In this document: in pieces, positions 1 to 64,000 of the stretch
Layout of the letters: every line of letters begins with the position of its first letter
How positions within the stretch are numbered: position 1 is the first letter of the stretch
DNA from: Williamsia deligens
GTDB taxonomy: Bacteria; Actinomycetota; Actinomycetes; Mycobacteriales; Mycobacteriaceae
Assembly (NCBI RefSeq): GCF_024171765.1
Contig: NZ_JAMTCI010000001.1
Location: 1,954,557-2,018,556 of the forward strand
Direction: 5' to 3'
Length of the DNA stretch: 64,000 nt
Notes under the pieces: generated by a model
What the model saw: the letters and a program-made list of their open reading frames with translations, nothing else
What the model was told of the DNA's origin: nothing
Database searches by the model: none
Translations under genes and position numbers: made by a program

Positions 1-1505
1 CGCAGTCCGGTCACCCCGCGGACACGGAGTTCGGGATCGACCACGGAGCTGTCGTCGGTGCCCATCCGGCAGGTGCCCACCGGGTGGTACAGCGTCTGGG
101 TGTCGGTGTTGACGGCGGCGTCGATCACCTCGTCGAGGCTGGGTGACCCGTCCAGCGCCGGCCGGAGCCAGCGGTCGCCCATCACACCGCTCAGGGGTGC
201 GGTCTCGGCGATGCGGACGCACAGCTCGACGCCCGCGTTCAGCGTCGCGCGATCCAGCCCGTCGGGGTCGGACAGATAGCGCGGGTCGATCGCCGGCGGC
301 GCCAGCGGATCGCTCGCCGCGAGGCGGACCGTCCCGGTGCTGCGCGGCTGCTGCAGCACCGCGGCGATGGTGATGCCGTCCTCGGCGACCTCGGCGAGGC
401 CCTCACCGAGGAACGACGCGGGGACGAACAGGACCTCGACGTCGGCGAGGTCGCTCTCGGGGGCGAGCCCGCTCTGCACGAACCCGTAGCACTCGGCGAC
501 GTTCGAGGTGAGCAGCCCGCGACGACGCAGGAGGTAGTTCGCGAGCGACGGCAGCTTGGTCGCGTGGAACAGGGTGGTCTCGTCGGTGTTCTTCGTGATG
601 CCCGCGGCGAGGTGGTCGCGCATGTGCGACCCGACGTCGGGGCGGTCGGCGACGACGTCGATGCCGAAGTGCCGCAGGTGCTCGGCGTCGCCGATGCCGG
701 AGTTCATCAGCACCTGGGGACTGTTCACCGCACCGCCGCAGAGCACGACCTCGCGCCGGGCGTGGATCTGTCGACGGCTGCCGTTCTCGATGACCTCGAC
801 GCCCGTCGCGCGCGTGCCGTCGACGAGGATGCGGGTCACGTGGGCGCCCGTGTGGAGGTCGAGGTTCGGTCGCTTGACCGCGGTGCGCAAGTAGGCGTCG
901 GCGGTGCTCCACCGCGCCCCGCGTTTCTGGGTGACGGTGATCCGCGAGAAGCCATGCGGCACCGCGGTGTTGGGCGGCACCGTGGGGTATCCGAGTTTGC
1001 CGACGGCGGCGAGGAAGAGGTCGTCGAGGGGACTGGGACTTCGCTGTTCGGAGATCTCCATGGGCCCGCCGTGCCCGTGGTCGGGATCGTCGGACCAGGG
1101 CGCGTTCTCGATGCGGCGGTAGTACTCGACGGCCTCGTCGTAGGACCACTGCCCTCCTGCCGCGGCTGCCCAGGCGTCGTAGTCGGCGCGGAACCCGCGC
1201 ACCCACATCATCGCGTTCAGCGAGCTCGACCCGCCGAGCGTCTTGCCGCGAGGCCAGTAGATGGCTCGCTGCTTGAGTTCGGGTTGGTCGACGGTGAAGT
1301 AGTCCCAGTCGACGTCGGACCGGAAGAGCTGCGCGAAGGCGGCGGGGATGTGGATGTACTTGTCCTTGTCGGGGCCACCGGCCTCCAGGAGCGTCACGTG
1401 GGTCCCGGCGTCCTCGGTGAGGCGCGCTGCGATGACCGCGCCCGCGGATCCGGCGCCGACGACGATCACATCGGTTGTGGGGGCGGGCGTCTCCGGTGTG
1501 CTCAT
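1..1505 (-). CDS. GMC family FAD oxidoreductase (choline dehydrogenase-like), 3' end beyond window
   Basis: FAD-dependent oxidoreductase of the glucose-methanol-choline family, expected to oxidise an alcohol in the cytoplasm. The N-terminus carries the Rossmann FAD motif GAGSAG near residue 16 and the usual E-A-G-G ending of the second strand. The family signature [15 protein letters not shown] follows near residue 90, and the C-terminal active-site stretch [10 protein letters not shown] lies close to the window edge. About 501 codons are visible; a family member is usually 510-560 residues, so only a short tail is missing at the left edge. The ATG at 1505 sits 6 bp after a TAGGGT -10 hexamer (1512-1517), suggesting leaderless initiation even though the hydrolase gene upstream ends only 9 bp away. 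The substrate cannot be read from the sequence. Confidence 0.9.
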
Positions 1506-1514
1506 GTGTGGACC

Positions 1515-2462
1515 CTAGGGCGACGGGGCCGTCCGTCGGGGCGGTTCGGACGCAGCTGGGTCGGACGCGATCGGTTCGAGACCCGAGACCATCTCGCACG
1601 CCCGCACGAACGGCCCGACGAACGCGGTGGGCTCCAGCACACAGCAGGCGTGTCCCGCGGGGACGTCGACGCGGACGGCCCCCGGGATGCCGTCCAGCAG
1701 GAGCTGCTGGCGGGACGGGGGAACCACACGGTCCGCGGTCGTCAGACAGACGGCGGTGGGGACGGCGATGTCCGACAACCACTCCCGCGAGTCGAACTGG
1801 CCGAGCCCGTCACCGATCTCGTCCATCCGCGACAACCGGCCCGACCGCACCTGTCGCAGAGCCCACGCACCGTCGGCCAGGCCCTTCTCGTCGAGGGCCT
1901 CACTCGGCAGTCCCGGCAGGCGGTGCACAAGGTGCCTCGTGACGAGTCGCGTGACGCCGTCGAGTGCGCGGTGCCCGCTGGTGCGGTTGCCGAAGAACGG
2001 GCCGGTGGCCGCGAGGACGAGACCGGACACGCGGTCGGGGTGGCGGTGCGCGACGAGCTGAGCGATTCCGCCGCCCATGGAGAACCCGGCGGCGACGAAG
2101 CGATCGATGCCGAGGACGTCGGCGAGGGCGACCACGTCGTCGGCGCAGTCGTCGAGGGAGAAGTGCTCCGAGGAGATCCCGCGTCCGTGCCACCGCTGGT
2201 CCATCGTCACCGCGCGGAAGCGCCGCGACAGCTCCGGCAACGTCGGGTACCAGGTGAGCAACCCGGTGGTCATCACCGAGTGCAGCAGCATCACCGGCGG
2301 CGCGTCGGGTGCCGAGATACCGGCCTCGGCGGAGTCGGTGACGAACGTGGAGCCGCGGCCTGGGAGCTCCACCACAGACCCCTCGGGGACCCCGACGGTG
2401 GGATGGGTGGGGAAGCGGCGTCCGAGCGTCGCGGCGATGCGATCGGTCAGCGTGAGCCCCAT
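1515..2462 (-). CDS. alpha/beta hydrolase
   Basis: 315-residue alpha/beta-hydrolase fold protein, probably a cytoplasmic esterase or related hydrolase. Visible are the oxyanion segment VMLLHSVMTTG, the strand-turn MDQRWHGRG, and the nucleophile elbow GFSMGGG; the catalytic histidine lies in the VPAGHACC segment near the C-terminus. I chose the ATG at 2462 because a TACCAT -10 hexamer (2470-2475) lies 7 bp upstream and the longer reading frame has no family similarity. It is transcribed just ahead of the GMC oxidoreductase (9 bp apart), so the two may share a pathway, for example oxidation and hydrolysis of an alcohol or ester. The substrate is unknown. Confidence 0.85.
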   Translation of the reverse strand: MGLTLTDRIAATLGRRFPTHPTVGVPEGSVVELPGRGSTFVTDSAEAGISAPDAPPVMLLHSVMTTGLLTWYPTLPELSRRFRAVTMDQRWHGRGISSEHFSLDDCADDVVALADVLGIDRFVAAGFSMGGGIAQLVAHRHPDRVSGLVLAATGPFFGNRTSGHRALDGVTRLVTRHLVHRLPGLPSEALDEKGLADGAWALRQVRSGRLSRMDEIGDGLGQFDSREWLSDIAVPTAVCLTTADRVVPPSRQQLLLDGIPGAVRVDVPAGHACCVLEPTAFVGPFVRACEMVSGLEPIASDPAASEPPRRTAPSP

Positions 2463-2581
2463 CCGACCGATGGTAGCGACGGCCCCGGCTGCGTGGCGGA
2501 CATGACGCCCGCGCCAAGTTCCGACAAGATGAGGTGACCGACAGGTGAACAGAGGGCGACTCGCCGACGAAGGGTGCACGT

Positions 2582-3757
2582 GTGACGATCTCCGGCGAGC
2601 GGCAGTCGGCCGACGCCCGCGGCCGTCCGACGGCCACCGGATCGTCGGACGGGGTGACCGATTCGGACGAGATGATCGCCGTCGACGAGCCCGTCGACGA
2701 GGCCGTCGCGACACCCCGGCGCTGGTGGGCGCGCGCACTCGTGTGGCGCCGCGTCGCCATCGGTCTCTGGGTCGCGACGATGGTCTGGCAGTTCGCCGTA
2801 CACGGTCTCGCGTTCGACCGCACCCGCCTGATCATCTGGATGTGCCTGGGCCTCGCGGCCGCGAGCATCGGCCGCCGCCGGATCACGACGGTGATCGTCG
2901 ACTGGCTGCCGTTCGCCGGTGTCCTGTTCCTCTACGACCTGACCCGCAACGTCGCGCAGTGGATGGGGATGCCGACGCATTGGCACCTCGCCCCCGACGT
3001 GGACCGGTGGTTGTTCGGCGTCAACCCGACGGTCTGGCTGCAGTCGCACATCAAGATGGCAAACCCACCGTGGTGGGAGGTCATCACCAGCGTCGTCTAC
3101 GTCTCCTACTTCGTGGTGCCGTACGCGGTCGCCGGGGTGCTGTGGCTGCGTGACCGGCACGCCTGGCGTCGCTACGCGGTGGCGTTCGTCGCGACGACGT
3201 TCCTGGCGCTCGTCGGCTACACCCTGCTGCCGGCCGCGCCGCCGTGGGCCGCCGCGCGGTGCACCGCCGAGCAGGTCGTCGACAACCCCCGCGACCCGCC
3301 GTGCATGGAGTCGGAGGTGCCGCCGGCGTCCGGCGGACTGCTGGGGCCGGTGCGCCCGTCCGAGCCCGGCGCCGCGCCGTACGTGGAGCGCATCTCGGCC
3401 CGGGGATGGGATGTGCTGAACATCAAGGCCGCGTCGACGCTGCTTTCCGTCGGCCAGTCGAAGGCGAACCTCGTCGCCGCCATCCCGTCGCTGCACGCCG
3501 GGCTCACGATGCTGCTCGCCCTGTTCATGTGGCCGAGGGTGCGCGCGCTCGGTCGAACCCTCTTCCTCGGCTACGCGGTGACGATGGCGTTCACGCTCGT
3601 CTACACCGGCGAGCACTACGTCTTTGACATCCTGCTCGGTTGGGGCCTCGCGGCCGGTGTCCTCGTGGTGCAGGCGTGGGTGATCCGCCGGTGGTCACGC
3701 CGCCGCGACGGTCAGCGCAGCGCGTCGAGCGGGAACTTCCAGAGCAGCACGTTGTAG
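2582..3757 (+). CDS. PAP2-superfamily membrane phosphatase
   Basis: 391-residue integral membrane protein of the PAP2/inositol phosphorylceramide synthase-like group, likely acting on a lipid phosphate or phosphodiester at the membrane. After a roughly 45-residue acidic, disordered N-terminus it has about six hydrophobic segments. The catalytic PAP2 motifs are clear: PSLHAG near residue 303 and GEHYVFD near residue 343 (H-x3-D). A long extracytoplasmic loop with cysteines separates the second and third membrane pairs. GTG start at 2582 follows a GAAGGG-like ribosome site. The last 46 bp overlap the convergent DUF4185 gene. A role in phospholipid or polyprenyl-phosphate metabolism is inference. 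Confidence 0.85.
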   Translation: MTISGERQSADARGRPTATGSSDGVTDSDEMIAVDEPVDEAVATPRRWWARALVWRRVAIGLWVATMVWQFAVHGLAFDRTRLIIWMCLGLAAASIGRRRITTVIVDWLPFAGVLFLYDLTRNVAQWMGMPTHWHLAPDVDRWLFGVNPTVWLQSHIKMANPPWWEVITSVVYVSYFVVPYAVAGVLWLRDRHAWRRYAVAFVATTFLALVGYTLLPAAPPWAAARCTAEQVVDNPRDPPCMESEVPPASGGLLGPVRPSEPGAAPYVERISARGWDVLNIKAASTLLSVGQSKANLVAAIPSLHAGLTMLLALFMWPRVRALGRTLFLGYAVTMAFTLVYTGEHYVFDILLGWGLAAGVLVVQAWVIRRWSRRRDGQRSASSGNFQSSTL

Positions 3758-4833
3758 ATCTGGAAGAGCGAGGCCGTGAAGAACAGGTCGCGCCCGTTCG
3801 ACCACGGATGGATGAACGGCGCGTAGGCACTGTTGATCTCGGTGTTCTTCAGCAGCGCCACCGGTCGACTCCACGGTCCCTCGGGCGACGACGCGGTCCT
3901 GGCGACGATCGTGTTGCTGGTGGCCAGGGACACGTACTTGCCCAGGTATGCGTTGTAGGCCACCGACATCTCACCTGTCGGGGCGCCGATGATCGGCGTA
4001 GCCGCGTCCACGTCGCCGCGGACCCACTTGCCGGCCGAGAAGTACTCGTAGGAGCCGAGATCGGTCATCTTCGACGCCGGGACGCGGGCGAGGCGCACGG
4101 CGCCGAACCGCCCCGACGGCGTGCCGTAGACGTAGATGGTGTCGCCGACCTTGAGCAGCGCACTCATCTGGAAGTTGCTGTTGCCGCCGACGTTGGGGCG
4201 GATCGCCTCCGGCGGTCGGACCCAGTTCCGGCCGTCGTCGTCGGAGTACGCGACGCCGGCGCGATCGGTGACCCATTCACCGGGACCGCCCCACCGCTTG
4301 ACGGCCATGTAGGTCATGTACTGCCGGCCGTTCGCGGCGATGCCGCCGGTCGGCAGCACGGTGATCTCGCGGCGGTATTCGGGGACGAGCACCTGCTTGG
4401 CCAACCCCGGTCGCGACAGGACGCCGCTGTCGAAGTACATCCCGTTCGACAGGTCGCGGTCGGTGCTGCGCAGCAGCACGTTCGAGCGGAATCCGTAGAG
4501 GTTGCCCCGCAGGAGCGCCCGACCGTCGAAGTTCGCCGTGTCCCCGAACGCCGCGAGGATGCCGCCACGACCGTCGTCCCAGGTGACCCCGAGGTCGGTC
4601 CCGACGACGCCGAAGCGACGGACCGTGTCGTTGATGTCGCCGACGCCCGTCTCCTGGGCGACGGGTGTCGCGACACCCGACGACCTCGGCAACCCGATCG
4701 CGACGACGGACGGGGTGGGCGCCGCCCCCGCGGCCCCCGTCCCCGTCCCCGTCAGCGTCGATCCGATCACTGCCATGACGACCGCGGTCGTCGCTCGTCC
4801 CACCCGATTTTTCTGCGTACTCCCCCAGCTCAC
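3712..4833 (-). CDS. secreted DUF4185 protein, candidate endo-D-arabinanase (GH183-like)
   Basis: 373-residue exported protein. The N-terminus has a basic stretch, a hydrophobic core and an AAGAAP-type signal cleavage region near residue 37. The remainder looks like a five-bladed beta-propeller of the DUF4185 family, with GTDLGVTWDD, AAFGDTANFDG and repeated YSDDDGRNW / SSPEGPWS blade motifs. DUF4185 proteins of mycobacteria have been described as endo-D-arabinofuranases (GH183) that cut arabinogalactan or lipoarabinomannan; whether this copy is active is inference. The GTG start at 4833 lies 7 bp downstream of TAACTT (4841-4846), consistent with a leaderless message. Confidence 0.8.
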   Translation of the reverse strand: MSWGSTQKNRVGRATTAVVMAVIGSTLTGTGTGAAGAAPTPSVVAIGLPRSSGVATPVAQETGVGDINDTVRRFGVVGTDLGVTWDDGRGGILAAFGDTANFDGRALLRGNLYGFRSNVLLRSTDRDLSNGMYFDSGVLSRPGLAKQVLVPEYRREITVLPTGGIAANGRQYMTYMAVKRWGGPGEWVTDRAGVAYSDDDGRNWVRPPEAIRPNVGGNSNFQMSALLKVGDTIYVYGTPSGRFGAVRLARVPASKMTDLGSYEYFSAGKWVRGDVDAATPIIGAPTGEMSVAYNAYLGKYVSLATSNTIVARTASSPEGPWSRPVALLKNTEINSAYAPFIHPWSNGRDLFFTASLFQIYNVLLWKFPLDALR

Positions 4834-4840
4834 GTCCGCG

Positions 4841-4846
4841 AAGTTA
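4841..4846 (-). promoter_or_regulatory. -10 element, leaderless promoter of DUF4185 gene
   Basis: TAACTT read on the minus strand, 7 bp before the GTG at 4833. No Shine-Dalgarno sequence lies between, so transcription should start at or next to the start codon. Confidence 0.5.
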
Positions 4847-4950
4847 ACAGTCCGACGACGTGTGAACGGCGGGTGTCACGCAGAGAAATCGCAGGTCACA
4901 GCGGGGTATGACGCGTTTTGTGAGCAGCCACAGCGGGGGTGACCGACTTG

Positions 4951-5979
4951 TCAGGAGTGGTCGATGTTCTCGCGGGAGGCCGCGTGCGAACCCTGCGAGG
5001 TCGCGTCGGCCGCGGCCTGGGCGTCGAGCGTGTCGGACCGGCGTCGGGTGTGCGTACGGCGACGCCATCCTCCTTCGCTCGGGGGAGCCTCGCCGAAGTG
5101 GTCGGCGTCGTCGGAGCTGTAGTAGGCGACGAGGACCGCGCCCACGGTGGCTCCGATGAACCCGACGACGGCCAGCCACTCGAGTCCCGGCGAGGCCTTG
5201 TCGCCGAGGAAGACGACGCCGATGATGCCCGGTGCGGCGGTCTCGCCGACGACGAGCACCGCGGTGACACCGTTGACCGCGCCGAGCTGCAGCGCGACGG
5301 TGTGGACGTAGAAGCCGACCGCACCGGCGATGGCGATCGTCCACGCCGCGGGGTCGGTGAGGATGGTGACGGGGGAGAACGGGTCGAAGCCGCGCAGGAC
5401 GCGCACCGCGATGGCGATGACGCCGAACAGCAGGCCGGCGGCGGCGCCGGCGAGGATCGACCCCCGGGCGCCGAGCCGGTAGATCACGAGTAGGGCGACG
5501 GCGCAGACCGCGAGGGTGGCGCCCAGGAGGCCCCAGTGGAACGCGTACGACTCGGTCGTCTCCGTGGCGTGACGGCCGGAGGCGACTCCCAGCATGCAGA
5601 GCGATGCGATGACCGCCACGATCGCGAACCAGTCACGGGCGTGCAAGCGGATGCCGAGGACGACGGTGCCGAGGAGTGCGGTGACGATGAGGTTCGCCGA
5701 GACGATCGTCTGCGACAGGAACAGGGGGAGGAGGCGGGCCGCGATCGCGCCACCGCCGAAGCCCAGGACCACCATCGCGGTGCCGACGAGGAAGGCCGGG
5801 TCGCGCAGCGTCGCGGCGGTCGACTGCATCGACGGGCCACCCGCGGCGGTGACGGAGTGGCCACCCTGCTTCTCGTGGGCGGCGACCGCCGCCCGACGTG
5901 CACCGAGGGCGCGGAGAACCGAGGAGAGGCCGTATCCGATCGCTGCGAGCGAGGCGAAGAGGATGCCGATCACGAACAA
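4951..5979 (-). CDS. DMT/EamA-type permease
   Basis: 342-residue membrane protein with about nine or ten hydrophobic helices, arranged like drug/metabolite transporters (EamA/NIPA-like). The first helix begins directly at the N-terminus (FVIGILFASLAAIGYGLSSVL) and the last ends near residue 290. A polar, basic, disordered C-terminal tail of about 50 residues follows. The start is TTG at 5979, 9 bp after GAGAGG; the GTG two codons later is a possible alternative. The substrate cannot be predicted. It is 117 bp upstream of the DUF4185 gene on the same strand and is divergent from the ATP-grasp gene. Confidence 0.75.
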   Translation of the reverse strand: MFVIGILFASLAAIGYGLSSVLRALGARRAAVAAHEKQGGHSVTAAGGPSMQSTAATLRDPAFLVGTAMVVLGFGGGAIAARLLPLFLSQTIVSANLIVTALLGTVVLGIRLHARDWFAIVAVIASLCMLGVASGRHATETTESYAFHWGLLGATLAVCAVALLVIYRLGARGSILAGAAAGLLFGVIAIAVRVLRGFDPFSPVTILTDPAAWTIAIAGAVGFYVHTVALQLGAVNGVTAVLVVGETAAPGIIGVVFLGDKASPGLEWLAVVGFIGATVGAVLVAYYSSDDADHFGEAPPSEGGWRRRTHTRRRSDTLDAQAAADATSQGSHAASRENIDHS

Positions 5980-6059
5980 TCCGATGCACCTCTCCCGCTT
6001 CTGGAATGGCCGAATTGCCTGGTCTGGGCGCTGCGCGGCCGATCTGGCGGACCGTTGGT

Positions 6060-6065
6060 TAGGCT
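6060..6065 (+). promoter_or_regulatory. possible -10 element for the ATP-grasp gene
   Basis: TAGGCT lies 48 bp before the preferred ATG at 6114. It overlaps the immediate upstream context of the alternative ATG at 6069, which argues against that earlier start. No clear -35 is visible. Confidence 0.35.
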
Positions 6066-6113
6066 AGCATGGCCGCTGATCAGACCCTCCTGTCGTGCCA
6101 GTTACGGAGTCCC

Positions 6114-7286
6114 ATGCCATCCCCCGCGCGCAAGCGTGTCCTCATCACGTTCGCCCGGTCGTTCCTGACCCTGGACATCGCCCGACTGATGGCGGCCGGC
6201 GGGCACAGCGTCACCGTCGTCGACTCGATCGGCCTGCCGGTGTCCCGGTTCTCGAACTCCGTCGACGCGTTCCTGCGTGTGCCGGCGCCGACGTTCGCGC
6301 CGCGGGAGTACTGCCGCGAACTCGCGCGCATCGTGCGGGAGCGGTCGATCGACATGGTGATCCCGGTGCACGAGGAGACCGACATCATCGCCCAGATGCG
6401 GGCGGAGTTCCCCGACTCGTGCGAGCTGTTCCTCTCGGATTTCGAGACCGAGAACAACCTGCACAACAAGTACGAGTTCCAGCGGGTCCTGGCGGAGATG
6501 GGCATCCCCACACTGAAGTTCGCGCAGGTGCGGTCGATGGAGGAGCTGCGAGCCCTCGACTTCACGACGCCGTTCGCGCTCAAGGAGTGCTACTCCCGTG
6601 GGTCGCAGAAGGTGCGCAAGCTGAACCCGGGTGAGATCCCCGACGACATCGAGTTCTCGCCCACCAACCCCTACATCGCGCAGGAGTGGTTCAAGGGCAC
6701 GCAGTTCTGCACCTATTCGGTCTGCCGGGACGGGAAGGTGTTGGCGCACACGGTCTACCCCGTCTGGTACGCGATCGACGGCAAGTCGTGCATCGCCTTC
6801 GAGGCGATCGACCACCCGCAGATCACCGCCTGGGTGGAGGACTTCATCGCCCGCGTCGGTTTCACGGGGCAGGTCGGCTTCGACTTCATCGTCGGCGACG
6901 ACGGCGAACTCTTCACCATCGAGTGCAATCCCCGTGGGACGAGCGGGATCATGATGTTCGAACCGCATCACCGCGTCGACCGTGCGTTCTTCGGCGACAC
7001 CGAGGAGGTCATCACCCCCGACCTCGGGTCGAAGAAGATGATCGGCTTCGGCATGGGCCTCTACGGGTGGAAGAAGTCGTCGCTGCAGGGCAACACCCTG
7101 CGCGGGTTCCTCCGCGACTTCCGGGACATCGACGACGTCATCACCAACCGGCGTGATCCGTTGCCCGCGGTGATGATGCCGATCGCCTACATCGACATCG
7201 CCCGGATGTGTTTCAAGTACAAGGTGGGTCTCGCCGAGGCGTTCATGCACGACCATGAGTGGGACGGCATCCCCATCACCCGGTGA
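6114..7286 (+). CDS. ATP-grasp domain protein (carboxylate-amine ligase type)
   Basis: 390-residue cytoplasmic enzyme with a pre-ATP-grasp Rossmann-like N-terminus (VLITFARSFLTLDIARLM) and an ATP-grasp core. The core shows PFALKECYSRGSQKV (nucleotide-binding lysine region near residue 158) and the metal-binding segment GELFTIECNPRGTSG near residue 273. Such enzymes join a carboxylate to an amine or thiol through an acyl-phosphate. The C-terminal 90 residues match no domain I recognise. The ATG at 6114 is preferred over 6069 because ACGGAG precedes it and a candidate -10 lies just upstream of 6069. A VOC gene follows after 15 bp, probably in one transcript. The product is unknown. Confidence 0.75.
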   Translation: MPSPARKRVLITFARSFLTLDIARLMAAGGHSVTVVDSIGLPVSRFSNSVDAFLRVPAPTFAPREYCRELARIVRERSIDMVIPVHEETDIIAQMRAEFPDSCELFLSDFETENNLHNKYEFQRVLAEMGIPTLKFAQVRSMEELRALDFTTPFALKECYSRGSQKVRKLNPGEIPDDIEFSPTNPYIAQEWFKGTQFCTYSVCRDGKVLAHTVYPVWYAIDGKSCIAFEAIDHPQITAWVEDFIARVGFTGQVGFDFIVGDDGELFTIECNPRGTSGIMMFEPHHRVDRAFFGDTEEVITPDLGSKKMIGFGMGLYGWKKSSLQGNTLRGFLRDFRDIDDVITNRRDPLPAVMMPIAYIDIARMCFKYKVGLAEAFMHDHEWDGIPITR

Positions 7287-7301
7287 ACCGGAGGTAGTCC
7301 T

Positions 7302-7694
7302 GTGCGCATCACCGTCACCAGCGTCCTCGTCGACGACCAGGCCGCTGCCCTCACCTTCTACACCGACGTCCTGGGCTTCGTCGCCAAGGCCGACGTCGCG
7401 GTCGGCGAGCACCGGTGGATCACCGTCGTGTCGCCGGACTCGCCCGACGGGATCGAGCTCGTCCTGGAACCCGCCGCCCACCCGGCCGCGCAGGTGTTCC
7501 GCGCAGCACTCGTGCGCGACGGCATCCCGTACACGTCCTTCGAGGTCGACGACGTCGTGTCCGAGCACGCCCGACTCGTCGACCTCGGTGTGCGGTTCAC
7601 CCAGGAGCCGACCACGATGGGCACGTTCGCGACAGCAGTCTTCGACGACACCTGCGGCAACCTGATCCAGATCGCCTCCACCACACAGGGCTGA
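7302..7694 (+). CDS. VOC-family protein (glyoxalase/bleomycin-resistance fold)
   Basis: 130-residue single-domain vicinal-oxygen-chelate protein. It starts with the typical strand RITVTSVLVDDQAAALTFYTDVLGF and carries the metal-ligand regions HRWITV and FDDTCGNLIQI with a trailing polar residue. Family members range from isomerases and extradiol dioxygenases to drug-binding proteins, so the reaction is open. GTG start at 7302 with GGAGG 8 bp upstream, 15 bp after the ATP-grasp stop; it likely modifies the same metabolite. Confidence 0.8.
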   Translation: MRITVTSVLVDDQAAALTFYTDVLGFVAKADVAVGEHRWITVVSPDSPDGIELVLEPAAHPAAQVFRAALVRDGIPYTSFEVDDVVSEHARLVDLGVRFTQEPTTMGTFATAVFDDTCGNLIQIASTTQG

Positions 7695-7717
7695 CTCCTC
7701 CGTCACCGCCCGTCGCG

Positions 7718-9298
7718 TCAGAACGGTGGTGGGTGAGCGTCCTCAGTGCGTTGGATGGCGCGGAGGTGTGCGGCGCGTTCTGTGTCGCGTCGGGTTGCGA
7801 GTGTGGTTCTCGCCGGGTGCCGTTCCGGTTTTCGCGGTGGTCCCAGCGCCGGGAAGTTGTCGACGGCGGTGTAGGCGTTGCCGAGGAACATGTGTCCGGT
7901 CGGGGATTCGAAGAACGCTTCCCCGAGTGGTGTCTGGTAGTCGCGCCACCGTGTGTCGACCGTTTTGACGCGGTGGTGGAACCGGCACAGTGGTTTCAGG
8001 TTGTCCCGGGTCGTCTGGCCGCCGTCGATGGGATGGCGGTGATCGAATGGGGTGGTGTGGTCGAGGTCGACGTTCCATGCCGGTGCTGAGCATCCGGGGA
8101 AGGTGCAGCAGAGCTCGCTGCAGCGGATGAGCGCGGCGAGCTTTTTGGACGGGACGTAGGTCGACGCTGATCGGGCCGCTCGGGTGGGGTCGTTGCGGCG
8201 GATGAATTCACGTTCGGCGTCGGTGAACAGTGCGCGCATGGTGTCGGCGTCGATGATCCCGCGGCCGTCGAGGTAGCCGGGGTCATCGTCCAGCCCGACC
8301 AGCGTCGACAGATTCGCCACGATGTGGAACATCGGTCGCGCCGGACCGACAGCAGGTGTGATCGGCTGGGCGGCAGGGACATCGGTCGGCACGGGGTCGG
8401 ATTCGACGGTGGCGTCGACATCCACCTCGCCGAGGGTGGTGCAGGTGTCGCAGCCGCAGACGAGGTGGTCGAGTCCGGCGGCGAGAGCGATCAGGGCGTC
8501 CGCGCGGCGCTGGGCACGAGTTCGCGGATCGCCGGAGTGGACGGCGTCGGCCATGGCCGACAACCGGGTGTCGATCGCGGTGGCATCAGTGTCGGGCAGT
8601 GTCGCGGTCACCCGAGAAGCGCCGGGTTGGAAGCGGTCGGGACGGATCGTGACGTCGCGATCGGCACGAACACGTTCCCGGCGTCGGATGAGCGCATCGG
8701 GGTCGAGCATCGCCACGATCCGGTCGACGAGCGCGATCAGTCGGGCTCGTGACAGCGGCGGACGCTCGAACAGGGCTTGGGCGATGTGGGTGTCGACGAC
8801 CTTGACCAGATCCGGGTCGAGGACGAGTTTCGTGCGACCGCAGATCAGCAGGAACCCGGCGAGGTCGATCCGACCGACCGCCAATGCTTGCGCAGTGAAC
8901 ACCAACCGATACCGGGCGGTGTCACCCGCGGTGATCAGCTCCCGCGCTTTCGACGCCGGGACGTTGAGCACGGCACCGACCTCAGCGGTCGCGCGCTCCA
9001 ACCCATCTGGCCCGTACTCAGCACGGGGGTCGCGTCCGGCGAGATGGTCCATCCCCGCGGCGAGCAGTTCGTCGAGCGACTCCCGTTGCCCCGAGTCGTG
9101 TTCGGCGACCGACACCAGATAGTCCTCGCACCGTTCGTCGTGGATGAGCGACGCGGCGCACAGCATCCGGTAGTCGGCCGACGAGGTGATCGCCCGGCAA
9201 TGCGACAGGATCTCCACCAACTCATGGGCGGGGAGCTCCGAGTCGGCAGCCAACGACGCCACCACACCCGAGGTGTCGAAGGTTGCCGTCTCGCTCAT
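7718..9298 (-). CDS. DUF222 / 13E12-repeat family protein with C-terminal HNH endonuclease domain
   Basis: 526-residue member of the 13E12 repeat family that is multiplied in mycobacterial and gordonial genomes. The N-terminal two thirds is an alpha-helical DUF222 domain. The C-terminus carries an HNH nuclease core at about residues 390-450 with paired cysteines (CSELCCTFPGC), VDLDHTTPFDHRHP, and a final LCRFHHRVK. All zinc and catalytic positions look intact. The biological role of the family is unknown. Start ATG at 9298 (rather than the upstream in-frame codon at 9322) is set by a strong TACAAT -10 only 7 bp upstream. No terminal repeats or second copy are seen, so this is not a recognisable mobile element here. 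Confidence 0.85.
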   Translation of the reverse strand: MSETATFDTSGVVASLAADSELPAHELVEILSHCRAITSSADYRMLCAASLIHDERCEDYLVSVAEHDSGQRESLDELLAAGMDHLAGRDPRAEYGPDGLERATAEVGAVLNVPASKARELITAGDTARYRLVFTAQALAVGRIDLAGFLLICGRTKLVLDPDLVKVVDTHIAQALFERPPLSRARLIALVDRIVAMLDPDALIRRRERVRADRDVTIRPDRFQPGASRVTATLPDTDATAIDTRLSAMADAVHSGDPRTRAQRRADALIALAAGLDHLVCGCDTCTTLGEVDVDATVESDPVPTDVPAAQPITPAVGPARPMFHIVANLSTLVGLDDDPGYLDGRGIIDADTMRALFTDAEREFIRRNDPTRAARSASTYVPSKKLAALIRCSELCCTFPGCSAPAWNVDLDHTTPFDHRHPIDGGQTTRDNLKPLCRFHHRVKTVDTRWRDYQTPLGEAFFESPTGHMFLGNAYTAVDNFPALGPPRKPERHPARTTLATRRDTERAAHLRAIQRTEDAHPPPF

Positions 9299-9305
9299 GT
9301 GTTCG

Positions 9306-9311
9306 ATTGTA
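9306..9311 (-). promoter_or_regulatory. -10 element, leaderless promoter of DUF222-HNH gene
   Basis: TACAAT on the minus strand, close to consensus, 7 bp before the ATG at 9298. The matching -35 (TCGATC, 17 bp further upstream) is weak, as is common in actinobacteria. Confidence 0.6.
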
Positions 9312-9367
9312 CGGTCGCCCACCGACAGGATCGAGATCCGACGGGCAGCCTGTGGAGAACTGCCGCT

Positions 9368-10213
9368 CTACCGAAAGTCGGTGCAGAAGTCGACGATCCG
9401 CGCGACGGCGTCGGTCTGACCGGTGAAGAATCCGCCGTGGCCCACGCCCTCGACCACCGCGAACCGGGATCCCGGGATCTTCTCGGAGGCCGCCCGACAT
9501 CCGGCCGGCGGGAAGAACAGGTCGTGTTCGAACGCCAGCACCAGCGTGGGGATGTCGATGGCGGACAAGCGCTCCGGCGTCGGCTCGTCGGCGGTGATCC
9601 ACGAGTAGGAGGCCATGAGGTTCCCGCGCAGCCCCTCGTCGTCGGTCCACACCTCACCCGACGACGCGAAGATCTCCGACCACCCGCGGACGGATGCCGC
9701 GTCCTGCAGCAGTGCGGGGTGCAGGGTGGTGACCAGCTGCTCGAACGTCATCACGTCCGCCGGGATCGTCCCGTACGTGTCGAGCAGGCCGATCTCCATG
9801 CGCCCCACCAGTTCACCGATCGGTGACGGCTGGATCCCCGCGACCAGGGCGGTCGCCCGCACCCGACCGGGGTGACGGCGGATGAGCTCTTGGGTGACGT
9901 AGCACCCCATCGAGTAGCCCACGACGATGACGTCGTCGATCGCGAGGACGTCGAGCAGTGCGGCGGCGTCGTCGGCGAGATCGGCCGCGGTGTAGGGGCC
10001 GGGAGGGGCGGACGAGGGCGCAACGCCTCGCGCGCTGTGGGCGATGGTGGAGAAACCGGCCGTGGCGAGAGCCTGGGTCACGCCGGTGTACTCCCACACC
10101 TGCGCCGGCTGACCCAACCCGCCGTTGAGGAGCACCACGGGTCCGGATCCGCTGCGGTGCACCTCGACTCGCTGACCCGGACGGATCTCGACCTGCGACA
10201 CCTCGCTGCTCAT
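9368..10213 (-). CDS. alpha/beta hydrolase, third gene of MFS operon
   Basis: 281-residue alpha/beta-hydrolase. The oxyanion strand VVLLNGGLGQPAQVW, nucleophile elbow GYSMGC and the C-terminal GVGHGGFF histidine segment are visible, so the triad looks complete. The ATG at 10213 overlaps the stop of the preceding thioesterase-like gene by ATGA, implying translational coupling; an in-frame upstream extension lies inside that gene and is rejected. With the thioesterase-like protein and an exporter, it may process and export an acyl or ester compound; this is inference. Confidence 0.85.
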   Translation of the reverse strand: MSSEVSQVEIRPGQRVEVHRSGSGPVVLLNGGLGQPAQVWEYTGVTQALATAGFSTIAHSARGVAPSSAPPGPYTAADLADDAAALLDVLAIDDVIVVGYSMGCYVTQELIRRHPGRVRATALVAGIQPSPIGELVGRMEIGLLDTYGTIPADVMTFEQLVTTLHPALLQDAASVRGWSEIFASSGEVWTDDEGLRGNLMASYSWITADEPTPERLSAIDIPTLVLAFEHDLFFPPAGCRAASEKIPGSRFAVVEGVGHGGFFTGQTDAVARIVDFCTDFR

Positions 10214-11004
10214 CGGGCCGGCACCCCCCGGGAGAAGTCGATCTGGGCGGCGGGATTCGCCACGGCGGTGACCACGCCCGTGCCGATCGGACCCCGGGCA
10301 TCGAAGAGGGTCGCTGTGCCGACGGAGAGCCCGGCTGCGGTGATGTGGGTGTCGGCCTGGAGCCCGATCCGCGATCCCTCGGGGAGGCGCGAGATCGCCA
10401 CCGTCAGATCGCAGTTGATGTAACCGATGCCCTCCGAGCCCCAGTTGGTGACCAGGCTCGTGCTCTCCGCGGCCATCACCACCTGCACGTAGGGGCTGGG
10501 TTCCTCGCCGGCCACGACGGGGATCACCGTCGACCACAGCCGTTTCCGGCTCGCGTTCTGGTGTTCGGACATGTGCGTCGTCCAGCCGCGGTCGTCACTG
10601 CCGAACCACCGACGGTGCTCGTCGGACGCCGGCGGGTCGAACGGGTGCTGTGACTGCCACTCCTGCCCGGACGGCGGCTCCGATGTGCGCAGGGCGACCA
10701 TCGTCGCCCGGGCCACCACGACGTCGTCCTGCTGGAGGTCCACCTCGGCCACGCGGATGCGCCGGCCCTCCCGCACCACCCGTGACACCGGGACGAGCGG
10801 CACGCCGCGCGCAGCCTTGAACATGTCGATGGTGGTACGGGCGGGGACGAAGTCCTCACTCCCGTGGCGGATCTCGAGCGCATGCGCTGCGGCCGCGCAG
10901 ACCGCGGGGCCGTTCAACATGTCGGGACCCCAGCGTCCGAACGCCCGCTCCGCCGGAACGTACCGGTCGTCGGCGAGGGTGAACATGTGCTTCTCGTCGC
11001 TCAC
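10210..11004 (-). CDS. acyl-CoA thioesterase-like (double hotdog) protein
   Basis: 264-residue cytoplasmic protein that reads like the tandem-hotdog acyl-CoA thioesterase group: HMFTLADDRYVPAERAFGRWGPDMLNG at the N-terminus with the alcove helix GPAVCAAAAHALE, and a second half with SLVTNWGSEGIGYINCDLTVAISR. It would hydrolyse or bind acyl thioesters. GTG start at 11004 overlaps the MFS stop by 4 bp, and its own stop overlaps the downstream hydrolase start by 4 bp, so all three are tightly coupled. The acyl substrate is unknown. Confidence 0.75.
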   Translation of the reverse strand: MSDEKHMFTLADDRYVPAERAFGRWGPDMLNGPAVCAAAAHALEIRHGSEDFVPARTTIDMFKAARGVPLVPVSRVVREGRRIRVAEVDLQQDDVVVARATMVALRTSEPPSGQEWQSQHPFDPPASDEHRRWFGSDDRGWTTHMSEHQNASRKRLWSTVIPVVAGEEPSPYVQVVMAAESTSLVTNWGSEGIGYINCDLTVAISRLPEGSRIGLQADTHITAAGLSVGTATLFDARGPIGTGVVTAVANPAAQIDFSRGVPAR

Positions 11005-12299
11005 CGTGACACCTCGCTGCTCGGGGCCCGGTCGAGATCGTCGTCGGGGACGACGACCGCGTCGGGATCGCGGTAGTCGGACAGGACCGCCACCAGGCTC
11101 ACGACTGCCAGCACCACCCCGGCCGCGAAGAGGATGGGATAGGTCAGGTCGGGGATGCTCTGGTGCACCAGCGACAGGACTACCGGCGCACCGAAACCGA
11201 GGTAGGTCAGGGAGTAGAACACCGCGGTCAGTCCCGCGAGGTCGGCGGGCTCGGCGATGCGCCCGACCTCCGACAGGCCGGCGACGAGCGCCATGCCGTA
11301 GCCCGCACCGAGCACAGCCCCCGCCAGCAGGGTCAGCCACGGGTCGAGGACATATGCCGCGACACCCCCGGTGGCCATCCCGAGCATGAGGAACACCAGC
11401 GCGACGACGGAGCTGCGGGCGCGGTCGGGACGGTCGATCCGGCGGGCCACCGACTGCACCGCGAACCCCGACGCGAGGGTCACGAGGGTCACCGCGGCGG
11501 CGTAGGCGATCCGGACGTCGGCGACACGGTCGGACATCAGGGTCGGCAGGACCGCGTATGCGGCGGCGGCGGAACCGAAGACCCAGGGCGCCACCGGGAC
11601 GACGACGCGCACGAACCGTCGCTGGGCGACCGCGCGGATCTTGAGGTCGTCGACCAGCCGCCGCGGCGCACGGTCGCCGGAGATCGTCTCCGGCGCCGAC
11701 CACACCCACACCGCGGCCGCCAGACACAGGCCGACGTTGACCAGGTACGCCAACGAGTCCTGCAGGGGCGCCCACTGGGCGAGCACACCGGCCACGGCCG
11801 CGCCGACACCGAGTCCGAACGTCAGGCTCATCGCGCCGCGCCGGGCGCCCAGTGTGGGCGAGGCGTCCGGTGTCCACGGGGCGCCGGACAACTCCTTGAC
11901 CCAGCTGCTGCCCACGGCCATCGCCAGCCCGAGGCCCACCCCGGACAACACGCGGCCCACCACCAGCAGCGACACGTGGTCGGCCCCGAGGGCCAGGATC
12001 AGCGACCCCGCCGCGGCGATGACCGGCGCCGGACGCATCAGGGCGACGCGCCCGTGCCGATCCGACAGCGGACCGCCGATGAGCAGCGCCGGGACGATCC
12101 CCAGGACGTAGGCGAACAGCAACGCGTCGACGACGGGTCCGGGCAGGCCGTGCACGGACTCGTACATCACCAGCAACGGCGTGAACTCGTTCCCGCCCCA
12201 CGCGATGGCGGCCATCGCCGCGGCGACGGCCCACCACGCCCGGGGGTCCGGGACACGGGTGTCCGCAGGTGATCGATCGACGGCACGCACGGGCTCCAT
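11001..12299 (-). CDS. MFS transporter, first gene of three-gene operon
   Basis: 432-residue major facilitator with twelve predicted membrane helices. The loop between helices 2 and 3 has the MFS signature GGPLSDRHGRVALM. A charged C-terminal tail (DPDAVVVPDDD) faces the cytoplasm. It heads an operon in which both downstream genes overlap by 4 bp. It is likely an exporter of a small hydrophobic compound, judging by family; a CACGGT sequence 5 bp upstream of the ATG at 12299 may be its -10. Confidence 0.85.
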   Translation of the reverse strand: MEPVRAVDRSPADTRVPDPRAWWAVAAAMAAIAWGGNEFTPLLVMYESVHGLPGPVVDALLFAYVLGIVPALLIGGPLSDRHGRVALMRPAPVIAAAGSLILALGADHVSLLVVGRVLSGVGLGLAMAVGSSWVKELSGAPWTPDASPTLGARRGAMSLTFGLGVGAAVAGVLAQWAPLQDSLAYLVNVGLCLAAAVWVWSAPETISGDRAPRRLVDDLKIRAVAQRRFVRVVVPVAPWVFGSAAAAYAVLPTLMSDRVADVRIAYAAAVTLVTLASGFAVQSVARRIDRPDRARSSVVALVFLMLGMATGGVAAYVLDPWLTLLAGAVLGAGYGMALVAGLSEVGRIAEPADLAGLTAVFYSLTYLGFGAPVVLSLVHQSIPDLTYPILFAAGVVLAVVSLVAVLSDYRDPDAVVVPDDDLDRAPSSEVSR

Positions 12300-12351
12300 C
12301 CAACACCGTGGTCGACGGGTCGGATCGTCGGGCGGTGTCCGGCGAGCTGGC

Positions 12352-12357
12352 TACCCT
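12352..12357 (+). promoter_or_regulatory. -10 element, leaderless promoter of GNAT gene
   Basis: TACCCT, 6 bp before the ATG at 12364, with no ribosome site between. It marks that ATG as the start instead of the earlier in-frame codon at 12181. Confidence 0.5.
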
Positions 12358-12363
12358 GCCGCC

Positions 12364-12831
12364 ATGGACGACGGACTCCGACTGCTCGACAACCTGCCGG
12401 GACTCGACGACTACCGCCGGCTGCGCGCGGTGTCCGGCCTGACCCCGGTCACCGAGGACCAGGCCCGTCCGGCCCTGGCGAACGCATGGGGTGGGTGTCA
12501 CGTCGTCGACGCGTCCGGCGCGGTGGTCGCGATGGGCCGGGTCCTCGGTGACGGCGGGTGGTACTTCCACATCACCGACATCGCCACCGACCCCGATCAC
12601 CAGCGTCGCGGGCTGGGCACGGCCGTCGTGCAGCGGTTGCTGACTCTCATCGTCGACGCAGCGCCCCCGCATCCGTACATCACGCTGATGGCGGACCCGC
12701 CCGGCCGCGCGCTGTACGAGTCCATGGGATTCGAGACCACGAAGTCCACCGGGATGGTGCAGACGGCGATCCGACGCGGCGAGCCCGCACCGGCGGGGGC
12801 GGTCAGGGGGCCCGGTACCCGTCCATCGTGA
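12364..12831 (+). CDS. GNAT family N-acetyltransferase
   Basis: 155-residue GCN5-related acetyltransferase using acetyl-CoA. The core strand FHITDIATDPDHQRRGLGTAV contains the acetyl-CoA pyrophosphate loop (Q-R-R-G-L-G), and the C-terminal GRALYESMGFE motif is typical. The first 30 residues resemble the DYRRLRAVSGL opening of small, single-domain GNATs. Start chosen from the TACCCT -10 6 bp upstream. The 3' end overlaps a convergent gene by 29 bp. The acceptor substrate is unknown. Confidence 0.85.
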   Translation: MDDGLRLLDNLPGLDDYRRLRAVSGLTPVTEDQARPALANAWGGCHVVDASGAVVAMGRVLGDGGWYFHITDIATDPDHQRRGLGTAVVQRLLTLIVDAAPPHPYITLMADPPGRALYESMGFETTKSTGMVQTAIRRGEPAPAGAVRGPGTRPS

Positions 12832-13345
12832 GGCACTCGGCGGGGACCGGGAGGTGCACGGCGAGCGCCGCCCGCCCGAGGTGGTCGGCGTTGCGCAGGC
12901 TGTGGAGGTCGAGGTCCTGGCGCCGCGCGACGGCGGCTCCCAGCATGGCCAGCGCCTGGTGTTCGTCGCCCAGGCCCCACAGCGCGTCGGCCACCGACAG
13001 GTACACCGCGATCGCCGGGTCGGTCTTCTCCAGTTGCACCAGCGCCCAGGCGTACCGCTTCGCGGCGTCGACGGTCTTGGGTCCACCCGGACCGTTCATG
13101 CGGACGTACTTGCCATAGAGCTCGCGGGCCAACGGTTCGGAATCCGACCACTTCTGCAGATGGCACATGCACCGCACGGCGTCGTGCAGGTTGGCCAGGT
13201 ACTTGGTGGAGTAGGGACCGTCCTGTCGTGCCCGGATCTCGCGCAGGACGCAGAACTCCGGCAGGGCGTGGGCGTAGTCGCCGGCCGCCAGCAGGGCGTC
13301 GGCCTCGTGCTGCAGCTCGTCGATCATCCCGTCATGATCGCCCAT
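12803..13345 (-). CDS. TPR-like helical repeat protein
   Basis: 180-residue, all-helical protein without signal peptide or membrane segment. Repeats such as ALLAAGDYAHALPEFCVLREI, AVRCMCHLQKWSDSEPLARELY and AVYLSVADALWGLGDEHQALAML fit tetratricopeptide-type helical pairs. It probably binds another protein; nothing enzymatic is visible. ATG at 13345 is the first plausible start; the ATG at 13327 is an alternative. It overlaps the GNAT 3' end by 29 bp and is divergent from the YibE/F gene. Confidence 0.6.
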   Translation of the reverse strand: MGDHDGMIDELQHEADALLAAGDYAHALPEFCVLREIRARQDGPYSTKYLANLHDAVRCMCHLQKWSDSEPLARELYGKYVRMNGPGGPKTVDAAKRYAWALVQLEKTDPAIAVYLSVADALWGLGDEHQALAMLGAAVARRQDLDLHSLRNADHLGRAALAVHLPVPAECLTMDGYRAP

Positions 13346-13426
13346 CGTCGGCGCTCTCACCTGCAGAATCGCCGTTCCCGCCCACCTGGGCGTGACCGAG
13401 CACGACGGGCCGCGAGAACCCGCCCC

Positions 13427-13432
13427 TAGAGT
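13427..13432 (+). promoter_or_regulatory. -10 element, leaderless promoter of YibE/F gene
   Basis: TAGAGT, 6 bp before the GTG at 13439 with no ribosome-binding site; supports the GTG as the true start. Confidence 0.5.
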
Positions 13433-13438
13433 TGCGTC

Positions 13439-14818
13439 GTGGATCCCACCGAGCCGGACCGTGCACACGGGCACACCCACAGCCCACGGGCCGTCGCGGT
13501 CCACCTCCGCCCGATGGCCGCGCGGATCGTCGTGGGTCTCATCGTCGCCTGTGCCGTGGCCGTCGGGATCGGTGCCGTGGTGCTCTGGCCCGACCATCGC
13601 GCGCACTCGGTGCCGCTGCAGTTCCAGTCGGCCGCGCCGGACGGGCGGCTCGTCACGCAGACCGGCACCGTGATCGCCCAGGCGAGGTCGTCGTGCCTGA
13701 ATCAGGCCGCGGGCAGCGTGTTCGGCGGTGACGCGCCGGTGAGCGCCGCCGGTGACGGGCCGTGCATCGAGAACACCGTGAAGATCACCTCGGGCCGCGA
13801 CAAGGACGCCAACACCCTCATCGAGGTCGCCACCAACCGCGCGCAGTCGGGCGGGCAACCCGGTGTCACGGTCACGAAGCCGCCGGCGGACCAGCTCGAT
13901 CGTCCGCAGCCGGGGCAACCGGACCTCAAGGTCGGCGACGACATCCGGCTCGTGGTCTCGCCGAGCGGTCAGGGGGCGTCGACCTACGCCTTCTACGACT
14001 ACAGCCGCGGGACGTCGACCGTCATCTGGGCTGTCGTCTTTGTCCTCGCGATCCTGCTCGTCGCCGCCTGGCGCGGACTGCGATCGGTGATCGGTCTGGT
14101 GATCGCGTTCGCCGTGCTGTTGGTGTTCACGCTGCCCGCGATCCTGGACGGCCGATCACCCGTGGCGGTCGCGTTGGTGTCGGCGGCGGCCATCCTGCTG
14201 ATCGTCATCTACCTGGCGCACGGGATCAGCCTGCGCACCAGTGCCGCGCTGCTCGGCACGCTGTCGTCGCTGGCGGCGGCCGCGGTGCTCTCGTACCTGT
14301 CGGTGGTGACGATGAACATCACCGGGCTGTCGGGGGAGCAGACGACGAACCTGCAGGTGTACTCCACGGGCATCTCGACCAACGGCATCCTGTTGGCGGG
14401 GTTCATCATCGGCGCGCTGGGTGTCCTCAACGACGTGACCATCACGCAGGCGTCGGCGGTCTTCGAGCTCGCCGCGGGCGGGCGGAGTCGGCGCGCGACG
14501 TTCGCGGCGGCGATGCGCGTCGGCCGCGACCACATCGCGAGCACCGTCTACACCCTGGTGTTCGCCTACGCGGGCAGCGCGCTGCCGCTGCTGCTGCTGT
14601 TCTCCGTGGCGGGACAGTCGTTCTCGTCGTTGGCGACGACGGACACCGTCGCGGTGGAGTTGGCCCGGTCGTTTGTCGGCGGCATCGCGATCGCGCTGTC
14701 GGTGCCGCTCACGACGGCGATCGCGGTCGCCCTCGTCCACAAATACGAGGTCCCCGACAACCACCGCGCCCGGGTACGCGACGGCGGCGCAGGCGGCCGC
14801 CACTCCCGCTCGGAGTGA
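13439..14818 (+). CDS. YibE/F-family multipass membrane protein
   Basis: 459-residue membrane protein matching the YibE/F group of actinobacteria and firmicutes. A first helix near residue 35 is followed by an extracytoplasmic region of about 150 residues (two cysteines, a beta-rich QTGTVIAQA strand). Then comes a block of about seven helices with the conserved segment YSTGISTNGILLAGFIIGALGVLNDVTITQ, a family hallmark. Function is not established; a transport role has been proposed. A tail rich in Arg and Gly ends the protein. Start GTG 13439 is supported by TAGAGT 6 bp upstream. Confidence 0.8.
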   Translation: MDPTEPDRAHGHTHSPRAVAVHLRPMAARIVVGLIVACAVAVGIGAVVLWPDHRAHSVPLQFQSAAPDGRLVTQTGTVIAQARSSCLNQAAGSVFGGDAPVSAAGDGPCIENTVKITSGRDKDANTLIEVATNRAQSGGQPGVTVTKPPADQLDRPQPGQPDLKVGDDIRLVVSPSGQGASTYAFYDYSRGTSTVIWAVVFVLAILLVAAWRGLRSVIGLVIAFAVLLVFTLPAILDGRSPVAVALVSAAAILLIVIYLAHGISLRTSAALLGTLSSLAAAAVLSYLSVVTMNITGLSGEQTTNLQVYSTGISTNGILLAGFIIGALGVLNDVTITQASAVFELAAGGRSRRATFAAAMRVGRDHIASTVYTLVFAYAGSALPLLLLFSVAGQSFSSLATTDTVAVELARSFVGGIAIALSVPLTTAIAVALVHKYEVPDNHRARVRDGGAGGRHSRSE

Positions 14819-14825
14819 CCTCGGC

Positions 14826-14864
14826 CCGCGCCGTGCTCGCGTATCCGCGTCGGGCACGACGCGG
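14826..14864. terminator. stem-loop between convergent genes
   Basis: An 11-bp stem (CCGCGCCGTGC with GCACGACGCGG, one G-T pair) around a 17-nt loop, located between the ends of the YibE/F and PPOX genes. There is no T-tract, so it is a candidate only. Confidence 0.35.
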
Positions 14865-14887
14865 GTTCGCGCGTTCGGCGCGGGTTC

Positions 14888-15304
14888 CTACAGCTTCGGC
14901 GCGGCGGCGATGCCGATGGTGGAGGACTTGCCCTTGAACAGGGAACTGGCGGTGGTGGCGAGCCGGCCGACGAGCCCATACTTGGCGTTGATGGCCTGTC
15001 GGGTCCGGGCGGTGCCTGCGTCGTCGAGGACGCGGGCGGTGCCCTCGACGGGGGTTCCGACGTTCTTGCCGGCCCGGTCGCAGGTGGCCAGTTGGACGCG
15101 GGGGGTGTTGCGGACCCGCTTGACCTTCCACGACGACGCCTGGGTCCACATCACCAGCTCGCCGGCCTCCGGTCCGGAGTCGACGAACGCCGCCCAGATC
15201 GGCACCGGCTTGGCGCGCCCGTCCTTGGTGAAGGTGGTCAGCTGGACGTACTTCGCCGTCGCGATGTCACCCAGCGCGCGGCGGGACTGCTGCGGATCAG
15301 GCAT
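14888..15304 (-). CDS. PPOX-class F420-dependent oxidoreductase / pyridoxamine oxidase-fold protein
   Basis: 138-residue split-barrel flavin/deazaflavin-binding protein. It opens with YVQLTTFTKDGRAKPVPIWAAF, the strand pair that binds the cofactor phosphate in F420-dependent PPOX-family enzymes, followed by VMWTQASSWKVKRVRNTPRVQLATCD, also typical. Such proteins reduce small unsaturated or nitro compounds with F420H2; the substrate is unknown. ATG 15304 follows the small DUF2945 gene by 11 bp, so they probably form one transcript. Confidence 0.8.
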   Translation of the reverse strand: MPDPQQSRRALGDIATAKYVQLTTFTKDGRAKPVPIWAAFVDSGPEAGELVMWTQASSWKVKRVRNTPRVQLATCDRAGKNVGTPVEGTARVLDDAGTARTRQAINAKYGLVGRLATTASSLFKGKSSTIGIAAAPKL

Positions 15305-15315
15305 GGCCCCTCCGG

Positions 15316-15519
15316 TCACTTCTCGTCGAGGGTGGATTCCTTGTGGGCCGCCTTCGACCCGGTCTTGTCGGACTCCACGATCCAGTAGGGCTCGTCCTCG
15401 GAGGCCTTGAACTTCTGGCCCTCGAACTCGAACTCCTTCGTCCGCTTCTCCTTGGCCGTGCCCTCGGTCTTGCCCTGCGGGGTGTTCCAACTGACGGTGT
15501 CGCCCTTCGAGATTGCCAT
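15316..15519 (-). CDS. small DUF2945 / HVA1-family protein
   Basis: 67-residue protein made almost entirely of one small domain: GDTVSWNTPQGKTEGTAKEK followed by FEFEGQKFKASEDEPYWIVESDKTGSKAAHK. This matches the DUF2945 (hypervirulence-associated, Tudor-like) family, whose biochemical role is unknown. ATG 15519 lies 6 bp after TACGTT (15526-15531). It shares a 42-bp divergent promoter region with the aldo/keto reductase. Confidence 0.75.
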   Translation of the reverse strand: MAISKGDTVSWNTPQGKTEGTAKEKRTKEFEFEGQKFKASEDEPYWIVESDKTGSKAAHKESTLDEK

Positions 15520-15525
15520 TTCCCC

Positions 15526-15555
15526 AACGTACCCCCGGCCTCGACCGATTAACCT
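15526..15555. promoter_or_regulatory. compact divergent promoter pair
   Basis: TACGTT (15526-15531, minus strand) is 6 bp from the ATG at 15519, and TAACCT (15550-15555, plus strand) is 6 bp from the ATG at 15562. Both -10 hexamers fit within a 42-bp intergenic space, leaving their -35 regions interleaved. Confidence 0.5.
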
Positions 15556-15561
15556 GGTGTC

Positions 15562-16455
15562 ATGACATCCGCCGTGCCAGGGGTCGAACTCAACTCGGGG
15601 ACGACGATCCCCCAACTCGGGTTGGGGGTGTGGCAGGCCGACGACGACGAGACCGAGCGCGCCGTCACCCACGCTCTCGACGAAGCCGGGTACACCCACA
15701 TCGACACCGCCGCCGCCTACGGCAACGAGGAGGCGGTCGGGCGGGCGATCGCGGCGTCGTCGATCGCGCGGAACGACCTGTTCGTCACCACCAAGCTGTG
15801 GAACGCCGACCAGCGTGGGCGTGACGCCGTGATCGAGGCGTGTGACACCAGCCTCCGCAAGCTCGGCCTCGACCAGGTCGACCTCTATCTCGTCCACTGG
15901 CCCCTTCTCGACATGGACCGCATGAAGCGGACCTGGGAGGCGATGCAGGAGATCGCGGAGTCGGGCAAGGCGAAGGCCATCGGCGTGTGCAACTTCGAGC
16001 CGCACCACCTCCAGGTGCTCATCGGCGAAGGTGACGTCGTTCCCGCCGTCGACCAGGTCGAGTGCCACCCCAACCTCCCGCAGAACGAGCTGCGCGCCTT
16101 CGCCGCCGACAGCGGCATCGCCGTCGAGTCGTGGAGTCCGCTCGGCGGCACGCCCAACTCGGGGTGGGGGAAGGCGTCGAAGGACAACACCCTCCTCTCC
16201 GACAGCACCCTGGGTGGGATCGCCGAGAAGTACGACAAGTCCATCGCCCAGGTCATCATCCGGTGGCACCTGCAGGGTGGACTGGTCGTCATCCCGAAAT
16301 CCGTGACGCCGGAACGGATCACCCAGAACATCGACGTCTTCGACTTCTCCCTCGACGACGCCGACATGCTCGACATCGCGAACCTGGCGAACAACCGTCG
16401 CGTCGGCATCCACCCCGACGAGATGAACATCGCCGCCCCCGACGACGACGCGTAG
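15562..16455 (+). CDS. aldo/keto reductase
   Basis: 297-residue NADPH-dependent carbonyl reductase with a TIM-barrel fold. All four catalytic residues are present: Asp48, Tyr53, Lys78 and His112 (in LYLVHWP). The NADPH-binding segment IPKSVTPERITQNIDVF lies near residue 250. It reads like the 2,5-diketo-D-gluconate reductase-like subgroup common in mycobacteria. The leaderless ATG 15562 is preceded by TAACCT. The SRPBCC gene begins immediately after its stop, so the two are co-transcribed. Confidence 0.92.
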   Translation: MTSAVPGVELNSGTTIPQLGLGVWQADDDETERAVTHALDEAGYTHIDTAAAYGNEEAVGRAIAASSIARNDLFVTTKLWNADQRGRDAVIEACDTSLRKLGLDQVDLYLVHWPLLDMDRMKRTWEAMQEIAESGKAKAIGVCNFEPHHLQVLIGEGDVVPAVDQVECHPNLPQNELRAFAADSGIAVESWSPLGGTPNSGWGKASKDNTLLSDSTLGGIAEKYDKSIAQVIIRWHLQGGLVVIPKSVTPERITQNIDVFDFSLDDADMLDIANLANNRRVGIHPDEMNIAAPDDDA

Positions 16456-16974
16456 ATGCGTGTTCGCGACCTCCCCACCGTCGAGGTGAGCGCGCGACTG
16501 ACGATCTCGGTCGACGCGGCGTGGGCGTCGGTCACGGACATCACCCTCCCGACGCGCGTCCCCGGCGAGCTGTCGTCCGTCGAGTGGGAGGACGGTCACG
16601 ACGGTGTCGCACTCGGGGCCCGGTTTATCGGTCACAACCGCAGCGACGATCTCGGCGAGTGGAGCACGTCGTGCGTGGTGGTCGACCTCGAGCCGGGTCG
16701 TCGGTGGGTCTACGCGGTGTTCGGACTGTGGGACGAGCCCGACCCGTCACCCGTGCGACCGGCCCCCGGTCCGGAGCCGATGACGTGGTGGGGTTTCGAG
16801 GTGGAGCCGGCGAGCACGGGGTGCATCGTGCGGCAGTTCGCGCGGATGGGCCCCGGCCCGTCGGGGATCAGCGCCGCCGTGGCCGCCCACCCCGACCGGG
16901 AGGCACGGATCATCGATCGCCGACTCGGCGTCTGGCGAGAGGCCATGGGCGCCAACCTCGCCGCGCTCGGCTGA
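16456..16974 (+). CDS. SRPBCC (START-like) family protein
   Basis: 172-residue helix-grip protein with VSARLTISVDAAWASVTDITLPTRVPGELSSVEW at the start and GRRWVYAVF / EVEPASTGCIVRQFARMGPGPSG strands, as in polyketide-cyclase-like SRPBCC proteins that bind hydrophobic ligands. The ATG directly abuts the aldo/keto reductase stop codon with no gap, so it is probably translated by reinitiation. It is likely a ligand-binding protein rather than an enzyme; the ligand is unknown. Confidence 0.75.
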   Translation: MRVRDLPTVEVSARLTISVDAAWASVTDITLPTRVPGELSSVEWEDGHDGVALGARFIGHNRSDDLGEWSTSCVVVDLEPGRRWVYAVFGLWDEPDPSPVRPAPGPEPMTWWGFEVEPASTGCIVRQFARMGPGPSGISAAVAAHPDREARIIDRRLGVWREAMGANLAALG

Positions 16975-16990
16975 ACCGCGGGCCGACGCC

Positions 16991-18037
16991 TCAGGAGATG
17001 TCGAGCGCCTTCGCGATCGTCGGCCAGGCCCTCGGGAGGTCGCGCGCCCAGTAGCCCCACGAGTGCAGTCCTGAGCGGTAGTCGTAGGTGGCCTTCACCC
17101 CGGCCCGCGTCGCCTTGGTTTGGAACGACCGCGTGCAGGACTCGGCGGCACTCTCGAGGAAGCCTCCGACGGGTGAGGCGAGTCCGGCGAGGCCGAGTCG
17201 GAGGTCGGGCAGTCCGTTGCCGACCGCGATGTAGATCGGCTTGCCGACCAGGGCCTTCAGGTGCCGTGCCGGATCGTTCGCCGCCCACTCACCGGCGTCG
17301 AGCGGTCCCCACATGTTGAGGTAGTTGCCGCCTCGGGTGGCGACGGTGGCGGCGACCGCCTGCCGGTACGGCAGGGGGCCGAAGTCGAAGCATCCGCTCA
17401 GTGCCATCACGCCGCGGTAGAGGTCCGGGTGGCGGGCGGTCAGCACCATGGCCGAGGTGGCCCCCATCGACAGGCCGCCGATCGCGTCGGCCCCGTTTCC
17501 CTTGTAGGTCGCGTCGATCAGCGGTGGCAGGGCCTCGGTGAGGAAGGACTCCCACCGGTTCACCCCGAGGACGGGGTCCGGCCGGAGCCAGTCGGTGTAG
17601 TAGCTGGCGGTCCCGCCGATGGGCATCACCACGTTGACGTTCTTGTCCGCCATGAACCGGACGATGTCGGTCTGCACCGTCCACCCGCTGTTGCGGAACC
17701 CGGTGTAGACGCCGGCGTCGATCCCGTCGAGGAGATACAGCGTGGGACGGGGTGCGTCACCGCGAGGGTGGAGGACCTCGACGCGCACGCGCTGGCCGGT
17801 CGCCGGGTCGCGGACGGTGAGGATGTCGTGTCGGGCGCTCACCGGCGTCCGGTTCACCAGGGTCGCGGTCGTGCTGTCGCGTGCGGGTGGCGTCGGTTGC
17901 GCGACGGCGGTGGCCGGAGCGAGGCAGATGCCGGCGATCGCGGCGAGGCCGACGGCGATCAGCCGTCGGGTCGCCGGGCGTCGTCGCCGATCATGCGAAG
18001 CGGGCACCGGGACTCCGGGGCGGACACGGAACAGCAC
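16991..18037 (-). CDS. secreted mycolyltransferase/esterase (antigen 85-like)
   Basis: 348-residue exported alpha/beta-hydrolase of the esterase D/antigen-85 group. The signal peptide has basic residues (RRRRPATRR), a hydrophobic core and AVA before QPTPP (about residue 49). The mature part shows RPTLYLLDGID, the nucleophile elbow GGLSMGATSAM with Ser190, and the C-terminal GLHSWGYWARDLPRAWP carrying the catalytic histidine, as in mycolyltransferases. It probably transfers mycoloyl groups onto trehalose or arabinogalactan outside the membrane. GTG 18037 has AGAGGGGGG 8 nt upstream; a TACAGT -10 lies at 18065-18070. Its presence argues for a mycolic-acid envelope. Confidence 0.85.
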   Translation of the reverse strand: MLFRVRPGVPVPASHDRRRRPATRRLIAVGLAAIAGICLAPATAVAQPTPPARDSTTATLVNRTPVSARHDILTVRDPATGQRVRVEVLHPRGDAPRPTLYLLDGIDAGVYTGFRNSGWTVQTDIVRFMADKNVNVVMPIGGTASYYTDWLRPDPVLGVNRWESFLTEALPPLIDATYKGNGADAIGGLSMGATSAMVLTARHPDLYRGVMALSGCFDFGPLPYRQAVAATVATRGGNYLNMWGPLDAGEWAANDPARHLKALVGKPIYIAVGNGLPDLRLGLAGLASPVGGFLESAAESCTRSFQTKATRAGVKATYDYRSGLHSWGYWARDLPRAWPTIAKALDIS

Positions 18038-18064
18038 TGAGAACCCCCCTCTGGTTTCGCCGCG

Positions 18065-18070
18065 ACTGTA
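18065..18070 (-). promoter_or_regulatory. -10 element of mycolyltransferase-like gene
   Basis: TACAGT on the minus strand, 27 bp before the GTG start and upstream of its purine-rich ribosome site. Confidence 0.4.
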
Positions 18071-18470
18071 TCCGACCTCACCCCGGACCGTTCGTGGGTC
18101 GCGATGTCCGACGGGCTCGGCCCGCACCCGAGCCTGTCGACCGACTGCGCAGCGGCGCAGGAAATCTCGCCGAATATGAAGGATATTTCGGCCGGAATAT
18201 TTGCGCAGCGAATGAACTAGGCGGCGCATATCGACGGTGCGAGCCCCGGGCTCGACGCGGCGGCGGTGGGGCGGTCGAACTGTACGCGCCGACTGAATTC
18301 GTGTCACGTGTAACGGAATTCGCGGGAGTGGCTCGTGTGCCGCGCAGTTGTTACGCGTGGGAAAACAGGGGGCGTCGGTGACCCACAATTACCAAAGTTT
18401 ATGTCTCATAAAGTTTGGCGACGTGCTCTAATTTGCTCAGGCCAGGGGGGCTCGAAGAAACGGAGTACCC
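18071..18470. other. 400-bp AT-richer intergenic regulatory region
   Basis: No coding gene is seen here. Base composition drops clearly compared with the flanks between about 18165 and 18440. It holds a near-perfect 18-bp palindrome at 18183-18200 (one mismatch, centred on CGGCCG), a CACGTG site near 18305, a perfect TTTATG-TCT-CATAAA inverted repeat at 18398-18412 flanked by AAAGTTT direct repeats, and a possible TAATTT -10 at 18429-18434. These are likely operators for the divergent secreted-enzyme genes, which is inference. Confidence 0.5.
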
Positions 18471-20198
18471 ATGCGACGGCTCGTTCCTTCAGCCACGCCG
18501 ATCACATTCGCTGCGGCTGTGTTCGCTCTCTTGACGTTCTGCGCCGTCGCCGGGGCAGCATTGCTGCCCAACTCGCGAGCCGCGATCGCCATCGTCGACA
18601 CCGCGTCCATCTCGGACTCGTCGACCACTGTCGGCGTCTCCGACAACGACATGTTCTTCGTCTCGACGGACCCGGCCCAGATCGCGGAGCGTCTGGACAA
18701 GATGCAGTCCCTCGGCGTCCAGAACATCCGGCTCGCCATCCCGTGGTCGACCGTCGAGACGGCGCCCGGGCAATACAACTGGACCGCCATCGACAACATG
18801 GTGAACGCCGCGGCCGCCCGCGGCATCGGGGTGCTGGGTGTCATCAACACCACCCCCGCCTGGGCCCGCGGGACCTACACGAACCTCTACGCCCCGCCGG
18901 ACAACCCCGCGACCCTGGGGACTTTCGCGAGCGCCCTCGCCTCCAGGTACGCGGGCAAGGTGTCGGCCTACGAGGTGTGGAACGAGCCCAACTCGGCCTT
19001 CGCCTACCAGCCCAGCCCGGACCCGGCGGGGTACACGGCCCTGTTGAAGGCGGCGTACACCGCGATCAAGGCGGCCGACCCGAAGGCCCAGGTCATCGGT
19101 GCCGTCGTCGGCGCGACCCAGACCTGGGGATCGTTGACGCTCAACCCCGTCGACTTCGTGCAGCAGATGTACGCGGCCGGCGCGAAGGGCTACTTCGACG
19201 CCCTCTCGTTCCACCCGTACCAGTGGTCGCTGCCCTTCTCGGCCGGCAACATCGTCCCCGGATCCCCGCTCCAGCAGGCGAACGCGATCTACCAGCTGAT
19301 GCAGGCCAACGGTGACGGACTGAAGAAGATCTGGAGCTCGGAGTACGGCGTACCGACCGGGATCCCGGGCGTCGGCAACCAGGCGTCGATGATCAACGAC
19401 TTCCTGACCACCTGGAGCAACCTGTCCTACGCGGGTCCGACGTTCCTGTACACCCTGGTCGACCGGAACAGCTCGAACACCTGGGACGCGGAGTCCACCT
19501 TCGGACTGTTCACCGACTCGTGGATCGCCAAGGCGGCCGCGCAGGTCGTCAAGGACTTCATCGCGGCCCACCCGCAGAACCCGGGGACCTCGACACCGCC
19601 GCCGCCGGTGGTCACCAACCCGTTCGAGGCGTGGGCAGCTGCTGTGCAGGCGTCCGTCCAGGCATGGCTCCAGCAGATCGCGGCTGCGATCGCCGCCGCG
19701 TTCAGCCCGGCCCCCGCGGCGACCACGACGACGGCGAAGACCCTGGCGGTCGCACAGACCACCACGTCGTCGACCGCGCCGAGCTCCACCACCTCGGCGA
19801 CGCCCGCCCCGGCCACGACGGGTGAGCCCGCGGCTCTCGCGGCATCGGGCACCACGGCAGCGACCACCACGTCGTCGACCCCGGTCGCGACGTCTGCTGC
19901 TCCCACGTCGACGTCCGCGTCGTCCGCTGCGCCGTCGACCACGACGCAGACGTCGGCTGCACGGTCGTCGCAGTCGACCGCCACGACGACCTCGTCGGCG
20001 CCGACAACGACAGCGGTGACGACGACCTCGCCGTCCACGGCGACGTCGGTGGCCACCACCGCGACGTCGACAGCCGCGACCACGTCGGCCGCGGCTGCCA
20101 CGGGGACGACCTCCGCGGCTCCGACGACGAGCTCGGGTCCGTCGACCACCGCGGCGACGACGACCCAGCAGACGCCGGCGACCACCGCGGCCAAGTAG
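18471..20198 (+). CDS. secreted glycoside hydrolase (cellulase/GH39-like) with long Thr/Ser/Ala-rich tail
   Basis: 575-residue exported glycosidase. An N-terminal hydrophobic signal (residues 8-32) precedes a TIM-barrel catalytic domain (about residues 50-375). The barrel shows the acid/base motif YEVWNEPNS with Glu172 and the nucleophile motif IWSSEYGVPT with Glu291, the arrangement of clan GH-A retaining enzymes. The last 190 residues are a low-complexity Thr/Ser/Ala/Pro tail, probably an O-glycosylated stalk or wall spacer; no sorting signal ends it. Mycobacteriales seldom use cellulose, so the target may be its own or a neighbour's wall glycan. GGAG lies 7 nt before the ATG. A strong hairpin follows the stop. 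Confidence 0.82.
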   Translation: MRRLVPSATPITFAAAVFALLTFCAVAGAALLPNSRAAIAIVDTASISDSSTTVGVSDNDMFFVSTDPAQIAERLDKMQSLGVQNIRLAIPWSTVETAPGQYNWTAIDNMVNAAAARGIGVLGVINTTPAWARGTYTNLYAPPDNPATLGTFASALASRYAGKVSAYEVWNEPNSAFAYQPSPDPAGYTALLKAAYTAIKAADPKAQVIGAVVGATQTWGSLTLNPVDFVQQMYAAGAKGYFDALSFHPYQWSLPFSAGNIVPGSPLQQANAIYQLMQANGDGLKKIWSSEYGVPTGIPGVGNQASMINDFLTTWSNLSYAGPTFLYTLVDRNSSNTWDAESTFGLFTDSWIAKAAAQVVKDFIAAHPQNPGTSTPPPPVVTNPFEAWAAAVQASVQAWLQQIAAAIAAAFSPAPAATTTTAKTLAVAQTTTSSTAPSSTTSATPAPATTGEPAALAASGTTAATTTSSTPVATSAAPTSTSASSAAPSTTTQTSAARSSQSTATTTSSAPTTTAVTTTSPSTATSVATTATSTAATTSAAAATGTTSAAPTTSSGPSTTAATTTQQTPATTAAK

Positions 20199-20210
20199 GG
20201 CAGAAACGAG

Positions 20211-20252
20211 ACGGCCGGTGCTGCGACCTTCGGGGGTCGCAGCACCGGCCGT
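20211..20252. terminator. strong bidirectional terminator hairpin
   Basis: Perfect 18-bp stem (20211-20228 with 20235-20252) around a 6-nt TTCGGG loop, then TTTCGT. It lies between the convergent glycoside hydrolase and dctA genes and can serve both strands. Confidence 0.85.
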
Positions 20253-20270
20253 TTCGTGTGTGCGGGAGAG

Positions 20271-21692
20271 CTACGTCGCCGAGCCCGCGGTCTTCGTCAG
20301 GGACGGGCTGCCGGGGTCGGCCGACGCCACGGACGGCAGGTCGTGCGGATCGACCATCGAGATCTCGTCGAACGGGTCGTTGCCGTCGAGGACGTTGCGC
20401 ATCTTCGCCTTGTCGACCGTGTGGGTCCAGCTGCCGACGAGCAGGGTGGCGACCGCGTTGCCCGAGAAGTTGGTGACGGCGCGGGCCTCCGACATGAACC
20501 GGTCGATGCCGACGATCAGTCCGACGCCGTCGAGCAGTTCGGGACGGTGGGCCTGCAGACCGCCTGCGAGCGTGGCCAGTCCGGCGCCGCTGACGCCGGC
20601 CGCACCCTTCGACGCGACGATCATGAAGACCAGCAGGCCGATCTGCTCACCGAGGCTGAGCGGGTCGCCGAGTGCCTCGGCGATGAACAGCGACGCCATC
20701 GTGAGGTAGATGGCGGTGCCGTCGAGGTTGAACGAGTAGCCGGTGGGGACCACGACGCCGACGGTGGAGCGGTCGACGCCGATGTGCTCCATCTTGGCGA
20801 TGAGACGCGGCAGGGCCGACTCCGACGAGGACGTCGCGACGATGAGCAGGTACTCGCGGGCCAGGTAGCGGACCAGCTTGAAGATCGAGGCGCCGACGGT
20901 GAGCCGCAGGATCGCGCCCAGCACACCGAAGACGAAGATCGCGCAGGTCAGGTAGAAGGCGAGCATCAGCGTGAGCAGGTGTGTCACCGCACTCCAGCCG
21001 GTCTGGCCGACGACGTTGGCGATGGCGCCGAACGCGCCGATCGGGGCGAGCCACAGGATCATCGACAGGATCTTGAACACGAGCTTCTGGATGTGGCCGA
21101 CGCCGCGAAGGATCGGCTCGCCGGTGGATCCGAGTGCCTGGATCGCGAAACCCACGAGCAGGGCGACGAACAGCGCCTGCAGGACGCTGCCCGCGGTCAG
21201 TGAGGACAGCAGGGAGTCCGGGATGATGCTCTGGATGAAGTCCATCAGGCCGCCGGCCTCCTTGGCCTTGCCTGCGAGCTTCTCGCCCTGACCGGCTGCG
21301 GACGTGATGTCGAGACCGGTGCCCGGCTGGATCAGGTTGCCGACGATGAGGCCGATCGCGAGCGCGAACGTCGACATCACCAGGAAGTAGGCGAACGCCA
21401 GACCGCCGACCTTGCCGACGGTGGCGGCCTTCCGGACCGAGCCGATGCCCAGGACGATGGTGCAGAAGATGACCGGCGCGATCATCATCTTGATCAGGCT
21501 GACGAACATCGTGCCGAGGACACCGAGGTCCTTGCCGACGTCGGGCGCCAGGATGCCCACGGCGACACCGGCGACGACGGCGACGATCACCGCGATGTAC
21601 AGCCAGTGGGTGCGGTCGCGCTTGGGCTTCTCGGCCGTGGGTGGCTGCGGGGGTTCCGGTGTGGTGGGGGGTCGGTCGTCGGTGGCGGTCAT
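20271..21692 (-). CDS. dctA: C4-dicarboxylate/proton symporter DctA
   Basis: 473-residue secondary transporter of the dicarboxylate/amino acid:cation symporter family, importing succinate, malate or fumarate. A proline-rich cytoplasmic N-terminus (about 28 residues) precedes the helices. Family signatures are intact: the serine-rich re-entrant loop ATSSSESALPRL, the GYSFNLDGTAIY motif in helix 7, and GVSGAGLATLAGGL in the second re-entrant loop, followed by GIDRFMSEARAVTNFSGN. A GGAGGA site lies 4 nt before the ATG at 21692. The divergent histidine kinase/response regulator pair is its likely activator. Confidence 0.93.
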   Translation of the reverse strand: MTATDDRPPTTPEPPQPPTAEKPKRDRTHWLYIAVIVAVVAGVAVGILAPDVGKDLGVLGTMFVSLIKMMIAPVIFCTIVLGIGSVRKAATVGKVGGLAFAYFLVMSTFALAIGLIVGNLIQPGTGLDITSAAGQGEKLAGKAKEAGGLMDFIQSIIPDSLLSSLTAGSVLQALFVALLVGFAIQALGSTGEPILRGVGHIQKLVFKILSMILWLAPIGAFGAIANVVGQTGWSAVTHLLTLMLAFYLTCAIFVFGVLGAILRLTVGASIFKLVRYLAREYLLIVATSSSESALPRLIAKMEHIGVDRSTVGVVVPTGYSFNLDGTAIYLTMASLFIAEALGDPLSLGEQIGLLVFMIVASKGAAGVSGAGLATLAGGLQAHRPELLDGVGLIVGIDRFMSEARAVTNFSGNAVATLLVGSWTHTVDKAKMRNVLDGNDPFDEISMVDPHDLPSVASADPGSPSLTKTAGSAT

Positions 21693-21795
21693 GGTGTCCT
21701 CCGGGTGCTCGTGTGTATCCGCTGTGGGTGATGATGGCGTGAATGTGTGAGTCGGGTCACGCTTGGTTTCATTTCGTTCACGAGAGGACGCAGTC

Positions 21796-23394
21796 GTGAG
21801 ACGTCTCGTGCCGCGGTCGCTGGCAGGTCAGGCGTTCCTGCTGCAACTGGTGGCCATCGTCGTGCTGGTCGCCGTCGCCGGTTCGTTGGCCGCGTGGGAC
21901 GCACGTCGCGGCGAGCAGCGGTCCGCGCGGGGGGAGGTCGTGGCGGTGGCCGCGTCGCTCGCCGACGCCCCGTCGACCGCCCAGGCGATCACCTCCGGAT
22001 CGCCCACGGTCCGTCTGCAGCCGCTGACCGAGCAGGTCCGGGCGGAGACGGGGATGGCGTTCATCACGATCATGTCGCCGGACCGCACCCGGTTCACCCA
22101 CACGACGCCGTCGTTGATCGGCAAACCGTTCGTCGGCACCATAGCGCCCGCGCTGGCCGGCCGGATCTTCACCGAGACGTCCACGGGGACGCTGGGTCCG
22201 TCGATCCGGGCGGTCGCCCCGGTGCGGGACTCCGGCGGCAGGATCGTGGGCCTCGTGGCCGCGGGCATCACGTTGTCGACGCTGGGCGACCGGTGGATGG
22301 CACAGCTCCCGCTCATCGGGTTGGTCCTGGCGATCCTGCTCCTCATCTCCTTCGTGGGCACCTTCGCCGTGCGGCGTCGGCTGCTCCGTCAGACACACGG
22401 TCTCGCGCCCGAGGACCTGCGCGTCATGTACGACCACCACGACGCGGTGTTGCACTCCGTCCGTGAGGGTCTCGTCGTGATGGAGGGCGGGAAGCCGGTG
22501 CTCGTGAACGACGAGGCCCGTCGGCTGCTGCAGGTCGACGGCCGCACCGCCGACGAGCTGCCGGACTTCGTCCTCGAGCGACGGGAGATCCGCGACGAGG
22601 TCCACGTCGTGGGTGATCGTGTGCTGGTGGTGAACCGGGTGCGGATGCTGCACCGTGACGGCAAGCGCAGTGCGGTGGTGACCCTGCGTGATCGGACCGA
22701 ACTGCAGGGGGCCATGGGCGAGTTGGACTCGATGCGGGTGTTCGCGGAGTCACTGCGCGCTGCCGCCCACGAGTCGGCCAATCGATTACACACCGTCATC
22801 GGGCTCATCGAGATCGGCCGATCCGACGAGGCTGTGCGGTTCGCGACCACGGAACTCGAACTGTCCCAACATCTCGTCGACCGCCTGACCGCCGCGGTGG
22901 CCGAGCCGGCGCTGGTGGCGCTGTTGCTCGGCAAGTCCGCGCAGGCGGACGAGCGTGGTGTGACGCTGACGGTCACCGAGGACAGTCGGCTCGACGACGT
23001 CGAGCATGCGCCGTTGACCGGACACGAGATGGTGACCGTGGCAGGCAATCTCATCGACAACGCTCTCGACGCCTGTGATCGCGAGGACCCCTGGGTGGAG
23101 GTGACGGTGCGGGAGGACGACGGTGAGCTGCTGATCCGTGTGGCGGACAGCGGCCCGGGCATGGACGCCGACGAGTTCGAGCGTGCGCGCACGCGCGGGT
23201 ACTCGACGAAGCCCGTCGCCGACGGGTCCGCGGCGGGCGGGCGCGGTCTCGGGCTGGCGCTGGTGTCGCAGGTCGTCCACCGTCACGGTGGGACGATCAC
23301 CGCCGAGATGACCTACGGGTCGGTGGTCACCGTCGTGGTGCCCGCCGGCCCGGCGGTCCCGCTGCGGTCCGGACGAGACGCGGTGCGTGCGTGA
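21796..23394 (+). CDS. DcuS/CitA-type sensor histidine kinase
   Basis: 532-residue membrane sensor. Helix 1 (about residues 12-35) and helix 2 (about 180-205) bracket an extracytoplasmic PAS-like (PDC) domain with TGMAFITIMSPDRTRFTHT and a RAVAPVRDSGGRIVGLV strand. A cytoplasmic PAS domain follows, then a short dimerisation domain with the CitA-class phospho-acceptor AHESANRLHT (His325), then an HATPase domain with NLIDNALDA (N box), DSGPGMD (G1) and GGRGLGLALV (G2). GTG 21796 is preferred over 21763 because of GAGAGGA 7 nt upstream. It should sense C4-dicarboxylates and control dctA. The regulator gene overlaps its stop by 4 bp. Confidence 0.9.
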   Translation: MRRLVPRSLAGQAFLLQLVAIVVLVAVAGSLAAWDARRGEQRSARGEVVAVAASLADAPSTAQAITSGSPTVRLQPLTEQVRAETGMAFITIMSPDRTRFTHTTPSLIGKPFVGTIAPALAGRIFTETSTGTLGPSIRAVAPVRDSGGRIVGLVAAGITLSTLGDRWMAQLPLIGLVLAILLLISFVGTFAVRRRLLRQTHGLAPEDLRVMYDHHDAVLHSVREGLVVMEGGKPVLVNDEARRLLQVDGRTADELPDFVLERREIRDEVHVVGDRVLVVNRVRMLHRDGKRSAVVTLRDRTELQGAMGELDSMRVFAESLRAAAHESANRLHTVIGLIEIGRSDEAVRFATTELELSQHLVDRLTAAVAEPALVALLLGKSAQADERGVTLTVTEDSRLDDVEHAPLTGHEMVTVAGNLIDNALDACDREDPWVEVTVREDDGELLIRVADSGPGMDADEFERARTRGYSTKPVADGSAAGGRGLGLALVSQVVHRHGGTITAEMTYGSVVTVVVPAGPAVPLRSGRDAVRA

Positions 23395-24098
23395 CCGATC
23401 CGATTCGCGTCCTGATCGTCGAGGACGAACCGCTGATCGCGCAGGCCCACGAGGCGTACGTGGAACGCCTGTCGGGGTTCGTCGTCGTCGGGACGGCGGG
23501 GACGGCGCAGAACGCACTGCGGGCCGTGGCGCGCTGTGCGGCGGAGGAGAACCCCGTCGACGTCGTGTTGCTCGACATCGGTCTGCCCGACGCGAGCGGC
23601 ATCGAGTTGGCGTCGGCGCTGTCGGGGCTGCGACCCGAACCCGACATCATCGCGATCACCTCCGAACGCGACCTGTCGGTGGTGCGCGCCGCCGTCGCCC
23701 ACGGGGTCCTGCTGTACCTGCTGAAGCCGTTCACGTTCGCCGCGTTCCGGGACAAGCTGGAGCGGTATCGCGAGTACCGCGCCGCATTGCCGGCGGGTAC
23801 GGACGCGGTCGGACAGGCGGAGGTCGACCGGGCGATGGCCGTGCTGCGCGGTGCCGACGATCGCGCCGCGGCGCCGACGGGGGCCGCCGCCGCGACCGCA
23901 GAGCAGGTCGGTCGGCAGGTGCAGGACAGCGAGAGCGGCCTGACGGCAGGGGAGGCGGCGACCGCGTCGGGGATCTCCCGCGTCACCGCCTGGCGCTACC
24001 TGGAGCGACTCGCCGACGACGGGTTGCTCACGCGGACCACCGAATACGGTCGCACCGGGCGTCCGCAGGTGCGCTACAGCTGGAAGTCGCGCAGGTAG
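23391..24098 (+). CDS. CitB/DcuR-type response regulator
   Basis: 235-residue response regulator. The receiver domain begins IRVLIVEDEPLIAQAH and has the phospho-acceptor Asp62 in VVLLDIGLPD and the conserved lysine in YLLKPF. A linker rich in alanine leads to a C-terminal helix-turn-helix (LTAGEAATASGISRVTAWRYLERLADDGLL), the CitB-class DNA-binding domain. GTG 23391 overlaps the kinase stop (GTGA). Expected to bind the 100-bp region between dctA and the kinase gene. Confidence 0.9.
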   Translation: MTDPIRVLIVEDEPLIAQAHEAYVERLSGFVVVGTAGTAQNALRAVARCAAEENPVDVVLLDIGLPDASGIELASALSGLRPEPDIIAITSERDLSVVRAAVAHGVLLYLLKPFTFAAFRDKLERYREYRAALPAGTDAVGQAEVDRAMAVLRGADDRAAAPTGAAAATAEQVGRQVQDSESGLTAGEAATASGISRVTAWRYLERLADDGLLTRTTEYGRTGRPQVRYSWKSRR

Positions 24099-24129
24099 GG
24101 GTCACCGCCCGGGCGGGCCGCAGACAGAC

Positions 24130-24164
24130 GACTGCCCCGACGCGATCGTCGCGCCGGGGCAGTC
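24130..24164. terminator. terminator hairpin
   Basis: Stem of GACTGCCCCG with CGGGGCAGTC plus an inner CGCGA/TCGCG, one mismatch between them. It sits between the convergent response regulator and lipase genes. Confidence 0.7.
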
Positions 24165-24183
24165 GGTCAGATGCGTCTCGGTC

Positions 24184-25536
24184 TCAGGAGAACGAGCAGC
24201 CCTGCACCGGTGGCTTGCCGGCGAACCGGTCCGCCAGCCAGTCGAACGCCCGCTGGAATCCGCTGATACCGCCGGCGACGTGACCGAACGTCGACGAGCT
24301 GATGAAGCGGACCGGGAACGGGATCTCGGTGTACTGCAACGACGCCGGGCCCTTCTCGCACCACTTCGAGTACAGCTCGCGGCCCTGGACGACAGGGACC
24401 GTGGGGTCGTCCGGGTTCGACGACAGCAGCACGGGCACAGTCGGCTTGATGGTGCCGAGGTCCTGTTCGTGGACGTACTTGCTCAGGATCGGGTCGGCGA
24501 CGACGAGCTCACCGAACGACTTGTGCGACACCGTCCATTCACGGGTGCTCGGCTTGCCGCGCGCCGAGGTCAGCACGATGCACTCACCGGACACCTGCTG
24601 CATGACCTGCTTGCCGTAGGGGTTCAGGACGTTCGCGATCCGCGCCTTGAACTCCGGGTAGCGGTACGTCGCGCCGTTGAGGGCGTAACCGATCACGCCG
24701 CCGAGCCGGTTGCCGTCGAGGTAGTTCATCTCGCGGAGCAGATCCCCGGGGACACCGCCGGCGTAGACGCCGACGACCGGCAGCTCGGGTGCGTAGGTGC
24801 CGAGGAGCTCGGCCGCCGATGCCGCGGCGCCACCGCCCTGCGAGTACCCGGTGATGGCGACCTTCGCCTCCGGGGACACCTCGGGGAGCTTCAGTGCGGC
24901 GCGGGTCGCGTCGATGATGGCGTGGCCCTGGTCGACCCGGTTGCCGAACGTGTGGGTTCCGGGTGTGCCGCCGCCCATGTAGTCACTGGAGACGACGCCG
25001 TATCCCTGGTTGACCAGGTTGAGCGTGACGATCTGTTCGATCTCGGCCATCGGGCCACCCGGGAAGTTGAGGGTGACGCCCTCCTGCAGCAGCTTCGACG
25101 CAGCGCACTGGTCGCCCTGGCCGTGGAGACCTCCGGCGTAGGCGACGACGGGACGTGCGCCCGGGCCCGTCCACTTCTTCGTGGGCTGCAGGTAGTAGCC
25201 GGTGACCGCGATCGGGGCGCCGTTGGCGTCGATCGACAGGTACATGATCCGCGTCGCCTTCGCCGGGATGGGACCCGTCGGGCTGGGGATGGTGATGGCC
25301 GTCGGCAGCGGCTGCGACCGGATGACGTCGCCGGGCTTGCCGGCGGGCAGCGGGCTCGGCGGTGTGTAGAACGACTCGTTCACGGCAGAGGCAGCCGGCG
25401 TCGGAGCCGGTGCGGCCGGGGCGGCGTGTGCCGTGCCGGTGAGGCCGGTCGCGACCACGGCGGCTGTCGCCACGCCCACGGTCACGGCGCGCAGGCGTCG
25501 GGCCTGGCGCGTCAGTACAGATCGATCGAAATCCAC
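24184..25536 (-). CDS. secretory lipase (LIP/PF03583 family)
   Basis: 450-residue exported triacylglycerol-lipase-like hydrolase. The signal peptide (RRLRAVTVGVATAAVVATGLTG with cleavage after AHA) is followed by an alpha/beta-hydrolase of the secretory lipase family. The nucleophile elbow is GYSQGGGAA, with a GYGVVSSDYMGGG strand before it, the aspartate region SSNPDDPTVPVVQG, and a GHVAGG histidine near the C-terminus. It probably hydrolyses host or environmental lipids outside the cell. GTG 25536 follows GGGGGA, 9 nt upstream; earlier in-frame starts would spoil the signal peptide. Confidence 0.85.
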   Translation of the reverse strand: MDFDRSVLTRQARRLRAVTVGVATAAVVATGLTGTAHAAPAAPAPTPAASAVNESFYTPPSPLPAGKPGDVIRSQPLPTAITIPSPTGPIPAKATRIMYLSIDANGAPIAVTGYYLQPTKKWTGPGARPVVAYAGGLHGQGDQCAASKLLQEGVTLNFPGGPMAEIEQIVTLNLVNQGYGVVSSDYMGGGTPGTHTFGNRVDQGHAIIDATRAALKLPEVSPEAKVAITGYSQGGGAAASAAELLGTYAPELPVVGVYAGGVPGDLLREMNYLDGNRLGGVIGYALNGATYRYPEFKARIANVLNPYGKQVMQQVSGECIVLTSARGKPSTREWTVSHKSFGELVVADPILSKYVHEQDLGTIKPTVPVLLSSNPDDPTVPVVQGRELYSKWCEKGPASLQYTEIPFPVRFISSSTFGHVAGGISGFQRAFDWLADRFAGKPPVQGCSFS

Positions 25537-25578
25537 GATGTCGTGTCCCCCACGGTCGATGTAGCTCATCCGGCGGGA

Positions 25579-25584
25579 ACTATA
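25579..25584 (-). promoter_or_regulatory. -10 element of secretory lipase gene
   Basis: TATAGT on the minus strand, 42 bp before the GTG start. A CTGTACAG palindrome lies just upstream at 25592-25599 and could be an operator. Confidence 0.45.
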
Positions 25585-25647
25585 AGTGATTCTGTACAGG
25601 ACGGTGGCCTGGGTCACGATTCGTTGTGACAGTGCCCGAGAGCGCCT

Positions 25648-26193
25648 TCAGCACTCCGACGGTTCTCCTATCTTCACGGCTCCGAGGTCCGCGTCGCCCT
25701 CGCTGATCGGGGTGCCGGGTGCCGGACTCTGTTCGACGACAACCCAGTTCCGATCGAGGACCTGGCGGCGGCCCTGGCCGGTCGCGTCATGGCTGCGCGA
25801 GAAGAAGACGCCTTGCTGCTGGATCAGGTCCTGCGCCTCCTGCAGGTTCATGCACACGACCGACGGCATCACGCCGCCTGCGGCAGCTCCTGCGGCGACC
25901 GGCGGTTGCGTCGAGGTGGATGTCGGGGCAGGGGATGCGGTGGTGCTCTCGACGGCCGTCGTCGCGGGCGGCTGCGCGTTGACGGTGATGGTGCTCGTGG
26001 TCGTGGTCGTCGACGCTGCACTGGCGGCGGTCGTCGTGTCGTCGCCGCTGCCCCCGCTCGCGACAGCAGCGATGATCGCGATCGCCACGACTGCGATGCC
26101 GCCTCCGATCAGCCAGGGCTTCTTCGACGATTTCGCCTGCGGCGCTTGCCCGGCGGGCTTGGAGAACGGATCGGTGGGCGGAGTCGTGGTCAT
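25648..26193 (-). CDS. single-pass membrane protein with C-terminal PASTA-like domain
   Basis: 181-residue protein: a short Lys-rich cytoplasmic N-terminus, one membrane helix (about residues 29-50), a Thr/Ser/Ala/Pro-rich linker of about 60 residues, then an extracytoplasmic domain. That domain reads like PASTA: MPSVVCMNLQEAQDLIQQQG followed by VVVEQSPAPGTPI. Two cysteines, one in the domain and one at the very end, could pair. PASTA domains usually bind peptidoglycan or muropeptides; here there is no kinase or penicillin-binding domain. ATG 26193 is preceded by GAGAA. Confidence 0.7.
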   Translation of the reverse strand: MTTTPPTDPFSKPAGQAPQAKSSKKPWLIGGGIAVVAIAIIAAVASGGSGDDTTTAASAASTTTTTSTITVNAQPPATTAVESTTASPAPTSTSTQPPVAAGAAAGGVMPSVVCMNLQEAQDLIQQQGVFFSRSHDATGQGRRQVLDRNWVVVEQSPAPGTPISEGDADLGAVKIGEPSEC

Positions 26194-26348
26194 GGTTCTC
26201 GGCAATCTGTCCGTGCGGTTCGCGCGGGAGACCCGTCTTGCCCGACCGCAGCGATGCTGATGTGTGCAGCTGATCAGATTGGCCCGTCGAATACGGGCAA
26301 ATGGACGCCGAACGATCGAAGATCGTGCGTTCGAGCGACAGGCGGTGA

Positions 26349-26422
26349 TGGAGCCGATGACGGGAATCGAACCCGCGTATTCAGCTTGGGAAGCTGATGT
26401 TCTGCCATTGAACTACATCGGC
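26349..26422 (-). tRNA. tRNA-Gly (anticodon CCC), CCA encoded
   Basis: Cloverleaf drawn by hand on the minus strand: acceptor GCCGATG/CATCGGC, D-arm, anticodon stem TCAGC/GCTGA around loop TTCCCAA (anticodon CCC), T-arm CGGGTTCGATTCCCG, discriminator T and a genome-encoded CCA. It decodes GGG. The neighbourhood tRNA-Gly, dcd, UDP-glucose dehydrogenase is also known from mycobacteria. Confidence 0.95.
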
Positions 26423-26520
26423 GTGCGCCTCTGGAGCGCGTCGCAAGACTAGCAAACGCGCTCCTCAGGCCGGTGGTGGAGTCGCGGCGGAGGCGGGCCG
26501 GGGTCGGCCACACTGGAGGG

Positions 26521-27567
26521 ATGCGTGCAGCACCCGCCCCGCAGGCGCCGATGTCGCCCCGTGACGCCCTCCGCCGGATCGCGTTCCTGCTCGAACGCAA
26601 CCGCGAGAGCAGCTACCGCGTCGAAGCGTTTCGGAAGGCGGCCGGCGCCGTCGAACAGCTGGGGGACGCCGAGGTGGCCGAGCGAGTGCGGCGACGCACC
26701 ATCACGTCGGTGTCGGGGATCGGCAAGACGACAGCCGCGGTGATCGAGCAGGCGGTGGCGGGCGAGGTGCCGTCGTACCTGGCGTCGCTGTCGGAGTCGG
26801 CGGGTGCGCTCACCGACGGTGGGGACGATCTGTACGCGCAGATCCGAGGCGACCTGCACGCGCACTCGGACTGGAGCGACGGCGGCGCGCCGATCGACGA
26901 GATGGCGGCAGCGGCGATCGCCCTCGATCAGGAGTGGCTGGCGATGACCGACCACTCGCCGCGTCTGCGGGTCGCGAACGGGCTGTCGGTGGAGCGGCTG
27001 ACACGTCAGCTCGACGTCATCGACGAACTGAACGCCGAGCTCGCGGGGGAGTTGACGGTGCTGACGGGCATCGAGGTCGACATCCTCACCGACGGCGCGC
27101 TCGACCAGACCGACGAGATGCTCGACCGCCTGCAGGTGGTGACCGCCTCGGTGCACTCGGAGCTGAAGATGGACGCCGGACCGATGACGCGTCGGATGGT
27201 GGCGGCCGTCCGTGACCCCCGGGTGCGGGTGCTCGGACACTGCACGGGACGTCGCGTGACGGGTGGCCGCGGTCAGCGCCCCCAGTCGAGGTTCGACGCG
27301 GAAGCGGTGTTCACCGCGTGCCTGGAATCGAACACGGCGGTGGAGATCAACTCCCGACCCGAACGCGTCGACCCGCCCGACGACCTCATCGAACTGGCCC
27401 GTGACCTGGGGTGCCTGTTCGCGATCGACTCCGATGCGCACGCACCGGGGCAACTCGACTTCAAGCACCTGGGGTGCGAACGGGCGGAGAGGCTCGGCAT
27501 CGACGCCGACCGCATCGTCACCACCTGGCCCCTCGACCGCATCACGGAGTGGCTGGCCGACCGCTGA
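26521..27567 (+). CDS. PHP-domain phosphoesterase with helix-hairpin-helix N-terminus
   Basis: 348-residue protein related to the PolX-like PHP family. The N-terminal 85 residues form a helical DNA-binding region resembling the DNA polymerase beta 8-kDa domain ([23 protein letters not shown]) with a helix-hairpin-helix [16 protein letters not shown]. The PHP domain follows with metal ligands in [49 protein letters not shown] and DSDAHAPG, all nine expected ligand regions present. There is no polymerase palm. A DNA-repair-linked phosphoesterase is likely. ATG 26521 directly follows GGAGGG, too close for normal use; CACACT 6 bp upstream could be a -10 of a leaderless message. Confidence 0.8.
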
Positions 27568-27607
27568 CCCTCCGCACGCCTGCGGTGCAGACGCTCCACT
27601 TGTGCGA

Positions 27608-27635
27608 GGACGCTCCGCCTGCAGGCGGAGCGTCC
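27608..27635. terminator. 28-bp perfect palindrome, terminator-like
   Basis: Two perfect 14-nt arms (27608-27621 and 27622-27635) beginning GGACGCTCC and followed by TTCGG. It lies 40 bp after the PHP gene stop and immediately before the 20-bp tandem repeats, so it could terminate PHP transcription. Confidence 0.55.
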
Positions 27636-27639
27636 TTCG

Positions 27640-27711
27640 GCAACTGGAGCGGGAACCCTGCAACTGGAGCGGGAACCCCGGAACTGGGGCGGGAACCCTG
27701 GAAGTGGAGCG
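27640..27711. repeat. 20-bp tandem repeat, 3.6 copies
   Basis: Copies at 27640-27659, 27660-27679 and 27680-27699 plus a partial copy 27700-27711. The unit is about GCAACTGGAGCGGGAACCCT, with one to three changes between copies. The array ends 6 bp before the dcd -10 hexamer, so it occupies the -35 region and upstream of that promoter. Confidence 0.9.
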
Positions 27712-27717
27712 CTCGGA

Positions 27718-27723
27718 TAGCGT
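27718..27723 (+). promoter_or_regulatory. -10 element, leaderless promoter of dcd
   Basis: TAGCGT, 7 bp before the ATG at 27731, with no ribosome-binding site; the tandem repeats lie directly upstream. Confidence 0.5.
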
Positions 27724-27730
27724 GCTCACC

Positions 27731-28300
27731 ATGCTTCTCTCCGACAGGGACATCCGCGCCGAGATCGGCGGCGGACGGCTCGCCGTCGAACCGTTCGATC
27801 CCGAGCTGGTGCAGCCGTCGAGCATCGACGTGCGGCTCGACAGCCTGTTCCGCGTCTTCAACAACACGCGCTACACCCACATCGACCCGGCCATGCAGCA
27901 GGACGAGCTGACGACGCTGGTCGAGCCGCCCACCGGCGAGCCGTTCGTCCTGCACCCCGGCGAGTTCGTCCTCGGGTCGACGCTCGAGGTGTGCACGCTT
28001 CCCGACGACCTCGCCGGCCGGCTGGAGGGGAAGTCGTCGCTCGGCCGACTGGGCCTGCTGACGCACTCGACCGCGGGGTTCATCGACCCCGGGTTCACCG
28101 GCCACATCACCCTCGAGCTGTCGAACGTGGCGAACCTGCCGATCACCCTGTGGCCGGGCATGAAGATCGGGCAGTTGTGTCTCATCCGGCTCTCGAGCCC
28201 GGCCGAGAACCCCTACGGCAGCGCGGGCGTGGGCTCGAAGTACCAGGGGCAGCGCGGACCCACCCCGTCGAAGGCGTATCTCAACTTCGTCCGCGACTGA
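27731..28300 (+). CDS. dcd: dCTP deaminase, probably bifunctional dCTP deaminase/dUTPase
   Basis: 189-residue trimeric enzyme of dUMP synthesis; dUMP feeds thymidylate synthase. The conserved core is complete: [60 protein letters not shown] (with the catalytic glutamate) and a C-terminal [13 protein letters not shown] that closes over the nucleotide. Its length matches the mycobacterial enzyme, which makes dUMP directly from dCTP; that activity here is inferred from the family. The start is fixed by the family N-terminus and a TAGCGT -10 7 bp upstream. Confidence 0.96.
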
Positions 28301-28424
28301 GTCCGCGATCCGACATCAACGATCCGTCGCGGCGCGTCACCTGCGCGTAACTCGGGGCTCGACGGGCGTTCATCCGAGCAGCTGACGCCGTTCTTCCGGT
28401 TGCCCCTCAATCGCTTTCATCGGT

Positions 28425-28430
28425 TACGGT
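28425..28430 (+). promoter_or_regulatory. -10 element, leaderless promoter of ugd
   Basis: TACGGT, 7 bp before the ATG at 28438; no Shine-Dalgarno sequence between. Confidence 0.55.
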
Positions 28431-28437
28431 ACGGCGC

Positions 28438-29772
28438 ATGAAGGTGACGGTCTTCGGCTGCGGATATCTCGGAGCGACCCATGCCGCATGCATGGCCGAG
28501 CTCGGCCACGAGGTCCTCGGCGTCGACGTCGACGCGGACAAGATCGCGATGCTCTCCGACGGACGTGTCCCGTTCTACGAGCCCGGCCTACCCGAGGTGC
28601 TGCAGCGCAACCTGGAGTCGGGTCGGTTGCACTTCACCTCCGACTACGACGAGGCGGCGGCCTTCGCGTCGGTGCACTTCCTCGGTGTCGGGACGCCGCA
28701 GAAGCGGGGCGAGTACGCGGCGGACCTGCGTTACGTGTTCGCCGTCGTCGACGAACTCGTCTCGCGCCTGCAGGGATCGCACTTGCTGATCGGCAAATCG
28801 ACTGTGCCGGTGGGTACCTCGGCGGAGATCAAGAAGCGGATCGCGGCGTCGGGGACAGACGCGGACATCGAGGTCGCCTGGAATCCGGAGTTCCTGCGCG
28901 AGGGGTTCGCGGTCAAGGACACCCTTCACCCGGATCGCCTCGTCCTCGGGCTCGACCCCGAGGGTGACACCGAGGCGGTCACCGCCCAGGTGGAGGAGAT
29001 CTACGCGGCGATCCTCGCCGAGGACACCCCGTTCCTGACGACGGACCTCGCGACCGCCGAGATGGTCAAGGCGTCCGCGAATGCCTTTCTCGCGACGAAG
29101 ATCTCGTTCATCAACGCGATCAGCGAGGTGTGCGAGGCGGCGGGTGCCGACGTGTCGGTCCTGGCCGACGCCATCGGGTACGACCAGCGCATCGGACGCA
29201 AGTTCCTCAACGCCGGACTGGGTTTCGGCGGAGGCTGCCTGCCCAAGGACATCCGCGCGTTCATGGCCCGCGCGGGCGAGCTGGGCGCCGCACCGGCGTT
29301 GACGTTCCTGCGCGAGGTCGACTCCATCAACATGCGCCGACGCGCCCGCATGGTCGAGCTGGCGACCAAGGCCTGCGGCGGCAGCCTGCTCGGCTCCAAC
29401 GTCGCCGTCCTCGGCTGCGCCTTCAAGCCCGAGAGCGACGACGTCCGCGACTCACCCGCGCTGAACGTCGCGGGTCAGCTGCAACTGCAGGGGGCGGGCG
29501 TCAGCATCTACGACCCCAAGGCCATGGACAACTCCCGCAAGCAGTTCCCGACCCTCGGGTACTCCGAGACCGCCTCGCAGGCGTGCGAACTCGCCGACGC
29601 GGTGCTCGTCCTCACCGAGTGGAAGGAGTTCGTGGAGCTCAAGCCCGCGGACCTCGAGTCGGTGGTGCGCAAGAAGGTCATCGTCGACGGTCGCCGGTGC
29701 CTCGACCCGGCGGTGTGGATCGACGCCGGCTGGGAATACCACGCCCTCGGCGGGACCCCGCGCGTCGTCTGA
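28438..29772 (+). CDS. ugd: UDP-glucose 6-dehydrogenase
   Basis: 444-residue cytoplasmic enzyme that oxidises UDP-glucose to UDP-glucuronate with two NAD+. The N-terminal NAD motif FGCGYLGATHAACMAELGHEV, the NPEFLREG stretch, and the active-site loop GLGFGGGCLPKD with the thioester-forming Cys267 are intact. The C-terminal UDP-binding domain contains GCAFKPESDDVRDSPAL. UDP-glucuronate could be used in the exopolysaccharide locus about 17 kb downstream or for other wall sugars. Synteny with dcd and tRNA-Gly matches mycobacteria. Start supported by a leaderless -10. Confidence 0.94.
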   Translation: MKVTVFGCGYLGATHAACMAELGHEVLGVDVDADKIAMLSDGRVPFYEPGLPEVLQRNLESGRLHFTSDYDEAAAFASVHFLGVGTPQKRGEYAADLRYVFAVVDELVSRLQGSHLLIGKSTVPVGTSAEIKKRIAASGTDADIEVAWNPEFLREGFAVKDTLHPDRLVLGLDPEGDTEAVTAQVEEIYAAILAEDTPFLTTDLATAEMVKASANAFLATKISFINAISEVCEAAGADVSVLADAIGYDQRIGRKFLNAGLGFGGGCLPKDIRAFMARAGELGAAPALTFLREVDSINMRRRARMVELATKACGGSLLGSNVAVLGCAFKPESDDVRDSPALNVAGQLQLQGAGVSIYDPKAMDNSRKQFPTLGYSETASQACELADAVLVLTEWKEFVELKPADLESVVRKKVIVDGRRCLDPAVWIDAGWEYHALGGTPRVV

Positions 29773-29812
29773 CCTGACGAGCTCTTTCAGCTCGCGGTGA
29801 CGATCGGCTCGC

Positions 29813-30556
29813 TCAGCTCGCGGCGTCGTCCGGTGCCTGCGTGAGGTAGTCCTTCAGCTCCAGTCGCAGCGCGCGGTCCATCGCCCGGTTCAGGGCGTTG
29901 TGCGCCGCGTTGGTCGCGGTGGTGCGCATCTCCGACATCAGCACGGCGGCCCATTCGGACTCCTCGTCGCCGCGGGGCACCCAGCCCTCACCGCGACGGG
30001 AGACGAACTCGTCGCGGGCGGCGGAGATCAGCGTCGTCGCGGCCCCGTCGACCTGTGCCTCCAATTTCCCGAAGACCTCGATGATCGACGGCAGCGACAG
30101 CCCGAGGTCCACCAGACGGCCGATGCCGTGGACCGTGTCGCTGTCGAGGATGACGTAGTCGCCCCCACCGACCTTCTTCACGAGGTTGATCCGCTCGAGG
30201 CCGTCGAGTTCCTCGTCGTGGCGGCTGCCGACGATGGACCGCAGACTCTCCGTCGAGACGCGCTCCAGCGTCGCGGTGGACCAGGGCTCGGCGAGGATCT
30301 CGTCGACGCCGAGGACCTTCGCGAGATCGTCGCCGCGTTGCATCCCGCGGATGAAGTCGGCGATGTGACGGGCGGTGAAGCCCCGCTTGAGCAGGTTGTT
30401 GATGAGCGTCAGCCGAGCGAGGTGGGTGTCGGTGTAGATCGCGATGCGCCCACGCTTGACGGGCCGGGGCAGCAGCCCGCGGTCCTGGTATCCGCGCACG
30501 TTGCGGGTGGTGGTCCCGGCCGCGCGGGCGAGGTCATCGATCCGGTACTCGGTCAT
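29813..30556 (-). CDS. MerR-family transcriptional regulator
   Basis: 247-residue regulator. The N-terminal winged helix MTEYRIDDLARAAGTTTRNVRGYQDRGLLPRPVKRGRIAIY is a clear MerR domain, followed by the LARLTLINNLLKRGFTARHIADFI helix pair. The remaining 150 residues are helical with no cysteines in metal-binding spacing, so it senses something other than a metal, perhaps a lipid or drug. ATG 30556 is chosen because the MerR domain starts there; the upstream codons belong to the promoter. TATCGT at 30568-30573 is its probable -10. It faces the hydrolase/SDR/diiron/monooxygenase operon across an inverted repeat. Confidence 0.88.
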   Translation of the reverse strand: MTEYRIDDLARAAGTTTRNVRGYQDRGLLPRPVKRGRIAIYTDTHLARLTLINNLLKRGFTARHIADFIRGMQRGDDLAKVLGVDEILAEPWSTATLERVSTESLRSIVGSRHDEELDGLERINLVKKVGGGDYVILDSDTVHGIGRLVDLGLSLPSIIEVFGKLEAQVDGAATTLISAARDEFVSRRGEGWVPRGDEESEWAAVLMSEMRTTATNAAHNALNRAMDRALRLELKDYLTQAPDDAAS

Positions 30557-30603
30557 GGCAGGACGGAACGATACCGACAGGATGCCGTGCTCCATCCCTG
30601 ACT

Positions 30604-30623
30604 GTGCCATTGACAAATGGCAC
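30604..30623. promoter_or_regulatory. 20-bp inverted repeat operator between MerR gene and LipR-like operon
   Basis: Perfect arms GTGCCATT and AATGGCAC with a GACA spacer. The centre contains TTGACA (30610-30615), a consensus -35 for the rightward operon. The likely -10 (TGGTGT, 30633-30638) is 17 bp downstream and 7 bp before the GTG at 30646. A protein bound here would cover the -35. Confidence 0.7.
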
Positions 30624-30645
30624 TGTGGGTGATGGTGTGTGGCCC

Positions 30646-31617
30646 GTGAGACCTTCCAGCCGATCGCGGGTGCTGACCGCGACGACCAGCCTGTGGCTGC
30701 GGCCCCTCGCCGAGGTGGTTCCCGGCACCCGAGCAGGCGTCCTCATCGCGCGCTCTCTCGTGGCCACCGGGATGCGGATCGGTGGTGGTGTGCCCGCACG
30801 CACCCAGATCGATCGTGTCGACGCCACCCTCGACGACGGGTCGCGGATCCGCGGGGAGTGGGTCCGGGCGGGATCGACCACAGCCGCGCGCCCGGTCATC
30901 CTCTACGTCCACGGCAGCGCGTTCTCCATCTGTTCGCCGGCCACCCACCGGTCCCTCGTCGCGCGCCTGTCGCAGGCCACCGGGATGCCTGCGTTCACCG
31001 TCGACTACCGGCTGGCGCCCGAACATCGGCATCCCGCCGCGGGAGACGACGTCGCCGCCGCCTACCGCTGGCTGCTGTCGACGGGGTACCGCGCGGCCGA
31101 CATCGTCCTCGCCGGTGACTCCGCCGGCGGTCACCTGATCCTAGAGCTGTTGTCGGACAACGCCCGTGACGGGCGGCCACAACCCGCCGCGGCCCTGATG
31201 ATGTCGCCACTGATCGATCTGACGCTGGGTCTCGCGGCGCAGCGGGAGCGGATCCGCCGGGACCCGATGATCTCCGCACGCGCCGCGCGGAAACTGGTCG
31301 ACCACTACATCCGCGACGTGCGTGACAACCCGCGTCTCGTCCTGCGAGTTGACCCGCACCACCCGTTGCCGCCGACGCTGATCCAGGCCGGTGGCGCCGA
31401 GATGCTCTGCGCCGACGCCGAACACGCCGACGCCATGATCCGGCGGGCGGGCGGGCCGTGCACGTTGTCGGTGTGGCCAGGACAGATGCACGTCTTCCAG
31501 GCGTTCCCCCGCCTCATCCCCGAGGCCGACCGCGCTCTGACCGAGGCGGCGGACTTCATCACCCGGGTTCTGCGTGAATCCAGAGAGGACGTCGCCGATG
31601 TTCGCGTCGCGACCTGA
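30646..31617 (+). CDS. HSL-family alpha/beta hydrolase (LipR-like)
   Basis: 323-residue hydrolase of the hormone-sensitive-lipase family. The oxyanion motif is VILYVHGSAFSI, a variant of the usual HGGG; the nucleophile elbow GDSAGGHL, the FTVDYRLAPEHRHPA loop, and the acid/base regions AGGAEMLCADAE and GQMHVFQAFP are present. It resembles LipR (Rv3084) of the mycobacterial mymA locus. GTG 30646 is preferred over GTG 30604 because the earlier codon lies within the operator and -35. It overlaps the SDR gene by 20 bp and heads a four-gene operon, probably controlled by the MerR protein. Confidence 0.82.
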   Translation: MRPSSRSRVLTATTSLWLRPLAEVVPGTRAGVLIARSLVATGMRIGGGVPARTQIDRVDATLDDGSRIRGEWVRAGSTTAARPVILYVHGSAFSICSPATHRSLVARLSQATGMPAFTVDYRLAPEHRHPAAGDDVAAAYRWLLSTGYRAADIVLAGDSAGGHLILELLSDNARDGRPQPAAALMMSPLIDLTLGLAAQRERIRRDPMISARAARKLVDHYIRDVRDNPRLVLRVDPHHPLPPTLIQAGGAEMLCADAEHADAMIRRAGGPCTLSVWPGQMHVFQAFPRLIPEADRALTEAADFITRVLRESREDVADVRVAT

Positions 31618-32485
31618 CCGTCGAACCCACCACGCGCGCGCGGTCGTCACCGGTGCCGGCAGCGGCATCGGGCGGGCGTTCGCCGTCGAACTCGCCCGCC
31701 GCGGCGGATCGGTGATCTGCGCCGACATCGACGCCGACCGCGCCAAGGAGACGGTCGCGCTGATCGAGGCGGAGGGAGCCGGCAGGGCGCACGCCGTGTT
31801 CTGCGACGTCTCCCGGACCGAGGACATCGACGCCCTGGCCGATCTCGCGGAGGACCACTTCGGTGCCCCGACGACGCTGATGATCAACAACGCCGGCGTG
31901 GGCATCGGGGGTCGGCCCGTCGGGGAGATCGGCCTCGAGGACTGGCAGTGGGCCCTCGGGATCAACCTGTGGGGCATGGTCTACGGCTCGGAACGCTTCC
32001 TGCCGCAGCTCCGTCGCGCCGGGCGTGCCGGCCTGATCAACGTCGCGTCGACGGCGGCGTTCTCGGCGGCTCCGTCGATGGCCGCCTACAACGTCGGCAA
32101 GGCCGGTGTGCTGGCGCTGTCGGAGACGATCGCCGCGGAGTCCGGCGGCACCGGGCTGGCCGTCACCGTCCTGTGCCCGACGTTCGTCAAGACCAACGTC
32201 GCCGTCGACGGCCGGATCGCCGGTGGCGCATCGGCTCTCGCCCAGACGGTGATGAAGTGGACCGGGGTCTCCCCGGAGCGCGTGGCCCGCACCACGCTCG
32301 ACGCCCACGACCGCGAACGGCTCTACGTGGTGCCGCAGCCGGACGCCCGGATGATCTGGGCCGCCAAGCGACACCTGCCCCGCACCTACACGGCGGGACT
32401 GGGGTTGCTCAACCGCGCCCTGCCCGCCCTCGACCGACTGTCCGGCGCCACGCCGGAACCCCAACCGACCCGAACGGGAGTGTGA
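31598..32485 (+). CDS. short-chain dehydrogenase/reductase (SadH-like)
   Basis: 295-residue classical SDR that oxidises or reduces an alcohol/ketone with NAD(P). Visible are the cofactor motif VVTGAGSGIGRAFA, the NNAGVG motif, and the active site with Ser in NVASTAAFS and the Y-x3-K as YNVGK. The C-terminal 60 residues extend beyond the SDR core, as in SadH (Rv3085) of mymA-type operons. ATG 31598 has GAGAGGA 8 nt upstream and overlaps the preceding gene by 20 bp. Confidence 0.85.
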   Translation: MFASRPDRRTHHARAVVTGAGSGIGRAFAVELARRGGSVICADIDADRAKETVALIEAEGAGRAHAVFCDVSRTEDIDALADLAEDHFGAPTTLMINNAGVGIGGRPVGEIGLEDWQWALGINLWGMVYGSERFLPQLRRAGRAGLINVASTAAFSAAPSMAAYNVGKAGVLALSETIAAESGGTGLAVTVLCPTFVKTNVAVDGRIAGGASALAQTVMKWTGVSPERVARTTLDAHDRERLYVVPQPDARMIWAAKRHLPRTYTAGLGLLNRALPALDRLSGATPEPQPTRTGV

Positions 32486-32487
32486 CC

Positions 32488-33405
32488 ATGCCCATCGTTC
32501 TCGAAGACATGCTGCAGACCATCAAGGACCGTCAGTGGGCCCTTGCCGACATCGACTGGGACGCACCGGGTGCGGAGCTCATCACCGAGGAGATGAAGCC
32601 CAAGCTCAAGGCGTTCATGGCCGACCTCGTCTGGATCGAGAACGTCGGTGCGCGTGGCTTCGCCGCCCTGGCGAAGAAGGCGCCGAACCCGACGCTGGCC
32701 GAGATCTACCGCTACTTCCACGCCGAGGAGCAGAAGCACGCCAACGCCGAGCTCGCGCTGATGCGTCGGTGGGGAATGCTCGAGGCCGACGAGATCCCCG
32801 AGCCCAACATCAACATCCGCCTCGCCATCGAGTGGCTCGACAAGTACTCCGACAAGATGTCGCTGTCGGTGCTGGGGACGGTCATCCCGATGCTCGAGGT
32901 CGCGCTCGACGGCGCCTTGCTGAAGTTCCTCCTCGAGGAGGTCGAGGACCCGATCTGTCATGCGGCGTTCAAGAAGATCAACAACGACGAGTCCCGGCAC
33001 CTTGCGGTGGACTTCTTCGCCCTCGACCTCATCGGTCAGGCGCGGATGCGCAAGCTGCTCATCGAGTCCGTCGGCGCGGTGGCCAGCCCGGCCGTGCTCA
33101 TCGGCGCCCTGATGTACATCCCGCTGCTGAACAAGATGCGCGACAACATCGTCGCGATGGGGCTCAAGGAAGAGCGCCTGTACGACGCCATGAAGCGGTT
33201 CAAGAACAACGGGGAGCGCGGCGCGGGCAAGCGGCTGCTCAGCTACCAGATCGTCAAGACCCATGCCAGCTGGGTGATCGACCGCGGCCACCCGTACCAC
33301 CTGTTCGCCGACGCGATGGTCAAGGTGACCGACCACTACCCCCGTCGACTGCTGCGGCCCCAGCCGACGTGGTCGAAGGAACTCACCTACGAGCCCGTCG
33401 CATGA
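32488..33405 (+). CDS. ferritin-like diiron protein (putative hydroxylase/desaturase)
   Basis: 305-residue mostly helical protein. Two carboxylate/histidine metal-binding pairs are visible, AEEQKHAN near residue 84 and DESRHLAVDFF near residue 170, spaced as in a four-helix diiron bundle; a hydrophobic segment (SPAVLIGALMYIPLLN) near residue 200 may touch the membrane. By analogy with diiron oxygenases it may hydroxylate or desaturate a lipid, with electrons from a ferredoxin-type reductase such as the one encoded at 38508-39707. I cannot assign it to an experimentally known family. GGGAG lies 8 nt before the ATG; the monooxygenase start overlaps its stop by 4 bp. Confidence 0.7.
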   Translation: MPIVLEDMLQTIKDRQWALADIDWDAPGAELITEEMKPKLKAFMADLVWIENVGARGFAALAKKAPNPTLAEIYRYFHAEEQKHANAELALMRRWGMLEADEIPEPNINIRLAIEWLDKYSDKMSLSVLGTVIPMLEVALDGALLKFLLEEVEDPICHAAFKKINNDESRHLAVDFFALDLIGQARMRKLLIESVGAVASPAVLIGALMYIPLLNKMRDNIVAMGLKEERLYDAMKRFKNNGERGAGKRLLSYQIVKTHASWVIDRGHPYHLFADAMVKVTDHYPRRLLRPQPTWSKELTYEPVA

Positions 33406-34895
33406 GCGGCCACGTCCACGACACGGTCATCATCGGAGCCGGGTTCGCCGGCATCGGCACCGCGATCCGCCTGCGGCAGGAGGGTGTCGACGACATCCTC
33501 GTGCTCGAACGCTCCGACCGGCCCGGCGGCACCTGGCGGGACAACACCTATCCCGGTGCCGCCTGCGACATCCCGTCGCGGTTGTACTCGTACTCGTTCG
33601 CGCCCAACCCCTCCTGGAGCCGGACCTACTCGGGAAGCGCCGAGATCCTCGCCTACATCGAGACGATGGTCGCCGAGCACGACCTCGACCAGGTGATCCG
33701 GTACTCGTCGACGGTGACCGGACTCGAGTTCGACGAGCCGGCGGGGCTGTGGCGCATCGACGTCGACGGCCAGGAGCCGGTGCTGGCCCGCGCGGCGGTG
33801 ATCGCGTCGGGCCCGCTCTCCACCCCCGGCTATCCCGACATCCCCGGTCTCGACGAGTTCACCGGCAAGCGGATGCACAGCGCCGCATGGGATCACGACT
33901 ACGACCTCACCGGGAAGAAGGTCGGCGTGATCGGCACCGGCGCGAGCGCCGTGCAGATCGTGCCCGAACTCGTCGAGCGCGCCGGATCGGTGACCGTCTT
34001 CCAGCGGACGCCGGGGTGGGTCCTCCCGCGCTTCAACCCCGCCGTCTCGCAGCGCACCCAGTCGCTCTACAAGAAGGTGCCTGCGCTGCAGTCCCTGGCG
34101 CGCACGGCATGGTTCGCCGGCCACGAGTCCGTGGCGGTCGGTGTGGTGTGGAAGTCGCCCGCAACGCGCGTCGTCGAGGCCGTCGCCAAGCTCAACATGC
34201 GTCGCCAGGTGCCCGACCCGTGGATGCGCCGCCAGCTCACCCCGGATTTCCGCGCGGGCTGCAAGCGTCTGCTGATGACGAGCAAGTACTACCCGGCGCT
34301 GCAGGCGTCGAACTGCAAGCTCATCACGTGGCCGATCGCCCGCATCTGCGAGAAGGGCGTCCGGACCGTCGAGGGGATCGAGCACCGATTCGACTGCCTC
34401 GTGTTCGCGACCGGTTTCGAGGTGTCCAAGCAGGGCGCACCGATCCCCATCACCGGCCGGGACGGACGCAGCCTCGACGACGAGTGGCGCCGCGGTGCGT
34501 ACGCCTACAAGAGCTTCGCGGTGTCGGGGTACCCGAACCTGTACGTGACGTTCGGCCCCAACTCTGGCCCCGGCCACAGCTCGGCCCTGGTCTACATGGA
34601 GGCGCAGATCGACGCGATCGTGACCGCCGTACGCACGATCCTCGATCGCGACCTTGCGGTGTTCGACGTGGACCGGGCCGCACAGGACCGGTACAACGAC
34701 GACATCCAGCGTCGACTGGAACGCACCACGTGGAATTCCGGCTGCAGCAGTTGGTATCTCACCGACGACGGCTTCAACGCCACCATGTATCCCGGGTTCG
34801 CCAGTCAGTATGTGGCGCAGATGCGCGGGGTCGACTACAGCCGTGACTTCACCGCAGTCGCACGGCAGGACGTGGGTGCGGTCGCGACCGCGTGA
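33402..34895 (+). CDS. flavin-containing Baeyer-Villiger-type monooxygenase (MymA-like)
   Basis: 497-residue NADPH/FAD monooxygenase. FAD motif VIIGAGFAGIG (Gly12-x-Gly14-x-x-Gly17), the Baeyer-Villiger fingerprint FTGKRMHSAAWD (residues 153-164), and the NADPH motif GVIGTGASAVQ are all intact. The segment GGTWRDNTYPGAACD is typical for the MymA/EthA group of mycobacteria, which oxidises lipid-like ketones and some prodrugs. It is the last gene of the LipR-like/SDR/diiron operon; its start overlaps the preceding stop (ATGA). Confidence 0.9.
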   Translation: MSGHVHDTVIIGAGFAGIGTAIRLRQEGVDDILVLERSDRPGGTWRDNTYPGAACDIPSRLYSYSFAPNPSWSRTYSGSAEILAYIETMVAEHDLDQVIRYSSTVTGLEFDEPAGLWRIDVDGQEPVLARAAVIASGPLSTPGYPDIPGLDEFTGKRMHSAAWDHDYDLTGKKVGVIGTGASAVQIVPELVERAGSVTVFQRTPGWVLPRFNPAVSQRTQSLYKKVPALQSLARTAWFAGHESVAVGVVWKSPATRVVEAVAKLNMRRQVPDPWMRRQLTPDFRAGCKRLLMTSKYYPALQASNCKLITWPIARICEKGVRTVEGIEHRFDCLVFATGFEVSKQGAPIPITGRDGRSLDDEWRRGAYAYKSFAVSGYPNLYVTFGPNSGPGHSSALVYMEAQIDAIVTAVRTILDRDLAVFDVDRAAQDRYNDDIQRRLERTTWNSGCSSWYLTDDGFNATMYPGFASQYVAQMRGVDYSRDFTAVARQDVGAVATA

Positions 34896-34970
34896 GCTGT
34901 CGTGACCCTCGTGTTACCTTCGTGACGGACGCGTGCCTGGGGGATGGCGCGGTCCGTTGCCAGGGGGGTC

Positions 34971-36308
34971 ATGTCCAGCGCGTCGATGCCTCCGCGTTCC
35001 GGCGCGGTGATGCTCCAGGATTCGTTGCAGCGCGAGGTCCGGCGTGCGGTCGCCGCCGCCGGGATCGACCGGTGCCCGGCGTACCTGCTCGCCGAACTCG
35101 GTGAGATGGGCCTGCGAGTCGCCGTCGTCGATGCCGCGTCCGGGGCGAGCATCGCCGAGCGCGGTGACGGACGGCTGGCCCCGCACATGCTCGACCTCAC
35201 CCTGGCCGATCACCTCGTGCGCATCGGCCGGGTCACCCGGCCGGAGTCGACGGGATGGGCGGCGGAGCTGATCGACCTCATGCCGGCGGTGCGCGAGCGC
35301 CTGGCCGTCGCCGACGGCGCCTTCGCGATGGGGCCCGAGCACGTCTCGATGTTCCGGATGTCGCGTGCCGACTGTGTGACCGCCCTGGAGACCGAGTTGA
35401 CCGGTGCCCGCGACGTCATCGCGCGCACCCTCGCCGAGTCCACCGTGGACATCGGGGCGGTGGTGTTCATGCCCGACCACGAGCTGTGGCCGGGTCTGGC
35501 GGAGTCGGTCGGTGCGCACGTCGAGGTCCCCGTGGTCATCCTGGGTGACATCGACGACATGCCCGACGCCGATCCCACGGACCGCGGTCGGCACACCGTC
35601 GACGCCCCCGAGGAACACGCCGGGACCGCCGAGGACCAGGTGGGCACGGCGGTCACGGAGCCGTTCACAGCCGTACGACCGGACGAGAAGCCGACGGATG
35701 CGGTACAACTTGCGGGTGCAGCCACCCGGGCACCGGACCCCGTCGCGCCCGTCGCGACCTGGGGCGACGACCCACGCGCAGACGATGCCCGGGTCGCCGT
35801 CACCGGTGATCACGACGTCGTCCCGTCCGATCCCGCACCCGGGCACCCTGTGAACGGCGCGGGACCGCGGTACTACATGCCGCCCACCGGCGACGTCCGT
35901 GTGTCGGGTGCGCGGTCCTATCGGCGCCTGGCGATCGGTGCCGTGGCGCTCGGTGGAGCCGTCGTCGTGGGCGGCGCGATCCTCGCGGTGCCCTGGGTCG
36001 GTGGCACCGATGCTGCGTCGGCACCCGCCGTCGCGGGCTTCGCCACCGCGCCGTCGTCGTCCGCCGCCGCGCCCCCCGCGGACTCGACCGCGCCGTCGAC
36101 ACCGACCCGGACGCCGATCGACCTCGGCGCGGCCCGCCTCCCCGCGACCCAGTACACCGCCCCGCCGACTGCGAGCGGTGGCGCCGGTGGTGGTGGTGGC
36201 TACGTCGCCCCGGGGCAGACACGGAGGGCACCTGCGCCGCGGTACATCCCGCGGAGGCGCACCATCCCCAACCCCATCCCCGGTCTCCCGCCGATCGTCC
36301 TGCCCTGA
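34971..36308 (+). CDS. hypothetical single-pass membrane protein with disordered termini
   Basis: 445-residue protein of unknown function. A globular N-terminal half (about 180 residues, ASIAERGDGRLAPHMLDLTLADHLV and DIGAVVFMPDHELWPGLAESVG) looks faintly like half of an actin/Hsp70-type fold, which is speculation. It is followed by an acidic disordered linker, one membrane helix (about residues 315-337, IGAVALGGAVVVGGAILAV) and an extracytoplasmic Ala/Pro/Ser/Thr then Gly/Arg/Pro-rich tail ending IPNPIPGLPPIVLP. ATG 34971 follows AGGGGGG; ATG 34944 and 34986 are alternatives. A terminator-like hairpin follows. Confidence 0.65.
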   Translation: MSSASMPPRSGAVMLQDSLQREVRRAVAAAGIDRCPAYLLAELGEMGLRVAVVDAASGASIAERGDGRLAPHMLDLTLADHLVRIGRVTRPESTGWAAELIDLMPAVRERLAVADGAFAMGPEHVSMFRMSRADCVTALETELTGARDVIARTLAESTVDIGAVVFMPDHELWPGLAESVGAHVEVPVVILGDIDDMPDADPTDRGRHTVDAPEEHAGTAEDQVGTAVTEPFTAVRPDEKPTDAVQLAGAATRAPDPVAPVATWGDDPRADDARVAVTGDHDVVPSDPAPGHPVNGAGPRYYMPPTGDVRVSGARSYRRLAIGAVALGGAVVVGGAILAVPWVGGTDAASAPAVAGFATAPSSSAAAPPADSTAPSTPTRTPIDLGAARLPATQYTAPPTASGGAGGGGGYVAPGQTRRAPAPRYIPRRRTIPNPIPGLPPIVLP

Positions 36309-36313
36309 CGCCC

Positions 36314-36333
36314 GTCCCGACTCCGGTCGGGAC
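36314..36333. terminator. short bidirectional terminator-like hairpin
   Basis: Perfect 8-bp stem GTCCCGAC/GTCGGGAC with a TCCG tetraloop between the convergent membrane-protein and TetR genes. No clear T-tract. Confidence 0.55.
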
Positions 36334-36339
36334 ACCCCG

Positions 36340-36915
36340 TCAATCGGGGACGCTGCCCCGCTCGATCATCGAGAGCACCGACTCGAAGACGTGCTCGCTG
36401 TCGACGGCGACCGACCCGGGCGCGGCGGCGTCGAGCTCGAGGCTCACCGCGCCGTGCACGCACGACCACACCACCATCGTGAGCTCCTGCGGGTCGTCGA
36501 GTCGCACGATTCCCGACGCCTGTCCGTACCGGATCAGCTCGGTGAGGGCGCCGAGCGCGGCGATCCCCGCCTCCCCGACGTCACACTGCCCGGAGAACAT
36601 GAGGCGGTACAGCGTCGGGTTGGACAGCGCAAACGCGCGGTAGTTGCGACCGGCAGTCCGGAGGCGAGTGACCGGGTCGCTGTCGGCCGAGGCGACGGTG
36701 GCCTGACGGAGTCGCTCGAAACCGTCCTCCACCAGCACGGCCATCAACCCGTCCTTGCCGTCGAGGTGGTTGTAGACACCCATCGGCGCGACGCCCGCCT
36801 CGGCCGCGACGGCACGCACCGTGAGTCCCCTGACCCCCTGCGCCGCCAACACCCGGTGGGCGGCGGCGATGAGCGCGTCTCTGACCTCGGCGGCAGGGGT
36901 CCTCTTCGTCACCAC
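36340..36915 (-). CDS. TetR-family repressor of adjacent MFS gene
   Basis: About 191-residue regulator. The N-terminal helix-turn-helix LTVRAVAAEAGVAPMGVYNHLDGKDGLMAVLVEDG is a canonical TetR domain; the C-terminal half (YRLMFSG, ELIRYGQASGIVR) is a TetR ligand domain of the kind found beside efflux pumps. Start GTG 36915 is preferred because TACGGT (36923-36928) lies 7 bp upstream; GTG 36924, three codons longer, would overlap that hexamer but cannot be excluded. Divergent from the MFS gene with a shared operator, so probably its repressor. Confidence 0.85.
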   Translation of the reverse strand: MVTKRTPAAEVRDALIAAAHRVLAAQGVRGLTVRAVAAEAGVAPMGVYNHLDGKDGLMAVLVEDGFERLRQATVASADSDPVTRLRTAGRNYRAFALSNPTLYRLMFSGQCDVGEAGIAALGALTELIRYGQASGIVRLDDPQELTMVVWSCVHGAVSLELDAAAPGSVAVDSEHVFESVLSMIERGSVPD

Positions 36916-36948
36916 GGTTGACACCGTACTGGAACGGTGTTCTTCTTT

Positions 36949-36967
36949 TGTAGAACAGTGACCTACA
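36949..36967. promoter_or_regulatory. TetR operator candidate
   Basis: Inverted repeat TGTAG-9 nt-CTACA, with overlapping GTTCT-8 nt-AGAAC at 36939-36956. It lies between the divergent repressor and MFS genes; the MFS -10 (TATACA, 36983-36988) is 16 bp downstream. Confidence 0.55.
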
Positions 36968-37005
36968 ACGATGGCACGGCGTTATACAGACCCCGAGGAG
37001 TCCCC

Positions 37006-38607
37006 ATGACCGCACCACGACGCTGGGCCGCACTGGTCAGCCTGTGCCTGGCGACACTGCTGGTGATGATCGACAACACGATCGTCAACGTGGCGCTGCC
37101 GAGCATGAGCCGGGACCTGTCGGCCACCATGTCCGACCTGCAGTGGATCGTCGACGCGTACACGCTCGCCTTCGCCGGCCTGCTGATCACAGGCGGCCAC
37201 CTCGGCGACCGCTTCGGACGCCGACGCATGCTGCTCGTCGGCATCGCGGGGTTCGCGGCGATGTCGATCCCGGCCGCGCTGGCGACGTCGACCGCCACGC
37301 TGATCGTCGCCCGGGTCGGGCTCGGTGTCTTCGCCGCGCTGGTCTTCCCGGCGACGCTGGCCCTGCTGACGTCGGTGTTCACCGTCGCCCGCGAGCGCGC
37401 CGCGGCGTTCGGCATCTGGGCTGCCACGGCCGGGGTGGCCGTGGCCATCGGGCCGGTGCTCGGCGGGTGGCTCATCGAGCACGGTTCGTGGGCGTCGGTC
37501 TTCTGGATCAACCTGCCCTTCGCGGCGGTCGTCGCCGTCGCGGTCGTTCTCCTGGTGCCCGCCGCACGCCCGGCACCCGTCGGCCGCGCCGACGTCCTCG
37601 GTCTCGCACTCAGCGTCGCCGCGATGGGGCTGCTCATCTACTCGGTGATCGAGGGACCGCGTCACGGGTGGACCGACTGGCGCACTCTCGGCGGGTTCGT
37701 TCTTGCCGCAGCGCTTCTCGCGGTGTTCGTCCGACGTCAGCTGCGCTCGGAGCATCCGGTGCTCGACGTCCGGGTCTTCCGTGACCGGCGCTTCGCGGCC
37801 GCGTCGGGCCTCATCGCCCTGGCCTTCTTCTGCCTCTTCGGGTTCATCTTCCTGATCACCCAGTACTTCCAGGCCGTGAAGGGATACGGCACGCTGTCCG
37901 CCGGTCTGCACACCCTGCCGTTCGCGGTGGTGATGGCCGTCGTCTCCCCGGTGGCGATGCAGGCGGTCCGGCGAGTGGGTGTCGCCGCGGTGTCCGCCAC
38001 CGGCGCCCTGCTCATGGCGGGCGGGTTCGCGTTGGTGCAGTTCGCCGGCGCCGACGCGTCCTACTGGGGCCTCATCGTGTGGTCGATGAGCGCCATGGCG
38101 GCGGGTCTCGCGCTCATCTCCGGTCCGTGTACCCACGTCGTCATGACGAGCCTCCCCGAAGACAGGGCGGGCGCCGGGGCCGCGGTCAACGACACCACCC
38201 GGGAGTTCGGTGGCGCACTGGGTGTGGCGGTACTCGGTTCGGTGCTGAGTTCGGTCTACGCGTCCGGCGCCACGAACTCCGCTGTGCTGCAGCAACTCCC
38301 GGAACAGGCCCGCGACATCGCGCGCACGTCGGTCGTCGCCGGGGTGGAGGTCGCCCAGCAGGCGCCCGCGCAGTTCGCCGGGCCTGTGCTCGACGCCGTG
38401 CGGGATGCGTTCGTCACCGGGCTGCACCAGTCGGTGTGGGTCGCTGTCGCGGTGGCTGCACTCGCCGCCCCTGCTGCCTACCTCGGGTTGCGCGGCGCGG
38501 CAGCCGATCAGACGTCGACGGTGATCGCGTCGCCGCCGGCGCGCGAGACGCAGGAGAGCATCCAGCCCGCCTCGCGCTCGGCCGTGGTCAGCAGCGTGTC
38601 CCGGTGA
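37006..38607 (+). CDS. DHA2-family MFS drug exporter (EmrB/QacA type)
   Basis: 533-residue transporter with fourteen predicted helices. The first helix contains LATLLVMIDNTIVNVALPSM (motif D1 of 14-helix drug antiporters), and the 2-3 loop has GGHLGDRFGRRRML. Motif C-like GVAVAIGPVLGGWL lies in helix 5. It likely exports toxic or lipophilic compounds by proton antiport. ATG 37006 has GAGGAG 5 nt upstream. The 3' end overlaps the convergent ferredoxin reductase gene by 100 bp, so its final 33 residues are read from DNA that also encodes the Fe-S domain end on the other strand. Confidence 0.9.
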   Translation: MTAPRRWAALVSLCLATLLVMIDNTIVNVALPSMSRDLSATMSDLQWIVDAYTLAFAGLLITGGHLGDRFGRRRMLLVGIAGFAAMSIPAALATSTATLIVARVGLGVFAALVFPATLALLTSVFTVARERAAAFGIWAATAGVAVAIGPVLGGWLIEHGSWASVFWINLPFAAVVAVAVVLLVPAARPAPVGRADVLGLALSVAAMGLLIYSVIEGPRHGWTDWRTLGGFVLAAALLAVFVRRQLRSEHPVLDVRVFRDRRFAAASGLIALAFFCLFGFIFLITQYFQAVKGYGTLSAGLHTLPFAVVMAVVSPVAMQAVRRVGVAAVSATGALLMAGGFALVQFAGADASYWGLIVWSMSAMAAGLALISGPCTHVVMTSLPEDRAGAGAAVNDTTREFGGALGVAVLGSVLSSVYASGATNSAVLQQLPEQARDIARTSVVAGVEVAQQAPAQFAGPVLDAVRDAFVTGLHQSVWVAVAVAALAAPAAYLGLRGAAADQTSTVIASPPARETQESIQPASRSAVVSSVSR

Positions 38608-39707
38608 TCGACGGTGCCGTCGAGGACACGGGTGCGGCAGGTGCCGCAGAAGCCCTGCCGGCACGAGTACGGCACCGACGGCTTCTCCCGACGCAGGGCC
38701 GCCAAAGTGGTCTCGTCGGCGCCGACGGGGACCGTCACGCCGGTGGAGGCCAGCGTCACGGTGAACGGGTGGCCGTCGACCACCGGAGGCGGCGAGAACC
38801 GCTCGTGGTGCAGCTCCACGTCGCGGACGTCGCGCAGGTGCGCCACGAGCGCGTCGAGCATGGGGATGGGACCGCAGCTGTACACCGCGGTCTCCGGGGA
38901 GACGTCCGGGCCGAGAAGCTCCTCGGCCGTGGGGATCCCGCCGTCGTCGTCGGTGCGGACGGTGACCCGGTCACCGTGGGTGAGCACCTCGTCGATGAAC
39001 GGCAGCGAGTCGCGACTGCGTCCGGTGTAGATCATCGACCAGTCGAGATCGAGGCGGTCGGCCAGCTGGATCATCGGCAGGATCGGGGTGATCCCGATGC
39101 CACCGGCGATGAACCGCAACCGCTCGGCGCGTGACCCGAGTCCGGGCAGCGCGAGCGGGAAGGCGTTGCGGGGGCCCTTGATCGACACGACGTCACCGAC
39201 GGCGAGCGCGTCGTGTACCTCCACCGAGCCGCCACCGCCGTCGGGGATGCGCCGCACCGCGATCCGGTAGTACGTCCGGTCCGTCGGATCACCGCAGAGC
39301 GAGTACTCGCGCATCCGACCCGACGGCAGCATCAGGTCGAGGTGGGCACCCGCGTACCACGGCGGGAGATGTCCACCGTCGAGCGCTTCGAAGCGCAGCG
39401 CGACGACGTTCTCGTCCTCGGCCACCACCGTGCGGTCGGCCAGGCGCACCTGCGTGACACCGGTGTTCACCGCGTGATCGTCGGCGACGTGCAGTCGACG
39501 TACCAGCCGCGGGTAGACATGCGAGAACATCGCCCCGACCAGCCGCATCGCGGGATCCTGGCGGAACCGCCCGTAGAGATGTGCGGGGGTCGACTCGAGG
39601 TCGATCGACTCCAGGTCGGTCCGCGCCCGGTCGGATCGGGTCTGCTCCGATCGGGTCTGCTCCGATCGGGTCTGGGCGGACGGCGCCCCGGGGCCGGTGG
39701 TGCTCAC
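38508..39707 (-). CDS. ferredoxin reductase with C-terminal 2Fe-2S domain
   Basis: 399-residue electron-transfer protein of the phthalate-dioxygenase-reductase/VanB-like type. The FNR part has the flavin site MREYSLCGDP and the NAD(P)H site IAGGIGITPILPMI; the C-terminal plant-type ferredoxin carries Cys ligands in YSCRQGFCGTC plus a distal LSCVSR. It should pass electrons from NAD(P)H to an oxygenase, plausibly the neighbouring PF10118 protein or the diiron protein of the nearby operon. The first 30 residues contain a threefold (TRSEQ) repeat from a 15-bp DNA repeat. GTG 39707 overlaps the upstream stop (GTGA). Confidence 0.88.
   Translation of the reverse strand: MSTTGPGAPSAQTRSEQTRSEQTRSDRARTDLESIDLESTPAHLYGRFRQDPAMRLVGAMFSHVYPRLVRRLHVADDHAVNTGVTQVRLADRTVVAEDENVVALRFEALDGGHLPPWYAGAHLDLMLPSGRMREYSLCGDPTDRTYYRIAVRRIPDGGGGSVEVHDALAVGDVVSIKGPRNAFPLALPGLGSRAERLRFIAGGIGITPILPMIQLADRLDLDWSMIYTGRSRDSLPFIDEVLTHGDRVTVRTDDDGGIPTAEELLGPDVSPETAVYSCGPIPMLDALVAHLRDVRDVELHHERFSPPPVVDGHPFTVTLASTGVTVPVGADETTLAALRREKPSVPYSCRQGFCGTCRTRVLDGTVDHRDTLLTTAEREAGWMLSCVSRAGGDAITVDV
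39634..39678. repeat. 15-bp tandem repeat inside ferredoxin reductase gene, 3 copies
   Basis: Three near-identical 15-bp units of the pattern CGATCGGGTCTGCTC, encoding a Thr-Arg-Ser-Glu-Gln repeat near the N-terminus of the reductase. The length is a multiple of three, so the frame is kept. Confidence 0.85.
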
Positions 39708-40624
39708 CGACTGGCCGCGCGGGTGCTCGGCGACGACGCCAGGTAGGCGACGGCCTGTGCGGTGGAACCGATCTCCTCCGGCCGGAACGACGGTCGGAAG
39801 TAGGAGAACGTCGCGAGGATGATCGACCGCAGCGTCGGCAGCACGCCCGCCTTGGCCCCGCGGCGGTACTCGGTCCACATCGACAGGTACGAGTAGGAGC
39901 GGTACGGGTCGCTCTTGGCGATGAAACGGCTCCCGCGGTGCAACAGCATCAGCAGACCGAACAGGGCCACGGCCATGGCCCTCGCGCGGCGGATGTACCC
40001 GTCGCCGAAGTAGGTGGCCACGTCGTGGGCCACCGATCGGTGCTCGACCTCCTCGGCCCCGTGCCACGTGAACAGGTCGGTCATCGCGGGATCGGCGCCG
40101 TGCTCACGCCAGGTGTTGTTCAGGGCGAAGTCGCCGAGGATGGCCGTGTAGTGCTCGATGGCGGCGATGAGCCACAGGCGCTCGACGAGGTCCTTGCGCC
40201 GCGCGTCGGGGTCCCAGTCCTCCTTCGGCGCGAGGGCCTTGCGGAACAACCACCGCATCTGACGCTCGAACGGCCGGGGGTCGACGCCCTCGCGGTCGAG
40301 GAAGTCCCACAGCGCCTTGTCGTGTGCCTCGGCGTGCATCGCCTCCTGGCCGATGAACCCGCGCATGGTGGCGGCGAGCTCCTCGTCGGCGACGAGCGGC
40401 AGCGCCTCGTTGTAGGTGGTGACGAACCACCGCTCGCCCTCGGGCAGCAGCAGGTTCAGCACGCTGATGACGTTCGACGCCATCGGGTGACCCGGGATCC
40501 AGTGCAGCGGCGTCTCTTCCAGGTCGAACGCCACGTTGCGCGCATGCAGGTGGACGGGACCGGGATCGGCGATCAGGGTCGGGTCGATCGACGCGGAGGT
40601 CGAGGTGGTGGGCAGCAGGGACAT
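39704..40624 (-). CDS. PF10118-type metal-dependent hydrolase/diiron-like protein
   Basis: 306-residue protein of the metal-dependent hydrolase family (PF10118), widespread in mycolic-acid bacteria. HARNVAFDLEETPLHWIPG opens the domain, and carboxylate/histidine pairs GQEAMHAEAHD, AAIEHYTA and GAEEVEHRSVAHD suggest a ferritin-like diiron site rather than a classical hydrolase. No reaction is established. Located between the EphD-like fusion and the ferredoxin reductase, with 4-bp overlap to the latter, it may be the oxygenase fed by that reductase. GGAG lies 7 nt before the ATG at 40624. Confidence 0.8.
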   Translation of the reverse strand: MSLLPTTSTSASIDPTLIADPGPVHLHARNVAFDLEETPLHWIPGHPMASNVISVLNLLLPEGERWFVTTYNEALPLVADEELAATMRGFIGQEAMHAEAHDKALWDFLDREGVDPRPFERQMRWLFRKALAPKEDWDPDARRKDLVERLWLIAAIEHYTAILGDFALNNTWREHGADPAMTDLFTWHGAEEVEHRSVAHDVATYFGDGYIRRARAMAVALFGLLMLLHRGSRFIAKSDPYRSYSYLSMWTEYRRGAKAGVLPTLRSIILATFSYFRPSFRPEEIGSTAQAVAYLASSPSTRAASR

Positions 40625-40635
40625 GAGTGGACTCC

Positions 40636-42408
40636 TCACACCAGTTCGGTTCGGGCCATCCGACGCGAGAGCGCCGGGACGAAGCGGTAGACGCGGTATC
40701 CCACCGCGGCCTCGGGGGTCACCGGCACCACGGCGCGGTTCTCGAGCACGGCGGCGAGGATCTTGCGGGCCACCTTGTCGGGCGTGTACCCGCGGCGGCG
40801 GTAGGCGGCGTCCATGCGGTCCTGCCGACGTTTCTCGTCGTCGGCTCCCGCGGACCCGGCGAACGTGGTGGTGGAGACGATCTTGGTGTCGACGATGCCC
40901 GGGCAGATCGCGGACACCCCGATCCGGTGCCCGGCGAGCTCGGCGCGCAGCGACTCGCTGAGCAGCAGCACGCCCGCTTTGGTGGCCGCGTAGGCGCCGA
41001 GTCCGCGCTGCGGCGTGAACGCCGCCGCCGACGCGAGGTTGACGATGTGTCCACCGGCCCGCTGCGCCACCATCTTCCGGCCGAACACCCGCGACCCGGT
41101 GGCCACGCCGATGAGGTTGATGTCGACGAGTCGACGGATCTGCGCGTCGGTGGCGTCGAGCAGGTTGCCCGCGAGCCCCACTCCGGCGTTGTTCACGACG
41201 ATGTCGGGGACTCCGTGGTTCGCGGCGACCTCGTCGGCGAAGGCCGCGAACGCGGCATCGTCGGAGACATCGAGTGGGTAGGAATGCGCGCGTCCGCCCG
41301 CGGTGATGATCGCCTCCGCGGTGGTCCGCGCAGCGGCGGCGTCGATGTCGCTGCAGACGATCTCGCTGCCGTTGCGGGCGAACAGGATCGCGGTCTCGCG
41401 GCCGATGCCGCTCCCGGCGCCGGTGATGACGGTCAGCCTTCCCGACAGCGGTCCGCGGGGACCGCTCACGGCGGCACGCTCGATCGCCGGTGTGGCGGAG
41501 CCGGACTCGATGGTGTCGATGAACTCACCGGCCCACTGCGCGATCAGCTGCGGACGGGAGTAGGGGAGCCAGTGGCCAGTGGGCAGGTCACGGCGCCACA
41601 GGCGCGACGCATGGCGCGGCGTGCCGTCGAAGATGGGTGCGCGCAGCGCGATGTCCCGGGTGTTGACGAGCTCGAACACCGGCACGTCGGTCGAACCGGG
41701 CTGGGGGTGGAAGAGCTTCGGCCGGATGTTGGCGCGGTAGTACCGCAGCCCGGAGATCATGTCGCGGTGCAGCGTCGGCGCCACGGTCACGTCGGTGGTG
41801 GGTGTGCCCTCGACGGCGCGGAGGAACCGCCGCCAGACCGGTGCCCAGCCGAGTGCGCCGAAGAACAGCTTCGGGACGACGGGCAACTGGAACATCACGG
41901 TGTAGGCCGACGAGGCGACCTGCGACAGCGCTTGGCCGAGCGCCGCGGGGGTCGGGCGTGACAGCTTCTCGCGGGCCCATGCCCCGAGGTGGTCGAGGTT
42001 GGGACCCGAGATGGAGAAGAAGGACGCGATCCGGTCCGTCGCGCCGGGCGTGGTCACCGCCTCCCACGCCTGGACCGAGCCCCAGTCGTGGGCGACGACG
42101 TGGGCGGGTGCGCCACCACCGACGGCGTCGATGACGGCGAACAGGTCCGTCGCGAGCTCTGCCAGCGCATAGGGCGCGTCACCTGCGGGTGAGTCGGTGT
42201 CGCCGTATCCCCGCGTGTCATAGGCGACGACGTGGAACCGCTGCGCGAGCAGCGGCGCGACGTGGTCCCAGAGGCGGTGCGTGTCGGGCCATCCGTGGAC
42301 CAGCACCACGGTCGGCGCCCCCGTCACGCCGGCCTCGACCACGGCGATGCGGACGTCGCCGTTGACCACGGTGCGTCGGCGCCACTCGATCGGTGTCTGG
42401 TCGGTCAC
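40636..42408 (-). CDS. ephD: EphD-like fusion: epoxide hydrolase + short-chain dehydrogenase
   Basis: 590-residue two-domain enzyme with the size and order of mycobacterial EphD (592 residues). Residues 1-300 are an alpha/beta-hydrolase of the epoxide-hydrolase type: VLVHGWPDTHRLW supplies the oxyanion hole and VVAHDWGSVQAW the nucleophile Asp108, with a C-terminal TGHWLPYS histidine. Residues 315-590 are a classical SDR with VITGAGSGIGRETA, NNAGVG, and YAATK as Y-x3-K. In mycobacteria EphD is linked to epoxy-mycolic acid metabolism. GTG 42408 lies 7 bp after TAACGT. The PF10118 and ferredoxin-reductase genes follow as one operon. Confidence 0.85.
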   Translation of the reverse strand: MTDQTPIEWRRRTVVNGDVRIAVVEAGVTGAPTVVLVHGWPDTHRLWDHVAPLLAQRFHVVAYDTRGYGDTDSPAGDAPYALAELATDLFAVIDAVGGGAPAHVVAHDWGSVQAWEAVTTPGATDRIASFFSISGPNLDHLGAWAREKLSRPTPAALGQALSQVASSAYTVMFQLPVVPKLFFGALGWAPVWRRFLRAVEGTPTTDVTVAPTLHRDMISGLRYYRANIRPKLFHPQPGSTDVPVFELVNTRDIALRAPIFDGTPRHASRLWRRDLPTGHWLPYSRPQLIAQWAGEFIDTIESGSATPAIERAAVSGPRGPLSGRLTVITGAGSGIGRETAILFARNGSEIVCSDIDAAAARTTAEAIITAGGRAHSYPLDVSDDAAFAAFADEVAANHGVPDIVVNNAGVGLAGNLLDATDAQIRRLVDINLIGVATGSRVFGRKMVAQRAGGHIVNLASAAAFTPQRGLGAYAATKAGVLLLSESLRAELAGHRIGVSAICPGIVDTKIVSTTTFAGSAGADDEKRRQDRMDAAYRRRGYTPDKVARKILAAVLENRAVVPVTPEAAVGYRVYRFVPALSRRMARTELV

Positions 42409-42415
42409 AAACTAG

Positions 42416-42421
42416 ACGTTA
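42416..42421 (-). promoter_or_regulatory. -10 element, leaderless promoter of ephD operon
   Basis: TAACGT on the minus strand, 7 bp before the GTG at 42408; no ribosome site. Confidence 0.5.
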
Positions 42422-42468
42422 CCAACTGTCACACCTATGACGGAAGTCCTCGGGCGTGCGGGACCTCC

Positions 42469-44109
42469 TCACCGACCGAGCTGCGCCGCTTTGACGACGA
42501 GCAGAACCGCTCCGACCACGAGATACGCCCGGAGTGCGAGCATCCCGAGTCTCGTCCCCGACGACCATCTCACCGGTTCCAGCAGGGCCAGTGGCGGCAT
42601 GCGCCACTGCTCTCTGTCGACGGCACCCCAGTCCACGAGGTCGACGGTCCCGGGGTTCCGGTGACGGTTCGTCAGCCGGAGCGCGACCGCGCCGGTCCCT
42701 CCGAGTGCTGTGATCCCGGCCGCCAGCCAGATGCTCAGGGTGACCACGTCCCACGCGGGGAAGAGCGTCGTCGTCATCAGGATCGCCGACAGCAGGATCA
42801 ACACGGCCACGATGGCCACCGCGACGGTGTTCAACCACCGCTTGTTGACCCACGGTCCGAGCACCTGGCGGTCGTTGCACAGCAGCAGGAGGAAGACGCT
42901 CGCGCTCGGCAGCAGCAACCCGGCGAGCGCCTGGACCGCGGTGGTGATGAGGCCGAGCGGGGCGCCCGGGATGAGCACGATCGCCGCGGCGACGACGACC
43001 ATCCCCGTGTAGGACAGGTAGAACTTCCTGGCGTCGCGGACCCCCCGGTGCAGTGAGTGCTTCATGCCGAAGACATCGCCGAACGCGTAGCTGGTGGACA
43101 GGGTCACCGCGGCGGCGCCCACGATCGATGCGTCGAGGAGCACGATCGCGAAGATGGTGCCGAGAAGGTGGCTGTGGTGCGCCAGCATGGTCGCGATGTC
43201 CCCGGCGTCGCTGCTGTCGATCCACGTTCCCGCATGGGTGGAGCGGGCAGCGAAGTCGGCGGTCGCGACGAGGGCTGCCGCCCCGATGACGACCACGAAG
43301 GCCCCGATCGTCGTGTCGACGCGCTCGTAGCCGATGAACCGGGGTGTGATCCGCTTGTCGATGATGTTCGACTGCTGGAAGAACAGTTGCCACGGCGCGA
43401 CCGTGGTGCCGACCATCGCGATGATCAGCAACACCGCGTCGGCACTGATGCCACCCCGTATCCCGGGGACGACGAAACTCGTCGCCGCCTGCGCCCAGTC
43501 CGGGTGACTCATCAGCAGCATCGGGATCTGCAGCAGGGTGATCGCGATGAACACGAACATCGCCCGTTCCCAGCGCTGGAAGCTGCCCGTCGCGATGATG
43601 ACGACCAGTGCGACCGCGGCCGTCGGGACCACGATGTACGACGAGACACCGAAATAGTGTGCAGCGAGGCTGATCCCGATGAACTCGGTGACGAGCGTCA
43701 GGAAGTTCAGGACGAACAGGTCACCGACCGAGAACCAACCCCACCCGCGGCCGAACCGTTCGTTGATCAGGCGGGCGTGGCCCACACCGGTGACCGCCCC
43801 GAGGCGCACCACCATCTCCTGGTTGACGATGAGGACCGGGATCAACAGGAGCAGGACCCACATCAGCGAGTACCCGTAGCTCTGCCCGGCCTGCGCATAG
43901 GTGGCGACGCCGCCGGCGTCGTTGTCGCCAACCATCACGATGAGGCCGGGACCGAGGACGGCCAGCATCGTCATCAGCCGGGTCCTGGACGTCCGGCCGG
44001 ACTGTGTCTGCGACATCGAGACGCTGCCCAGTGCGCCCGTGATGTCGCCGACGTGCGCGGTGTCCAGGTGCGCGGACCGCATGGAGACCGCGACATCCTC
44101 GCGGCTCAT
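42469..44109 (-). CDS. NRAMP-related divalent cation transporter, likely Mg2+ (NRMT-like)
   Basis: 546-residue membrane transporter with about eleven or twelve helices. The first helix has GPGLIVMVGDNDAGGVATYAQ, where classical NRAMP proteins have DPGN, and helix 6 has MVGTTVAPWQLFFQQS, where they have the MPHN motif. The metal-selecting methionine is therefore replaced by alanine, the change associated with NRAMP-related magnesium transporters. It is translationally coupled to mgtC (ATGA overlap at 44106-44109) downstream of an M-box riboswitch, which independently points to Mg2+. ATG 44109 is preferred because of that overlap. A separate Mn2+ role is possible but less likely. Confidence 0.82.
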   Translation of the reverse strand: MSREDVAVSMRSAHLDTAHVGDITGALGSVSMSQTQSGRTSRTRLMTMLAVLGPGLIVMVGDNDAGGVATYAQAGQSYGYSLMWVLLLLIPVLIVNQEMVVRLGAVTGVGHARLINERFGRGWGWFSVGDLFVLNFLTLVTEFIGISLAAHYFGVSSYIVVPTAAVALVVIIATGSFQRWERAMFVFIAITLLQIPMLLMSHPDWAQAATSFVVPGIRGGISADAVLLIIAMVGTTVAPWQLFFQQSNIIDKRITPRFIGYERVDTTIGAFVVVIGAAALVATADFAARSTHAGTWIDSSDAGDIATMLAHHSHLLGTIFAIVLLDASIVGAAAVTLSTSYAFGDVFGMKHSLHRGVRDARKFYLSYTGMVVVAAAIVLIPGAPLGLITTAVQALAGLLLPSASVFLLLLCNDRQVLGPWVNKRWLNTVAVAIVAVLILLSAILMTTTLFPAWDVVTLSIWLAAGITALGGTGAVALRLTNRHRNPGTVDLVDWGAVDREQWRMPPLALLEPVRWSSGTRLGMLALRAYLVVGAVLLVVKAAQLGR

Positions 44110-44813
44110 CGGACGCTGTCCTGCAGTGCGGTGTCGCGGTCCCACCGCACCGACCGGACCGCGGTCTGCGCGCCGAGCCGGACCACGGCGGCGTCGATGT
44201 GGTCGTCGTCGCGGTGATCACACACGGCCTCCAGCACGATGCGGGTCGCGTCGTCGGTGTCGGTGACGTCGATCCCGCGGACACGGACGTCGGCCCCCGA
44301 GATCTGGTCCAGCAGCATCGCGCGGACCGCCGGCCCGGCGTCGCTGTCCGTGACGACGGTGACGGTGTAGCCGGAGGGGGTCTCGTCACCCGACTCCGGG
44401 TGCCTGTCGACGGCGCGGCCCAGCCAGCGGAGCGCGACGTTGACCGTCACCACCGCGACGGTGCCCATCGCGGCGACGTCGTAGAGGCCGGCGCCGGCGA
44501 GGGCGCCCACCGCGGCCGAACACCAGAGTGTTGCCGCCGTGTTCAACCCCCGTACACCGAAGCCGTCGCGGAGGATGACCCCGGCGCCGAGAAATCCGAT
44601 GCCCGAGACGATCTGGGCAGCGACGCGCGTCGGGTCGGCGGTACCGCCGGAGAAGCCGTGCGCCGACAGGACGACGAACAGCGTCGCGCCGGTCGCGACG
44701 AGGGCGTTGGTGCGCAGACCGGCCATGCGGGCGCGGTACTGGCGTTCGAAACCGATCAGGGTGCCCAGTCCGAGCCCGCAGAGCAGGCGCAGCAGGGTGT
44801 CGAGTGTGGACAT
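44106..44813 (-). CDS. mgtC: MgtC/SapB-family membrane protein
   Basis: 235-residue protein. The hydrophobic N-terminal half shows the MgtC hallmarks LLCGLGLGTLIGFERQYRARMAGLRTNALVATGATLF and SGIGFLGAGVILRDGFGVRGLNTAATLW. The C-terminal 90 residues (YTVTVVTDSDAGPAVRAMLL) fit an ACT-like soluble domain. MgtC proteins are made under low Mg2+ and influence ATP synthase or growth inside hosts; they are not themselves proven transporters. ATG 44813 has an ideal GGAGG 6 nt upstream. First gene of the riboswitch-controlled operon. Confidence 0.9.
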   Translation of the reverse strand: MSTLDTLLRLLCGLGLGTLIGFERQYRARMAGLRTNALVATGATLFVVLSAHGFSGGTADPTRVAAQIVSGIGFLGAGVILRDGFGVRGLNTAATLWCSAAVGALAGAGLYDVAAMGTVAVVTVNVALRWLGRAVDRHPESGDETPSGYTVTVVTDSDAGPAVRAMLLDQISGADVRVRGIDVTDTDDATRIVLEAVCDHRDDDHIDAAVVRLGAQTAVRSVRWDRDTALQDSVR

Positions 44814-44907
44814 GGCAAGCCTCCGTATGGCCGTGTGCCGCGCGGGCATCACGGTCGTGGTCGATACGTGACGGACGGGCGGTCACATGACCGGAGCAGG
44901 AAACGCC

Positions 44908-45066
44908 CCCTCGTAAGACCTTTGGCACTCCGCGGCGTGGACCTCGACAGGAGTCGAGGAGCCAATCGGGGTCAACCCTTAAGCCGGGAAGACCTGTCCT
45001 GACCCGTGGCGTCTCTGGACGTTTGGGGTCGCTGGCGTGTTTCCGCGAAGGAGCCTCAGCGAACGA
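44908..45066 (-). promoter_or_regulatory. M-box (ykoK leader) Mg2+ riboswitch
   Basis: On the minus strand this leader carries the conserved M-box blocks in order: GAGGCTCC (45050-45057), AGAGACGCCACGGGTCA (45000-45016), and AGTGCCAAAGGTCTTACGA (44911-44929), each close to the B. subtilis mgtE aptamer. Mg2+ binding compacts this RNA and switches the downstream gene off when Mg2+ is plentiful. About 95 nt separate the aptamer from mgtC, with a GGTCATGTGACC hairpin at 44880-44891; no strong intrinsic terminator is seen, so Rho-dependent or translational control is possible. Confidence 0.9.
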
Positions 45067-45083
45067 TGGCACCGTGCGGGGCC

Positions 45084-45112
45084 AGTAGACACCCGCTCTC
45101 GACGTGGGGCAA
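45084..45112 (-). promoter_or_regulatory. promoter of the riboswitch-mgtC operon
   Basis: Minus-strand TTGCCC (45107-45112) and TCTACT (45084-45089) separated by 17 bp, placing the start of transcription about 10 nt upstream of the M-box. Confidence 0.5.
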
Positions 45113-45302
45113 GTGTGACGTGAGCAACCGTAAAGAGCTCGTACAGAGCACTTCTGGTGTTCCTCATCACGCATCCGGCGAGTCCGGCATCCGTCTCGGT
45201 CGCGCTGCGGGAGCCCGGGCGGATCCGGCGTTGGGTGAACTCTCAGGTTGGCTCGGTAGCATCCGCGGCCGGGGAGAGGCAGAACGGCTGGGGGAGGATC
45301 AC

Positions 45303-46916
45303 ATGCGTCGACGACTGGCGATGACGCTTGCCTGCGTCGTGCTGCTCGGTGCGTCCGCCTGTGCGTCGTCGGCACCCCGCCATCCACTCAGTGACGTCCC
45401 CACGGCCGCGACCACGGTCACGCTGCCGGGGTCGGTCACACCCGGGGACCTCGTGGTCGCCTCGGTCACATGGAACGGGAGCGGGCGCGTCTTCGCCCGC
45501 GGAGGTGTCCAGGCATGGGCGGCCGCCGCCCGGTCGGAGCCCGTCGTGGGGGACAAGGGCTGGCACAGCCAGGTCATCTACGGGATCGCCACCGGTGACC
45601 CCGCCCCGGTCCGGGTCGAGGTCACCGACGGGTCCACCGTGCGCGCCGACGTCCACCGGTGGTCCGGTGTCGACGCGGCGACACCGCTCATCGCACGGTC
45701 GACCGGCCCGGTGGCACCTGTCCCCGGCGGTGGCCGGGCGCTGGCCGTCTCCGTGGCGGCGTCGTCGACGGGGACGTCGGCCGTGGCGGGGCGGGTCGTC
45801 GATGCGTCGCGTCGGACCGCGCCGCTGGTGTCGGCCTTCGGCGGTCGACAGGTGCAGACCTTCCTGTTCGCGCTCGGGTCGTCCGACCGTCCCGACCGCG
45901 ACGTCCTCCGACAGCCGTTCTCCGACACCAGCATCTGGAACACGGCCATCGGTGCCGACGCCGTCTACGTCGACGCCGACATGCCCGCCCGACCCGGTGG
46001 GGACCGGTTCGCGCCGATGCCGCAGAACGACGAGACCTCGATCATCGAGACGCCCGACGCGCCGATGACGGAACTGCGGTACAGCGACGCCGCATGGACC
46101 GGCCGCGATCGCTGCGAGCCGACCTCCTCGCGCAGCTTCTTCAGTGTCCCGATGCCGGCCGACTACACCGTGCCGCAGTCGACGAACAACGAGGGCGCGA
46201 GCTGGCTCATGCCCGACGGCCGCACGGTCATGCAGAGCGGGCCGCTGGCCCGATGCACGCCCGGGGGGCCCGCGACGAGCCTGGCGGTGTCCGATCCCGT
46301 CGACCTCTACGGCGACGGCATCTCCCGCAACCTCGGCGGATCGGGGCTGAGTGGACTGGTGGGCGCCCTGCGTCTGGGCGAGCTGCGGCCCTCGACCGAG
46401 GCCACCGGACCCCGCCACGCGTTGCGCGTCAACATCGACACGTCGCGGCAACTCCGTGCGTGCCCGTCGGGGGACTGCTTCCGGTGGCCCGCGTCCACCT
46501 CCGACAGTGACGCCGAGCAGACCTACGGCAGTCAGGGGTCGGCGCCGTCGGCGATGCGTCTGGGTGCGCTGCTGGCGATCCCGCTCGACGTCGACATCGA
46601 TGCACTGGGCCTCCAGACGGTGCCCGGACGCCAGATCGCGTGGACCCTGCAGAACTACGGGGCCTACGTCGCGGACTCGGCGGCATGTGCGTGTTTTGCG
46701 ATCGTCACCGAGAAGGGGCCGAAGGGCCGCTTCGCCGACCAGTTCCGATCCGATTACGGCTATCCGTTCGAGCAGCGGATCGCGACGGGGTCCGCGTGGG
46801 CCCGTGACCTGCAGCGGATCCAGGAACTGTTGGTCGTCGTCGACGACAACTCGCCGTCCGATGTGGGAGGTGGAGGCCTGCCCGCGCAGCCGGCGCCGGT
46901 GCCCGTCGGGCGCTGA
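45303..46916 (+). CDS. hypothetical exported lipoprotein next to exopolysaccharide locus
   Basis: 537-residue protein. The N-terminus has a lipoprotein-type signal MRRRLAMTLACVVLLGASAC with Cys20 as the likely lipidated residue. A beta-rich domain of about 160 residues (TVTLPGSVTPGDLVVASVTW) comes first, then a larger domain beginning RQPFSDTSIWNTAIGADAVYVDADM, with four cysteines that could pair. I recognise no catalytic motif in either. The genomic position, 140 bp upstream of the first Wzz-like gene, suggests a wall-anchored partner of the exopolysaccharide system. GGGGGAGG lies 6 nt before the ATG. Confidence 0.7.
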   Translation: MRRRLAMTLACVVLLGASACASSAPRHPLSDVPTAATTVTLPGSVTPGDLVVASVTWNGSGRVFARGGVQAWAAAARSEPVVGDKGWHSQVIYGIATGDPAPVRVEVTDGSTVRADVHRWSGVDAATPLIARSTGPVAPVPGGGRALAVSVAASSTGTSAVAGRVVDASRRTAPLVSAFGGRQVQTFLFALGSSDRPDRDVLRQPFSDTSIWNTAIGADAVYVDADMPARPGGDRFAPMPQNDETSIIETPDAPMTELRYSDAAWTGRDRCEPTSSRSFFSVPMPADYTVPQSTNNEGASWLMPDGRTVMQSGPLARCTPGGPATSLAVSDPVDLYGDGISRNLGGSGLSGLVGALRLGELRPSTEATGPRHALRVNIDTSRQLRACPSGDCFRWPASTSDSDAEQTYGSQGSAPSAMRLGALLAIPLDVDIDALGLQTVPGRQIAWTLQNYGAYVADSAACACFAIVTEKGPKGRFADQFRSDYGYPFEQRIATGSAWARDLQRIQELLVVVDDNSPSDVGGGGLPAQPAPVPVGR

Positions 46917-46923
46917 CCCCGAC

Positions 46924-46951
46924 TTGTGCGTCCGTGCGAGTGAAGTATAGT
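46924..46951 (+). promoter_or_regulatory. promoter of the exopolysaccharide operon
   Basis: TTGTGC (46924-46929), 16-bp spacer, TATAGT (46946-46951). It predicts a leader of about 100 nt before the TTG start at 47058. Confidence 0.6.
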
Positions 46952-46961
46952 CAATCTTGTT

Positions 46962-47057
46962 GCGACGACAGAAGAACTGTCGTGCGCGCGTCAACGGCCT
47001 GGGAACTGTTGGCGCGGGCGGTGATTCACCGTCGCACACGTTCGTCAAGGGGGGGCC
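46962..47057 (+). other. structured 5' leader of exopolysaccharide operon
   Basis: About 95 nt with three predicted hairpins: ACGACAG-AAGAA-CTGTCGT, an imperfect GCGTCAACGG/CTGTTGGCGC, and CGGTGA/TCACCG. A run of seven G residues (ribosome site) follows just before the TTG start. No known riboswitch class is recognised. Confidence 0.4.
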
Positions 47058-50000
47058 TTGAATTATTTCGTGAACCAGCTGCTGCGTGTCCGCCGCCGCT
47101 GGTATGTGGTGGTGGCCGTCACACTGGTGACGCTGGTCGGAGCGTTCGTCGCCGGGATCGGTGACCGCACCACGTACTCGGCCAAAGCCGCGCTGTCCGC
47201 CAGCTCGCCGACATCGGAGAACAGTCCGTACGCGCTGGCGCTCGCATACATCTATCTCTTCAACGACGCCTCGTTCCAGGACGCCCTGGTGCGCAAGGCG
47301 AAGGTGCCGTCCGGCGTCACGAGTGTCGCGGAGCCGGCCACCGTCGGCAGCATCTTCTACATCGACGCCACCGCGTCGTCGCCCGAGGCGGCCCGCTCGG
47401 CCGCGTCGGCGCTCGCATCGACCTTCCGCACCGAGATCAACGGTGCCCTCGAGGACGCGAAGCGCCAGACCATCAACTCGGTCGAGGCGCCGTTCGAGCA
47501 GCGCTACGCGCAGCGGCTCGACGTCCCCGGCGACGAGCGCGCGGGGCTGCAGGACCAGATCAACACGATCAACGCGAACACCAACGGGATGATCAACTCG
47601 GTCGGCCTCGACTCCGCGGTCACGGCGTCGTCGCCGCAGCGGACGACCACCCTGCTGACCGCGCTCGGCGGCGGTCTCGTCGTCGGCCTCCTCGTCGCCC
47701 TCGGCGTCGACATCGCCTCACGGCGCGTGCGCACCGGTTTCGACGTGACCGACAAGACCGCCTTCACGACGGCACTGACGGTCGCCGATCCCGACGACGC
47801 CGGTGGCTCGGCGCGCACCGCCGATCTCCGCCACCTCGCCAACCGACTGGTCTCCGGGTCCGAGACCCGCCCGCAGGTGATCGCCGTGATCGCCGCGCAG
47901 TCGGGCGCATCCGCGGCCGCGCGGCAGCTCGCCGGATCGATGGCGAGTGCACTCGGCACCTCGGAGGTGCCGTCGTTGCTCGTCCGCACCGACACCCGCC
48001 GTCCGGTCGGCCCGTCGGCGCGACCGGGTTTCGTCGACGTGCTCGTCGATCCCGACCGTGATCTCCACGAGCTGACCACAGCCGCCGTCGACGGCGTCTG
48101 TGTGATGGAGCCGGGCAATCGCGTCCTCGACCCGATCGGCGTGGTCACCCGGTCGCGGGTCGCGAAGTTCCTCGATGCCGCGCGCAAGCACGCCGAGGTC
48201 GTGGTGATCGAGTCGCCGATCGTGCTCGAATCGCCGGAGGCGCAGATCATCTGCGCCCAGACCGACGTCGTGGTCACCGTGGTCGACCCGCTCACCGCGA
48301 CCGTCGCCGAGGTGTCGGAGACCTATCGGCTGCTCGCCGAGGTCAAGGCCCCGATCGGTCCCGTCGTCGTGATGGCGGCTCCACCGGTCGCGGCGCCGCC
48401 GCTGCCGGCGAGTCCGGTCAAGGCGCTGCTGACGACGGTGGAGCAGGACGAGCCTCCCGCCGTCGAGGCGTCGGAGGCCGTCGAGGCCGAGACCGTCGGC
48501 GCCATCGAGGCCGCGTCGCCCGCGGCCCCCGGGGCGGCACCGGTCGAGCTCGAAGCGGCCGACGTCGACATGTCCGAGCCCGAACCGTGGGAAACCGAGT
48601 CGGTCCAGCCCGTGACGGCCACGGTCGGCACCGCCGACTCCGACAGTCAGTCGGCCGACGACGACGAGGTCGTCGACGATGCCGACGTGGTGCCGGAGAC
48701 CGACCAGGACGCACCCGCCGAGGAGATCCCGGCGAGCGCCGAGGTCGTCGCCACGTCGGTTCCGGCCGTCCGTCCGATGGCTGCGCGAACCGAGGTGACA
48801 CCCGCTCGTCGTCCGCTGGAGAAGCGGCTCGGCCGCGCACTGCAGAAGGCCAACCGACTGCGGCTGGGTGAGATGGCCGCGGCTCGACGGACTCCACTCG
48901 CGCGTCCTGTCGTCGCACCGCGGGTGTCGGCGCCGGTGCCGCCGCCGGTGGACGAGGAGTCGGAGGAGTTCCTGCCCTACCGGCCGCTGCGCTCGCCGGT
49001 GATCAAGAACGAGCACCCGGCAGCGCCTGAGCCCGAGGTCGAGGTCGAGGTCGAACCGACCGACGTCGTCGAGCCCGAGGTCGTCGAACCCGAGGTCGAG
49101 CCGGAGCCGGAGGCAGTTGTCGAACCCGAGCCCGAGGCCGAGCCGGAGGCGGTTGCCGAGCCTGAAGTCGAGGTCGAGCCCGAGCCCGAGCCCGAGCCGG
49201 AGGCGGACGTCGTCGAGGAACCTGATGTCATCGAGGAGGTCGTCGTGATCACCGAACCCGGGGCCGACACCACCGGTCCGGACACCACAGGTCTCGACGC
49301 GGGCGTCGTCGAGTCCGGCGCGCCCACAGACCAGTTCGCGGCGATGCCGGCGACACCGACACCCGCACAGGGTGATCCGTTCGCCTTCGAGCGGCACGCT
49401 GCCGCGCAACGCGCCGCGCACGACGAGTTCCTGCGCGAGCAGGCGCTGCGTGAGCGCTGGGAGGCCGAGCAGCGGGCCCGGCAGCAGTGGGTGCGTGATC
49501 AGGAGGCCCGCGAGCGCCGTGACCGTGAGCGTCGCGCGCAGGAGGAACTCGCCCGTCGACAGGCAGTGCAGGAACGATTGGCACGCCAGCAGTGGGCGCG
49601 CGAGCAGGCCGCCCGCGAGGAGGCCGATCGCAAGGAGCGGGAGCGCCTGGAGCGGGAACGCGTCGATCGCCTCGAGCGGGAGCGGATCGCCCGTGAGCGT
49701 GCCGAGCGCCAGCAGCTCGAGCGGATCGAGCGGGCGCGCGCTGCGCACCTCGAGCGGGAGCGTGTGGCGCGCGCGGAGGCCGCACGGCGCCGGCTGGCGC
49801 AGGAGCAGCGGGAGCGCGACGAGCGCGCCGCGGTGGAACGTGCTGTCGCGGAACGCCTGAAGGCCGAGCGCCTGGCGGCCGAGCGCCTCGAGGAGGAGCG
49901 TCGCGAGATCGAGCGTCGCCTCGAGGTGGAGCGACAGGCGCGTGAGCAGCTCGAGCGTGAGTTGGCGCTGCAGCAGCAGGTCGCCCGCGAGCAGTTCGCG

Positions 50001-50264
50001 CAGGAGCAGTGGGCGCAGTACCGCCTCGCGCAGGAGCGGTGGCTGGAGGACCAGTGGGCCCGGTACCGCGTCGAGCAGCAGCGGTGGCTGCAGCAGCGTG
50101 CCGCAGGTGTCGACGTGCCGCCGCCCGTCCCGCCGTCGCCGAACGCGGTGCCCCCGAATGTCGTGTCGCAGAACGCCGTGTCGCAGAACGTCACCTCGCC
50201 GCACGCCGTGTCCGGTGGGCGCGTGGTCGAGGGGTCCGTCGAGCGTCGCGACACCACTCGCTGA
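47058..50264 (+). CDS. Wzz/BY-kinase-like chain-length protein with EPV repeats and long charged helix
   Basis: 1068-residue protein. Residues 1-220 are a Wzz-type polysaccharide co-polymerase: helix 1 (14-35), a periplasmic domain and helix 2 (195-217). Residues about 230-450 look like a bacterial tyrosine-kinase/ParA fold, but the Walker A region reads AVIAAQSGASAAARQLA and lacks the lysine. An acidic linker with Glu-Pro-Val repeats (about 655-745) and a 240-residue Arg/Glu/Gln-rich stretch (about 775-1015, probably a long single helix or coiled coil) follow. The charged tail is unusual for this family. Start is TTG 47058 behind AAGGGGGGG. The polymerase gene overlaps its stop (TGATG). Confidence 0.82.
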   Translation: MNYFVNQLLRVRRRWYVVVAVTLVTLVGAFVAGIGDRTTYSAKAALSASSPTSENSPYALALAYIYLFNDASFQDALVRKAKVPSGVTSVAEPATVGSIFYIDATASSPEAARSAASALASTFRTEINGALEDAKRQTINSVEAPFEQRYAQRLDVPGDERAGLQDQINTINANTNGMINSVGLDSAVTASSPQRTTTLLTALGGGLVVGLLVALGVDIASRRVRTGFDVTDKTAFTTALTVADPDDAGGSARTADLRHLANRLVSGSETRPQVIAVIAAQSGASAAARQLAGSMASALGTSEVPSLLVRTDTRRPVGPSARPGFVDVLVDPDRDLHELTTAAVDGVCVMEPGNRVLDPIGVVTRSRVAKFLDAARKHAEVVVIESPIVLESPEAQIICAQTDVVVTVVDPLTATVAEVSETYRLLAEVKAPIGPVVVMAAPPVAAPPLPASPVKALLTTVEQDEPPAVEASEAVEAETVGAIEAASPAAPGAAPVELEAADVDMSEPEPWETESVQPVTATVGTADSDSQSADDDEVVDDADVVPETDQDAPAEEIPASAEVVATSVPAVRPMAARTEVTPARRPLEKRLGRALQKANRLRLGEMAAARRTPLARPVVAPRVSAPVPPPVDEESEEFLPYRPLRSPVIKNEHPAAPEPEVEVEVEPTDVVEPEVVEPEVEPEPEAVVEPEPEAEPEAVAEPEVEVEPEPEPEPEADVVEEPDVIEEVVVITEPGADTTGPDTTGLDAGVVESGAPTDQFAAMPATPTPAQGDPFAFERHAAAQRAAHDEFLREQALRERWEAEQRARQQWVRDQEARERRDRERRAQEELARRQAVQERLARQQWAREQAAREEADRKERERLERERVDRLERERIARERAERQQLERIERARAAHLERERVARAEAARRRLAQEQRERDERAAVERAVAERLKAERLAAERLEEERREIERRLEVERQAREQLERELALQQQVAREQFAQEQWAQYRLAQERWLEDQWARYRVEQQRWLQQRAAGVDVPPPVPPSPNAVPPNVVSQNAVSQNVTSPHAVSGGRVVEGSVERRDTTR

Positions 50265-51790
50265 TGACCTCGCGGTTCGAGGGGGCGGTCACCACACTGC
50301 TCCCGGGTAGGCGCGTGCTGCTCGCGACCGGCGCCGCCGCGGTCGCCGTCGCGATCGTGGCCGCCGGCGTCTCGCGGGGATCGGTGATTGCCGTCGTCGG
50401 AGCGCCGATCGCACTGCTCGTCGCGGTGGTCGCCGTGTGGCTCGGCCTGCGTCATCCGTTGGTCGCCCTGGGATACTTCCTGTTCGCGCTCTTCCTGCGG
50501 TTGGCGCTCCCGCGCATCCTCCCGGTCGACCCGTTCCTGCCGGCGTTCGTCGGGCTGCTGCTGTCGACCGCCATCTGGGGATGGGCGAACCGGGAACGTC
50601 TGCCGCGACCCGGAGTGGTCGAGCTGGTGATGGCGATCTACCTCGGCTACAACGTCGTCTCGACGGTGTTGCCGCACGAGTACGGCGCCGGCGCGTTCAT
50701 CCCGACGGCGGAGCCCATCAACCTGTTCCGCATGATCCTGTCGTCGACCGCGATGCCGTTCGCCCTGTACTTCGTGGGACGCACCATCGGTAACGACGCG
50801 CGTCGCGCCCGCGTCGTGATGTGGTTCATGGTGGCGATCGGTGCCTACTCGACGCTGGTCAGCATCGGGCAGTTCCATGCGCCGGGTCTGGTCTGGCCGC
50901 GCTACATCGTCTCGGATCCGAACTGGGTCGGACGTGCGAACGGCGTCCCCAATCAGCCTGTCGTGAACGGGATCATCATCCTGCTCGGCTTCATCTGCGC
51001 CATGTATCTCGCGTCGCGGCCGGAGAGTGGGCGGGCCGCGCGGGTGATCGCCGGCGTCGTCGCGGCGACGTCGGTCTACGCCGTGTTCCTCACGCACACA
51101 CGGATCATCTACCTCGCTCTCGTCCTGGTGCTGGTCGTGGCGGCGGTCATCGCCCGCGGGTACCGTACGGGTTTCGTCCTCATCGGCGCGCTCGGGGCAG
51201 CAGCGGTGGTGGCGAACTGGTCGACGTTCACCAGCTCCGACCGCGCCAAGGGCGGGGTCGGGTCGACCAGCGAGGTGCTCGACCGCCTCAACACCGCCGC
51301 GACGAGCTTCTGGGGGTTCCAGGAGAAGCCCGTCTTCGGGTGGGGTCTGGGTCGGTTCATCTCGCTGAACACGCTGCACCACCAGCAGTGGACCCCCAGC
51401 ACGCCGTTCGACCGTGGTCTCGGGATCGCCCCGCACTTCAACGAACTCGGCATCCTGTCGGATCTCGGGATCGTCGGCCTGGTCCTCTGGCTGGCCGTCC
51501 TGGCCGGCCTGATCGTGCATCTGGTGATCGCCTATCGAGCGGTTCCGTCCGACGCCCTCACCGACAGCGACCGCACGCGTCGCGCCGTCGTGGTGACCGC
51601 GATCCTCGGACTGCTCGTCATGGTCACCGCCGGGACGTCGGTCGATCTCCGACTGTTCGACCTGCCCGTGGTCGCCACCCTGTTGCTCGTCGGGCTCGCC
51701 GTCGGCGCCGCCGAGCGCCAACGACGCCCACGCCATCCGTCACTACCCGAGGTCACGGCCACGCCGTCCCGGGAGGAGGTTCCCGCATGA
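50264..51790 (+). CDS. O-antigen ligase/Wzy-type polysaccharide polymerase
   Basis: 508-residue membrane protein with about twelve helices. A large extracytoplasmic loop near residues 310-390 has the ligase/polymerase motif KPVFGWGLGRFISLNT followed by HFNELGILSDLGIVGL, the pattern of PF04932 proteins. It should join lipid-linked repeat units into polysaccharide outside the membrane. ATG 50264 shares one base with the stop of the upstream Wzz-like gene, and its own stop overlaps the next Wzz-like start by 4 bp, so polymerase and both length regulators are translated together. Confidence 0.87.
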   Translation: MTSRFEGAVTTLLPGRRVLLATGAAAVAVAIVAAGVSRGSVIAVVGAPIALLVAVVAVWLGLRHPLVALGYFLFALFLRLALPRILPVDPFLPAFVGLLLSTAIWGWANRERLPRPGVVELVMAIYLGYNVVSTVLPHEYGAGAFIPTAEPINLFRMILSSTAMPFALYFVGRTIGNDARRARVVMWFMVAIGAYSTLVSIGQFHAPGLVWPRYIVSDPNWVGRANGVPNQPVVNGIIILLGFICAMYLASRPESGRAARVIAGVVAATSVYAVFLTHTRIIYLALVLVLVVAAVIARGYRTGFVLIGALGAAAVVANWSTFTSSDRAKGGVGSTSEVLDRLNTAATSFWGFQEKPVFGWGLGRFISLNTLHHQQWTPSTPFDRGLGIAPHFNELGILSDLGIVGLVLWLAVLAGLIVHLVIAYRAVPSDALTDSDRTRRAVVVTAILGLLVMVTAGTSVDLRLFDLPVVATLLLVGLAVGAAERQRRPRHPSLPEVTATPSREEVPA

Positions 51791-53151
51791 CCGAGGTCCG
51801 AGATCGCATCCTGCACCGGTGGTGGGTCGTCGTCGCCGCCGTGGTGGTCGCCGTCGTCGTCGCCGTCCTGATGACCACCGGCCGCGACACCGACTACACC
51901 AGCAAGGCGGCCCTGACGACGTACTCGGCCAACCGTGCCCCGGAGCAGGACGCGGTGTTGATCCAGAGTTATGTCGACTTCTTCGACAACGGCGCCAACC
52001 AGCAGGCGTTGCGGGCGGCCGCTCGTGTCCCCGCCGACGTGACCTTCACCGCGCAGCCCGTCGCGACCGGCCCGATCATGTTCATCGTGGCGACCGGTCC
52101 AGACGCGTCGACGGTCCCCGCGGCGGCCGAGGCGATGGCGAACGCGTTCCGCGACAGCATCAACCAGGGTGTGCAGCGCACCCGGCAGTCCGCGATCGAC
52201 GCCCTGCAGAAGCCGTTCGCGGAGAGGCAGGCGCGGGGTGATCAGGTGTTGCCGCAGGAGCGGGTCCAGCTGTCGCAGTCGATCGACGAGCTGAATAGCG
52301 ACACGAGTGGACGACTCCAGGACCTCACCTCGGCCAGTGCGGCGACCGCCGACCGTCCGGCGGTGGCGGCCACCGTGTCCGTCGCGGTCGTGGTGGGTCT
52401 CCTCCTCGGTGCCGTCATTGCCTGGCTGATCGGTGGCTGGGCCCCCCGTCTGCGGCGGCCGGACCAGGTGCGAGAGGTGATGGGCGTGCGGACCTTCGAC
52501 GCGTCGGGTGACGGCGGTTCGGACCGCCGGCTGCAGATGCGCCACGTGGTCAACGCCCTCTCCTTCGACGATCTGCCGGTGCCGTCGGTGGTGGCCGTCG
52601 TCGGGGTGGGGGGTCGCACGGGTTCGTCCTTCGTCGCGGAGGAACTCGCCCGTATCCGTTCGGCGCAGGGGGTCGACGTCGCGCTCGTCCGTACCGTGCG
52701 CGACGGGGACTTCGCCGGGATCGGCATGGTCGACGTGTTGCGCACCACCGACGGTGACACCGTCGACGCCCACCGGCTCGACGATGCTCTCCACCCCGCC
52801 GATCGCCTGGGGGCGTCGGTCACCGTCCTCGGCGCCGGTGGTGAGGAGTCCGTCGATCCCTACGACGTGATGAACCGTCAGAACGTGACCGAACTGATCG
52901 GGCTGCTGCGCAAGCGGTTCGACGTGACGGTGGTGGAGTGCGCTCCGGTCGACACCGCCGCGGAGGCGCAGTTGCTGTGCTCCACCGCGGACCGCACGCT
53001 GATCGCCGTCGAGTCGGGCGTCCTCAGCCCGACCCGCGGTCGCCGCGCCGCAGACCTGTTGCGTCAGTCGGAGATCGACCCGTTCGCCGCGGTGCTGGTC
53101 ACCGGGGACTCCGAGCTCACGCCGTCGCGGCTCCTGTCCTCGTCGCGCTGA
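51787..53151 (+). CDS. second Wzz/BY-kinase-like chain-length protein
   Basis: 454-residue paralogue of the first Wzz-like protein, without the repeats or charged tail. Helix 1 (12-30) and helix 2 (195-218) flank the periplasmic part; the cytoplasmic part has a ParA/BY-kinase-like fold with VVGVGGRTGSSFVAEEL in place of Walker A, again without lysine, and FDVTVVECAPVDT in place of Walker B. No tyrosine cluster ends the protein. Two inactive kinase-like Wzz proteins flanking one polymerase suggest a hetero-oligomeric length regulator. The 3' end overlaps the convergent GNAT gene by 35 bp. Confidence 0.82.
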   Translation: MTEVRDRILHRWWVVVAAVVVAVVVAVLMTTGRDTDYTSKAALTTYSANRAPEQDAVLIQSYVDFFDNGANQQALRAAARVPADVTFTAQPVATGPIMFIVATGPDASTVPAAAEAMANAFRDSINQGVQRTRQSAIDALQKPFAERQARGDQVLPQERVQLSQSIDELNSDTSGRLQDLTSASAATADRPAVAATVSVAVVVGLLLGAVIAWLIGGWAPRLRRPDQVREVMGVRTFDASGDGGSDRRLQMRHVVNALSFDDLPVPSVVAVVGVGGRTGSSFVAEELARIRSAQGVDVALVRTVRDGDFAGIGMVDVLRTTDGDTVDAHRLDDALHPADRLGASVTVLGAGGEESVDPYDVMNRQNVTELIGLLRKRFDVTVVECAPVDTAAEAQLLCSTADRTLIAVESGVLSPTRGRRAADLLRQSEIDPFAAVLVTGDSELTPSRLLSSSR

Positions 53152-54445
53152 CACCCCATAGGTTCACGACCCCGGCGGGCCGCCCGTAGGCGGCGCCGTC
53201 GATGCGGCCCTCGTCGCGGAATCCCGCGGCGTCGGCGATCCGGTTCGCGTGCTCGTCGTCGGGATCGGTGATCGTCGTGATCCGTTCGAGTCGCAGCAGG
53301 TTCGTCGCCACGTCGACGATCTCGCCGACCGCGGCGGCCATGGCTGCGTCGGTCGTCGCCGACGCCCGCGGGTCACGGGTGACGAACAGCTCGGCGAAGC
53401 CCAGGCTGCGGTTCATCCCGACCAGCGCGATGCGGCCCACCGCGCGGTGGTCGGCGACGATGTCGTAGGCCACGTCGGCCTCGTCCGTGTCGAACCAGGC
53501 GCAGTCGCGCATCGGGGTGCAGATGTCGTCGAAGGCGTGGCTGCGGCGTCCCGGGGACATGGCCGTCGCCACCCCCCGACGGCGGAGGCGGAGGTCGGTG
53601 CCGGTCACGCCGATCCCGGCGGGGACCGGCGCGGGCATCATCCGCCGCAGCCGACGGCGCAGCCCGCCGAGCGCGAAGCGTGTCATCGAGGTGGCGTCCG
53701 CGAGGCTGCGCGGTCGTTCCCGACCGTGACGGGCCGGTCGGGTCAGCGTGGCCACGTCGACAGCGGGCGCGCCCGGATCCACGCGGCGGATCGCGACGGT
53801 AGTGAGACCGCCGGTCGGGAGATGGTCCCGGTCGAGGACCCAGAGGTCGTGGGCGACGATGTCGTCGGCGCCGGTGGGTGCCCAGCCGGGCAGCGTCGCC
53901 TCGCGGCGGAAACCCGCCCGCTCCGATGCGCGGGCGGCGGCGAGGTTGTCGGCGGCGGTCGGTGCGACGATCCGGCGGAGGCCCATCGCACCGAACGCAT
54001 GGTCGGCGATGAGGCCGACGGCGAGGGTCGCGACACCGCTGCGGGCGAGTGCGGAGTCGATCCAGACGCCGAGTTCGGCTGTGCCGGTGGCGTGATCGAT
54101 CGCGGTCAGGATGCACTGCCCGGCGAACTCCCCGTCGACCTCGATGGCGCAGGGCAGCGAGCGACCCCGTAGCGCGGCGGCGCGCGCGGCGAGGACCTCG
54201 CGGACCCACTCGTTGCGGCGGTGGCGGTCCGGCCAGGAGTGGTCGTTCCTCACCCAGAAGGGTTCGATCAGCGACTGGTCCCGGAGGCGTACCTCGCGCC
54301 AGCGTCCGTGGTCGTCGAGAACAGGAGGACGTAGCCGCACCCGGCGGTCGCCGAGCATGACCGGGCCGAGCACCACGGGCCCGCCCGACCCGGCGTGACG
54401 GGTCGAGGACTCGGGCCTGCGCGGTCGGTCAGTCCGGAAAGGCAC
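53117..54445 (-). CDS. tandem GNAT-domain acetyltransferase of the polysaccharide locus
   Basis: 442-residue protein with two GNAT-like halves. The first (about 30-210) is RimJ-like: VRLRDQSLIEPFWVRNDHSWPDRHRRNEW, AELGVWIDSALARSGVATLAVGL, and AARASERAGFRREA. The second (about 235-440) has the same outline (FAELFVTRDPRASATTDAAMAAAV, NRIADAAGFRDEG) with a weaker acetyl-CoA loop. It may acetylate a sugar or protein of the exopolysaccharide system. GTG 54445 overlaps the flippase gene by 17 bp, so translation is probably coupled. Confidence 0.75.
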   Translation of the reverse strand: MPFRTDRPRRPESSTRHAGSGGPVVLGPVMLGDRRVRLRPPVLDDHGRWREVRLRDQSLIEPFWVRNDHSWPDRHRRNEWVREVLAARAAALRGRSLPCAIEVDGEFAGQCILTAIDHATGTAELGVWIDSALARSGVATLAVGLIADHAFGAMGLRRIVAPTAADNLAAARASERAGFRREATLPGWAPTGADDIVAHDLWVLDRDHLPTGGLTTVAIRRVDPGAPAVDVATLTRPARHGRERPRSLADATSMTRFALGGLRRRLRRMMPAPVPAGIGVTGTDLRLRRRGVATAMSPGRRSHAFDDICTPMRDCAWFDTDEADVAYDIVADHRAVGRIALVGMNRSLGFAELFVTRDPRASATTDAAMAAAVGEIVDVATNLLRLERITTITDPDDEHANRIADAAGFRDEGRIDGAAYGRPAGVVNLWGVSATRTGAATA

Positions 54446-56018
54446 CGCCGTCTCCGTCCCCCGAGAGCATGTCGACGTCCGCCCCTGTGCGCCGCTGCGT
54501 CAGGCGCGACGCGACCATCGTCGCTGCCCGGAGCAGGCTGCGAGCCGACGACGGTGCCGTCACGGCCAGCGCGATCAGGTACACCACACCGAAGACCAGG
54601 CCCGCGACCACGAGACACCCGAGTGCGGGGAGCAGCGCGCGGTCGGCACTGGTGAGCACGTGGCGGTCGAGCACCCACGTGACGACGGTCGCGATGACCG
54701 CGGCCGGCACCGGCGGCAGCACCGCGCGGGCGACGTCACCCCAGCCCACCTCGACGAGCGGGATGGCCAGTCCGGTCACCACGAGGCCGACGACCACCGC
54801 GGTGATCGACAGCGAGAGTGCAGCACCGTCGAGTTCGAACGCGGACACCAGCAGCACGAGGGTGCCGATGCCGAGCAGCACCTCCGCGGCGGTGTACCAG
54901 TTCAGCAGCGCCGTGCGGTCGCAGGCCTTGATGACCTCCTCACCCACACTGATCAGGGCCTTCCCGACGCCGAGTCCCGCCATGAGGCTGACCGCCACAC
55001 CGGCGGGGTGCCACGGCTCGCCGAAGACGACGGTGACCGCGGGGGAACCCAGAGCCACCATCAGCCCGGAGAGCGCGGCGGCACCGACGATCACCCACCG
55101 CAATGCGCGGAGGTACGCGGCACGCAACCGCATCCGGTCCCCGGCCATCTGCGAGAAGGCGGGGAACAGGGACACCGCGCCGATCTCGATGATGGCGCGG
55201 ACGGGCATCTGTGAGATGCGCTGGCCGTAGCGAAAGTTGCCCAGTGCGGACTGGGTGAGCCCGCGTCCGACGACGACGGTCTCCATCGCGTTCTGCACGC
55301 GGGCGCCGATCCCGCCGAGCACCAGCGGCAACCCGTAGCGGGCGAGCTCACGCCAGAGCGTGCGAGAGGCCTTGCCCCGGCCCGGCCGCCAGTCGGTGAT
55401 GAGCCAGATGGTGATCGCCCACGTGATGAACGAGGCGTACATGCCGACGACGAGACTCCACACGCCGAGACCCGCCGCCGCCAGGGACACCGCGACCACG
55501 GCGTAGGCAACGGCCACCGACGGCCCGACGACGAGCCGGCGCCGAACGCTGAACGCGCGCTGCAGCATCGACTCCGGGACGTTGGTGACGGAGAAGATCA
55601 CGAGTGTGCCCGAGGTGATGGCGGCGATCATGGCGGCCGTGGAACTGTCGAACACGATGCCGACCACGGGTGCCGCGGCGAGCGCACCGAGCGACATCAC
55701 GACTCCGCCCCCGAGGGTGGCCCAGAAGACCGTCTCGGCGGCGTCGGTGATGTCCCCGCCTCGCTGGACGAGGCCCGCGCGCAGTCCACCCTCGACGAAC
55801 TCCCCGAGGAAGCTCGTGATGACCGTGCCGGAGACGAAGATCCCGACCTCGGCGGGTGTGAGCAACCGTGCCAGCGCGATCGTCTGGACCAGCGTCAGGA
55901 CCTCGCCGAACACCAGCGCGATCGCCGATGCCGCCGCGACACGGCCGATCCGCCCCCGCAGCGACGGCCCCGCGACGACGGCGTCGTCGTCGGGCTCCAG
56001 GCCGGTGGCCGAGCTCAT
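54429..56018 (-). CDS. Wzx-type polysaccharide flippase
   Basis: 529-residue membrane protein of the MOP (polysaccharide transporter) superfamily with fourteen predicted helices. It opens with RIGRVAAASAIALVFGEVLTLVQTIALARLLTPAEVGIF and has the conserved ARYGLPLVLGGIGARVQNAMETVVVGRGL segment. It should flip lipid-linked repeat units to the outer face for the Wzy polymerase. ATG 56018 overlaps the pyruvyltransferase stop by 4 bp (ATGA). Confidence 0.9.
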   Translation of the reverse strand: MSSATGLEPDDDAVVAGPSLRGRIGRVAAASAIALVFGEVLTLVQTIALARLLTPAEVGIFVSGTVITSFLGEFVEGGLRAGLVQRGGDITDAAETVFWATLGGGVVMSLGALAAAPVVGIVFDSSTAAMIAAITSGTLVIFSVTNVPESMLQRAFSVRRRLVVGPSVAVAYAVVAVSLAAAGLGVWSLVVGMYASFITWAITIWLITDWRPGRGKASRTLWRELARYGLPLVLGGIGARVQNAMETVVVGRGLTQSALGNFRYGQRISQMPVRAIIEIGAVSLFPAFSQMAGDRMRLRAAYLRALRWVIVGAAALSGLMVALGSPAVTVVFGEPWHPAGVAVSLMAGLGVGKALISVGEEVIKACDRTALLNWYTAAEVLLGIGTLVLLVSAFELDGAALSLSITAVVVGLVVTGLAIPLVEVGWGDVARAVLPPVPAAVIATVVTWVLDRHVLTSADRALLPALGCLVVAGLVFGVVYLIALAVTAPSSARSLLRAATMVASRLTQRRTGADVDMLSGDGDGGAFPD

Positions 56019-57433
56019 CGGGCGTCGGACGTCGTCTCGGGCTCGACGAGTGCGAAGACGTCGTCGAACACCGCACGGCTCAGGGCGATCTGCTCGCGGG
56101 CGGCTTCCCGAAGGCGTGCGCGGACGGTGGGCGCCTGCGTCCACGCGTCGGCGATGGCCGTCGACAGGCGCGAGGCGAGCGCGGGGTCGTCGAGGGCGAT
56201 CATCGTCAGACCGTCCCCGAACATGTCCCCGAGACCGAGGAACTTGTCGTCGTAGTACTCCGACGAGGTCAGCGCGACGACCGGGATGCCCTGCGAGAGG
56301 GCGAACACCGCGAGGTGGTACGCACCCGTCACCAGGACCCGGCACTGCGAGACGCGACCCGCGACCGCAGCCGGGTCCACGTACCGCGGCAGTGGCGGGA
56401 CGACGTGGTTGGCACCGGCGACCAACGGCAGGGTGGAGCGGCGATCCTGGTCGCGGTACTCCGCGATGATCAGGGGCAGCAACGGTGCCTGCAGCCGCTG
56501 GGCGGCGGTGCGCACAGCCAGGCCCACGGTGTGGCGCGCGTCCTCGTCGACGGGTGCGTAGCCCGCGACCCGGAGACAGAACCCGATCCCGGCACCGAGA
56601 GTCCCTCCGCCGGTGCCACTCTCGGTGTTCGGGATGACCCCGTAGGCGAGCTCGATCGCGTCGTCGCCGGTGACCCGGACGCGCTCGGGGGCGACCCCGA
56701 GGCGGTCGGCGACGAGCGGTCCACGGCGGCGCTCCCGCAGCGCGACGATCTCGACCGACCGCATCGCCTCACGGCCCAGCGCGAGCAGCGTCGGGTCGTC
56801 GAGAGGGCCCAGCCCCTGTCCGACCATCGCCACGGGCACACCGCTGTCCCCGGCGTGGCGGATCAACGAGAAGACCCGACGGCATTGCGCCGCATCGGCA
56901 TCGGTGATGTAACCGCCGCCGAGGACGACCAGCATCGTCGACTCCCGGACCGCCCGGTGGGAACCGATGTGCGGCTTCGCGCGGGGCGTGATGGGCGGCG
57001 CGACCGTCCCGGTGACGAGGCTGCGCAACCGCCGTCGGGCGCCACGCGCCTTCTGCGGCACGAAGCTCCGCGTGCGCAACCACGCCATGACGCCCGGCCC
57101 GACCACTGCAGGGCCGACGCGCGCGGCGAGTTCCTGGACGGGGGTCGGCGGGGCCCACGGGTCCTCGTCGAACACCGTGATGCCCTCGGCGTCAGGGAAA
57201 TAGGCCCGGAGCAGAACGGGCGAATCGGTCAGCACACCGATCCGCGCGGTCGGCCAGCGCTCCCGCAGCCGGCGGATGGTGACGGCCAGCATGGCCAGAT
57301 CACCGTTGTTACGCAGCCAGTACTCGCTGTTCTCGATCAGGATGCGGATCTCTGTCGACCCGCTGTGTCCCGCATCCCCCGATGCCGGATCCCTGTCGAG
57401 AACTCGCGATGCGCTGCAATCGTCAACAGACAC
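56015..57433 (-). CDS. polysaccharide pyruvyl transferase family protein
   Basis: 472-residue enzyme of the PF04230 family, which adds pyruvate ketals from phosphoenolpyruvate to sugars. Visible are ENSEYWLRNNGDLAML at the N-terminus, the glycine-rich MLVVLGGGYITD, MVGQGLGPLDD, and the C-terminal ligand segment TGAYHLAVFALSQGIPVVAL with its histidine. The product would make the exopolysaccharide acidic. GTG 57433 follows GGGGAGGA 9 nt upstream; TATACC at 57452-57457 may be the -10 for the pyruvyltransferase/flippase/GNAT operon. Confidence 0.87.
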   Translation of the reverse strand: MSVDDCSASRVLDRDPASGDAGHSGSTEIRILIENSEYWLRNNGDLAMLAVTIRRLRERWPTARIGVLTDSPVLLRAYFPDAEGITVFDEDPWAPPTPVQELAARVGPAVVGPGVMAWLRTRSFVPQKARGARRRLRSLVTGTVAPPITPRAKPHIGSHRAVRESTMLVVLGGGYITDADAAQCRRVFSLIRHAGDSGVPVAMVGQGLGPLDDPTLLALGREAMRSVEIVALRERRRGPLVADRLGVAPERVRVTGDDAIELAYGVIPNTESGTGGGTLGAGIGFCLRVAGYAPVDEDARHTVGLAVRTAAQRLQAPLLPLIIAEYRDQDRRSTLPLVAGANHVVPPLPRYVDPAAVAGRVSQCRVLVTGAYHLAVFALSQGIPVVALTSSEYYDDKFLGLGDMFGDGLTMIALDDPALASRLSTAIADAWTQAPTVRARLREAAREQIALSRAVFDDVFALVEPETTSDAR

Positions 57434-57547
57434 GTCGAGACTTCCTCCCCGCGGTATAGGATGACACGGCTGTTCGCCGCCCGCCACAACGGGGGCAGGT
57501 CGTCGGGGAGGACGACCACGCGCAGCGTTGATCGAGGGGGAGATGTG

Positions 57548-60500
57548 GTGCGCCGACACGATGGCGGCCGACGCCCGACCCGGCCACGGGTCCTGTGGGC
57601 GTCCACGAGTCGTACGACCAGGGGCGGAGTGGCCTCGACGGTGTCCGCGGTGTTCTCGACACCGCTGGCGGAGTCGTGGTCCATCAGGCATGTCAGCACC
57701 CACCGCGACGGCCCCGCCGCCGTGAAGGTGCTCACATTCCTCGTGGGCACAGCGCGATTCGTCGCGGAGCTGATCGTCCGGCGCCCGGCGGTGGTGCACC
57801 TGCACACCGCCTCCTACGGCAGCTTCGTCCGCAAGGCGGTGCTCGCGGCCCTCGCCCGCGCCGCCGGTGTCCCGGTCGTCCTGCACGTCCACGGCGCCGA
57901 GTTCCACCTCTTCACCGCCCGGCTCCCGCGACCGCTGCGGTCCGTGGTGGTGCACACGCTCACCACGGCGGCCGCCGTGATCGCGCTCGGCCCGGGGTGG
58001 GCCAGGCGCCTGTCGGAGATCGCCCCCGACGCCCGGGTCGTCGTGGTGCCCAACGCGGTTCGCGCGCCGGAGACGGCAGCACCATCCTCCGATCGCGACG
58101 ACGCCCGACCGGTGCAGGTGCTCTTCCTCGGCCGGGTGGGTGACCGGAAGGGCACGTTCGACCTCCTGCGCGCCTGGGCGGCGGCAGACGTCGGCGACAC
58201 CGCGCACCTGACCGTCGCGGGTGACGGCGCCGTCGATGCGGCCCGGGCGTTGGTCCACGAACTCGCCGTCGACGACTCGGTGGAGATCGTCGGGTGGGTC
58301 GACTCCGAGACGGTCGCCACACTGCTCGACCGGTCCGATGTGCTCGCGCTGCCGTCGCACGACGAGGGGCAGCCGATGGCCGTCCTCGAGGCGATGGCCG
58401 CCGGGCTCTGCATCGTCGCGAGCCCGGTCGGCGGCGTTCCCGACATCCTCGACGAGGACTGCGCCGTCCTCGTCGAACCCGGCGACGTCGCAGGGATCAC
58501 CGACGCCCTGACCTCGGTGATCCACGACGACGACCTGCGCCGACGACTTGCCGCGTCCGCGCACCGGCGGTTCCGGGAGGAGTTCGACGTCGACGTCGTG
58601 TGGCGCCGCGTCGACGATCTGTACCGCGAGATCACCGGCTCGGCGGTCGAGCCGCCGGACCGGCCGCTGCGGGTCATGCACGTGGTGCCCGACCTCCGAA
58701 TCGGCGGTGCGGAACGGCACGTCGCCACCCTGATGCCCGCACTCGACCGCGAACGGTTCTCGCCCTCGGTGGTCTGCATCGGCGAGCCCGGAGAACTCTT
58801 CGCCGACCTGGTGGAGGCCGGCGTGCCCGCCGTGGCCCTGCGCCGCACCCGGCGTGACGCGGTCCGTGCCCTGCGAGACCTCGTACGCCACATGCGCACC
58901 GAGCGTCCCGACGTCGTCCTGACGCGGGGGTACAACGCCGACATGCTGGGGCGCGCCGCAGCGCTGATCGCGGGAGTGCCCCATCGCGCGACGTGGATCC
59001 ATCACGTGGCGACGGAGGACGACCGCCCGGCGGTGCGGAGGCTCGCCGACCGTCTGTTGGAACGGTGCACCGACCGGCACCTGTGTGTCGCGCACGCCCA
59101 GGTGCCGTTCGTCGTCGACGATCTCGGTCACCCGCGCGACAAGGTCGTGGTGGTGCACAACGGGATCGACGTCGCCGCGTTCACGGACCTGACGGCCGCC
59201 CCGCGCACACCGGTGACTCTCCCCGGACTCGACGGGACCGGCCCGGTCATCGGCACGGTGTCGGCGATGCGACCCGAGAAGGACCACGCCACCTTGCTGC
59301 ACGCCGCGGCCCGCATCGCCCGCGACATCCCTGACCTGCGGGTGCTCGTCGTGGGCGACGGCCCCGAGCGGGAGCGGGCGGAATCACTCGCGCGGCACCT
59401 CGGGATCGCATCCCGGACGGCCTTCGTCGGGGCGAGGTCGGACGTGCCCGCGATGCTGGCGGCGATGGACCTGTTCGTGCTGTCCTCGGACTCCGTCGAG
59501 TGTCTGCCGATGGCGCTGCTCGAGGCGATGGCGTCGGGGCTACCCGCGGTGTGCACGGACGTGGGTGGTCTCGGTGAGCTCATCGACGACGGCGTCACCG
59601 GGCATCTCGTGCCGATCCATGATCCCGCTGCGCTCGCCGCCGCGGCCACACCGCTTCTCGTCGATCCCGCACGGGCGCGGGAGATGGGTGCGGCGGCACG
59701 AGCCCGTGCCGCCGAGCACTTCGACCTGTCGCTGATGGTGTCGCGCACCCAGGACGCGCTGCGCGACATCGTGGATCCGGCGCCCCCGGCGGCAGCGGAG
59801 CCGATCACGATGACGGTCGTGATGGACCTGACGTTCGTCGGCGGTGCCGAGAAGTTGTTGCTGGACCTGTGCGCTGTCGTCGACCGGTCCGTGCTGGTGC
59901 CCCGCATCGTGTGTCTGCGCGAGGAGGGGCCGCTCGCGGCGCGATTCCGGGATCTCGGGGTGCCGGTCGACGTCGTGGCCGGGCGCTACGCCGTCGATCC
60001 CCGACGGGTCACCGACCTCGCCCGCCACCTGCGCCGGACCGGTACCGACGTCGTGCTCGTCGCCCATCACCATCGCGCCGCCCTGGCCGTGGGGCGCGCC
60101 GCGGCGGCACTGGTACGCATCCCGAGCGTCGTCGCCGCGCACGACATGGACCTCACCTCGGTCGGTCGCAGGGTCCTGCCGCGGTCGGCCGTCGCGACAC
60201 TGGCCGCGTCCCGTGCGCTGATCCTGCTGTCGCCGGCGCAGGGCGCCTACCTGCGACGCGAGGAGGGTGTCGGCGCCACCGCGTGGTCACGGACGCGGGA
60301 GGTGGTGATCGGCAACGGGATCGCGCTGCCGCCCGCGCCGACGGCGGACCGTCGTGGCCGTGCCCGGGCCGCACTGGGTCTCGCCGACGACCACATGGCC
60401 GTCGGCATCGTCGCCCGGTTGTCGGCGCAGAAGGCGCACGAGGTGGCGTTCGCCGCGTTCGCCAAGGTCCTCGCGGATCGACCGACCGCGGTGCTGCTCG

Positions 60501-60949
60501 TCGTCGGCACGGGTGAGCGGGAGGACGAACTGCGCACGCTCGCCGTCGATCTCGGTGTCGCGTCCCGTGTGCGGTTCCTCGGGGTGCGCGACGACGTCCC
60601 CGAACTGCTGCCGGGACTGGACGTCTCGGTCCTGTCGTCGGTGCACGAGGGTGTGCCGTTGGTGCTGGCCGAGTCCATGGCCGCGGGTGTGCCGGTGGTG
60701 GCCACCGACTGTGGGTCCGTCGCCGACATCGTGACCGACGGCGTCGAAGGCCACGTGGTGCCCGTCGGCGCCCACGACGTCCTGGCCGATCGCCTCATCG
60801 CGCTCGCCGCGGACCCGGCGCTGCGTCGCCGCCTCGGCGACGCGGGACGGGCCCGAGCAGAACGGGACTTCGACATCGCGTCGACTGCCCGTGGCTACGA
60901 GAGGCTGATGCACGAGGTGGTGCGCGGGAGTCAGACCCCGACCACGTAG
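57548..60949 (+). CDS. triple GT4 glycosyltransferase fusion
   Basis: 1133-residue polypeptide with three complete GT-B glycosyltransferase family 4 domains in one frame. Domain 1 (about 15-373), domain 2 (about 374-750, starting LRVMHVVPDLRIGGAERH) and domain 3 (about 754-1133, starting TMTVVMDLTFVGGAEKL) each show the GGV/GGAE donor-side loop and an E-x7-E motif: EGQPMAVLE, ECLPMALLE and EGVPLVLAE. It could build three successive linkages of the repeat unit. Separate genes are normal for this task; fusions of three are rare. GTG 57548, 5 nt after GGGGGAG, is preferred over GTG 57545. The 3' end overlaps the CapK-like gene by 19 bp. Confidence 0.88.
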   Translation: MRRHDGGRRPTRPRVLWASTSRTTRGGVASTVSAVFSTPLAESWSIRHVSTHRDGPAAVKVLTFLVGTARFVAELIVRRPAVVHLHTASYGSFVRKAVLAALARAAGVPVVLHVHGAEFHLFTARLPRPLRSVVVHTLTTAAAVIALGPGWARRLSEIAPDARVVVVPNAVRAPETAAPSSDRDDARPVQVLFLGRVGDRKGTFDLLRAWAAADVGDTAHLTVAGDGAVDAARALVHELAVDDSVEIVGWVDSETVATLLDRSDVLALPSHDEGQPMAVLEAMAAGLCIVASPVGGVPDILDEDCAVLVEPGDVAGITDALTSVIHDDDLRRRLAASAHRRFREEFDVDVVWRRVDDLYREITGSAVEPPDRPLRVMHVVPDLRIGGAERHVATLMPALDRERFSPSVVCIGEPGELFADLVEAGVPAVALRRTRRDAVRALRDLVRHMRTERPDVVLTRGYNADMLGRAAALIAGVPHRATWIHHVATEDDRPAVRRLADRLLERCTDRHLCVAHAQVPFVVDDLGHPRDKVVVVHNGIDVAAFTDLTAAPRTPVTLPGLDGTGPVIGTVSAMRPEKDHATLLHAAARIARDIPDLRVLVVGDGPERERAESLARHLGIASRTAFVGARSDVPAMLAAMDLFVLSSDSVECLPMALLEAMASGLPAVCTDVGGLGELIDDGVTGHLVPIHDPAALAAAATPLLVDPARAREMGAAARARAAEHFDLSLMVSRTQDALRDIVDPAPPAAAEPITMTVVMDLTFVGGAEKLLLDLCAVVDRSVLVPRIVCLREEGPLAARFRDLGVPVDVVAGRYAVDPRRVTDLARHLRRTGTDVVLVAHHHRAALAVGRAAAALVRIPSVVAAHDMDLTSVGRRVLPRSAVATLAASRALILLSPAQGAYLRREEGVGATAWSRTREVVIGNGIALPPAPTADRRGRARAALGLADDHMAVGIVARLSAQKAHEVAFAAFAKVLADRPTAVLLVVGTGEREDELRTLAVDLGVASRVRFLGVRDDVPELLPGLDVSVLSSVHEGVPLVLAESMAAGVPVVATDCGSVADIVTDGVEGHVVPVGAHDVLADRLIALAADPALRRRLGDAGRARAERDFDIASTARGYERLMHEVVRGSQTPTT

Positions 60950-62244
60950 GCCGACTTCACCTTGCCGCCGGTCGGTGCGGGGAGCGCGTCGAGCACGGTG
61001 ACGTCCACGTGCTGCCCCGGACCGAACATCCGGTCGACGTTGCGCTGCACCTGACGGTCGGTGACGTCACGGTCCCACCCGTCGCCGGGCACGACACGGA
61101 CCTCGAACCGGCCGGCGCGGTGTTGGACGATCTGGACCCCGCGGACGCCCACCAGGTCGTCGACGACGGTGGACGGGACCGGGAGCGCGCGGCCGTCGGC
61201 GGCGGTGAACACGTCCTCGGACCGGCCGGCGATCTCACCGATCCGACCGAAGGGCCGCCCGCACGGGCACGGCGTGTCCGTCGCGGGACCGACCTGATCG
61301 CCGGTGCGGTAGCGCAGCAGCGGGAACCCACGGTTGTGCAACCCGGTCCCGACGATCTCCCAGCGGTCGGCGACGCCGGGCACCGGGAGGAGCTCCAGGA
61401 CGCCGTAGTCGTCGAAGACGTGGTTGGTCCCGTGCTCGCAGTTGCCCGTCATGACCACCCGCTCGGTCTGCCCGTAGTGGTCCACGATCGGCGCGTCGAA
61501 CACCGATCGCATCAGGGCGCGCGCGGGACCGCCGATCACCTCCGACGACGTGATGATCCCGCGCAGCGGGAGGGTGCGTCCGGCGTCGGCGAGCAGACCG
61601 GCGAGCACCGCGATGCTGGACGGCCAGCCCTCGACGGCCTGCGGTCCGAACTCGTCGACGGCCTCGAGGATTGCCGGGAGGTGGTCGGGTGTGAGGTGGA
61701 AGCTCGACACCATCAGTTGTCGGTTCCCGTTCAGTCGGCGCACGGGCGCGCCGTCGGTGTCGGCAGCGAAGTCGCTGCCGCGCAGCACGATCCGTGGTGT
61801 GTCGGAATCCATGCCGAACCACCGCCACTGACGTTCCTGGGCGCACAACTCGTACACCGACGAGTTCGGCGTCCGCATCACCGTCACCGGGCGCCCCGAA
61901 GTCCCCGATGTGCTCGCGGGCCACATCAGTCGCTCCGGTAGCGCGCAGAAGTCCCGGCGTCGATCGGTCACGGCGACACGGTCGGTGGTCGGGATGAGCG
62001 TCAGGTCTGCCGCGGTGCGGATGTCGCGTGGGTCGATCCCGTGCTCGGCGAACAACTCCCGATAGAACGGGGATCGTCGTGCCGCCCAGCGCACCTGGGC
62101 GCGCAGCCGTCGGTCCCGCTGTCGGGCGAGATCCTCCGGCGACGCCTGTTCCGCCCACGCCAGCTGCCGACGTGCGATCGATCGATATGGATGTGCGCGA
62201 CGCAACCGGTGTTTGACGTCGACGCCCGCCCCCCGCGGTGCCAT
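60931..62244 (-). CDS. CapK/phenylacetate-CoA ligase-like adenylate-forming enzyme
   Basis: 437-residue ATP-dependent adenylate-forming protein. It has the phosphate-binding STSGTSGRPV loop near residue 115, HYGQTERV, and RYRTGDQVGPATDTPCPCGRPFGRIGEIAGRSEDV, including a CPCG pair typical of the PaaK-like branch. The C-terminal lysine lies in APTGGKVKSAYVV. In polysaccharide loci such CapK-like proteins are thought to activate an acid for attachment to the glycan; the acid here is unknown. ATG 62244 follows GAGGGGG 5 nt upstream. Confidence 0.85.
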   Translation of the reverse strand: MAPRGAGVDVKHRLRRAHPYRSIARRQLAWAEQASPEDLARQRDRRLRAQVRWAARRSPFYRELFAEHGIDPRDIRTAADLTLIPTTDRVAVTDRRRDFCALPERLMWPASTSGTSGRPVTVMRTPNSSVYELCAQERQWRWFGMDSDTPRIVLRGSDFAADTDGAPVRRLNGNRQLMVSSFHLTPDHLPAILEAVDEFGPQAVEGWPSSIAVLAGLLADAGRTLPLRGIITSSEVIGGPARALMRSVFDAPIVDHYGQTERVVMTGNCEHGTNHVFDDYGVLELLPVPGVADRWEIVGTGLHNRGFPLLRYRTGDQVGPATDTPCPCGRPFGRIGEIAGRSEDVFTAADGRALPVPSTVVDDLVGVRGVQIVQHRAGRFEVRVVPGDGWDRDVTDRQVQRNVDRMFGPGQHVDVTVLDALPAPTGGKVKSAYVVGV

Positions 62245-62309
62245 CGCTTCCCCCTCGTGATTCTTCCCCACATCGATGATGACATCTCCGAGGTGAGGAT
62301 CGCGAACGC

Positions 62310-62315
62310 TAGTGT
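62310..62315 (+). promoter_or_regulatory. -10 element, leaderless promoter of heparinase-like gene
   Basis: TAGTGT, 7 bp before the GTG at 62323, with no ribosome-binding site. Confidence 0.5.
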
Positions 62316-62322
62316 CACCGAC

Positions 62323-64000
62323 GTGCACAAGGTCACCTGGTACCGGCGCCGACTGGCGACCATGTCGGCGCGTGAGATCGCCTGGCGGGTCCGCAGCACG
62401 GTCGCCGGACGCCTCCGTCGCGTCGTGGCCCGCGAGCCGGCGGGCGGCCTCCCGCCCGGCTGGACCGAGCAGACCGCGCGACAGGCGCTCGACGCGCTGC
62501 GGGCGGGCCGAGGTGCGGCCCTCCTCACCCCGCAGCGTGCCGCCGACATCGCCGCCCGCCACCCCGAGATCGTCGACGAGGTCGTCGGCGCGGCGGACGA
62601 CGCCCTGGCCGGCCGGTTCACGTACTTCGGCTATCCGACAGCCCATCTCACCCGCCCCATCGACTGGGGGCACGACCCGATCCGGGACCTGCGCTGGCCG
62701 GACCTGTCTGCCGATCGCATCGACCACCGGACCGTCGACGGTGACGTGAAGTGGATCTGGGAACTGAACCGTCTGCAGCACCTGCCGGTCCTTGCACAGG
62801 CATGGCTGTACACGGGCGACGACCGCTACGCCGACGCCGTCCTCGACGATCTCGAGTCCTGGACGGCGGCGAACCCGCCCGGACACGGGATCGCTTGGCG
62901 TGGCGCGTTCGAGGCCGGGATCCGGGCGATCTCCGTCGTCACCGCCGTCGCCGGCCTCGCCACGGCGCCGCAGCTCACCGCGGAACGGTTCGCCCCGATC
63001 GCGCAGCTGCTGGACGCCTCGGCGCGCTACTGCGTCCGCGGACGGTCGCGGTTCAGCTCGGCCAACAACCACCTCGTCGGAGAGCTCGCCGGGCTCGCCG
63101 CCACCGCACTCACCGTCCCCGACCTCCCCGGTGCCGCGGACTGGGAACGCATCGCGGTGGCCGGACTCGTCGCCGAGGCGGACCGACAGATCCTGCCGGA
63201 CGGTGTGGGCGCCGAGCAGGCGATCGGCTATCAGATCTTCACCGCCGAACTGTTCGTCGTCGTCGCCTGCCTGCTGGCCGATCGGGGGCGTGAGGTGCCG
63301 TCCGCGCTGGTCGCGACGATCGACCGGGGTGCCGGGTTCCTCCGCGACCTGGGTGCCCCCACCCCCAGGATCGGCGACGACGACGAGGGCGTCGCCCTGC
63401 GATGGGGCGCCGAACCGGTGCGGACCGTCGCACACCACCTCGACCTCGTCGCCGGCATCCACGACGGCGCCGCCCCTGCCGGCGCACCCACCACCGCCGC
63501 ACGCGAGTGGATGGCCGCCACGATCGCCGGCGCACGCCTGGCACCCGATGCCGCCGCATCGAGCGCGGTGCACGGCGTCGACGGATCGGTGTGGTTCCCC
63601 GACGGCGGGCTCGTCGTCCTGCGACGCCCGGGACGCCGCGTCACCGTCGACGTCGCGCCGCTGGGATACCTCGCGATCGCGGCGCACGGCCACGCCGACG
63701 CCCTCGCGATCACCGTCGCCGACGACGACGGCGAGATCGTCGAGGACCCGGGCACGGGCAGCTACTACGGACACCCGGCGTGGCGAGAGGTGCTGCGCGG
63801 CACAGCAGCTCACGCCACCGTCACCGTCGACGGACGGGATCAGTCGGACATGGGTGGGCCCTTCCTGTGGACACGCCATGCGCGGGTCCGGGTCCGCGCG
63901 GTCGACCTGGACGCCGGGGTCGTCGACGCCGAGCACTACGGGTACGACGACGGGCCCGACGGGGTCGTCCACCGGCGATGGGTGATCACCCCACCCGACG
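62323..64000 (+). CDS. heparinase II/III-like polysaccharide lyase, 3' end beyond window
   Basis: 559 codons visible. The N-terminal helical toroid (about residues 1-380) includes FTYFGYPTAHLTRPIDWGHDPI, KWIWELNRLQHL, RSRFSSANNHLVGELAGL and EQAIGYQIFTAELFVV, the pattern of alginate-lyase/heparinase II/III proteins in polysaccharide loci. The following beta domain begins near VWFPDGGLVVLRR and has YLAIAAHGHADALAITV, with the catalytic-site histidines. No signal peptide is visible, so it may act inside or in a membrane complex, perhaps trimming stray polysaccharide. GTG 62323 is set by TAGTGT 7 bp upstream. It runs off the right edge. Confidence 0.82.
   Translation, partial: MHKVTWYRRRLATMSAREIAWRVRSTVAGRLRRVVAREPAGGLPPGWTEQTARQALDALRAGRGAALLTPQRAADIAARHPEIVDEVVGAADDALAGRFTYFGYPTAHLTRPIDWGHDPIRDLRWPDLSADRIDHRTVDGDVKWIWELNRLQHLPVLAQAWLYTGDDRYADAVLDDLESWTAANPPGHGIAWRGAFEAGIRAISVVTAVAGLATAPQLTAERFAPIAQLLDASARYCVRGRSRFSSANNHLVGELAGLAATALTVPDLPGAADWERIAVAGLVAEADRQILPDGVGAEQAIGYQIFTAELFVVVACLLADRGREVPSALVATIDRGAGFLRDLGAPTPRIGDDDEGVALRWGAEPVRTVAHHLDLVAGIHDGAAPAGAPTTAAREWMAATIAGARLAPDAAASSAVHGVDGSVWFPDGGLVVLRRPGRRVTVDVAPLGYLAIAAHGHADALAITVADDDGEIVEDPGTGSYYGHPAWREVLRGTAAHATVTVDGRDQSDMGGPFLWTRHARVRVRAVDLDAGVVDAEHYGYDDGPDGVVHRRWVITPPD

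Follow-up and report, generated by a model that had tools for sequence, protein, structure and literature searches.

A compact unit made up of an M-box, mgtC and nrmT, the last encoding a protein of the NRAMP-related Mg2+ transporter (NRMT) type, lies in this order on the minus strand of the window, the 64,000-nucleotide stretch of the soil actinobacterium Williamsia deligens that was analyzed here. Within a total of 2.6 kb, it quite probably represents an Mg2+-starvation operon that joins an M-box sensor to MgtC and an NRMT. The co-occurrence of an M-box, mgtC and an NRAMP-family gene had been noticed in a preliminary description of this DNA and is confirmed, as the E-values of the parts and conservation of the unit in two congeners place it far beyond chance. 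Its parts are known and their grouping is a new variant. The window thus read offers a minimal, self-contained unit for Mg2+ starvation with sensor, MgtC and transporter side by side.

The M-box (ykoK leader) aptamer, an Mg2+ riboswitch at 44901..45074 (minus strand), matches all 169 positions of the Rfam model RF00380 at 120.3 bits in cmscan (gathering score 44, E 2.4e-26), as the preliminary description had anticipated, and is the single RF00380 match in a search of this Williamsia genome. It is predicted to sense Mg2+ and to control the gene downstream. A promoter had also been proposed about 10 nt upstream, and a -35-like hexamer (TTGCCC, 45107..45112, minus strand) is indeed separated by 17 nt from a -10-like hexamer (TCTACT, 45084..45089, minus strand) that lies 9 nt upstream of the aptamer. 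By eye, the pattern TTGC..-N17-T..ACT recurs upstream of all four Williamsia M-box loci; a scan for a strict promoter consensus gave no match.

The first gene of the unit, mgtC (44106..44813, minus strand; 235 aa), carries the MgtC domain (PF02308, 129.2 bits, cut-off 31.4) and the MgtC/SapB C-terminal domain (PF21770, 48 bits, cut-off 27), and its product shares 77.5 and 78.7% identity with the MgtC proteins encoded behind the M-boxes of two further Williamsia genomes. Against the NCBIfam equivalog PRK15385 it scores 185.7 bits (cut-off 255), and it is thus a family member below the equivalog cut-off. The gene is preceded by a Shine-Dalgarno (SD) sequence, GGAGG, at 44820..44824 (minus strand), 6 nt from the ATG at 44813, which agrees with the ideal ribosome site claimed for it, and GGAGG is also found upstream of mgtC in both congeners carrying the unit. 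The predicted 4-bp junction with the transporter gene is present as ATGA (44109-44106), in which the transporter ATG overlaps the mgtC TGA.

The second gene, nrmT (42469..44109, minus strand; 546 aa), belongs to the NRAMP family (PF01566, 265.4 bits). By sequence, its best relative in the PDB is the NRMT of known structure, EleNRMT (4.9e-62), which is also the first structural match of its AlphaFold model in Foldseek (7qia). The replacements noted earlier, DNDAGG for DPGN and APW for MPH, are both there (DNDAGG, TTVAPW), but they do not amount to a changed metal site: DAGG in helix 1 and TTVA in helix 6 correspond to the ordinary DxxG and TxxA/T signature published for the Mg2+-transporting NRAMPs (PMC8806188), and a novel metal site was rejected. 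The canonical NRAMP/MntH combination of DxxN and A/CxxM is not present in the protein, and the proton-path histidines of helix 6 are replaced (MPH to APW; the second position is N in EleNRMT and, as read by eye from the alignment, Q here). In a FastTree phylogeny, 101 rows including EleNRMT and the window protein split from 17 MntH-type rows with a support of 0.999, some rows duplicating one locus. The protein thus groups with EleNRMT and outside the Mn2+ NRAMPs, as had been suggested, and on its sequence the window transporter is a normal NRMT. An identity as a Mn2+ NRAMP was rejected on the signature, the tree and the presence of a separate NRAMP gene with DPGN in the same genome. This genome also has two CorA genes, and no MgtE was found in it. 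In addition, the MgtE N-domain partner gene (mgtE_N), which accompanies most but not all NRMTs, is absent from the window, which counts against the operon reading; the congener G006 has it beside nrmT, and in 71 of 76 related loci it immediately precedes nrmT.

The further claim that the importer is one of high affinity is not supported. In EleNRMT, Mg2+ binding is at about 400 uM, and the protein transports Mn2+ as well, with a Km of about 120 uM (PMC8806188). An NrmT that lacks an M-box acted in tests as a Mn2+ transporter, and the NrmT of A. capsulatum restored Mn2+ uptake fully and Mg2+ uptake poorly (PMC4072509). It is therefore conceivable that the window transporter carries mainly Mn2+, or Mn2+ and Mg2+ equally, and that the M-box answers a shortage of Mn2+ or of divalent metals in general, and according to a study cited in PMC12810186, further divalent ions may be bound by a mycobacterial M-box. 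We consider this unlikely, since the genome already has its DPGN-type NRAMP, the M-box is accompanied by mgtC and other Mg2+ genes, and the M-box-linked NrmT Ca_c0685 complemented Mg2+ uptake but not Mn2+ uptake (PMC4072509).

As an Mg2+-starvation operon, the unit would work as follows. At high cellular Mg2+ the M-box would be folded and the operon off; as Mg2+ falls, the leader would open and allow translation of mgtC, to which translation of nrmT, presumably on the same transcript, would be coupled through the ATGA overlap. The NRMT would then admit Mg2+, and probably some Mn2+, while MgtC, which is not a transporter (PMC13209247), may tune physiology to low Mg2+ without transporting the ion. 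Relatives outside the genus have a short upstream ORF; here, control by the switch would fall straight on mgtC.

The leader itself offers a candidate for such control. Directly 3' of the aptamer lies a CUCC element (44893..44896, minus strand), a candidate anti-SD. When 12 leaders were compared, 11 had CTCC between the aptamer and the first SD; the mean in shuffles was 5.7, and 1 in 2000 shuffle rounds reached at least 11. Three motifs were tried in this test; CCTC was present in 10 of the 12 (equaled by shuffles in 12 of 2000 rounds) and CTCCG in 4 (588 of 2000 rounds). The leaders comprised that of the window and 11 hand-picked among 90 surveyed loci, from those with mgtC, nrmT or an ABC transporter downstream, omitting L163, which is nearly identical to L162, and the nrmT loci of g35. 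The expression platform is probably translational, acting by masking of the SD, perhaps together with Rho, whose participation is reported for the M-box of the mycobacterial pe20 operon (PMC12810186).

Control of the leader by Rho-dependent or other transcription termination, rather than by masking of the mgtC ribosome site, is a possible account but not a probable one. Control by an intrinsic terminator was rejected, as none was found in the leader, which leaves room for the Rho termination shown for the pe20 M-box (PMC12810186). Predicted anti-SD pairing, in addition, was not significantly stronger than that of shuffled spacers over the 12 leaders, with Fisher values of 0.15 (SD), 0.39 (3' end of the aptamer) and 0.19 (their sum); leaving out four near relatives, the duplex energies gave 0.05, 0.15 and 0.047, respectively. 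Two further results speak against the operon reading as a whole: releasing the 3' strand of the window aptamer in silico did not free the SD (probability unpaired 0.19 vs 0.12), and the whole window leader folds only slightly better than its shuffles (z -1.54). The recurrence of CUCC between aptamer and SD nevertheless argues for masking, and the two modes can operate jointly (PMC12810186).

The unit is accessory within the genus. It is intact in three of eight Williamsia genomes and missing at the syntenic site of one other, and at the syntenic locus the transporter slot is occupied by nrmT, by mgtE_N-nrmT or by a two-gene ABC transporter. More widely, an M-box, nrmT and mgtC share one strand at six distinct loci (the window, L094, L092, L167, L059 and L061). 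The surveys drew on samples under strict filters (33 of 397 genomes with an M-box in one, 26 of 394 in the other). Genes of the relatives were assigned by eye or from tblastn matches to a small set of references, and several of the contigs are truncated; the reference AApermL099 matched only its own locus and had no role in the counts.

Another reading is that the M-box governs mgtC alone, with nrmT expressed mainly from elsewhere or being a mere neighbor. The congener G002 has kept an M-box and mgtC with no nrmT, and among 80 loci with close relatives of nrmT, a search with the model R1 (built from nine of ten aptamers, the decayed L009 being left out) left 67 with no M-box in flanks of up to 4 kb. 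However, the 4-bp start-stop overlap leaves little space for a separate nrmT promoter, and nrmT lies downstream of a same-strand M-box in G006 and at 14 other surveyed loci, so that we regard independent expression of nrmT as very improbable.

In the ABC system found in the slot, a fused tandem permease is paired with an ATPase that carries AAA_assoc_C at its C terminus; no gene for a binding protein was seen adjoining the pair. Among 25 close homologues examined (49% identity or more with the permease of G015), seven come after an M-box, either immediately or with mgtC in between, and a further seven are linked otherwise: four as mgtA-mgtC-ABC, two as ABC-mgtE_N-nrmT and one beside nrmT on the other strand. 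The remaining 11 have no such link; L208, whose ABC genes lie close to a piece of mgtA where a contig begins, was not counted as linked. Searches for cryptic M-boxes with Rfam at the ABC loci L203-L206 and L098 matched only the known remnant in L098, and with R1 at L203-L214 and L066 the best match had an E of 0.22 (11.8 bits); the phylum-search loci L216-L227 lie outside these searches. Perhaps, and we put this at slightly below an even chance, M-box and mgtC form an accessory module in which one transporter can be exchanged for another, and the ABC occupant of the slot is an as yet unrecognized ABC-type Mg2+ importer. Because the M-box marks genes made under Mg2+ shortage, this ABC system is a directly testable candidate. 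If the proposal is true, the pair would be a class of Mg2+ importer absent from the literature matches listed, among which nothing relevant to an M-box- or Mg2+-linked ABC transporter appeared; the term 'ABC transporter' likewise has no occurrence in the accessible text of a review of Mg2+ transporters (PMC9276622).

The combination seen in the window had been thought undescribed. This stands for the triple of M-box, mgtC and nrmT, which was not found among the literature matches listed (figures or supplements, such as gene-context figures, could hold it), but not for its two pairs: that NRMTs can be controlled by an M-box has been known since 2014 (Shin et al., 2014; PMC4072509), and an M-box operon with mgtC at its end is known in Mycobacterium (PMC12810186). 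In Clostridium acetobutylicum and its relatives, the M-box-NrmT operons (PMC4072509) resemble the window in placing the M-box ahead of a gene for an NRAMP-related Mg2+ transporter, but their common partner is the gene for an MgtE N-domain, present in G006 and missing from the window; 'mgtc' does not occur in the main text of that paper, from which its supplementary figures could differ. The pe20 operon of M. tuberculosis shares with the window an M-box, an mgtC polycistron and a leader of anti-SD type (a candidate one in the window) with no intrinsic terminator, but it has a small uORF and PE/PPE genes before mgtC, and no nrmT is described for it in the accessible text (PMC12810186). In the window, by contrast, the SD is that of mgtC itself and nrmT follows mgtC directly. 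The 'Mn2+-type' class of mycobacterial M-boxes in the same paper seems to correspond to M-box-nrmT loci, and our results argue that the M-box-linked mycobacterial 'manganese transporters' are NRMT-type proteins.

EleNRMT (7qia) shares with the window protein its fold, the DxxG-TxxA metal site and the lost proton-path histidines (PMC8806188), at 33% identity over the Foldseek alignment, and the window protein is longer and has two additional predicted C-terminal helices (455-482 and 517-545 in the AlphaFold model). Finally, the Salmonella mgtCBR operon resembles the window in having a long regulated leader, mgtC first and an Mg2+ transporter second, but there the leader contains short ORFs, the transporter is the P-type ATPase MgtB and an extra peptide, MgtR, is encoded, where the window has an M-box and an NRMT instead (PMC3641672). 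This likeness suggests that the mgtC-plus-transporter logic of Salmonella has been rebuilt under an M-box in actinobacteria.

A full-length match to the M-box Mg2+ riboswitch (RF00380) lies on the minus strand at 45074-44901 (120.3 bits against a gathering score of 44, E 2.4e-26), and it is the sole M-box found in the 4.41-Mb genome by this search. It is followed on the same strand by mgtC (44813-44106), whose product carries the Pfam domains MgtC and MgtC_SapB_C, and by the transporter gene, nrmT (44109-42469; Pfam Nramp). The ribosome site and the 4-bp gene junction of the preliminary description are both present, as a GGAGG preceding the mgtC reading frame and an ATGA overlap, respectively. 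As for the promoter proposed about 10 nt upstream, a promoter-like TTGCCC-N17-TCTACT has its 3' end 9 nt upstream of the aptamer, and the 17-nt spacing was seen by eye in all four Williamsia M-box upstream regions printed, but a strict consensus scan found no promoter among the Williamsia upstream regions.

How the M-box acts on these genes was approached by comparing 12 leaders, the window's among them, which span eight genera and include several close relatives. In 11 of the 12, the stretch from the aptamer to the first Shine-Dalgarno sequence (SD) contains a CUCC, a count reached in one of 2000 dinucleotide-shuffle rounds (mean 5.7). The predicted spacer pairings did not exceed those of shuffled sequences across the 12 leaders (combined P 0.15 for the SD and 0.39 for the aptamer 3' end); the summed pairing score was 0.19 over all 12, and 0.047 without four near relatives. 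The window SD stayed closed when the aptamer strand was released in silico. In Williamsia the first SD is that of mgtC, while in the nine other leaders it is followed by a short open reading frame of 16-36 codons. The window leader yielded no intrinsic terminator. The likelier candidate mechanism is a translational platform like that of the Mycobacterium tuberculosis pe20 operon (PMC12810186), with Rho involvement possible.

Short leader reading frames start 51-113 nt after the aptamer at several loci (L096, L162, L165, L166, L168, L092, L093 and L167), and several begin MPDD, MTDD, MPEG, VPDG or MPSGD. These acidic, proline-rich starts presumably resemble those of MgtL-type leader peptides.

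Judged from its sequence, the window transporter is an NRMT, an NRAMP-related Mg2+ transporter. Among solved structures EleNRMT (7qia; E 4.9e-62) is its closest relative by sequence, with canonical NRAMPs behind, and EleNRMT is also the first structural match of its AlphaFold model (TM 0.87 normalised to the target length, with 33% identity; 39-row alignment A3, mean pLDDT 83, pTM 0.84). The metal site, DAGG with TTVA, had been described as changed; it is the normal site of an NRMT, given as DxxG-TxxA/T versus DxxN-A/CxxM of transition-metal NRAMPs in PMC8806188. Both helix-6 histidines, which that paper ties to proton coupling, are absent (the first is W; the second, by our reading of the alignment, is Q, and N in EleNRMT), and the conserved Asp, Glu and Gln are kept in the alignment with EleNRMT. 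In a FastTree phylogeny of 118 rows, some of them duplicates of one locus, the protein groups with EleNRMT and a further 99 rows of NRMT type, across a split (support 0.999) from 17 rows of MntH type, and thus outside the Mn2+ NRAMPs, as had been anticipated. The nearest named relative, from an uncultured Williamsia, is 87% identical, and on this ground the window is assigned to Williamsia. The same genome also holds another NRAMP gene, this one of the DPGN type, and two CorA genes; no MgtE was found in it. Two added predicted helices (residues 455-482 and 517-545; 42469-42800) extend the window NRMT beyond its EleNRMT-like core.

Wider surveys found M-boxes in 33 of 397 genomes sampled from the order and in 26 of 394 from the class; 11 of these 26 lie outside the order. 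Among 90 M-box loci examined besides the window (one, L169, under the Rfam cut-off), tblastn placed nrmT downstream in 16, a two-gene ABC transporter in 7, a close homologue of MgtA in 4 and CorA in 5; among the matches listed, the remainder included PE/PPE- and ileS-linked loci resembling kinds described in mycobacteria, as well as MgtE-like and unclassified ones. All 16 NRAMP-type proteins have TTVAPW, and 15 have DAGG; the other (L167) has DAGA, a DxxA form also seen in three rows outside the 16 (L038 and, both M-box-linked, the second copies of nrmT at L059 and L061). Identity to the window protein is 49-52% for twelve of the 16; ten of these come from genus g35 of the same family, which by sequence is probably Mycobacterium, since its ten proteins share a clade with one from Mycobacterium aquaticum. 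All ten (L109, L111, L120, L126, L137, L140, L142, L149, L155 and L161) carry the NRMT signature, and their 'manganese transporter' labels are therefore probably wrong. It follows that the 'Mn2+-type' M-box class of mycobacteria and the M. avium 'manganese/iron transporter' after a ykoK leader (PMC12810186 and PMC3774663, respectively) are probably NRMTs as well.

Within Williamsia, an intact M-box with mgtC is found in three of eight genomes, and the gene order differs: M-box, mgtC, nrmT in G000; M-box, mgtC, an mgtE_N-like gene, nrmT in G006; and M-box, mgtC, ABC permease, ABC ATPase in G002. The same hydrolase-dehydrogenase gene lies downstream in all three. In G003 (L232) about 120 bp separate that gene from the homologue of the gene upstream of the unit in the window, and the locus shows no match to mgtC or nrmT, which makes it an empty site for the unit; the genome has a single weak, different MgtC-domain match (52.7 bits). 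G004 retains a decayed M-box (L098:8330-8489, 59.6 bits) with its 5' part conserved and its 3' strand lost, and neither mgtC nor nrmT was found there; no M-box was found in G001, G003, G005 or G007. An mgtE_N-like gene sits directly upstream of nrmT in 71 of 76 related loci, so the simplest reading is that the window species lost this gene, leaving the 4-bp overlap. At six separate loci M-box, nrmT and mgtC share one strand (the window, G006 (L011), G019, G043, Kitasatospora sp. MAP5-34 and Actinacidiphila oryziradicis), with the order M-box-nrmT-mgtC in G019 and nrmT-mgtE_N-...-mgtC in G043; the grouping thus has more than one origin, or was reshuffled.

The two-gene ABC transporter consists of a permease fusing two BPD_transp_1 domains and an ATPase with PF09821 (AAA_assoc_C). 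At E 0.001, sequence comparison with solved structures gives just two relatives, a CmpB and a nitrate permease; NCBIfam matches of the permease all fall below cut-off, and no adjoining binding-protein gene was seen by eye. The comparison covered 25 close homologues, each with 49% identity or more to the permease of genome G015: 12 from the 397 order genomes, G002, 6 more from the 394 of the class, 5 more from 326 of the phylum, and Streptomyces locus L066; another 7 from phylum genomes, 31-41% identical, were left out. Seven follow an M-box (L095:4549-8443, L096:4839-7980, L162, L163, L165, L166 and L168), six of them with mgtC between; four, three from one genus, stand in the order mgtA-mgtC-ABC (L203, L204, L205 and L211), two in the order ABC-mgtE_N-nrmT (L066 and L220), and one beside nrmT on the opposite strand (L213). 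No such link was seen for 11, some at contig ends and three from similar genomes of one genus. Because the slot under the M-box is common to this transporter and NRMT, and mgtA and mgtC are its neighbours elsewhere, we propose it as a candidate ABC-type Mg2+ importer, on strong guilt by association. By eye, ArsR-like regulator genes adjoin mgtA or the ABC genes at L204:1229-1651, L205:1018-1374 and L213:3499-3915, where no M-box was found; perhaps they replace the riboswitch.

The higher value of the module lies in pointing to this candidate importer. The unit itself is real and was mostly rightly read, and it is not a new system. Among the literature matches listed, no report united all three of M-box, mgtC and nrmT within a single operon. 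Pairing of the M-box with NRMT is already published (PMC4072509), as is M-box-pe20-mgtC (PMC12810186), and Salmonella mgtCBR has mgtC and a transporter under a leader (PMC3641672). The M-box-mgtC-nrmT unit is a variation on such published pairings.
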